From Vampirovibrio sp. (GTDB taxonomy: Bacteria; Cyanobacteriota; Vampirovibrionia; Vampirovibrionales; Vampirovibrionaceae): a stretch of 38,376 nt of DNA. The position numbers and the translations under genes were made by a program. Where the stretch lies: assembly GCA_027448865.1 (NCBI GenBank), contig DAIDMR010000245.1, positions 1 through 38,376 of the forward strand. Reading direction: 5' to 3'. Positions 1 to 38,376 of this stretch are shown piece after piece. Within the stretch, counting starts at the first letter, position 1; every line of letters begins with the position of its first letter. The notes beneath the pieces were generated by a model that saw only the letters and a program-made list of their open reading frames with translations, did not search any database and was not told where the DNA came from.

Positions 1-626
<626 letters not shown>

Positions 627-640
627 AGCGGTACTTTCCG

Positions 641-2545
641 TTATTCCACAGTAACGCTTTTGGCTAGGTTGCGGGGCTGATCCACGTCCTTGCCCAGATA
701 CTCGGCCATATAGTAGGCCAATAATTGCAAGGGAATGGTGGTCAGCATAGGCGAAAAATGCTCTACCGACTCTGGAATCTCCAGAATGTCCTCAAAGGTA
801 TCCCGCAATTCGTTGGGAACGGGCGTGTTGGTAATGCCAATCAGGCGGGCTTCACGGGCCTTGGCCTCCTGGCAGTTGGAAATCATCTTCTCAAACACCG
901 GGCCTTTGGTCAGCACGGAGACCACCGGCACATTGCTGTCCAGCATGGCGATGGGGCCGTGCTTCAGTTCACTGCCGGAATAGCCTTCGGCGTGAATATA
1001 GCTGATTTCCTTCAGCTTCAGGGCCCCTTCCAGCGCCACCGGGAAGTTCACCCCCCGGGCGATAAACAGGACATCACGGGCCTGACCGTACTTGCGGGCC
1101 AGCACTTGCAGCGGCTCGGTATTGTGCAGCACGCTTTCAATGCGGGCGGGCATTTTCAGCAGTTCGGCTTTAAGAGACTCTAATTGCTCTGGAGCCAGGG
1201 TCTGCCGCTTTTCCGCCAAGGACAAGCCCAACAGGTACAAGGCCGTGATTTGGGCGGTAAAGCTCTTGGTGGCGGCCACACTGACTTCCACCCCGGCCCG
1301 TACCGGCATCACAAAGTCAGCTTCCCGGGCCATGCTGGAATCTTCCCGGTTGGTCAGGGTCAACACCTTGGCCCCTTTTTGATGGGACAAGCGCAAAGCA
1401 GCAAGGGTATCGGCGGTTTCGCCCGACTGGGACATGGTAATGACCAGATCCCGATCGCTGATAAACGGGTTGCGGTAGCGGAACTCCCCAGCGGCTTCAA
1501 CCTCCACCGGCAACTGCACCAGTTCCTCAATAAAGTATTTACCCACCAACCCGGCATTATAAGAGGTACCGCAGCCGATGATCACAATGCGGTTGATAGC
1601 GCTCAAATGCGCATCAAAGCGGCCTTCCTGTTCGGGAGTGTCCCCCAGAATCCAGATGGGCTGGTGAATACTTTGCAACCGCCCGGTCAGGGAGTTTCGC
1701 ACCACATCGGGCTGCTCGTATATTTCCTTGAGCATGAAGTGCTTGTAGCCCTTCTTATCAATGGTCAAGGGGTCGGTGCTGATGGTTTCAATGACCGGCT
1801 CCACCTGCTCACCCTGAAGGTTCATAATGCGCAAGCCCGCTGGGGAAATCTCCACGATCTCACCGTCTTTCAGATAAATCAGCCGGTTGGTATGGTTGAC
1901 GATAGCCACGGCATCGCTGGCCACGATGTACTCATCGTTGCCGTTTTGGTCTTTGCCCACGCCCACCACCAGGGGGGCCTGATGCCGGGCCGCATACAGG
2001 TGGTTGGGAAATTTTTTGGAAATTACGGTTAGCGCATAAGCCCCTTGCAGTTTTTGCAGGGCTTTTAAAATCACCTTGGAAAAGTCGGTTTCGGTTTCCG
2101 CCAAATGTTCCAGCAGCTGCACCACGCTTTCAGTGTCCGTTTCGGAGACGAATTGATGGCCCTTGGCCTGCAGCTCCTGACGCAGTTCGTAAAAGTTCTC
2201 AATGATGCCGTTATGTACCAGGGCGATTTCCTGTCGTGAGCCGGTGTGAGGGTGGGCGTTCACATTGGTAGCCGCCCCGTGGGTGGCCCAGCGAATGTGA
2301 CCAATGCCAATGTTGCGGTGACCGTTCACCGATTCCGCAGGCAAGGTGGGCAGGCGCAATTCGTTGGGTAAAATGCCTTCCAGATTGAGCAACTTGCCGG
2401 AGGCCTTGTAAACGTGCAGCAGGCTCTCATCGTCCAGATAGGCCACCCCCGCGGAATCGTAGCCTCGATATTCCAACGTGCGTAAACTGTCTACAATCAA
2501 GGGAACCGGAGATTTTTGGCCCAAATAGCCGACGATGCCACACAT
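641..2545 (-). CDS. glmS: Glutamine--fructose-6-phosphate aminotransferase (isomerizing)
   Basis: 634 aa; N-terminal MCGIVGYLG (class II GATase Cys), two SIS domains, C-terminus DVDQPRNLAKSVTVE characteristic of GlmS. Confidence 0.98.
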   Translation of the reverse strand: MCGIVGYLGQKSPVPLIVDSLRTLEYRGYDSAGVAYLDDESLLHVYKASGKLLNLEGILPNELRLPTLPAESVNGHRNIGIGHIRWATHGAATNVNAHPHTGSRQEIALVHNGIIENFYELRQELQAKGHQFVSETDTESVVQLLEHLAETETDFSKVILKALQKLQGAYALTVISKKFPNHLYAARHQAPLVVGVGKDQNGNDEYIVASDAVAIVNHTNRLIYLKDGEIVEISPAGLRIMNLQGEQVEPVIETISTDPLTIDKKGYKHFMLKEIYEQPDVVRNSLTGRLQSIHQPIWILGDTPEQEGRFDAHLSAINRIVIIGCGTSYNAGLVGKYFIEELVQLPVEVEAAGEFRYRNPFISDRDLVITMSQSGETADTLAALRLSHQKGAKVLTLTNREDSSMAREADFVMPVRAGVEVSVAATKSFTAQITALYLLGLSLAEKRQTLAPEQLESLKAELLKMPARIESVLHNTEPLQVLARKYGQARDVLFIARGVNFPVALEGALKLKEISYIHAEGYSGSELKHGPIAMLDSNVPVVSVLTKGPVFEKMISNCQEAKAREARLIGITNTPVPNELRDTFEDILEIPESVEHFSPMLTTIPLQLLAYYMAEYLGKDVDQPRNLAKSVTVE

Positions 2546-2766
2546 TGCGCTGAGTCCTCAGGGTTGTTCTGGAAGCTGAAACGTAGAATCAAAACAAGCA
2601 ATTCACGCAGCGGTTCCCCTGAATGCCAGAGACACCCACCACGCGCATTCTGCTTGATTGAACTTGATCATTGCCGAAAACCCTCCCTTGCGCAAGAGGC
2701 AGCGGATAAAATCAGCGGCCACACTTTCTCAAGCTCAACCGATGCGCCCCTTGTGGAGTCAGACGG

Positions 2767-3060
2767 CTACAGCACCGTAAATGCGGCCCGCACCGCCTGC
2801 TCATTTTCAGTCACCAGATACAACGAGTCTCCCTCTTCCAGAAAAACGGCCTCCAGCTCCACAATGGCCCGCCCGTTGCGGGTCACGCAAACCACCCGGG
2901 TATTCTCCGGCAAGGGCACATTGTCCAGCAGCAAGCCCTTGGCAAAGGACACTTTGGAGATCTTGACCTCCACCAGAAACAAGCCATGCCGCTTTAAAAT
3001 GGTGACATTGTTGAGGTCCCGAGGCGTCAGGCCGTTGTTGTTTTTTAGAATGGTTGTCAT
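2767..3060 (-). CDS. Small TrkA-C (RCK_C)-like domain protein
   Basis: 97 aa: VTILKRHGLFLVEVKISKVSFAKGLLLDNVPLPENTRVVCVTRNGRAIVELEAVFLEEGDSLYLVTENE resembles the TrkA-C fold signature. Confidence 0.7.
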   Translation of the reverse strand: MTTILKNNNGLTPRDLNNVTILKRHGLFLVEVKISKVSFAKGLLLDNVPLPENTRVVCVTRNGRAIVELEAVFLEEGDSLYLVTENEQAVRAAFTVL

Positions 3061-3582
3061 GCCCTCTTTTCCTTTCCCGTTTTCAAGTCCCTAACTTATA
3101 GCGGTTCATCACAACTGGCTGTCCCGCATTGGGTTGTCCATGGAATAGCCCACTGAATGGGTCGAAGTCCCCTCTTGTCAGAATACCCACTTTTTTTACC
3201 CACCGCTTTCACCGGTTCAATTTGTGACCAGTGTTGCCGGTTCCTATTTTTTAGTGTCGCGGCGCTCTCAGGCAAGCGGTCGCTCCATCCATCTGAATCT
3301 AGCAAAAGCAAAAACGCTTGAAAAGAGATGTGTCTGAAACACGAAGGTCAAATGCTATAAAAGCCGGAGTCAACGGGCATTACGCTTGGCACAATTTACA
3401 CAATGGCCTTGTTTTCATTCACCGTAACAGGCAGCGCATCTGGCCACAGACAAACCGTTGCCCTTAAAAAGGGCCCAAAGCATTTGCGAAGCCCTTGCCA
3501 CTTTTGTAGGATACAATCAGTATCCCCCCATCCTTGGCCCACAAATTACTTTACGCCACAAATCGCCTGAGCGCCTGCCTTC

Positions 3583-4524
3583 ATGACTGCAACCGAGACT
3601 CAAAAACCATACCGCCCCTATAGCGCCTACCTAAAAGAAAAACTGGGCTACAAAACCTACAAGCTGACCCTGGATGCTGGCTTTACCTGCCCCAACCGGG
3701 ATGGCACCAAGGCCTACGGGGGCTGCACCTTCTGCGATCAAACCGGCTCCTCCTCCCGGGCCCAGGATCGACGGGACAGCATTACCGAACAACTGCTGAA
3801 AAATATGGAGAAGCAGCGCAAACGCTTCAAGGCCGATAAATTTATCGCCTACTTCCAGAGTTTCACCAATACGTATGACTCGGTGTGTCGCCTGAAAGCC
3901 TTATACGATGAAGCCTGTGAAGCGCATGAAGATATTATCGGGCTAGCCATTTCCACCCGCCCCGATTGCGTGGATGAAGAAAAAATCGCCCTGATTGCCA
4001 GCTATAAGGAACGCATGCAATACGTTTCCGTGGAGTACGGCCTGCAAACCATCCACAACCGTACCCTGGACTTGCTGAACCGGGCGGAAACCTTTGAGGA
4101 CTTCTTAACCGCGTTTGAGTTGACCCGAAAATACGAGCTGGATCACTGCATCCACGTGATTCTGGATCTCCCCGGCGAAAGCTGGGAAGAACAGATGCAA
4201 ACCGCCGATAAGCTGGCGGAGCTGCGCGTCAACGGCGTCAAAATCCACTTGCTGTGCGCCATGGAAAAAACCCCGCTGGCTGCCCAATACCTGCGGGGCG
4301 AATGGAATCCGCTGGATCAGGAGGCTTATGTCTCCCTGATTTGCGACTTTATCGAGCGGCTCCATCCGGAATGCGTCATTCACCGGGTGGCCGGAAACGG
4401 ACATCATCAGCACGTGGTGGCCCCGTTGTGGCTACAGCGCAAACTGGAGCTGATGAATGAAATCGAGGCCGAATTTGCCCGACGCGGCACCCGACAAGGC
4501 TCCAAATGCAAGGTGTTGCACTAA
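3583..4524 (+). CDS. TIGR01212/YhcC family radical SAM protein
   Basis: 313 aa with FTCPNRDGTKAYGGCTFCDQTGS (radical SAM CxxxxxxxCxxC-type cluster) and ISTRPDCVDEE, VEYGLQT motifs typical of YhcC. Confidence 0.9.
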   Translation: MTATETQKPYRPYSAYLKEKLGYKTYKLTLDAGFTCPNRDGTKAYGGCTFCDQTGSSSRAQDRRDSITEQLLKNMEKQRKRFKADKFIAYFQSFTNTYDSVCRLKALYDEACEAHEDIIGLAISTRPDCVDEEKIALIASYKERMQYVSVEYGLQTIHNRTLDLLNRAETFEDFLTAFELTRKYELDHCIHVILDLPGESWEEQMQTADKLAELRVNGVKIHLLCAMEKTPLAAQYLRGEWNPLDQEAYVSLICDFIERLHPECVIHRVAGNGHHQHVVAPLWLQRKLELMNEIEAEFARRGTRQGSKCKVLH

Positions 4525-4936
4525 TATCAAGGCGGACTCTTACCCCGTTCTGCCGTTCTTCAATCCTTTTGTAAAGAAAGATTACAAAAAGGCAATTTTA
4601 GGATTGAAAAGTATATACAAGTGGAATAACATTTAAATATACCAATCCCCCACCGCACCCAAAAATTCACCACCGCCTTGCAAGAAACCCCGTAGAATCC
4701 GACACCGCCTATAAAAAAATAGGTGAATAAAAAGAATCAGAGACAATGATTCAGTTCTCAGGTTGTTGATCCGGTAACGATTGGACTCCCGGTTTGACGC
4801 ACTATCGTGAGCGTCGCGTACCTTCTGCTGCCAATGGCTGAGCATCCAGCCGGTGGCCATGGTTAACTTGCGCTGCTCCATCCAGTATTTCAACCTAACT
4901 CTCGCACTCCTCTCAAAACTACATGCTAGAAGGGAA

Positions 4937-4967
4937 AGCCTTGCCGTTTGACAAGGCTCTTTTTTTT
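4937..4967 (+). terminator. Rho-independent terminator
   Basis: AGCCTTG-ccgtttga-CAAGGCT followed by CTTTTTTTT; perfect 7-bp stem plus T8. Confidence 0.85.
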
Positions 4968-5095
4968 ACCGCCCAACCGGCTACCCGAGCCGGATTATTA
5001 CCATCCGATAGTCTCCCCGAGCCCACCCCATCTAAAACCGCAAGCTGAAGTCCCGTTTTGAGCCATCCCACACGAAAACACAGGAGGGTTACCCC

Positions 5096-6121
5096 ATGGC
5101 AAACCCAGTGAATGCTTTCGTTCCTCTGCACAGCGATTTGGAAGATGACGACTTGGGCCTGCCCCTGAGCGAAAATGACGCCCTAGAAAGTGACGCCCTA
5201 GAAAATTACGTCGTAAAAAACTACGCCTTCAAGACAAGCGACAGGCCATACACAATACAGGAACCCGGCGAAGACACCACGGCCTGGTACCTTCGCCATA
5301 TGACCCAGCAATCCAGCCTTTTGAGCAAGGCCGAAGAGATGGAGCTGGCCAAGCGCGTCTCCCAAGGGGACAGACAAGCCCGACAAAAGCTGGCTCAGGC
5401 CAACTTGCGCCTGGTCATCAGCATTGCCAAACGCTACGGGGGCCGTGGCGTCAGCTTCATGGATCTGGTACAGGAAGGAAACCTGGGACTGATGAAGGCC
5501 ATTGAAAAGTTCAACTACCGCTTGGGCTACCGCTTCTCCACCTACGCCACCTGGTGGATCAAACAATCCGTATTCAAGGCCTTTTCCGAGCAGGATCGTC
5601 CCATCCGTCTTCCGGGTCACGTGATGGACAGCGTCATCAAACTGCGCCAGGCCAGGCAATTGCTCAGAGAAAAACTAGATCGCCCAGCCACGGATGCGGA
5701 ACTGGCCTCCCATCTGGGTGTTTCCCTGCGAAAAATCCAGCAGCTCACCCGGGCTTCAGGCCGAATGATGAGCCTGGAATCCGAGTTGACCCTGAAGGAC
5801 GGCAACACCCAACCGCTGGGTGAAACCATCGAGGACGATCGCTGGCCTGACCCGGAACAAAAATTGTACCGAGATAAATCTTTACAATTATTGAGAATGG
5901 CCTTGCACAGTCACCTGGATGACCGAGAACGTGATATCTTATTTAAACGTTTTGGCATCGAAACCAGTCAGAAAATCACCCTCCTCAAGACGCCGGAACG
6001 CTTGACCCTTGAGGAGATAGGACGCCATTATGGGGTAACCCGGGAGTGTATTCGTCAAACGGAATTGCGAGCGATTCGCAAACTTCGTTCGTCGTCATTT
6101 TTACAACAATTAATCGATTAG
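5096..6121 (+). CDS. RNA polymerase sigma-70 family factor (group-2/alternative-like)
   Basis: 341 aa; [57 protein letters not shown] (regions 2.1-2.4), region 3 and region 4 HTH ([29 protein letters not shown]). SD 'aggaggg' upstream. Confidence 0.93.
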
Positions 6122-6226
6122 ACAGTTCGGTTTCCCGTGATATTATTGATATAATTCATTGGTTGGGCTATGCTCTGCTATAGTCCAGCCCTTCTATTTT
6201 TGTTTCTGTTGGAGGTATCTCACCCT

Positions 6227-7336
6227 ATGTCCCCCCGTAAAATCAATCCCTCCCTTGGGGATGAGGAAATGCAGACACCTGAAAAACTTGAGTTTGAAAA
6301 GTTACTGCAGCAATATGATTATGCCTTTAAGCGCGGTGAGATCGTTCGGGGGACGATCATCGCCTTGGAGTCCAGCGGCGCCCTGGTTGATATTGGTGCA
6401 AAAACCGCTGCGTTCCTGCCGAATAAAGAAGTCGCCTCACCTTACGCGACTGCCCAATCCCTGGTGAAGCCAGGCGAGAGCTTTGATTTTTACATCCTCT
6501 TTGAGGAAGACGAAGACGGTCAGCTAACCCTGTCCTTGCGTCGGGTGCAAACCGCCCAAAACTGGAACACCCTGGAAGAGTTGATGAACAACGACACCGT
6601 GGTGCAGTGCAAAGTCACCGCCGTGGTCAAGGGTGGCCTGCTGGTCGATGTGATGGGCCTGCGTGGCTTCATTCCTTCCAGCCACCTGCGGGTTCGTCAG
6701 CAACTGGAAGAATTGGTGGGCAACGAGCTGCCCGCGAAAATTATCAACCTGGATCGTCAGCGCAACAACATCATCCTGTCTCACCGCAAGATGATGGCCG
6801 AGCAAATGGCCGAGCAGCGCAAAGACCTGTTCTCCAAGCTGCACGAAGGCGCTTTGGTTCAGGGCGAAGTGGTTCGTCTCACCGACTTCGGCGCGTTCGT
6901 CGATTTGGGTGGCGTGGATGGCTTGCTGCCCCTGTCTCAAATGTCTTGGCGCTGGGTGGAGCATCCCTCCGACATCCTCAGCATCGGCGACAAGATTCAG
7001 GTGGAAGTCATTGGCATCGATCACGACAAGCAACGGGTCAGCCTCTCCATCAAAGGTCAGCATGCCGATCCCTGGAACGAAGTTACCAAGGAACTGGGTA
7101 TGGGCGACGAAGTGGAAGGCACCATTACCCGCATGAAGCACTTCGGCGCTTTTGTGGAAGTGTATCCCGGTGTGGAAGCCCTGTTGCCCAGCAAAGACAT
7201 TGCCGAATATGAGCATCGCAACAACGTGAAGCTGGATGTGGGCCAAACCATCAAAACATACATCATCAAGTTCAGCCCGGACGAGCGCCGCATCAGCTTG
7301 AGCTTCCACGCTCCGGCCACTGCCAACGCCGAGTAA
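6227..7336 (+). CDS. rpsA: 30S ribosomal protein S1-like protein (multiple S1 domains)
   Basis: Repeated S1 motifs (GEIVRGTIIALESSGALVDIGAKTAAFLP; GALVQGEVVRLTDFGAFVDLGGVDGLLPLSQMSW; GDEVEGTITRMKHFGAFVEVYPGVEALLPSKD). Start chosen at ATG 6227 preceded by 'ttggaggtat'. Confidence 0.93.
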   Translation: MSPRKINPSLGDEEMQTPEKLEFEKLLQQYDYAFKRGEIVRGTIIALESSGALVDIGAKTAAFLPNKEVASPYATAQSLVKPGESFDFYILFEEDEDGQLTLSLRRVQTAQNWNTLEELMNNDTVVQCKVTAVVKGGLLVDVMGLRGFIPSSHLRVRQQLEELVGNELPAKIINLDRQRNNIILSHRKMMAEQMAEQRKDLFSKLHEGALVQGEVVRLTDFGAFVDLGGVDGLLPLSQMSWRWVEHPSDILSIGDKIQVEVIGIDHDKQRVSLSIKGQHADPWNEVTKELGMGDEVEGTITRMKHFGAFVEVYPGVEALLPSKDIAEYEHRNNVKLDVGQTIKTYIIKFSPDERRISLSFHAPATANAE

Positions 7337-7360
7337 GCGCTGACATCGACTCAAAACTTA

Positions 7361-7390
7361 AAAGCCCTGTGTGAAAGCAGGGCTTTTTTA
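7361..7390 (+). terminator. Rho-independent terminator downstream of rpsA
   Basis: AAAGCCCTG-tgtgaaag-CAGGGCTTTTTTA. Confidence 0.9.
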
Positions 7391-7448
7391 GTGATGATTT
7401 TTTAAAAAGGCAAATCAAAAAGCAGAATCCCAGCCGGGCGTGCTATTT

Positions 7449-7475
7449 GTCATTCCCGTACAGGCGAAAGTCCAG
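7449..7475 (+). repeat. Dispersed 27-bp repeat (GTCATTCCCG...CCAG), diverged copy
   Basis: GTCATTCCCGTACAGGCGAAAGTCCAG; inverted relative to the copy at 7525-7551. Confidence 0.75.
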
Positions 7476-7524
7476 CTATAACACACAAACTAGCCATAAA
7501 AAACGCCCTTTTGGCGGTCTCGTC

Positions 7525-7551
7525 CTGGATTCCCGCCTGCGCGGGAATGAC
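7525..7551 (-). repeat. Dispersed 27-bp repeat (CTGGATTCCCGCCTGCGCGGGAATGAC)
   Basis: Exact palindromic core TTCCCGCCTGCGCGGGAA; matches the widespread bacterial 'GGATTCCCGCCTNCGCGGGAATGAC' repeat type. Confidence 0.85.
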
Positions 7552-7645
7552 AGACGGATTGTAAAAACAAAGCAGCATATTAAGGTATCAGAACCCAATC
7601 GTATGTCCTGGCGGATGTCTTGGGATGATTTTCATAAAACTTAAG

Positions 7646-7795
7646 GCAAGGCTGCCTTCTCAACACGTTTGAAACTGTTTGAGCACAGCGAGTTAAGAAT
7701 GGATGCTGGGCAACTTTGCCAAAGGCAGTTCCACAGTTTGTTTGAGCTGAGCGCAGTTTTACAAACGTGTTGTGAAGGGCGCCTTCCCAAACTTA
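7646..7795. repeat. ~145-bp imperfect palindromic (MITE/REP-like) element
   Basis: Left arm GGCTGCCTTCTCAACACGTTTGAAACTG; reverse complement of right arm GGCGCCCTTCACAACACGTTTGTAAAACTG; internal GTTTGAGCACAGCGAG / GTTTGAGCTGAGCGCAG. Confidence 0.7.
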
Positions 7796-8518
7796 AAACA
7801 GAATAGCCGCTTCCAGAGACGCATGATTGGCGGCCCAAACCTGCTCCAGCGATTCCGCCGGGGGCAATTCCGGGTCAAAGGGCTCATCCAGACCCGGGGG
7901 GAGTTCTAAAGTCACCACCGGAATTTGCCGAATCACACCCGCATAAGTGCCAAAGGAGCCCGGCGTGGGGTAGCCGATGCTTTCCACCACCGCATAGCCT
8001 GACTGCTCCGCCATGGCCTCGGCAAACGCTCGAGCCGGACCGTCAAAGTTCAGCACTTTATAGGGGGAATGCACGGTCAGGATTTTTTGAGGCTGGTAAC
8101 GTTCAATCAGTTCAATCATCAGGCGGGTTTCCGGCTCACTGGCCGCTGCCGGTCCGGAGTAATAGGGCGTATCCCGGTTGTCTTCCGTCCAGTCCGGGGT
8201 GGGGTAGTTACGGTTTAAATCCACGCCATTGGCGTTCGCCCGAGTCCCAGCGGCCAGCCCATCCGGGTTGAGTACCGGAATAATCAGGGTGGGCCGGGCC
8301 CTAAAATCGATGGGATCCCCCGCAAACTGCCCGGCCTGCAAGTGTTCCACGAAATGAGTCACCAACTCGCCACTAATGGTTTCATCCCCGTGGAAAACGC
8401 CCACCATCAGGGTATTCAGACGCTCCGGCTGTTGAGGGCCGAAAAAAACGCCCTCAATGGGCCGGTCTTGCACCGAATGGGCCAGAATCTGGCGATGGGA
8501 AGGAAGCAGAACACTCAT
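7793..8518 (-). CDS. M14-family murein peptide amidase (MpaA-like)
   Basis: 241 aa: GVFHGDETISGELV (HxxE zinc ligands), NPDGLAAGTRANANGVDLNRNYPTP, LTVHSP, VTLELPPG; typical M14/MpaA motifs. Confidence 0.82.
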   Translation of the reverse strand: MSVLLPSHRQILAHSVQDRPIEGVFFGPQQPERLNTLMVGVFHGDETISGELVTHFVEHLQAGQFAGDPIDFRARPTLIIPVLNPDGLAAGTRANANGVDLNRNYPTPDWTEDNRDTPYYSGPAAASEPETRLMIELIERYQPQKILTVHSPYKVLNFDGPARAFAEAMAEQSGYAVVESIGYPTPGSFGTYAGVIRQIPVVTLELPPGLDEPFDPELPPAESLEQVWAANHASLEAAILF

Positions 8519-8559
8519 ACTATTATTTTAAGGGAGAAACGTCGTTTAGAGACGCTGCC

Positions 8560-9258
8560 CTAAAGACGTTCCTGATGATGAAAGCCATACTGGCGGTCGG
8601 CCTCCAGATTCACCCGCATCAATTCCGCTTCCAGCTCGGTGCAATAGGCCTGAATTTGCTCGTCGGAGAGGGCTTCAGGCACATGCAGGGGCTGGCCATA
8701 GATCAGGCGCATTTTGGTAAAAGGCATGGGGGCGTGATAATGATCCCAGGCCCGATCAAACTTGCTCAACAGCCATTCGGTGGCCGAACCCAGCGGAATG
8801 ATAGGCGCACCGGTCTGGCTGGCCAGACGAATGATCCCCGGTTTTACTTTGTAGCGTGGCCCTCGGGGGCCATCCACGGTAAAGGCAATGGACAAATCAT
8901 CTTCCAGCAATGCTTTACGAAGACCCAAAATGGCCTGCGTACCACCCCGCTTATGAGAGCCCCGCACAAAATGCCGAAAACCAATGGTGCGGGCCAGTCG
9001 GGTGATAAATTCCCCGTCGTTACTGGGGCTGACCAAAATGGCCACTTTTTCGAGTGGCACGGCCTTGAACAGGCAGTACATGCGCCCGTGCCACAGGGCA
9101 TAAATCACCGGTTTGCCTGAGTCCAGAATGGCCCAGGCTTGCGGATCGCTTGCCACGCCCTCCACCCGCCAGGAAGCCCGAATCCAGCGCAAGGGCTGAC
9201 CTGCCACCTGAGACAACAGGATCTTGAGAACACGGTTGTTTTTGAGTTTCATGCCCAT
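8560..9258 (-). CDS. Lysophospholipid acyltransferase family protein (DUF374)
   Basis: 232 aa: VIYALWHGRMYCLF, VSPSNDGEFITRLARTIGFRHFVRGSHKRGG, TVDGPRGPRYKVKPGIIRLASQTGAPIIPLG; DUF374 signature. Confidence 0.88.
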   Translation of the reverse strand: MGMKLKNNRVLKILLSQVAGQPLRWIRASWRVEGVASDPQAWAILDSGKPVIYALWHGRMYCLFKAVPLEKVAILVSPSNDGEFITRLARTIGFRHFVRGSHKRGGTQAILGLRKALLEDDLSIAFTVDGPRGPRYKVKPGIIRLASQTGAPIIPLGSATEWLLSKFDRAWDHYHAPMPFTKMRLIYGQPLHVPEALSDEQIQAYCTELEAELMRVNLEADRQYGFHHQERL

Positions 9259-9360
9259 CGCTTCACGCCATTTGCCGGAACCTGTCCCATCATAGCCTAT
9301 TTGTGATTAGATGAGAAAGTTGCTTCGTTCCGTTGTTTCCCCGCAAGGAGTGCTTCCCCC

Positions 9361-10032
9361 ATGAGCGCAGTCAGTCCCCGCTATCAAGCCCATCAGACCC
9401 TGGTGGCCCCGTCCATTCTCTCGGCGGATTTTGCCCGGCTGGGAGAGGAGTTGCAGCGGCTAGAAGCGGCCCAGGCCGACTGGATTCACGTGGATGTGAT
9501 GGACGGCATGTTTGTCCCCAACCTGACCCTGGGGCCACCGATTATGGCAGCGCTGCGCAAGCACAGCACCCTGCCTTTTGACGTACACCTGATGATTGAG
9601 CAACCCGACCGCTATCTGGCGGATTTTCGGGATGCCGGGGCCGATATCATCACCGTGCATGCGGAAGCCTGCCCGCACTTACACCGCACATTGAGCGAAA
9701 TTCGCCGATTAGGCTGCAAGGCGGGGGTCTCCCTCAACCCGGCCACGCCCGTCTCGGTCATTGAAAACGTGCTGGATGCGCTGGATTTAGTGTTGATCAT
9801 GTCCGTCAATCCCGGCTTTGGGGGGCAGACCTTTATTCCCCAGAGCCTGAAGAAGCTGGCTCAGGTGAAGGCGCTAATCGCCGATCGGCCTATTTTTCTG
9901 GAGGTGGACGGTGGGGTTTCGCCCAAAAACGCAGCCGAAGTGCGAGCCGCCGGAGCCAACGTCATTGTGGCCGGTTCCGCCGTGTTTAAAGCCGAGGATA
10001 TGGCCGCCACCATTCAGGCCCTGAAGGGGTAA
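9361..10032 (+). CDS. rpe: Ribulose-phosphate 3-epimerase
   Basis: 223 aa: [85 protein letters not shown]. Confidence 0.97.
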
Positions 10033-10178
10033 TCAGGCCCTGGCCGACGCTGGGGATCGATTCAGTCTGATTCGTCTGGCTGATCCATTTAACTGATTCA
10101 TTCCAATCTGAGCGCACGCCTGTAAACCGCCCCGTCACTTGCTTTGAGTCGTCCTGTCATCCCCACGCAAAATGAAGA

Positions 10179-10205
10179 CTGGATTCCCGCCTCCGCGGGA
10201 ATGAC
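10179..10205 (-). repeat. Dispersed 27-bp repeat (CTGGATTCCCGCCTCCGCGGGAATGAC)
   Basis: Same unit as 7525-7551 with 1 nt difference. Confidence 0.85.
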
Positions 10206-10288
10206 AATTGCACCATAAGACAAGATTCACTGCCAGAAAGGAAACGCCCCATCAATTCCTTGTGACGCGGTAACGCGCAAGAAACAGC

Positions 10289-10315
10289 CTGGATTCCCGC
10301 CTCCGCGGAAATGAC
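10289..10315 (-). repeat. Dispersed 27-bp repeat (CTGGATTCCCGCCTCCGCGGAAATGAC)
   Basis: Near-identical to the copy at 10179-10205. Confidence 0.85.
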
Positions 10316-10446
10316 AAATATTTTGCAATGGAACGCGAAGGATCTTCTTCCATTTTCAAGAGGGCTTGCCGTTTCTGGATCAAAGTTCATGGACTCTAGG
10401 CCGAAACAGATTACAGTGGAAAAACACCGTAATCTCGGGAGTCCGA

Positions 10447-11136
10447 ATGGTCAGGCCTCAAAACAGTATCCATTGCCTTGCAGGTCTGTTTGCAGCGCTA
10501 GTGCTTGGCGTCCTGCTGCCCCCCACAGGCGGGTGGGCCTGGGATGGCGACTGGACGCAGGGACGTTCCGGCTATGGGAACGATATCTTTGAAGACACTG
10601 GCCGCAGCGACGGACAGGCGGGTACCGATCCGCCTCAAAAATTCTGGAAGGCCGATCCTCGGGACCATGCCAACGTAGATCCGGAGGAGTTGCACGATTA
10701 CTTCGACAAGCGCAAAAACCGGGATTACGTTCCCTACGCTTTAGCCCGGGTGGAACAGGCCCTGCGCTATCAAAATTTCATCCTGCCCAAGGGCTACTAC
10801 CTCATCAAACCGGGCGATGCCAATGAGGGCTCTCCGCTGGTTACAATCAGCAGCCTGCAAACGCCCGTAGAAAACAGCTCAGCCCCAGCCCAGCCAGTTC
10901 AGCCCGGCAATCGACCTGCCAGCCTCAGCAAGCGGGTGGCCTTTTACCAGAGCTTTGTGATCATTCGACAAGGCAAAGTGCTGGGGGTGGTGCCGGTGCA
11001 TCGCATGACGCCCTACAAGCCGCCCCGGGAGGTCAAAGCGCCCCGGCAGGCCCTGGCCTGGGTGGCCTGGGAGAACCGTCGGCCCGTCCTCAAGTTTTAT
11101 TATAAAAAATGGCTATATGAAACGGACTTTCAGTAG
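10447..11136 (+). CDS. Hypothetical exported protein
   Basis: N-terminal hydrophobic segment MVRPQNSIHCLAGLFAALVLGVLLPPTGGWAWDGDW; long ORF with plausible codon use. Start at 10447 inferred. Confidence 0.7.
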   Translation: MVRPQNSIHCLAGLFAALVLGVLLPPTGGWAWDGDWTQGRSGYGNDIFEDTGRSDGQAGTDPPQKFWKADPRDHANVDPEELHDYFDKRKNRDYVPYALARVEQALRYQNFILPKGYYLIKPGDANEGSPLVTISSLQTPVENSSAPAQPVQPGNRPASLSKRVAFYQSFVIIRQGKVLGVVPVHRMTPYKPPREVKAPRQALAWVAWENRRPVLKFYYKKWLYETDFQ

Positions 11137-11255
11137 CCCCATATTGTCAATCCATAGGTGGCGGGATATGCTTTGCCGCACTTTTGATAGAATAGGCCAA
11201 TGCACTCTTTTGGATGCCCCCATTTTGATCCCAAAACGCAAAGGTTCTGTTCCCC

Positions 11256-11573
11256 TTGATTCTGGAAGCGTTTAGTACGCACTTAAAGACCAATACCATT
11301 CCGGACAAGCCACCGGAACGCATTTTAATGGAATGGTTGACCAGCATCCTGCTGTTCCCGCCGGCACCCGGCGATCAGGTGGGTCGGGTCATCCACACCG
11401 AAATTGCCATGAGCGAATGCAACGGCCAATTTTTATTTGAGGGCACCAGCAAAACCGGACGCGAACTCCTGCGATCACTCACCTTGTACTGCCGTAGTTA
11501 CGATCACTGGCAATTCAGCCGCTGGGTACACGAAGTCCGGGCTTCCGACTTTCAGTGCCAGTATGATGCCTAG
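11256..11573 (+). CDS. Hypothetical protein (105 aa)
   Basis: Isolated ORF of plausible composition; the start may be internal (e.g. MEWLTSILL...). Confidence 0.5.
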   Translation: MILEAFSTHLKTNTIPDKPPERILMEWLTSILLFPPAPGDQVGRVIHTEIAMSECNGQFLFEGTSKTGRELLRSLTLYCRSYDHWQFSRWVHEVRASDFQCQYDA

Positions 11574-11625
11574 CCGCAAGCAGGCGCTCATCAATGATGA
11601 CAGTAACAGGCGACAGTGACAGGCG

Positions 11626-11859
11626 CTAATAGCGGCAGGCCCTGACAAAGGCCTTCACGTCCTGTTCTTTCAGGGTGCCGGAGGGGGCGTTCCGCATATC
11701 CTGCTCAAAAACGCAGCCCAGCCATTGCTGCCCTTCCAGCACCGGCACAGAATCCAGCCGATGCAAGCGCATCAGACGCAGGGCTTCTGAGGCGTAATCG
11801 TTGGCGGACACAAAGAAAGTCTCCGAAGGATGCTGTGGGGCTGCCGTGCGCAATGCCAT
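11626..11859 (-). CDS. Single CBS-motif protein (77 aa)
   Basis: VSANDYASEALRLMRLHRLDSVPVLEGQQWLGCVFEQDM resembles one CBS motif only. Confidence 0.6.
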   Translation of the reverse strand: MALRTAAPQHPSETFFVSANDYASEALRLMRLHRLDSVPVLEGQQWLGCVFEQDMRNAPSGTLKEQDVKAFVRACRY

Positions 11860-12150
11860 GGTCGTTATTGTCTCCCGTTGCGATGCCTGCTGAAAGATTC
11901 AGCTTAATAGTTCGCAGCCTGATGTGATTTGCACCGGCCCATAAGCGCTCACAAAGCCGAAGCTTCAGTCAGAACCTCTGGCATCAGGCGGTTCGGTCTA
12001 TTTCTGAATGAAAACGAATGATTAAAGCGAATATATAAGACTGTATGGATTGTCCGCCCGAAAGTCTATTACCCAAACAGGCAGAACCAGCCCCACTGCT
12101 CAGCAAAAGGCTTTCAATCAGGCCAGGCAGCGTTCACTGATAAAACTGCC

Positions 12151-12190
12151 AAAAAAAGAAAAAAGCACAACCCAAAAAATGGCGTTGTGC
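12151..12190 (-). terminator. Strong Rho-independent terminator (minus strand)
   Basis: On minus strand: GCACAAC-gccattttttggg-GTTGTGC-TTTTTTCTTTTTTT. Confidence 0.88.
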
Positions 12191-12285
12191 GCGCTATGAG
12201 GAGTTAACTGTAAGTGCAAGTTGAAGTGAAGCTTTGAAAGTCAGAAGGAGGAGTATCGAAATGCCAGTGAGGAGTGAAATCTTAT
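12151..12285 (-). ncRNA. Candidate small RNA with three ACUCCUC anti-SD (Yfr1-like) motifs
   Basis: Minus strand: promoter-like TTAAAG-17-TATATT, then ...UUUCACUCCUCACUGG...GAUACUCCUCCUUC...GUUAACUCCUCAUAG... and the intrinsic terminator; no ORF. Inferred, not verified. Confidence 0.55.
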
Positions 12286-12415
12286 GTTATTAATATAGAC
12301 CAGAGTCCCAAAAACTTTAATTTTAGACCTTAAAGCCCGTCCCCCAAGGCTTTCACCCCATAAAAACCCCTCATTTCCCTGAAAAACACCCCAAAACAGA
12401 AACAATTCTTAACAA

Positions 12416-12444
12416 AACCAGTTGTGCCTCACTCACAACCGGTT
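12416..12444 (-). terminator. Terminator-like hairpin (minus strand)
   Basis: Minus: AACCgGTTGTG-agtgagg-CACAACtGGTT-TTGTT; stem with one mismatch and a short T-rich tail. Confidence 0.5.
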
Positions 12445-12898
12445 ATGACAGCTTCCCGGGATTGACAGGTAAGTGGCTCGAAAGCCCCGACGACAACAAC
12501 GAAGGCAAGGAGACATGTGGATTTCGCCGAAGGAGAGCGGGCACGGCCTTGCCCGGAGCCCCCTCCAGTATGCTCCCCCGTTGCTGTTGCTCTTGGGCGG
12601 CCCCGCTGGCCTCATTCTGGAGAAATTGCAAGAGGCACTCTTCGTTCAAATTCATCATGCGTACAGCTACCTACCTGGACTCCCCGTGGGGAAACCGCCT
12701 ACACCGTTTCATACTAACCAAATTACGCACCGTCATCATCGACCAACCGATTTAAATTTCCCTACGACCCGGGATCTACAGTTGTTGGGGTAGAGCCCGA
12801 ATGAAGTTCGGGGCGGACTCCCCCCGGTTCACAAATCCCTGTACTATTGAAGATGAGCATTATGGTTTCAAAATCGGTGAGGGAGTGTTAAACACCAT

Positions 12899-13555
12899 AT
12901 GAATCAAGCATTACTCAGAAAGATTTTTGGCCTGTTGGCGGTTGGACTCTTTGTTCTGAACAGCCAGGTACCCCCCGCACAAGCCGAGCTATGCGGCATG
13001 GCGGGCTCCAACGCCAGCATACCGGGTAATCAGTTTGCCGGGTACTGGCAGACCACCTTCGGGCTCATGCGGCTGGTGCAATTTGGCCCCAACTGGGTGG
13101 AAGGCCCTGGCAGCGCCTCGGGCTACATTCGGGGTACCCAGACCGGCCCCCTGCTTCAAGGCCGATTGGGGGAAGATCCCGGTCAACTCCACGGGGCCAA
13201 CGTGACCCTACAAATGAGTGAAGGCGGTCGTTGCCTGAAGGGCACCTACGTCTTTGACGGTGACAAGGAGGTCAATGAAATCCTTGGATTCCGCATCCAG
13301 CGACCCGGCCAGCCTTACAGCTTTTATTACGAACTGACCGATCGCACCGAACAGCTAAAGCGCCTGACCGGAGGCATACTGGATTTGGGCACCGTTGATG
13401 GGCCAGACTTCAGGGCCTTTCCGAACGGTTTTGTTCCGGGCGTCCTGCCGCCGGTAGCCCCGGTCACCCCCCTAGGACAGTCATCAGCCTCTGAGGACAA
13501 TACGGACCCGGATGCTCACGAGGATAATCACGAGCGCCCGGAAGGATATGAGTAA
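12899..13555 (+). CDS. Hypothetical secreted protein
   Basis: 218 aa; Sec-type signal peptide MNQALLRKIFGLLAVGLFVLNSQVPPAQAEL; acidic C-terminus; no family recognised. Confidence 0.72.
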   Translation: MNQALLRKIFGLLAVGLFVLNSQVPPAQAELCGMAGSNASIPGNQFAGYWQTTFGLMRLVQFGPNWVEGPGSASGYIRGTQTGPLLQGRLGEDPGQLHGANVTLQMSEGGRCLKGTYVFDGDKEVNEILGFRIQRPGQPYSFYYELTDRTEQLKRLTGGILDLGTVDGPDFRAFPNGFVPGVLPPVAPVTPLGQSSASEDNTDPDAHEDNHERPEGYE

Positions 13556-13557
13556 GT

Positions 13558-13959
13558 TTAAACCCGCTCATCCAGTTGATAGCCGACAGCAGCCCCCACC
13601 AAAGGGCCAACAACCCACCCAATCACGGGGATGCTGCGTCCTGCCGACCAGCCGAGACTGGCTCCGGCAACCGCGCCATCCCAATTGGGATCCAGGGCTT
13701 TGGACACAGGGGATTTACGAAGTCCCTGAAGCCCGGACTGGCCTTGCTCCGCCTGAGCAAACTCAGCCTGATTGAACAGAAATCCCTGAATCTGCAGGCT
13801 TTGTTCCGGTTTTTGCATCAAATTGATAAAACCCGTACAGCCGATACCAAACAGGCCACCCAGTAACAAAACAGCCGCCAGCAGCCGATTTCCGCTTTTA
13901 ATCAGCAGGCCGGTGCGATGGTGGGTAACGGACAACCAGTTGCGGTCAGCGTTAGGCAT
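13558..13959 (-). CDS. Small membrane/lipoprotein-like protein with C-terminal glycine-zipper
   Basis: MPNADRNW...LLAAVLLLGGLFGIGCTGF (lipobox-like Cys) and C-terminal GAVAGASLGWSAGRSIPVIGWVVGPLVGAAVGYQ; SD 'ggaaggag' upstream of ATG at 13959. Confidence 0.62.
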   Translation of the reverse strand: MPNADRNWLSVTHHRTGLLIKSGNRLLAAVLLLGGLFGIGCTGFINLMQKPEQSLQIQGFLFNQAEFAQAEQGQSGLQGLRKSPVSKALDPNWDGAVAGASLGWSAGRSIPVIGWVVGPLVGAAVGYQLDERV

Positions 13960-14202
13960 ACGAACTCCTTCCAAACCCGTCTTTTCCCGTATTGAAAAAT
14001 GGGTCTGAATCGATGCATTATTTAAATATAAAAACAATCAACCGAACAGAATTGCTCAGCGCAAGGTCAGGCTCCCCTAACGCCTGTCAGATTGGCGGTA
14101 AAATAAAGTGAAGGATGCCACCCGACCGTTCAAAAGGAAGCGGCAAGGTTTGATTGGTTGACGGCGAAACCAGTGAGAGCATGAAACGGTGAATCACTAA
14201 AA

Positions 14203-14856
14203 ATGATGAATCTGCGGCAGTTACGGCTAAAAAAATGTACCGGGATCATTATATTTTTATCCCTGTTGTTTTGCCTATTCACCGGGTGGGCAGTGGCCGA
14301 AAAAACAGTGACCGCCAAGGCCAGAATCAGCAGCGATGCGGAACTGGCCCAACTCAAGCAGGATTTGGACAAACTGGACACCCTGGTCAGTCAGGGGCTG
14401 GTGGGGGAAGCCTCCGTGGTGGCGGGACAGGAAATTCGAGCGCGGGATATCTACCGGCGCTATCTGGACAAAGCAGCCTCCATGAGCCAGGAACTGCTCA
14501 GGGTCAATCAGAAAATCAACACGGCGGGTCAGGATATTTCCCTGCAACAACTGGGGGCCATTTGCCAAAAGGTCAGTCTGGCCAATCTGCGGTTTAAAAG
14601 CACATTCCAGCTTGGCGAAGACCAATTTCAAAGCTATCAGCTGATTCAGGAGGCCCTGTCCAATCTGGAAGCGGCTACTGAATACTGGCGAGTCTCCAAT
14701 CGCTATCGAAAAGTCTATCGGGGCGGTGTCAAGGAACAGATGGAAGACGATGAAATCCTGCGGGTACGCTTGTTAAAAGCAGTGAACGCCATTGAGGAAT
14801 TGAAACTCCTGATGGACACCCGAGCGGCCCTGTCAAAGGATCTGGAAGAAGATTAA
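14203..14856 (+). CDS. Hypothetical exported helical protein
   Basis: 217 aa; N-terminal hydrophobic segment GIIIFLSLLFCLFTGWAVAE followed by Q/L/E-rich helical sequence. Confidence 0.68.
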   Translation: MMNLRQLRLKKCTGIIIFLSLLFCLFTGWAVAEKTVTAKARISSDAELAQLKQDLDKLDTLVSQGLVGEASVVAGQEIRARDIYRRYLDKAASMSQELLRVNQKINTAGQDISLQQLGAICQKVSLANLRFKSTFQLGEDQFQSYQLIQEALSNLEAATEYWRVSNRYRKVYRGGVKEQMEDDEILRVRLLKAVNAIEELKLLMDTRAALSKDLEED

Positions 14857-14983
14857 ATCGGGCTCCAACCAGAGCGTCTGAACCCGGCAGGGGGCATCGG
14901 GCGGCTGCTTGGCTTGGGCTTGCTTCTTTGGTAAAGTGGGCCCGTAGGTCACTATGCAAACAATATGACCGCAATGAATTTAG

Positions 14984-16267
<1,284 letters not shown>

Positions 16268-16298
16268 CCCCAAGGGACGCTAAACGCTTTAAGCAAAC

Positions 16299-16338
16299 TC
16301 TAAAGGCCTCCTTTTCTATTGAGAAGGGGGCCTTTAGA
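16299..16338. terminator. Long hairpin, likely bidirectional terminator between ahcY and the nuclease gene
   Basis: TCTAAAGGCCTCCTTTTC-tattg-AGAAGGGGGCCTTTAGA near-perfect inverted repeat at a convergent junction. Confidence 0.7.
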
Positions 16339-16411
16339 TTTGAGCCCTGTCGAAAGGCAAAACCAGCGTCCCCACCAGCGCCAAGGTCAATTCATAGGGG
16401 TGAGGTTTTTC

Positions 16412-17161
16412 TTAATTTAAACTTTCAATACCGCAAATGGATCGATAGGCGCAAAATTTATCGGGGCACTGGCGATTGTCCGGTAAACCATACTCCTCCT
16501 CCACAGCCATAGCCGACACAATGGCGGACAAGGTTTGCCGGGTGGCCTCATGTTTGGCCGTGTTGTAATCCACAACCACTTCCCGCACCGGAGAGTGGCT
16601 ATCGGCCTTCACTTCCACGTATACAAACTGCACTTGTTCCGGCTGAAGCGGTCCATTCCAGTTCAGGTTCAAATCCGCCGCGGATGACGTTTGAGCCACT
16701 TCCACCAGGGCGTATAAATACAAGCGGGTTTGCCAATCCACCTCGGGATTACGAGGCACCCCGGTTCCAGTTTTCCAATCGATCACCAGCACCGTGTCAT
16801 CCCGCCGGGCCACCCGATCAATTCGCCCGGTCAACCACTCTGTGAATCCCTGACGGGTGGGCATGGGCACGTGAAAGGCCCATTCGTTGGCAATCACCGG
16901 TAAATGCGCCACGGGATGGGCCATCAGCTTCTGCCAGCTCACCCGCACATCCATGGGGGCGTTTTCCAACAACAGGGTACAATCCAGCCCACGGGCCTGA
17001 TAATCCAGCAATTTATGCACGTCCCGCCCCAGCCGGAAATGCTGAATATCCGCAGGCCACTGCATTTTTTTGACATGCTTGTAAAAAAACTGACGTTTGC
17101 ATCGGCTCCAGGATTTAAAGGCATCGGAGGAAATCTGGGTAAATTCAAGTGGCCTGGGCAT
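16412..17161 (-). CDS. PD-(D/E)XK superfamily nuclease (RecB/AddB-type) with likely Fe-S Cys cluster
   Basis: GRIDRVARRDDTVLVIDWKTGTG (PD-(D/E)XK) and Cys pattern SRCKRQF...QCPDKFCAYRSICG. Start at 17161 overlaps the end of the upstream helicase ORF. Confidence 0.85.
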   Translation of the reverse strand: MPRPLEFTQISSDAFKSWSRCKRQFFYKHVKKMQWPADIQHFRLGRDVHKLLDYQARGLDCTLLLENAPMDVRVSWQKLMAHPVAHLPVIANEWAFHVPMPTRQGFTEWLTGRIDRVARRDDTVLVIDWKTGTGVPRNPEVDWQTRLYLYALVEVAQTSSAADLNLNWNGPLQPEQVQFVYVEVKADSHSPVREVVVDYNTAKHEATRQTLSAIVSAMAVEEEYGLPDNRQCPDKFCAYRSICGIESLN

Positions 17162-20100
17162 TTTGAACCTCCCCATCCCCAATACACACCACATTATCCA
17201 GCGGCGGATGCAATTTGGCTTGCAGGGCCTGAAAAACAGCGGCGGGCTCCACTTTTCGAATTTTGTTATAGCGGGTCATGGTCTGCAAATGCGCTGAAAG
17301 GTATAAAGCCCGCTTGGCCCGGGTCAGGCCCACATAAATTAACCGGGCTTCCTCTTCAATTTTTTCCCGCTTTTTATCCTGCTGATAACTCTCTTCCAGC
17401 AACTGCCCTTGCCCCTTGAAGTGGATGCGATCCAGTTCCTGAACCAGTTTATCCGTTTCATCAAACCGAATGCTACTGACCTGATGCGGGAAAGTTTCAG
17501 CCTGCAAAAAGGGCATAAACACCACGTCAAATTCCTGCCCCTTGGATTTGTGCATGCTCATCACCTGCACCACTTGACTGGCATTTTGGGCCAACACTTC
17601 CCCAAAACCCTTCTTGCCCCGCCAGGATTTCTGAAATGCCTCAAACTGGTGCAATACAATCTCCAAGGGGGACAAATGCACCATGTGCTGGAACGTGTTT
17701 AAAATATCCTGAGCCATCAAGGCGCATAAGTATCCGTTGCTGCGATCCGCCACGGACGTGCAAAACCGATCCACAATGCGAACCACCAGAGCGCTCACAT
17801 TCCCTCCCGCCGCTTGCCGACTGAAATCCACAAAATCGTAGTACCACTGCCGCAGCATCTCATCATCCAAATTCAACGGTGATTCATACAGCAATGGTTG
17901 GCTGTCCATTAAAGCCTTGCGAGAGGTACTCTCCGTCAAGCCCAATCGTTCAACCTGCAACTGATACCACTGGCTTTGCAGCGATAAATCGTACGGAGAG
18001 GCCAACAACTTGAGCGTGCAGACAATAAAGGAAAAAACCGGGTTCACGTTCAACTGCTCACTCAAACTGACCGCCGGAATTTGAGCCTGATGCAGCATGG
18101 CGGTGACCCGATTGACCTGCGAATTGGTTCGCACCAATATGGCAATGGACGCCTCCGGCTGCTGTGTGCGGATCTGCTGAATGCGCTCCACCAGCCAGCT
18201 CTCTTCCATTTTGTCCAAATCAAACAACTCGGCGGTTGGGGAACACAACAAGGCCGGGTTTTGGCCGGGTACCGGCTTCATATCCACCGGCTCAAAGGCT
18301 TGCTCCAACCCCGGAAGCTGGCTGGCCTGCCGCATCCAAAAATTGGCAAGCGCAATGATTTCCGGGGCGCAGCGGCCGCTTTGAACCATATGAACCGGGA
18401 CTTGGGCATTTTTGACAAAATCCCGGAACACCGACGTATCGGCGGAACTGAACGTGGTGGTAATGGACTGGTTGGTATCACCGGTGCGAATTAAATTGGG
18501 ATTTTCCCCGCCCAGCAAGGCGATAAATTCCTGCAACAGACGAGACGAGTCCTGAGCCTCATCCTCGATAATATAGGCAAATTGCCGCTGATATTTTTCC
18601 CGAATATCGGGGAAGCACCGCAAAATATCCACGGCCTTGGTGATTAAATCCGTAAAATCCAACGAGCCGCTGTGGTGCAGTTCGTGATTGTACAACTTGA
18701 ACGCGGGTAAAAATTCCGCCAGGCGGAAATTACCGGGCTGACTCTCAATGTGTCGCAGAATGGCCGCTTCGGTGATGCCGAACATTTTGCAATGGTTTAT
18801 GCCCCGATCGATGGCTCGCTGCCAGTCCATCACATTTTTGGTGGATTCCGGCTGGGTGAGCAAGGCCACTTTACTGAGGATTTCACCCCGCCCGTAATCA
18901 TCCAGTATGGTCATATCGTCCGGTAAAAATCCGGCCAGCACGGCGTGATCGTTTTCCGCCAGAATGCGAAAGGCCAAACTGTGAATGGTGGACACCACCG
19001 GCAATTGATTAGTCACTCCGGCCAGCTTCTTCTTCAACCGACCCAGCAGAGTTTTGGCGGCGCTGTCCATATACGTTAGCACCAGAATGCGCTCTGGCGG
19101 CGTGCCCCGCTGAATCAATTCCAGCAACAGTTCCACGTTCACAAAGGTTTTGCCCGCACCGGGCACGGCGCTGATGGCCATGGTGCCCGACTGATAGCCT
19201 AAGATGGGTTGCTGATCCGCCCGCAGCACCGCCCGCTCCAAAGTGTACAGATCCTGTGTAAGCTCTGGCACATTCAGCAAGCGCGGTTTTAACAAGCCCA
19301 TGTGCGTTCCCCCTAAATCATCCAGTTCGCTGGCATAGGCCTGAATCTTTTCTGTGGCCAACAACATTAAAGAGCGAGTAATATGCCCCGCCCGAGTGCG
19401 AATAACCGCCTCGTTAAATTCTTCGCTAAAGGCCGTATTGGAGCCATCCCACACCGCGGAATGCACCCAGGCGTTGTAGAGCGGGGCATTGTCACTGCGG
19501 GCCCACTCCCGGGCACTCACATCCAGCCAGCACTGCACTTTGCGGTAAATTTCCAAATCAATCATCTTTTGCGGCGTGCCGATAATCAGGGCGTCTGGCT
19601 GCACCGCCTCCGGCATTTCGGGTGTATCGGCCATGGTCCCGCTTTTCACCTGCTCCAGCCACCAGCGGTTAAAATCCTGACCGGCCACCGTATCCGGCGC
19701 TTGCCCCGATCGGGTCAGACCTTTATAAATTTCTCGCTGCCGCAAATAACTTTGAATAATGCGGTTCAAATCCGCGTAACCGTCCCGCTCGGTGGCACAA
19801 GGGGCCAATAATTCCTTGAACGCGGAATAGAGCTGCTGATCAAAGCCCAGTGCAGGCGCCTTTTGCAACCACTGACCCAGTAATTCATAACGGGATAACG
19901 CAGCGCCGCTCAGGGCAAAAGGCAGCACTTCCAGCGGCGGCAGCGGGTAAAAACCTTCCGAATTGCTACCCAACCAATCGCCCACCGCTTGAGACAACTG
20001 ATCCAGCCGTTCTCCGGAAATATCGGGTAAATGCTGAAAGCCCAACCCCTGCATCAGGATGGTCTTAATTTCCCACCGGGAGGGATAGACTTTCCACTGT

Positions 20101-21299
20101 GCGGCGTTGGCCCACTGAATCAGGGAAATAAAACTCTTGCACTTGGGATTATCACTGGGGCGCTTGGTACCTGACAGCAACTGCACCGGGATGCCCCGCT
20201 GACTGAGGCGGCTGTGCAACTGATGGAAACTGAGGAAATCCGTTTTGGGCAGCACCAGACAAAAATCACCGGGGCTGTAGCCCGCCTCCAGCGCGTCCAG
20301 CACGTCCTCCACCACTTGTTCCAGTAGCTCCACCCGGGTCATAAACCCGTCGTTCAGGCTGACCATAGCCGGCATGGGCAGAAAGCCTTCCGTGCGCTTC
20401 CAGTTGGCCAATAAAGCCTGCCCCGCTTGATACGCACTGTCTTCTCGGGTTAAAACCACCGTCTCACCGGGACGCAAGGCTTTCAGGGCGTTCCAGTCGT
20501 AGGGATAGGCGTTTAGATACCCCCGTCGGGAGCCTCCATCCACATCCGCCGCCAGAACCAGCGTTTCCAAATTCGGGCTTAAAAACTCAATCAGGCGCTG
20601 CTGGGCCACAATGGTTTCATCCACATCATCCACAATCAAATGCCGAATCTCGCTTCTCAGCCCAGTGGACAGGGCGTTGTCCTTCTTCAGCAGGCTGTTG
20701 AAAATATCCAGCTGCTTATTGGGGTCCAGCACCCGCAACACGTAACTTTCAATATCAAACTGCTGCTCCAGCCAACTGACTTCCGCGTGGCACATCTCAT
20801 TCATCAGCACAGACCGTTCCTGCATGTCCTTGCGGGACAGCAGATTCTCCGAACGCAGGCGCAAGCGACGCACCATCTGCTTTAAAATATGCTGATCCGA
20901 ACCGGGAAAGTTCTCGAAAACGGTCTGCCCCTTCTGCTCGGACTCTTTACGCAAGCGGGCTAGCAACCATTTTAAAATCAGCTCGCTATCTTCCAGGCCC
21001 GATAATTCCGGGCGGATCACCGCAACCCCTTTTTTCAAGGTGCGACTGATTTCCTCCTCCACCAGCGGCCAGTAATTAAACAAAACATTGCGCACAAAAC
21101 CCGCGTAAGTATAAATGGGCAGCTGGGCCACCGCCTGTGTCCGACTGGCCAGCAGACGCTCAATAAATTTTTGTTGACGAGCGTGGTTGCTACAGAGAAC
21201 CAGCACCGACGACGCCGGTACGGATTGCAGCAATCGACTGGTTTCCACCACCAAACGACCGGTTTTGCCAGACCCCAACGGCCCTTCCACATACAACAT
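17145..21299 (-). CDS. Large UvrD/Rep-superfamily protein with two P-loop helicase modules (AddB-like + UvrD-like)
   Basis: 1384 aa; N-terminal GPLGSGKTGRL + LIVDDVDE; second module AVPGAGKTFVNVELL, AYIIEDEAQDSS, TGDTNQSI, VQVMSMHKSKGQEFDVVFMP, LIYVGLTRAKRALYLS. Confidence 0.92.
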   Translation of the reverse strand: MLYVEGPLGSGKTGRLVVETSRLLQSVPASSVLVLCSNHARQQKFIERLLASRTQAVAQLPIYTYAGFVRNVLFNYWPLVEEEISRTLKKGVAVIRPELSGLEDSELILKWLLARLRKESEQKGQTVFENFPGSDQHILKQMVRRLRLRSENLLSRKDMQERSVLMNEMCHAEVSWLEQQFDIESYVLRVLDPNKQLDIFNSLLKKDNALSTGLRSEIRHLIVDDVDETIVAQQRLIEFLSPNLETLVLAADVDGGSRRGYLNAYPYDWNALKALRPGETVVLTREDSAYQAGQALLANWKRTEGFLPMPAMVSLNDGFMTRVELLEQVVEDVLDALEAGYSPGDFCLVLPKTDFLSFHQLHSRLSQRGIPVQLLSGTKRPSDNPKCKSFISLIQWANAAQWKVYPSRWEIKTILMQGLGFQHLPDISGERLDQLSQAVGDWLGSNSEGFYPLPPLEVLPFALSGAALSRYELLGQWLQKAPALGFDQQLYSAFKELLAPCATERDGYADLNRIIQSYLRQREIYKGLTRSGQAPDTVAGQDFNRWWLEQVKSGTMADTPEMPEAVQPDALIIGTPQKMIDLEIYRKVQCWLDVSAREWARSDNAPLYNAWVHSAVWDGSNTAFSEEFNEAVIRTRAGHITRSLMLLATEKIQAYASELDDLGGTHMGLLKPRLLNVPELTQDLYTLERAVLRADQQPILGYQSGTMAISAVPGAGKTFVNVELLLELIQRGTPPERILVLTYMDSAAKTLLGRLKKKLAGVTNQLPVVSTIHSLAFRILAENDHAVLAGFLPDDMTILDDYGRGEILSKVALLTQPESTKNVMDWQRAIDRGINHCKMFGITEAAILRHIESQPGNFRLAEFLPAFKLYNHELHHSGSLDFTDLITKAVDILRCFPDIREKYQRQFAYIIEDEAQDSSRLLQEFIALLGGENPNLIRTGDTNQSITTTFSSADTSVFRDFVKNAQVPVHMVQSGRCAPEIIALANFWMRQASQLPGLEQAFEPVDMKPVPGQNPALLCSPTAELFDLDKMEESWLVERIQQIRTQQPEASIAILVRTNSQVNRVTAMLHQAQIPAVSLSEQLNVNPVFSFIVCTLKLLASPYDLSLQSQWYQLQVERLGLTESTSRKALMDSQPLLYESPLNLDDEMLRQWYYDFVDFSRQAAGGNVSALVVRIVDRFCTSVADRSNGYLCALMAQDILNTFQHMVHLSPLEIVLHQFEAFQKSWRGKKGFGEVLAQNASQVVQVMSMHKSKGQEFDVVFMPFLQAETFPHQVSSIRFDETDKLVQELDRIHFKGQGQLLEESYQQDKKREKIEEEARLIYVGLTRAKRALYLSAHLQTMTRYNKIRKVEPAAVFQALQAKLHPPLDNVVCIGDGEVQNAQAT

Positions 21300-21475
21300 C
21301 GCGTCCGGACGTGCCCTTTAGACCTGCCCTTGCAAGCCCGCCAAACTGTAACAGCACTACTATACCGGATTCCCGGAAAGCCCAACAGGGATCAATCTTC
21401 GGTTTTCGCTACTATTCAACCCACAGAATCAAAACATCGAGTCAGTAACCCAATAAACCCTTCCAGACAAAGGGT

Positions 21476-21619
21476 CTAGTTTGCGCCCTCACTGGGCAAA
21501 AATTGCCTTAAAATGGCCTCGCGATTCTTCCGAAACTGCAGATAGGTATCCCAATCCTTGGCAATCTGCTCTGATTCCTTCAGAAGTCGCTCCAGCTCCT
21601 GCTGCGTGATGCTTGTCAT
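21476..21619 (-). CDS. Small hypothetical helical protein (47 aa)
   Basis: MTSITQQELERLLKESEQIAKDWDTYLQFRKNREAILRQFLPSEGAN; divergent from fliW; short, so tentative. Confidence 0.45.
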   Translation of the reverse strand: MTSITQQELERLLKESEQIAKDWDTYLQFRKNREAILRQFLPSEGAN

Positions 21620-21826
21620 CATACGTTTGCAATAATCCCTCAGTCCCATTGCGTGCCTCAAGTCACTCTGTCATCGACCCAATCGTGGAAAAGTTTAGAA
21701 AAACTGGCCCATTTATGACTTTTTCTTTAAAATAGCTTATGGATTGTTACAATCTAGGCATCCCTGAAACGGTATTATACAAGAATGTAATCAAAAGTAA
21801 AAAGTTGGTGAGAATGGGAACCCCCA

Positions 21827-22333
21827 ATGGCTAACAAAATTATTCAAACCGCGCGCTTTGGAGAGGTCTCTGTTGACGAGGATCGCATCATTGACTTCAT
21901 TGAGCCGATTTTGGGCTTTAGCGACTCCGCGCGTTACGTGATTCTGGATCATGCAGAAGACTCGCCGTTTAAATGGCTCCAGTCCGCTGATGATCCTGAA
22001 CTGGCCTTTGTGGTGACCAACCCCAAGTTATTCGATATCGACTACGAATTTGCCTTGTCCGATGAAACCGCTGAACATTTAGCCCTGCACAGCGCTGATG
22101 ACGCTTTGGTGATGACCATCGTCAACATTCCGCAGGAAGACCCTAGTAAAATGACCACCAACCTGTTAGGGCCCATTGTCGTCAACCAGTCCAGCCGCAA
22201 AGCCCTGCAAGTGGTTTTACACGACAGTGGATACAGTACCAAAACCCGCCTGATTCCTGATGAAGTTCTGCAGCAGCAACCCAAAGGAGCGTCCTCGGTC
22301 TCATCTCCGGCTTCCGCTGATAAAGGAGACTAG
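21827..22333 (+). CDS. fliW: Flagellar assembly factor FliW
   Basis: FGEVSVDEDRIIDFIEPILGFSDSARYVIL...PFKWLQSADDPELAFVVTNP...NLLGPIVVNQSSRKALQVVL are FliW hallmarks; directly upstream of csrA. Confidence 0.96.
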   Translation: MANKIIQTARFGEVSVDEDRIIDFIEPILGFSDSARYVILDHAEDSPFKWLQSADDPELAFVVTNPKLFDIDYEFALSDETAEHLALHSADDALVMTIVNIPQEDPSKMTTNLLGPIVVNQSSRKALQVVLHDSGYSTKTRLIPDEVLQQQPKGASSVSSPASADKGD

Positions 22334-22338
22334 GACTC

Positions 22339-22599
22339 ATGCTGGTACTCACCCGAAAAACAGGACAAAAAATCATTATCGCCAATGAAATCGAAGTGAC
22401 CATCCTGGAAACCAAGGGGGATTCGGTCAAAATTGGCATTGAAGCCCCCAAGCAAATCACCATTTACCGGGAAGAAATTTTCGAGGAAATCAAAAAAAGC
22501 AACCGACTGGCCACTCAGGAGGCTGAAACTGCCCGCCTGAACAAGGCCATTGAGGCGGTTAACCTGATTAAAACCAGTCCTCCCACAAAGGAGGGATAG
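22339..22599 (+). CDS. csrA: Carbon storage regulator CsrA
   Basis: MLVLTRKTGQKIIIANEIEVTILETKGDSVKIGIEAPKQITIYREEIFEEI. Confidence 0.97.
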   Translation: MLVLTRKTGQKIIIANEIEVTILETKGDSVKIGIEAPKQITIYREEIFEEIKKSNRLATQEAETARLNKAIEAVNLIKTSPPTKEG

Positions 22600-22603
22600 G
22601 CCG

Positions 22604-23344
22604 TTGGCTGTCTTCTCTCAACTTAATGAAGCCAGAGATCTTTTGTTCAGAGAGAGAAAGGCCCCGGCAGCCGAAGAATCGCTACGCCTGTTGATGAAGC
22701 AGGCTACAACATGCACTGTTGAAGAGAAACGAGCCCTGTATGAGCTGATGGGGCTGGCACTGAGGGCGCAAGGGCGTTTCGAGGAGGCTGCAGATCTCTA
22801 CGTCCAGATCCACGATTACTACCAGAGTGGCTACTGCGCCATGTTGCAGGGAAAAGCCCCGGCCATGCAACAGTCCTGGAGCAAGGTACTGAGTCAACGT
22901 CAAAACCACTGGTGCGTGTCCCTGTATGGATTAATCAGCGGCCAACTCCGAACCGTGCCCACCATTTTTCAGATCCGCAACCACATGGAAAGCGATATCG
23001 CCAACCTGATTGCGGCCAATCGCACCGATTACCTGGAAAATTACCTGAATTACGTGGATTTCCTGACTCAAGTCAACCTGGAGGCACCCAAATTTGCCGG
23101 ACGCGCCCTGATGAACGCCAATTGGCTGGATAGAGCGGGTACGTACCTACTGCAAGGCCAAAAAGCCTTACCCAACGACCCTGAAATTTACTTTCATCTG
23201 GGACAATACAGCGTGGCCCTGATGCACCTGAAAGAGGCTCGCCTGATGTTGAATCAGTGCCTGCTCATCAGTCCGACCTATCGCCCCGCCAGTGACTTAT
23301 TGGAGACGTTAACCGATCATTCCCCGAAAAGTATTAAGCAATGA
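22604..23344 (+). CDS. TPR-like protein of unknown function
   Basis: 246 aa, TTG start at 22604 after SD 'aaggaggg'; TPR-like helices (LYELMGLALRAQGRFEEAADLYVQIHDY; PEIYFHLGQYSVALMHLKEARLMLNQCLLISPTY). Confidence 0.78.
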   Translation: MAVFSQLNEARDLLFRERKAPAAEESLRLLMKQATTCTVEEKRALYELMGLALRAQGRFEEAADLYVQIHDYYQSGYCAMLQGKAPAMQQSWSKVLSQRQNHWCVSLYGLISGQLRTVPTIFQIRNHMESDIANLIAANRTDYLENYLNYVDFLTQVNLEAPKFAGRALMNANWLDRAGTYLLQGQKALPNDPEIYFHLGQYSVALMHLKEARLMLNQCLLISPTYRPASDLLETLTDHSPKSIKQ

Positions 23345-24048
23345 CGACCCATAAAACCCTTAGCATCCTGATCCCCGTATTCAACGAGATTCGCTTCCTG
23401 AGTGCCCTGCTGGAAAAAGTGAACGCGGTGGATTTCTGCGGCCTGCAAAAGCAAATCATTCTGGTGGATGATGGTTCCACCGACGGCACCCGCGACCTGT
23501 TAAAGCGCTATGAGGGACAACCACCCTACACGGTGCTGTATCACGCCCACAACCAGGGAAAGGGGGCCGCCCTCAGAACGGCCATTCAGCATGCCAGCGG
23601 GGAGATTATCGTCATACAGGACGCCGATTTGGAGTACGACCCCAAGGACTACCCGGAGCTGATTCAACTCATTCTGGATGGCAAGGCCGATGTGGCTTAT
23701 GGCAGCCGTTTAACCGCCGGGAAGCCGGTTCGGGCCTTCAACGTGCTGCACTATTTTGGCAATAAATTTCTGACTTTTATGACCAACATCCTCTACAACA
23801 CCACCCTGACCGATATGGAAACCTGTTACAAAGCCTTCAAAGCCGAGTTCCTGAAAGACGTGATCATTCGTTCCAACCGGTTTGATTTTGAGCCGGAAAT
23901 TACGGCCAAGGTACTGAAACGGGGAGCCAGATTATACGAAGCCCCCATTTCCTACAGTGGTCGCAACTTTGATGAAGGCAAGAAAATTACCTGGCGGGAC
24001 GGCATTTCCGCCCTGTGGACGCTGGTGAAGTATCGCTTCGTTGATTAA
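23341..24048 (+). CDS. Family 2 glycosyltransferase (dolichol-phosphate mannosyltransferase-like)
   Basis: LSILIPVFNEIRFLSALLEKV, ILVDDGSTDGTRDLL, NQGKGAALRTAIQHASGEIIVIQDADLEYDP; ATGA overlap with the upstream ORF. Confidence 0.92.
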   Translation: MTTHKTLSILIPVFNEIRFLSALLEKVNAVDFCGLQKQIILVDDGSTDGTRDLLKRYEGQPPYTVLYHAHNQGKGAALRTAIQHASGEIIVIQDADLEYDPKDYPELIQLILDGKADVAYGSRLTAGKPVRAFNVLHYFGNKFLTFMTNILYNTTLTDMETCYKAFKAEFLKDVIIRSNRFDFEPEITAKVLKRGARLYEAPISYSGRNFDEGKKITWRDGISALWTLVKYRFVD

Positions 24049-24114
24049 GCGCCAAGCGATGTCTTAACTCAGCCGCCCTAAAGCAGTGAAAACCCTGTAA
24101 TAAGGGTACCGGAC

Positions 24115-25005
24115 TTACTCCAAATCCAGACCCACATCAATGGACGGAACGCCCAGGGTAATTTTACTGGTGGAAATCACTTCCACCCCGGTTTCAGCGT
24201 AAGCCCGAATGGTGTCCAGGCTAATACCGCCACTGGCCTCGGCGATGGCCCGGTTCTGGATAAGGCTCAAGGCCTCCCGGATGGTGTCAGGGCTCATATT
24301 ATCCAACAGAATAATATCGGCACCCGCTTCTACCGCTTGCTGGACTTGCGCCAGGGTATCCGCCTCCACCTCAATCTTTGTGGTGTGTGAAATTTTGGCT
24401 CGCAGGGTCTTTACCGCCACTGCAATGACCTGATTGGGGTTGATATCGCCCAGCACCTGCAAGTGATTGTCTTTTAGCATCACGCAACTGCCCAGATTAA
24501 ACCGGTGCGGCACTCCGCCCCCATGAAGAACGGCCTGCTGCTCCAGAAGACGCAGACCGGGTGTGGTTTTCCGGGTATGGGTAATCCTGGTGTCAGTCCC
24601 GCTGACCGCCTCTACATAACGCCGGGTCTCGGTGGCCACCCCGCTCAGGTGCTGCAAAAAGTTCAAGGCGGTGCGCTCCGCTTTGAGAATGGACGCCATG
24701 GCCCCCTGCACCTGTGCTATGACCTTACCGGCCTGTGCAACATCCCCATCCTGAAGCATCGGGGTAAACACCAAGGCCGGATCCACCATTTGACAGACCA
24801 GACCGGCCACAGTCAAGCCGGAAACCACACAATCCTGACGCACCCGGAACAGGGCCTGCTTTTGCAACCGGGCCAGTTTCGGCAATGAGTCCGTCGTGAT
24901 ATCCCCCTGAGCCAGGTCTTCCAGCAGGGCGGTACGGACAATGTCCTGAATCGCCAGAGACTCTGCGTCCAGAGGTGTCTGATTCAAAGGGAACACCGGG
25001 ATCAT
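24115..25005 (-). CDS. nadC: Nicotinate-nucleotide pyrophosphorylase (carboxylating)
   Basis: ALLEDLAQGDITTDSL, AERTALNFLQHLSGVAT, TRKTTPGLRLLEQQAVLHGGGVPHRFNLGSCVMLKDNH, IEVEADTLAQ. Confidence 0.97.
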   Translation of the reverse strand: MIPVFPLNQTPLDAESLAIQDIVRTALLEDLAQGDITTDSLPKLARLQKQALFRVRQDCVVSGLTVAGLVCQMVDPALVFTPMLQDGDVAQAGKVIAQVQGAMASILKAERTALNFLQHLSGVATETRRYVEAVSGTDTRITHTRKTTPGLRLLEQQAVLHGGGVPHRFNLGSCVMLKDNHLQVLGDINPNQVIAVAVKTLRAKISHTTKIEVEADTLAQVQQAVEAGADIILLDNMSPDTIREALSLIQNRAIAEASGGISLDTIRAYAETGVEVISTSKITLGVPSIDVGLDLE

Positions 25006-26612
25006 ACAATCGAGGCTCCGGCAAAGACATCGGTGGATAAAGCGGGCGCTGACTCCGGAAAATCCAGTCGCGTATGAGCGCCCCGGCTTTCACAACGCGC
25101 CAGGGCCGCCTGGGCAATCAATCGGGCCACTTTCAACTGACTCATCAGCTCAAAGCCAACCGGAATCACCTGCTGCCAGTGATTGACCATTACCTGCGTT
25201 TCCAAAGTCTCAAGCTCAGCCAAAGCCAGCTCAAGCCCCTTACCGCTCCGCAAAATGCCCACCTGCTGCCACATCAGGTCATGAAGTTTCCCTAAAGCCT
25301 CAAACATGGCTGGCTGAGACTCATAACCATACTGACCCGATGAGACGGTGGGTACCTGCTCAATCAGTACCTGGGGATTTTCCCCGATATAACGGGCCAC
25401 CCGTCGGGCCAAAACGACACACTCCAGCAGGGAGTTGCTGGCCAGGCGATTGGCACCGTGTAAACCGGTGTAAGCCGTTTCTCCAACGGAATACAGTCCG
25501 GGAACTGTTGTTTTGCCTTCCACATCCACGGTAATCCCCCCCATAAGGTAGTGGGCGGCAGGGGCCACCGGGATCCAGTCCTTGCGAATATCCACGCCAA
25601 ACTTCAAGCAACTGCTTAAAATGGTGGGAAAGCGCTTTTCAATGGTCTCCGCAGGAAGGTGCGTAATGTCCAGATAAACATAAGGCAGATGCGCGGCGCG
25701 CATCTCAGCGTAAATGGCCCGGGTCACAATATCCCGAGGGGCTAATTCACCATCGGGATGATACTTCCGGGCAAACAGTTGCCCTTCCCGATCTCTGAGC
25801 AGGCCCCCTTCCCCCCGCAGGGCTTCGGAGACCAGAAAATGAAGCTGCCCGTCGGCGTAAAAAGCAGTCGGATGGAACTGAATGAACTCCATATTCTCAA
25901 TAGCGGCACCCGCTTGGGCAGCCAGGGCGATCCCGTCTCCGGTGGCAATGGCCGGATTGGTGGTGTGGCTGTAGATTCGCCCGATTCCACCGGTGGCTAG
26001 CACCGTGTGGGGACTGTACACCACCACCTCCTCACGCTTGTGGTAATCGACGGCCCGGCAGCCCTGACAAACGCCATCCACCAGCAGCAGCTCCACCACC
26101 TGAGCATACTCCATGACCTCAATCAGGGAATTCTTGCGAACCTTGTCGATCAAAGCCATTTCCACGGAGTGACCGGTGGCATCACCACCCGCATGCAAAA
26201 TCCGCTGGACACTGTGAGCGGCCTCTCGGGTTAAAGCCAGCTGATTATCCGGGTTTCGATCAAAAGGAACCCCGTAAAGCAGTAAATCTTCAATGGAGGC
26301 GTACCCCTCAGCCAAAATAGAGCGAGCAGACTGTTCGTTGCACAGCCCGGCTCCGGCCCGAATGGTGTCCTGCAGGTGCAAGTCGAGGGAGTCATCCGGA
26401 TTCGATGGCAAGACGGCGGCAATCCCACCCTGAGCGTAACGGGAGTTGCTTTCATCCAGTGCGGATTTGGTAATCAACAGCGTTTCTACGCCTGCTTCCG
26501 CTAATTTTAAAGCTGTAAACAAACCAGAAATTCCCGTACCCACTACAAGTGCGGAAACTTGCCTGACCGAAAAATGAGGGTTGTTCATGAAGGCGGGATG
26601 CTGCTTAAACAC
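25002..26612 (-). CDS. nadB: L-aspartate oxidase
   Basis: VVGTGISGLFTALKLAEAG, SRYAQGGIAAVL, HAGGDATGHSVEMAL, HPTAFY, ALRGEGGLLRDREG, YSVGETAYTGLHGANRLASNSLLECVV. Actual start may be at MNNPHF (26588). 4-bp overlap with nadC. Confidence 0.96.
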   Translation of the reverse strand: MFKQHPAFMNNPHFSVRQVSALVVGTGISGLFTALKLAEAGVETLLITKSALDESNSRYAQGGIAAVLPSNPDDSLDLHLQDTIRAGAGLCNEQSARSILAEGYASIEDLLLYGVPFDRNPDNQLALTREAAHSVQRILHAGGDATGHSVEMALIDKVRKNSLIEVMEYAQVVELLLVDGVCQGCRAVDYHKREEVVVYSPHTVLATGGIGRIYSHTTNPAIATGDGIALAAQAGAAIENMEFIQFHPTAFYADGQLHFLVSEALRGEGGLLRDREGQLFARKYHPDGELAPRDIVTRAIYAEMRAAHLPYVYLDITHLPAETIEKRFPTILSSCLKFGVDIRKDWIPVAPAAHYLMGGITVDVEGKTTVPGLYSVGETAYTGLHGANRLASNSLLECVVLARRVARYIGENPQVLIEQVPTVSSGQYGYESQPAMFEALGKLHDLMWQQVGILRSGKGLELALAELETLETQVMVNHWQQVIPVGFELMSQLKVARLIAQAALARCESRGAHTRLDFPESAPALSTDVFAGASIV

Positions 26613-26806
26613 AACTTCGAAATTATTTGGTGATTATAGCCTAAGACACCGCGAATTTCTTTTGATTTCCTCATAATCGTACTGATATCTCATGAATACC
26701 GGTTCTCGACCCAGGCACCGCAAGCCTTGAGGGCATATTGGCCCCGGGCAGAAAAAGCTGCTAGACTGATAAGCAAACAGAGGGGAGGAGGGTTTAACAC
26801 ATCGCA

Positions 26807-28819
26807 ATGGAACACAGCGCCCTGGATGCTTCCGTTTTGGTCTTACTGGCTCTGATTTTCTCCATTGGAGCAATTTTTGCCTATATCCTGCAACGGTTTC
26901 ACCTCCCTACCTTTCTGGCTTTCATCCTCACCGGCATCCTGCTGGGCCCCAATGCCCTGAATCTGGTTCATGTTCAAGAAATCCAGACCATGGCCCAGGT
27001 GGGCATCATTTTCCTGTTGTTCATTGTCGGGCTGGATCTTTCCGTGGACAAGCTGCGCCAGCTGCGATACCAGGCACCGCTGGCAGGCCTGATGCAATTG
27101 GGGCTGACCGCGCTGGCCCTGACGCTGGCCCTTCATTTTCTGGGAAAGTTTCCGTGGCAACTGGCCTTTCTGGTAGGCTCTATCCTCTCTCTGAGCAGTA
27201 CGGCCATCGTGTTGAAGAGCCTGGAAGAGCACCGGGAAACCGATTCAGACCACGGACGGCTGATTCTCGGGGTGCTAATCATTCAGGATCTCTCCATTAT
27301 TCCGCTGATGGCCTTAGTCCCCTCCTTAACACAGCCTTTCACCAGCGAAACCACCACGCAACTAGCCTGGATCACATTTAAGGCACTTATATTTGGGGCC
27401 ATAGCCGTTACCATCAGCCTCAAGGTCGTTCCTGTCTTTCTGGATCGACTGGCATCCACCAATAAAAAAGAAGTGTTTACCCTGGCATTGGTCTGTATTG
27501 GGCTGGGCATGGCGCTACTCACCCATCAAATGGGCCTGTCCTATGAAGCAGGGGCGTTCGTAGCGGGTCTCGCCCTCAGCCGCAGTCTGTTTTGCAGGCA
27601 GGTCATTGCCGACAGTAAAGCATTCCGGGACGTTTTTATTACCCTGTTCTTTGTCTCGATGGGTCTCCTGTTTGATGTGCGATTTTTATTGCAGAACGGA
27701 TGGCTGGTGCTGGGAGCGACCACCCTCCTGATCCTCCTCAAAGCAGTGTGTGCCTACACAGCGGTTCGCGTCTTGCGCTTTCCGCACCGCACCGCTTTGT
27801 GGGCGGGACTGTCTCTCTTTCAGGTAGGGGAATTCTCCTTTGTGCTACTGGGAAGAACCCTGGACACCATCAGTCAGGTACCCAGCTGGCAGGAGCTTCT
27901 TGGATTCTGGAACCCCATTATTATCGATGCCATTATCATTTCCATGTTTCTCACCCCCCTTGTGCTTCGCCTGATTCACAGCTTAAGCAGTCCATACCTG
28001 AAAGCCCGCCTAAGAAGGGCAAAAACAACTATAGAATCAGAGGAACAGGCAACAAGTCCGCTGGATCACGTCATTATTGCCGGTTATGGCCCGATTGCCC
28101 GGAACCTGGCCACCGCCCTGGAAGAGCAGGGTATTTCCTATGTGGTAGTGGAAACCAACCTGAAGACCGTCCGCAAACTCAAGGCCCGAGGAATTACCTG
28201 TGTGTACGGCGACATCTCACGCCGGGAGATACTGGAATTTGCAGGTATCGAGCAGTCCACCATTCTGGCGATTACCTTCCCCGACATCCGAACCGCAGAA
28301 TCAACCGCCCAGCTGGCCAAGCAAATTAACCCCAAAACCTATTGCATGGTCCGTTCAAGATACCGGGCGGACATTGATCGCCTCCATCGCATCGGGGTGG
28401 ACAGCATCATCTACGAAGAGTTTGAAACCAGTATCAGCTTTATTTTCAACATTATGAACCATTTACACTACCCGGTTCTAGAGACGGATCGCCTGATTAC
28501 CCGGGTTCGACAACTGGAAAACAATCTGCACAGAGCGCCTGTCACCAGGGAGCATACCATTTTTGGACGCTTTAGCCTCCTGGAAGGCACTCAAATCCGC
28601 TGGCTGCTAGTCGCCACTGGCAGCGAACTGGCCGGAAAGAGCCTGAAAGAAGCCAAGATCCGCCAAAAGACCGGGGTCAACGTAATCGCACTGGTGCAGG
28701 GACAAGAAAAAGTTCAGGTGGCCGCCGATCCCGATTTGATCCTGCGCGCTGAAGACATACTGGTGGGCGCCGGAACCCTCTCCCAGTTGCAGGCCCTGGA
28801 AAATTTACTGTCCCCTTGA
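26807..28819 (+). CDS. CPA2-type monovalent cation:proton antiporter with TrkA-N/TrkA-C domains (KefB/YbaL-like)
   Basis: 670 aa; multiple TM helices, GIIFLLFIVGLDLSVDKLRQLR, SLSSTAIVLKSLEE; VIIAGYGPIARNLATALEEQGISYVVVETN (TrkA-N Rossmann); C-terminal TrkA-C. Confidence 0.93.
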   Translation: MEHSALDASVLVLLALIFSIGAIFAYILQRFHLPTFLAFILTGILLGPNALNLVHVQEIQTMAQVGIIFLLFIVGLDLSVDKLRQLRYQAPLAGLMQLGLTALALTLALHFLGKFPWQLAFLVGSILSLSSTAIVLKSLEEHRETDSDHGRLILGVLIIQDLSIIPLMALVPSLTQPFTSETTTQLAWITFKALIFGAIAVTISLKVVPVFLDRLASTNKKEVFTLALVCIGLGMALLTHQMGLSYEAGAFVAGLALSRSLFCRQVIADSKAFRDVFITLFFVSMGLLFDVRFLLQNGWLVLGATTLLILLKAVCAYTAVRVLRFPHRTALWAGLSLFQVGEFSFVLLGRTLDTISQVPSWQELLGFWNPIIIDAIIISMFLTPLVLRLIHSLSSPYLKARLRRAKTTIESEEQATSPLDHVIIAGYGPIARNLATALEEQGISYVVVETNLKTVRKLKARGITCVYGDISRREILEFAGIEQSTILAITFPDIRTAESTAQLAKQINPKTYCMVRSRYRADIDRLHRIGVDSIIYEEFETSISFIFNIMNHLHYPVLETDRLITRVRQLENNLHRAPVTREHTIFGRFSLLEGTQIRWLLVATGSELAGKSLKEAKIRQKTGVNVIALVQGQEKVQVAADPDLILRAEDILVGAGTLSQLQALENLLSP

Positions 28820-28830
28820 ACACAGAGTCC

Positions 28831-28857
28831 TTGCCAGAAATTTGTTTATGTTAAAAT
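28831..28857 (+). promoter_or_regulatory. Putative promoter of the rimP-nusA-infB operon
   Basis: TTGCCA then extended -10 TGtTAAAAT (28849-28857); 15-nt spacer. Confidence 0.45.
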
Positions 28858-28861
28858 CGGC

Positions 28862-28920
28862 ACTACTTCTTGATGATTGTCAGAAGTGGGTCAACGAAAA
28901 AAGGCCCACTTCTTTTGTTA
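28862..28920 (+). promoter_or_regulatory. Leader with mutually exclusive hairpins (attenuator-like)
   Basis: ACTTCT(28865)/AGAAGT(28882) versus AGAAGTGGG(28882)/CCCACTTCT(28905) followed by a T-rich tract. Confidence 0.5.
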
Positions 28921-28977
28921 AGAGAAAAAATCAACACTTAAATTAACGCAACACCTTTCAGGAGTACGCAATCCGGC

Positions 28978-29583
28978 ATGAAACGGCCCGCCTCTCCCTC
29001 CACGCAGCCCAAACCAGAACAAGTGCAAGCCATTCAACAGGCTATATTTCCGTTAGTGGAAAGTCAGCTGGAGCCGCGTTATTTTCTGGTGGATGTCGTC
29101 TTTGAAAAAGAGGCGGGATACTGGTATTTGCGGGTCTATGTCGATTTAAAAGAAGGCTCTATTTCCATCAGCGAATGCGAGGCCATCAGCCGCAGCCTGG
29201 ATTCAGTACTGGAAACATTTCCCTTGCTGGCGGACGTGGCCTATAACCTTGAGGTCAGCTCCCCGGGCCTTTTCAGACCGCTAAAAACAGTCCGTGAGTT
29301 TACGTTTTACCAGGGAGAACCGGTGCGCATTACTGGCGCCATTGAGTCCAGAAACAAGAAAAAAGCGGCCAAGGCCCTGCCTTCTGAACTGCCTACCGTG
29401 GCGGAAGGCATACTCATCGGATTTGATGAAGCCCGTAAGGCAGTGATGTTACGTGATAACAAGACCGCCAAGACTTTCGAGGTTTGCCTGCAAGACGAGC
29501 AGGCCGTTTACCTCAACCCGGTCATTCGTTTCCCGGAAGAAGAGGACGATACGTCCTTATCTTCAGCGATTGACCCAGTATAA
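28978..29583 (+). CDS. rimP: Ribosome maturation factor RimP
   Basis: YFLVDVVFEKEAGYWYLRVYVDLKEGSISISECEAISRSLDSVLE...YNLEVSSPGLFRPLKTVREF; directly upstream of nusA. Confidence 0.95.
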   Translation: MKRPASPSTQPKPEQVQAIQQAIFPLVESQLEPRYFLVDVVFEKEAGYWYLRVYVDLKEGSISISECEAISRSLDSVLETFPLLADVAYNLEVSSPGLFRPLKTVREFTFYQGEPVRITGAIESRNKKKAAKALPSELPTVAEGILIGFDEARKAVMLRDNKTAKTFEVCLQDEQAVYLNPVIRFPEEEDDTSLSSAIDPV

Positions 29584-29624
29584 TTATCAGGAATCAAAGG
29601 ATAAACAGGAGGTACGCCGTCACC

Positions 29625-30941
29625 ATGATTAAAGTTGGCCCCGCATTGATGGAACATGCTGAACAACTGGAGCGGGAACGTGGCATTCCCAGAGACGTAG
29701 TCATTTCCTCCTTGAAAGAAGCCATGCTGGCCGCTTATAAGCGCTACGCCAAGCTGGAAAGCCTGACCGGTTACGAGTGTCGCCTGAATGAAAAATCCGG
29801 CGAGATTGGTATTTATGAACTCAAACGGGTGGTTAAAGAGCTGAGCGACCCGGAAGCGGTTGAACTCGATGAGGAAGGCGAGGAAATCCCCCGGGAGCCT
29901 GAAATTGAACTGAAGGAAGCACGGAAAATCAAGCCGGATGTCGAGTTGAATGACATTCTGGAGATTGAGGTCACTCCGGATGAATTTGGCCGCATTGCCG
30001 CTCAGTCCGCCAAGCAGGTCATTACCCAGCGGATTCGGGAAGCGGAGAAAAAGCTGGTTCAAAAAGAATTTGAAGAAAAACGGGGCTCGGTGACCACGGC
30101 CATTGTCCAGCGCATTGAAGGCCGTAATGTCATCGTGAACATCGGCAAGTCTGAAGCCATTCTACCCCCTAAAGAACAACTGCCGTCCGAGTACTACCGG
30201 GTCGGCAACAAGCTGCGGGTTTACGTGCTGGATTTGAAAGATTCCGGTCGAGTGCCCCAAATCATCGTGTCCCAAGCCCACGCCGCCATGGTCAAGGAAG
30301 TATTCGAGCTGGAAGTACCTGAAATCGAGGACGGTCTGGTCGAAATCAAGAGTATTGCCAGAGAAGCAGGCTACCGGACCAAGGTCGCCGTCACTTCGCA
30401 TGACCCGGATGTGGACGCTCAGGGTGCCTGTATTGGAACCCGAGGTAGCCGGATTCAGGCCATCGTCAACGAGTTGAAGAACGAGAAAATCGATATCATT
30501 CGCTGGTCGCCAGATCCGGTGGAGTTTATCGTCAACGCCCTGGCGCCCGCAAAGATTATCCGGGTTCTCATCATGCACGATCCCCGTCAATCCAGAGCGT
30601 TGGTGATTGTGCCGGATGATCAGCTTTCCCTGGCCATCGGTCGGGAAGGACAAAATGTCCGCCTGGCGGCCAAATTAACCGGCTTCAAACTGGATATCAA
30701 GAGCATTGGACAGGTCGAACAGGAAGGTGGCATGGGCTACTTTGAACAAATGGCCGCTCCGCCTGCCGATTACATCCCCGAAGGTCAGGATTTTGCCGAA
30801 GGTGAAGATCAGCCAGTGCCAGTGGCCGCTGGTGAAATCCACACGGAGGAAGTCCAGCCCGAAGCCGACACAGACGATGCCACAGAGGCCCCCGCGCAAG
30901 ACGCAGAGCCTTCTGTGGAAACGGAGGAAGTGGAGAGCTAG
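29625..30941 (+). CDS. nusA: Transcription termination/antitermination protein NusA
   Basis: 438 aa; SAKQVITQRIREAEKK, KH domains (DPDVDAQGACIGTRGSRIQAIVNEL; SLAIGREGQNVRLAAKLTGFKLDIKS), acidic C-terminal extension. Confidence 0.97.
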   Translation: MIKVGPALMEHAEQLERERGIPRDVVISSLKEAMLAAYKRYAKLESLTGYECRLNEKSGEIGIYELKRVVKELSDPEAVELDEEGEEIPREPEIELKEARKIKPDVELNDILEIEVTPDEFGRIAAQSAKQVITQRIREAEKKLVQKEFEEKRGSVTTAIVQRIEGRNVIVNIGKSEAILPPKEQLPSEYYRVGNKLRVYVLDLKDSGRVPQIIVSQAHAAMVKEVFELEVPEIEDGLVEIKSIAREAGYRTKVAVTSHDPDVDAQGACIGTRGSRIQAIVNELKNEKIDIIRWSPDPVEFIVNALAPAKIIRVLIMHDPRQSRALVIVPDDQLSLAIGREGQNVRLAAKLTGFKLDIKSIGQVEQEGGMGYFEQMAAPPADYIPEGQDFAEGEDQPVPVAAGEIHTEEVQPEADTDDATEAPAQDAEPSVETEEVES

Positions 30942-30968
30942 CCCCTCCCCACTGGCTGGAGGGCTGTC

Positions 30969-31238
30969 TTGCCACGTACAATACTTCGGCAGTGCATTCA
31001 CTGTCGACAACAGCTTCCCCGTGAAAGCATGCTTTGCTTAACCAGCAATCGCGATCACCACTTTTCAATCAATGGAAATCCTCCTTTGCAAGGACGCTCC
31101 TCCTACGTATGCAGGAACAAAACCTGTCTAACTGAGGCGTTGCGGGCAAAGAAATTTCAGCGCACGTTGAAAAGAGCGATCCCTGATGCTATATTGGAAG
31201 CCTTGAATGACCAATTGAAAGGAATCTCCTCACTGTGA
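30969..31238 (+). CDS. ylxR: YlxR-family (DUF448) RNA-binding protein
   Basis: RQCIHCRQQLPRESML...GRSSYVCRNKTCLTEALRAKKFQRTLKRAIP between nusA and infB. Confidence 0.9.
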   Translation: MPRTILRQCIHCRQQLPRESMLCLTSNRDHHFSINGNPPLQGRSSYVCRNKTCLTEALRAKKFQRTLKRAIPDAILEALNDQLKGISSL

Positions 31239-33724
31239 CGTCCCCCAAAGTAAGAGTCCACGAAATCTCCAAAATCCTGGGCGTCAGTAATGCCGCAGTG
31301 ATTGATTTACTTGCCAAAAACCATGGCGTTCAGGTTAAAAGCCACTCCAGTACCGTAGATCAGGCAGTGGCCGATCGGTTGATCAGCCAGTATAAAGCAC
31401 AAGGACAGCCAGCCGCGCCCAGTCAGCAGACCAAGCCTACGGTCAGTGAGAATAAAGCGGCCTCCTCAGAGCAAAGTGACGTAAAAAACAAGCCAGCTCA
31501 AACGGCACCCACCACAGCCACCCCACCCCAAAAAGAGGCAGAGTCACTGCCTGCCAGTAATATCAACAAAGGCCCGGCACCACAAGCGAAGCGCACCCAG
31601 GCGCAACCCTTACCGGGCAGTGCGAAACCATCCGGGCGGTCTGTTGCGGCCTCGGGGGCAGGTAACTTTCAAAGGCCAGCTCAGCCCGCTGCTAGCACCC
31701 CACAGGCAGGACCGCAGAGCCCTCCCCAGAACACGCAAGGCTATCGGCCAGCTCAGGGCCAAAACAGATCTGCTCCATCTCGCCCCGGTCAGGGTGGTCA
31801 GCGCCCGGGAGGCTTTCAACAGCCACAGCAGCGCCAAGGTCAATCGTCGCGTCGTCCTTCGCCTTATGAAAACCGGCTCAGCATTCGCCAAAAGCGCGAA
31901 GAGGAGCAAGCGGCACTGGATGCCCTGCCCAAAGTCACCCGTATTGATGAACCGATTGTGGTGCGGGATTTGGCAGAAAAGCTCCGGCTGAGAGAAACCG
32001 AAATCATCAAGCACCTCTTTATGAAGGGCATGATGGTCACCGTCAACCAGACGCTGGATGTGGATTTTGCCAAAGGTGTGGCCAAGGAATTCGGCTTTGA
32101 GGTTGAAGAGACCGCCAAGGTCAAACACGAGGGCGAATATACCCACCTGGGCACGGAAAGCAAAAAGCTGGATGAGTCCAAGTTTCAGAACTTACAGGGA
32201 CGCGCTCCGGTCGTATCCATTATGGGTCACGTGGATCACGGTAAAACCACCTTGCTGGACTCCATTCGGGAAAGTCGTCACAAGGTAGTGGACAGTGAGG
32301 CCGGTGGCATCACTCAAAGTATTGGTGCCTACACGGTTGAAAAGGGCGAGCAGCGAGTCGTGTTTCTGGATACCCCGGGTCACGAAGCCTTTACCTCCAT
32401 GCGCATGCGCGGGGCCCAGTCCACCGACATCGCTATTTTGGTTGTGGCTGCCGATGATGGTGTAATGCCCCAGACCATTGAGGCCATTAACCACGCCAAA
32501 GCCGCCAAAATCCCCATTATTGTGGCGGTCAACAAAATCGACAAGGCCGATGCCGACCCGGATCGGGTACTGGTTCAACTGGCCGATTATGGACTTTCCG
32601 CTGAAAAATGGGGCGGGGACACCCTGACCGTTGAAGTCAGCGCGCTGCAAAAACTGGGTCTAGATGATTTGCTGGATTCCATTTTGCTGGTGTCTGAGCT
32701 GCTGGAACTCAAGGCTGACGCCACAGTTCCCGGTGAAGGGATCATCATTGAGGCCCAACTGGACAAGCGAATGGGCCCGGTAGCCACCGCTCTGGTTCAA
32801 AATGGTAACCTGAAGGTCGGCGACAACGTGCTGATTGGTTCAGTCGGTGGGCGCGTTCGGGCCTTGATCGACGATCACGGTTCTCGCATCCAACAGGCTG
32901 GCCCCTCCACCCCGGTTGAAATTTTAGGTCTGGATGGCGTGCCCAACGCGGGCGATGCCTTCCGTGTCGTCCGTAATGACAAGGAATTCAAACAATCCCT
33001 GGCGGCCGGCAAGCAAAAGGAACGGGATCAGCGTATCGGGGTCAGCCGTTCTGTGGCTGCGGGCTTCAGTGGCCGCTCCGAGATTGAAAGCGACAACGCG
33101 GTCAAGGAAAACCAGTTCAATTTGCTGGTCAAGGCGGACACTCAAGGTTCGCTGGAAGCGGTTGTGGATGTTCTTCAGCGCATGACCAACGACGAAGTGA
33201 AAATCAACATTGTCCACAGCGCTACCGGCGATATTTCCGAGGCGGATGTCATGTTGGCTTCAACCGCCAATGCCCTGATTATCGCGTTCAATTCCAAGGT
33301 GGACACAACGCCGCAGCGCCTGGCCGATCAGGAAGGCGTAACCATCAAGCGCTATGACGTGATTTACCACATCACCGAAGAGATTGAAAAATGGGTTTTG
33401 GGCCAACTGGAACCAGAAACCGAGGAAGTACACACCGGTTCCGCCGAAGTGCGCCAAATTTTCAAAGTGGGTAAAACCGGTACCATTGCGGGCTGTATGG
33501 TTACCAGCGGCAAGCTGATCCGTAACGCCAAGGCTGTGGTTCTGCGTAACGGCAAAGAAATCTTCTCCGGCACCTTGAATAACCTGAAACGCTTCAAAGA
33601 CGATGTCAAAGAAGTAGCGACCGGTTACGAATGCGGTATTTCATTCGACAAGTTTCAGGGCTTGCAAGAAGGCGATGTGATTGATGTCTTCACGACCAAG
33701 GCGCTGGAGCGAACCTCACTGTAA
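31235..33724 (+). CDS. infB: Translation initiation factor IF-2
   Basis: 829 aa, GTG start overlapping the ylxR stop; [65 protein letters not shown]-rich N-terminal linker. Confidence 0.98.
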
Positions 33725-33844
33725 GGGCTTGATGTCAGGCTAGTAAACCGAATTCCGAATCAAACAGGTACTCTTGAAAACAAATGGGCTTGCCGTTTCG
33801 TTTTATTTCAATAGACAAAGATTAACCATTGGAGGTCTCAAGCC

Positions 33845-34213
33845 ATGGCCAACCGAAGTGACTTCAGCCGGGCTGATAAGGTAAGAAAAGCGATCATCCG
33901 GGAGTTCAGTGATATCCTGACCACGGAAGTGAAAGATCCTGCACTGGTTAATCAATTAATTTCTGTGACCGATGCGGAAGTCAGTGGCGATTTACGACAC
34001 GTCCGTGTTTTTGTCAGCGTAATGGGCAATGAAGAAACCCAAAACGCGGTAATGACCGTGTTGCAAGAGCAGACCCCTAAGATACGCTCGGCCATTGGCC
34101 AGCGCATTCGCCTGCGTTACACGCCCGAAATTGAAGTGCACCTGGATAACTCGCTGGAGCGTGGCTCACGGGTCACCCAGTTGCTGAACCAGATTTCGCG
34201 CGGGGAAGTCTAG
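33845..34213 (+). CDS. rbfA: Ribosome-binding factor A
   Basis: RADKVRKAIIREFSDILTTEVKDP...VSVTDAEVSGDLRHVRVFVSV...RLRYTPEIEVHLDNSLERGSRVTQLL. Confidence 0.96.
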   Translation: MANRSDFSRADKVRKAIIREFSDILTTEVKDPALVNQLISVTDAEVSGDLRHVRVFVSVMGNEETQNAVMTVLQEQTPKIRSAIGQRIRLRYTPEIEVHLDNSLERGSRVTQLLNQISRGEV

Positions 34214-34271
34214 AAAGCAATTCCAGACCTTAACGCCGCATCCCCGGTTTCCGTACCCCGACGGGATGAGT

Positions 34272-35285
34272 TCAGGATTGCAGTACCAACGGCCTGGGTT
34301 GAGCTGCGGGCCCCTTTAGTTGATACGCCATTTTATAGGCGGCCATCAGGCTGCACGGATCTGCAATGCCCTGCCCCACAATATCGGGCGCCGTGCCATG
34401 GCTGACCGACGTGCGCAAGAAAGGCAAGCCAATGGTCACATTCACCGCATTCAGCCCGGCCACCATTTTAAAGGGAATCAACCCCTGATCATGATAGGCG
34501 GCCACATAGGCATCATAACGCAGCCGCTCAATATCGAAATGCCGAAAGGCGGCATCGGCGGCCACCGGCGGCTCAATGCCAAATTCATACTTTTGTGAAA
34601 CCGCTTTTAAGGCCGGTTTAAGAATACGTTCCTCTTCCTCGCCATCAATTTCACCGGCATGGGGATTGACCCCCAGGATGCACAGCCGGGGTGACTGAAT
34701 CTGGCAAGACGCCTGAAAAAACTCGGCCAGATTGCTGAGGGACTGAGAGACTTCCCGAATACTGAGGGATTCAGAAACCTTGCGCAAGGCCACATGACGG
34801 GTCAAGAGCAACATGCGGAACTGACGATACACAAACAGCATATCGGACTGAAAGGTTTGCCCGTAATTCTTGCGGGCCAACTGCTGAAGCATTTCCGTGT
34901 GTCCGCTAAAGGGAATGCCTGCCAATTGCAGGTTTTCCTTGGAAATAGGCCCGGTGACCAAGGCTTGCGCGTGCCCGGCGCTAATTTCAGAGACAGCGGC
35001 CTCGATGCTCTCAAAGGCCACCTGGCCAGGGAGCTTCTGGTGAGCGGAGAAACGGGAGTGCTGCAGATCCTCATAGTCAAATCGATGACCTTCCGGCAGC
35101 TCAATACCCAGCGCGTCGGCAGTTTGCACCAGATTGGCAATGTCCCCGAAAATGCGCAAGCGCACCCCGTCATCGGGCAAATCCGCCTGGTGAGCCAAAA
35201 AGCGGGCGGTAATTTCCGGGCCAATCCCGGTGTAATCGCCAATGGTCAGGCAGAAAGTGCTGGCATTAGAAGGCATTTCAGGCAT
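34272..35285 (-). CDS. pdxA: PdxA-family 4-phospho-hydroxy-acid dehydrogenase (PdxA or PdxA2)
   Basis: 337 aa: TIGDYTGIGPEI, ALVTGPISKENLQLAGIPFSGHTEML, ILGVNPHAGEIDGEEEE, VAAYHDQGLIPFKMV, LPFLRTSVSHGTAPDIVGQGIAD. Confidence 0.92.
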   Translation of the reverse strand: MPEMPSNASTFCLTIGDYTGIGPEITARFLAHQADLPDDGVRLRIFGDIANLVQTADALGIELPEGHRFDYEDLQHSRFSAHQKLPGQVAFESIEAAVSEISAGHAQALVTGPISKENLQLAGIPFSGHTEMLQQLARKNYGQTFQSDMLFVYRQFRMLLLTRHVALRKVSESLSIREVSQSLSNLAEFFQASCQIQSPRLCILGVNPHAGEIDGEEEERILKPALKAVSQKYEFGIEPPVAADAAFRHFDIERLRYDAYVAAYHDQGLIPFKMVAGLNAVNVTIGLPFLRTSVSHGTAPDIVGQGIADPCSLMAAYKMAYQLKGPAAQPRPLVLQS

Positions 35286-36654
35286 GAACGGAGGTAGACT
35301 CGTGTTGCTTGATAAACTTTACCACGTTGGCAAGGGCCAGGGGAGTGCCAAACCCGCCCGATTTGGTGATAATCCAGCGCCCGTGACTGTCGGTACTCAG
35401 CGGGATAGAGTCATCCGCCTCGGCTAGGATTTCAAGCTGGGTACTGCGCAAGTCCTGACAGACCTGACAGGTGGTTTCGCCCCCTACCAAAACCAGCTTG
35501 ACCGGCTTATGACGGTATACCGATTCCGTCAGGCGGGAAAGCACCTTCTGGGCTCGTTCGGAAACCTCCAGCTCGGACAGGTTATGCTCCCTGGCCAAAT
35601 TCATGGTTCGGGCGCAAGCCTCTTCCTTCAAGGCACTGGATAAAACCACCGTGTTTCGCTCACCCAATGAGGTGATCAGGTTATCCAGCAAGCCATCCAG
35701 CGGGCTGAGGCCCAAAATCTGATCCGGGGTCAGTTCAAACAGTTCCAAACTGCTGCCCTGCCCATAGTATGCGTAATTTTCCATCAACCGCAGGGTTTGA
35801 GTACGGGTTGTATCGGTGGTACTGCCGTTCACAATGAGAATAGGAGAAGGGCTGGCCTGCAAGCTCCGCTTCCCTTTGGGAGGCCTGCCCCCCAATTCGG
35901 GTCGATTGGTCCACAGGGCAGCCAGCGCGTTGGCCAGACCCGCAGATCCACAAGGAACCACCCGGGCGTACTTTTGGGCCTTTTCAATAGCCAAGGCAAT
36001 TTGCTCCAGGTCTTCATGACTGGTGGCGTCAATCACCACCAGCTTTTTACCCTCTTCAATCAGCTCTTTCAGCCTGACCAGAACCGGGCCAGCCCCGTGT
36101 AACACCATACTCAGCGGGATGTAGCCAACCAAACCGGGTCGGGTGGCTTGCTCCAACAAGGTGGGTAGATGAGATTGACGAACCGGAAACAAGGGATCAC
36201 GGGCCACCACGGTTTTTTCCACGGGCACCCCACGCACCAGCTGATAACCACCAACCGTCCGGCGCCCTTCCAGCGGATAGGCTGGCACAATCACGGCGCA
36301 CTGGGCTTTTAACTCGTCCAACATCCCCAAACACTCGTGGGCAATGTGTCCCCGCAAGGTGGAATCAATTTTCTTGTAAAAATTCTCCACCCCCAGCTTG
36401 TCCCGGCAAAACGCCACCGCCTGACGCACCATAGATTGCGCCTCCAGCGGCTGCATGTGCCGAGAGCCGGTATTCACCGACCAAACCTGATTGTCCTGAT
36501 CCGAGACCGTCTGAGAAAGGTCTTGATTGGCCAGCTTTTGGAAGTCCAGCAAAATGTGCGTCTGGGCCTGAGCGGAAAAAAACTGTAGGGCCGTATCACA
36601 GGCCCCGGTCAGGTCATCCGCGATAATGCCGACACTTAAACCGGGAATTTGCAT
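35278..36654 (-). CDS. Four-carbon acid sugar kinase family protein (DUF1537)
   Basis: 458 aa: VGIIADDLTGACDTALQF, FYKKIDSTLRGHIAHE, CAVIVPAYPLEGRRTVGG, PCGSAGLANAL, LVLVGGETTCQV, GGFGTPLALANVVKF. Confidence 0.92.
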   Translation of the reverse strand: MQIPGLSVGIIADDLTGACDTALQFFSAQAQTHILLDFQKLANQDLSQTVSDQDNQVWSVNTGSRHMQPLEAQSMVRQAVAFCRDKLGVENFYKKIDSTLRGHIAHECLGMLDELKAQCAVIVPAYPLEGRRTVGGYQLVRGVPVEKTVVARDPLFPVRQSHLPTLLEQATRPGLVGYIPLSMVLHGAGPVLVRLKELIEEGKKLVVIDATSHEDLEQIALAIEKAQKYARVVPCGSAGLANALAALWTNRPELGGRPPKGKRSLQASPSPILIVNGSTTDTTRTQTLRLMENYAYYGQGSSLELFELTPDQILGLSPLDGLLDNLITSLGERNTVVLSSALKEEACARTMNLAREHNLSELEVSERAQKVLSRLTESVYRHKPVKLVLVGGETTCQVCQDLRSTQLEILAEADDSIPLSTDSHGRWIITKSGGFGTPLALANVVKFIKQHESTSVHA

Positions 36655-36755
36655 AGGATATCCTTATCAATGCTCAGTGGAGACAGTGAATACAATGGAT
36701 TAATACCGAGATTCGCCAATCTTAAACGTCGCGTCACCGGACTGGAACGACTGAC

Positions 36756-37109
36756 TTAAAAAGAGGCGCCCACTTCCATGGGAGCGGCATTATCCCGCTT
36801 GCTGCCCACAAAGCTCACATCAGTGGCTTTAATGTAGGGCCATTCCTTGGGGTTACCCGCCTGATCGTTGTAGCGATTCACTTCCAGCTGCCCGGTCACA
36901 CTGACCAAAGCGCCTTTCTTGATCCACTCGCCCACAAACTCCGCCTTACGGCCCCACACCTCGATGGTGAACCAGTCCGTAATGCGATTTTCCTTGGAGT
37001 AATTCCGATCCACGGCCACCGAAAACCGGGCTTTAACGCTGCCGCTTTCAAAGTATTTAATCTCGGGGTCTTGGCCTAAACGGCCCACAATGGTTACGGA
37101 GTTTGCCAT
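36756..37109 (-). CDS. ssb: Single-stranded DNA-binding protein
   Basis: MANSVTIVGRLGQDPEIKYFESGSVKARFSVAVDRNY...DWFTIEVWGRKAEFVGEWIKKGALVSVTGQLEVNRY; OB-fold SSB. Confidence 0.92.
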   Translation of the reverse strand: MANSVTIVGRLGQDPEIKYFESGSVKARFSVAVDRNYSKENRITDWFTIEVWGRKAEFVGEWIKKGALVSVTGQLEVNRYNDQAGNPKEWPYIKATDVSFVGSKRDNAAPMEVGASF

Positions 37110-37243
37110 GACAGAAGTCTCCAAAGTTTTTTACGATGAATGAGGCCCATTATACCGTAAGGAGAAATGATCTCCCAACCGGTTAGGCAACAATCAAAGC
37201 GAAGCGTGCAAAGCACGGTCTTTACCGATGCATCCCAAAGGCG

Positions 37244-38107
37244 CTAGGCATCCTGGGCCAGCAGGATCTCTAACTCCCCATGCAGGGCATTCCCGTTGGT
37301 GCCAATCAGGTGAATGCGACGCTCCGCATACGGAACCGGCCCCCCGGTCAGGCTGGTCACTTTGCCTCCCGCTTCTTCAACCAGCAAAATGCCAGCGGCC
37401 ACATCCCAGATGGAGAGCTTCAGCTCCCAGAAGCCATCCAGTCGGCTGCAGGCCACGTATGCCAAATCCAAGGCCGCAGCCCCCGGACGACGCACCCCCT
37501 GACAGTGGGGGGCGATGCGCTCAAAGTGCCACAGGTTATTGACGGTAGAAGTGGCGATATCATAGGGAAACCCCGTGGCCAGCAAAGCGTGATTGATGGT
37601 ATGGGCCCGGTTCTTGCTGACAAAAACAGCCTGATCGTTCAAAAAGGCGCCCCGCCCCCGCAAGGCATAGAACAACTCTTTTTTGAAGGGATCGTAAATG
37701 ACCCCGATTTGCGGCTGTCCGGCGTAAAAGTAGGCGATGGACACGGCGAAATGCGGGAATCCATGGGCGTAATTCGTGGTTCCATCCAGCGGATCCACCA
37801 CCCAGGTGTTGGACAAATCGACCGCTTGCCCTTCCTGGAAGGTCTCTTCCGTCAGCAACAAGGCCTCCGGGCATCCCTTGCTCAGGATATCGACAATCAC
37901 CGCATCGCATTCCTTATCCACCGCCGTGACCAGATCAATGCTGGTATTTTTGAATTCCACCTGCACGGCCTGCCCAAAAGAGGCCATTTGTATTTTTCCG
38001 GCAGCCTGAGCGGCCTGAATAGCCACCTTCAAGCACCGTTCCGCTTTATCAGGGGCTAACAACAAGGTATTCTCAGGTTCGGTCATCTTGGACGTGGCTC
38101 CATTCAT
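37244..38107 (-). CDS. suhB: Inositol monophosphatase family protein
   Basis: DLVTAVDKECDAVI, LLLTEETF, TWVVDPLDGTTNYAHGFPHFAVSIAY, GAAALDLAYVACSRLDGFWELKLSIWDVAAGILLVEEAGGKVT. Confidence 0.95.
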   Translation of the reverse strand: MNGATSKMTEPENTLLLAPDKAERCLKVAIQAAQAAGKIQMASFGQAVQVEFKNTSIDLVTAVDKECDAVIVDILSKGCPEALLLTEETFQEGQAVDLSNTWVVDPLDGTTNYAHGFPHFAVSIAYFYAGQPQIGVIYDPFKKELFYALRGRGAFLNDQAVFVSKNRAHTINHALLATGFPYDIATSTVNNLWHFERIAPHCQGVRRPGAAALDLAYVACSRLDGFWELKLSIWDVAAGILLVEEAGGKVTSLTGGPVPYAERRIHLIGTNGNALHGELEILLAQDA

Positions 38108-38199
38108 TTTCAGACGCCTCCGGTTTTAGATATGATATATCAAATCATAAGACGTATTTTGCCACCGAATTTACCAACAACCGCTGAGCGTTCGACCCC

Positions 38200-38376
38200 A
38201 TGACCACCCCTGCAACCCCTCACGCCATTTTTTCCACGCCCTTGCAAATTGGTACCGTCACGGTCAACAGCCGGGTGATGCTGGCCCCCATGGCCGGGGT
38301 CACCGATGTGGTCTTTCGGGGGTTGGTGCGCCGTTGGGCTCCGGATTCTCTCATTTGCACGGAAATGATCAGCTCC
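38200..38376 (+). CDS. dus: tRNA-dihydrouridine synthase, N-terminus (runs off window edge)
   Basis: MTTPATPHAIFSTPLQIGTVTVNSRVMLAPMAGVTDVVFRGLVRRWAPDSLICTEMISS; Dus signature. Confidence 0.9.
   Translation, partial: MTTPATPHAIFSTPLQIGTVTVNSRVMLAPMAGVTDVVFRGLVRRWAPDSLICTEMISS

Follow-up and report, generated by a model that had tools for sequence, protein, structure and literature searches.

The Locus and Its Features

The window, by which we mean the whole stretch of DNA analyzed (38,376 nt, positions 1 to 38,376 of contig DAIDMR010000245.1), comes from a genome of Vampirovibrio, whose lineage is the Vampirovibrionales within the Cyanobacteriota/Melainabacteria group. On this contig, a putative sRNA gene occupies 12281-12151 of the minus strand. 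It is flanked by conserved unknown genes, which lead to rpe on one side and, on the other, to an S-adenosylhomocysteinase-like gene, named from reading its sequence; in the family Vampirovibrionaceae (f1), conservation extends over the downstream region in the direction of rpe.

The gene is preceded by a promoter-like element. Its -35-like hexamer TTAAAG (12320-12315, minus strand), inside the conserved AAATTAAAGTTTTTGG, is separated by 17 nt from a -10-like hexamer TATATT (12297-12292, minus strand), inside the block TCTATATTAATAACATAAGA, and CATAAG (12286-12281, minus strand) offers an alternative -10. Across seven aligned Vampirovibrio genomes, 13 of 16 columns were invariant in the -35 region and 13 of 20 in the -10 block. 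At the other end stands an intrinsic terminator, GCACAAC..GUUGUGC followed by a U-tract (12190-12151, minus strand), with the stem-loop itself at 12190-12165 and the T-tract after it. All 13 distinct homologs retain complete pairing of the 7-bp stem, which also covaries, although each of the three compensatory pairs comes from a single genome, G006. A generic consensus scan flagged neither the promoter nor the terminator, and the -35-like hexamer is no sigma-70 consensus match; support for both elements must therefore come from conservation and covariation. On that basis, the promoter-like element and the terminator of the original prediction both held up, each at the place where it had been read. 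A conserved CCTTGG element (window positions 12330-12350) was also observed upstream of the -35-like box in the Vampirovibrio genomes, as well as in one genome of a second family of the order (f2), and is perhaps a regulator site.

Between promoter and terminator, the RNA is poor in G and nearly devoid of structure, just as had been predicted. G makes up 10% of 12290-12191, and centroid folds of six homologs left nearly everything outside the terminator unpaired. The 5' part of this body is a leader (12281-12229, minus strand) carrying the first two of three ACTCCTC copies, at 12275-12269 and 12254-12248; the third lies at 12204-12198, close to the terminator (all minus strand). Three copies in a 100-nt stretch are not expected from composition, as none of 20,000 dinucleotide shuffles of 12290-12191 contained them.

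The stretch has no conserved coding capacity. No ORF was conserved on either strand, and near the conserved segment described below every one of the six frames contains stops, which removes the alternative of a plus-strand ORF using the ACTCCTC sites as Shine-Dalgarno (SD) sequences. The earlier statement that the minus strand bears no ORF was nearly right: a TTG-started frame of 54 codons (12405-12241, minus strand) exists mechanically but is not conserved.

An Invariant Segment With a Single Conserved Seed

Conservation along the RNA is highly uneven. Adjoining the terminator is a segment of 38 nt, CACUUCAACUUGCACUUACAGUUAACUCCUCAUAGCGC (12228-12191, minus strand), in which all 38 columns were identical among the seven Vampirovibrio genomes, whereas only 7 of 48 columns of the leader were invariant within the genus, a pattern suggestive of purifying selection. 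The segment holds the putative anti-SD seed, UAACUCCUC (12206-12198, minus strand), which includes the third ACUCCUC copy. The core AG(U)UAACUCCUC[A/G]UA[G/A]CGC is kept in both f1 and f2, and the seed was present in 11 of the 12 genomes of the order possessing the RNA; the remaining genome, G009, has a degenerate UUUCUC at the place of the seed and an ACTCCTC slightly upstream.

The original prediction had placed its emphasis on the triplication of ACUCCUC. Three copies are indeed present where it located them, but only the third is kept in the corresponding intergenic regions of related genomes. Copy 1, whose 9-of-11 match to the cyanobacterial sRNA Yfr1 can be seen in the window, is lost in the near species G003 and G004, where it reads CGCTCCG and CACTCCG, respectively; copy 2 is partly preserved as CTCCTCCTT. 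Judging from these alignments, visible selection acts on the terminator-adjacent copy only, and triplication is not what has been conserved. What the leader retains across genera is its G-poverty, while its sequence drifts: positions -95..-4, upstream of the core, contained 4-10% G in all f1 genomes except G009.

Distribution in the Vampirovibrionales

Of the 18 genomes analyzed from the order, 12 each gave one strong copy with a covariance model of the core, representing 8 of 12 genera and two families, f1 and f2. The carriers comprise all five Vampirovibrio genomes, three other f1 genera and four f2 genera. A refined model scored them at E-values from 1e-20 to 4e-13, with the next match at E = 0.06, and a search of relatives likewise returned homologs in the same genus and family. 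We also scanned 85,462 species of named genomes for exact 18-mer matches with GTTAACTCCTCATAGCGC. Of the nine records obtained, six had the terminator following, all from Vampirovibrio or 'Melainabacteria' and including the isolate NCIMB 11383; the matches in Carboxydocella, Flavobacteriales and Acidobacteriaceae lacked the terminator and were set aside as chance.

Neither the model nor a pattern search found the RNA in G005, G008 or the third family of the order, and inspection of their syntenic places, beside the gene that is its neighbor in f1, showed none either. The rest of the class, as sampled, contained no convincing copy, and class-wide matches in G019 and G022 (E about 0.003-0.004) were rejected on inspection, having no shared core in context. 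We observed in G008 a G-poor, C/U-rich stretch (C2:316558-316627; L085:1380-1600) that contains ACTCCCCTCCCCC and AATCGCGC as well as a terminator hairpin (E 0.5), which might be a degenerate homolog of the sRNA. Tandem repeats with copies of the sRNA terminator hairpin were seen in G009 (L014, about 6300-6580), directly downstream of the sRNA gene.

The RNA is a real, previously undescribed sRNA family of the Vampirovibrionales, and our literature search returned no paper naming Vampirovibrio together with an sRNA.

Comparison With Yfr1 and Other Anti-SD sRNAs

The original prediction went further and described the RNA as an expanded Yfr1. Yfr1 is 54-69 nt long, carries ACUCCUCACAC in an unpaired stretch of 16-20 nt between a 5' stem-loop of 6-10 bp and the terminator, and mostly neighbors guaB or trxA (PMC2190773). 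Where its action has been validated, it works via the conserved motif, for the most part at sites shortly before start codons (PMC6974561), and we took this as our mechanistic template. The Vampirovibrio RNA is similar in several respects: an unpaired ACUCCUCA stands just before a 3' intrinsic terminator hairpin with a U-tail in both, both are presumed to pair at translation starts, and both are single-copy and deeply conserved within their own lineages.

It differs from Yfr1 in other respects. The Vampirovibrio RNA has no 5' hairpin; centroid folds of six homologs contained no such helix of 6 bp or more, and one f2 homolog has a weak 4-bp helix. Its length, predicted from the promoter-to-terminator distance before any processing, would be about 125-130 nt, about twice that of Yfr1. 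The conserved copy, ACUCCUCAUAG, matches the Yfr1 undecamer ACUCCUCACAC at 8 of 11 positions, with seed flanks UUAACUCCUCAUAGCGC rather than ACUCCUCACAC, and the undecamer ACTCCTCACAC occurs nowhere in the Vampirovibrio genome that was searched. Neither guaB nor trxA neighbors the Vampirovibrionales locus. The Rfam model of Yfr1 (RF01116) had been proposed as a check, and with it none of 39 relatives gave a match at the locus, even when hits up to E ≤ 10 were allowed; among its controls, one genome passed the cut-off, and Synechococcus elongatus was the sole cyanobacterium among those that matched. No other Rfam family matched the sRNA either, gathering and permissive thresholds both having been tried for Yfr1. 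Weak RF01116 matches occurred elsewhere in the relatives (best E 0.012, in G008), and the best of these, when inspected, did not lie at the sRNA locus.

The RNA does not pass as a Yfr1 in these tests and is not shown to be one; by analogy, it probably works like one. It could still be a strongly diverged ortholog of Yfr1, handed down from the ancestor that Cyanobacteria and Vampirovibrionia share, whose 5' hairpin disappeared and whose leader grew long. The sister relationship of the two lineages would accord with such a history, as would the shared order of parts, an unpaired ACUCCUCA and then a terminator, and the same expected action (PMC2190773, PMC6974561). The missing RF01116 match, the 8-of-11 undecamer, the lack of a 5' stem-loop and the different neighbors argue against it, however, as does the absence of the RNA both from the order's third family and from what was sampled of the remaining class, which looks as if the RNA were convergent or born within its lineage, and we consider this ancestry improbable.

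Other anti-SD sRNAs offer looser parallels. Yfr10 of Prochlorococcus is a second sRNA in which an anti-SD motif is found in another structural setting (PMC6778093). Its motif is that of Yfr1 and sits in a hairpin loop, whereas the Vampirovibrio motif differs and the body around it is wholly unstructured. C-rich anti-SD sRNAs such as RsaE and FsrA direct short, C/U-rich, unpaired seeds at the SD, and these seeds are of UCCCC-type sequence and lie in hairpin loops or short linkers. As a general comparison, the Vampirovibrio seed is alike in being C/U-rich, unpaired and SD-directed, but differs in both setting and sequence.

Candidate Targets

The best target candidate, which we put forward tentatively on the strength of predicted pairing, is the mRNA for a 75-aa protein in which four cysteines are invariant (WSxSAVxCxxRxAxCxGC...), encoded at L274:1470-1725 (G003 C1:234842) with orthologs in L271-L283. 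Between members from two families of the order, identity of the protein is about 60-100%. It belongs to no Pfam or NCBIfam family, and structure prediction gave a helical model of moderate-to-low confidence that had no fold match. The leader of the gene, GUGGGAU..GAGGAGUU(A/U), is largely conserved: GAGGAGTTA precedes the gene in G006 and in each of the five Vampirovibrio genomes, while the SD reads GAGGAGTTT in G007 and G014, GAGGAGTC in G016, AGGAGTTA in G010 and AGGAGTTT in G009. Among most other orthologous genes compared, the SD was not kept across genera, with at least one exception in a flagellin (GTTAAGGAGAAC).

The duplex with the leader GAGGAGUUA and the start region was predicted at -30.5, -29.8 and -30.2 kcal/mol in G003, G001 and G002, respectively; the leaders in G000 and G004 are identical, with the same pairing of about -30 kcal/mol. 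Within Vampirovibrio, about 28 nt of the sRNA (12225-12198), all of it inside the genus-invariant segment, would pair with the mRNA from the SD over the start codon into the first codons, and outside the genus the SD complementarity is shorter. The gene ranked second of 983 by duplex energy in a 1.18-Mb part of G003, a ranking built on home-made gene calls and on energies without an accessibility term. For nine other candidates whose orthologs were recovered, a comparable energy was not kept across G003, G001 and G002. In a single genome, duplex energy has no significance by itself: 23 of 40 shuffled segments found some gene at -30.5 kcal/mol or better. Moreover, G008 has no detectable sRNA, yet TAGAGGAGTTTGGG, a GAGGAGTTT-type leader, lies upstream of its 75-aa gene. 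Energies computed with the full-length RNA told us nothing, as any mRNA leader rich in purines will pair with the C/U-rich leader of the sRNA.

The mRNAs of HU and of some flagellins are weaker candidates, with HU placed second; its TCTGAGGAGTTGT is kept within the genus. Sites of the form GAGGAGTTA-ATG are rare and showed no overall excess over reversed controls. GAGGAGTTA precedes flagellin genes in G003 and G004, and in G003 three flagellins are among only nine of 983 genes preceded by GAGGAGT. We rejected flagellins as the main targets, however: their energy ranks were 42, 55 and 87 at best (of 983), the paralogs share descent, and G005 and G008, which lack the sRNA, also carry AAGGAGTTTG before flagellins. 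Tandem clusters of about eight flagellin genes (L151 in G004, L154 in G003) were observed to have diverging SDs, namely AGGAGAA, GAGGAGTTA and GAGGAGTCA. No porin or outer-membrane target of the kind described for Yfr1 stood out in the energy ranking, which was partly annotated.

Proposed Mechanism and Alternatives

The promoter-like region, the terminator, the non-coding character of the RNA and its conserved, unpaired, SD-complementary seed would place it in the functional class of trans-acting anti-SD sRNAs, and conservation gives good support to the original designation as an anti-SD sRNA. The best explanation of the locus, and a likely one, is an sRNA acting in trans to repress translation through pairing of UUAACUCCUC with SD sites. 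From these features we infer transcription, pairing in vivo and repression as follows. An independent gene on the minus strand would be transcribed from about 12281-12284 to about 12151, yielding a trans-acting RNA of about 125-130 nt specific to the Vampirovibrionales. The near-absence of G would hold its body single-stranded, and the 3' segment beside the terminator would present the invariant seed UUAACUCCUC. This seed is expected to base-pair with GAGGAGUU(A) at the SD sites of selected mRNAs and thereby to block ribosome binding on them.

If true, this would be a lineage-wide regulatory RNA in the order of an algae-preying bacterium that is sister to Cyanobacteria, and one that comes with a concrete, testable target candidate. 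A further question that it touches on is whether anti-SD sRNAs built around an ACUCCUC core, universal in Cyanobacteria as Yfr1, had a single origin or arose repeatedly. A more elaborate version, in which the family was born independently of Yfr1 and its extended pairing of about 28 nt coevolved with the four-cysteine protein as a dedicated regulator-target pair, strikes us as speculative and somewhat unlikely.

The unpaired, C/U-rich body could instead act as a decoy that titrates a protein (Rho, S1 or some other RNA-binding protein) or competes generally for SD recognition. Preservation of composition (4-10% G) but not of sequence in the leader across genera is what a protein-binding platform might show, and shuffled cores paired as strongly overall with mRNA starts as the real one did. 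Composition-driven binding would have no need, however, of a 38-nt segment invariant in sequence or of exact seed flanks kept in two families, and we judge there to be little chance that a decoy accounts for the RNA.

Gene Neighborhood

It is very improbable that the RNA serves the gene downstream in cis, as a leader or attenuator, or is the mere 3' end or terminator of an upstream transcript. In each of the five Vampirovibrio genomes a CBS-domain-like gene does follow on the same strand at a distance of about 250-350 nt, but this linkage is confined to the genus (the gene was not detected at the corresponding position in G007 or G009), neither G006 nor f2 shares any of the neighbors, and the sRNA has a conserved promoter region and a terminator of its own.

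Two further features of the surrounding DNA were observed. A small ORF of 71 amino acids (window positions 12443-12658, minus strand) has no Pfam match, but each of the five Vampirovibrio genomes has a counterpart upstream of the sRNA, at a greater distance in G002, and it may be a real small gene. The intergenic stretch at 10098-10390 of the window has frames reading VIPAEAGIQ and FPRRRESS, which are typical of a dispersed palindromic repeat.
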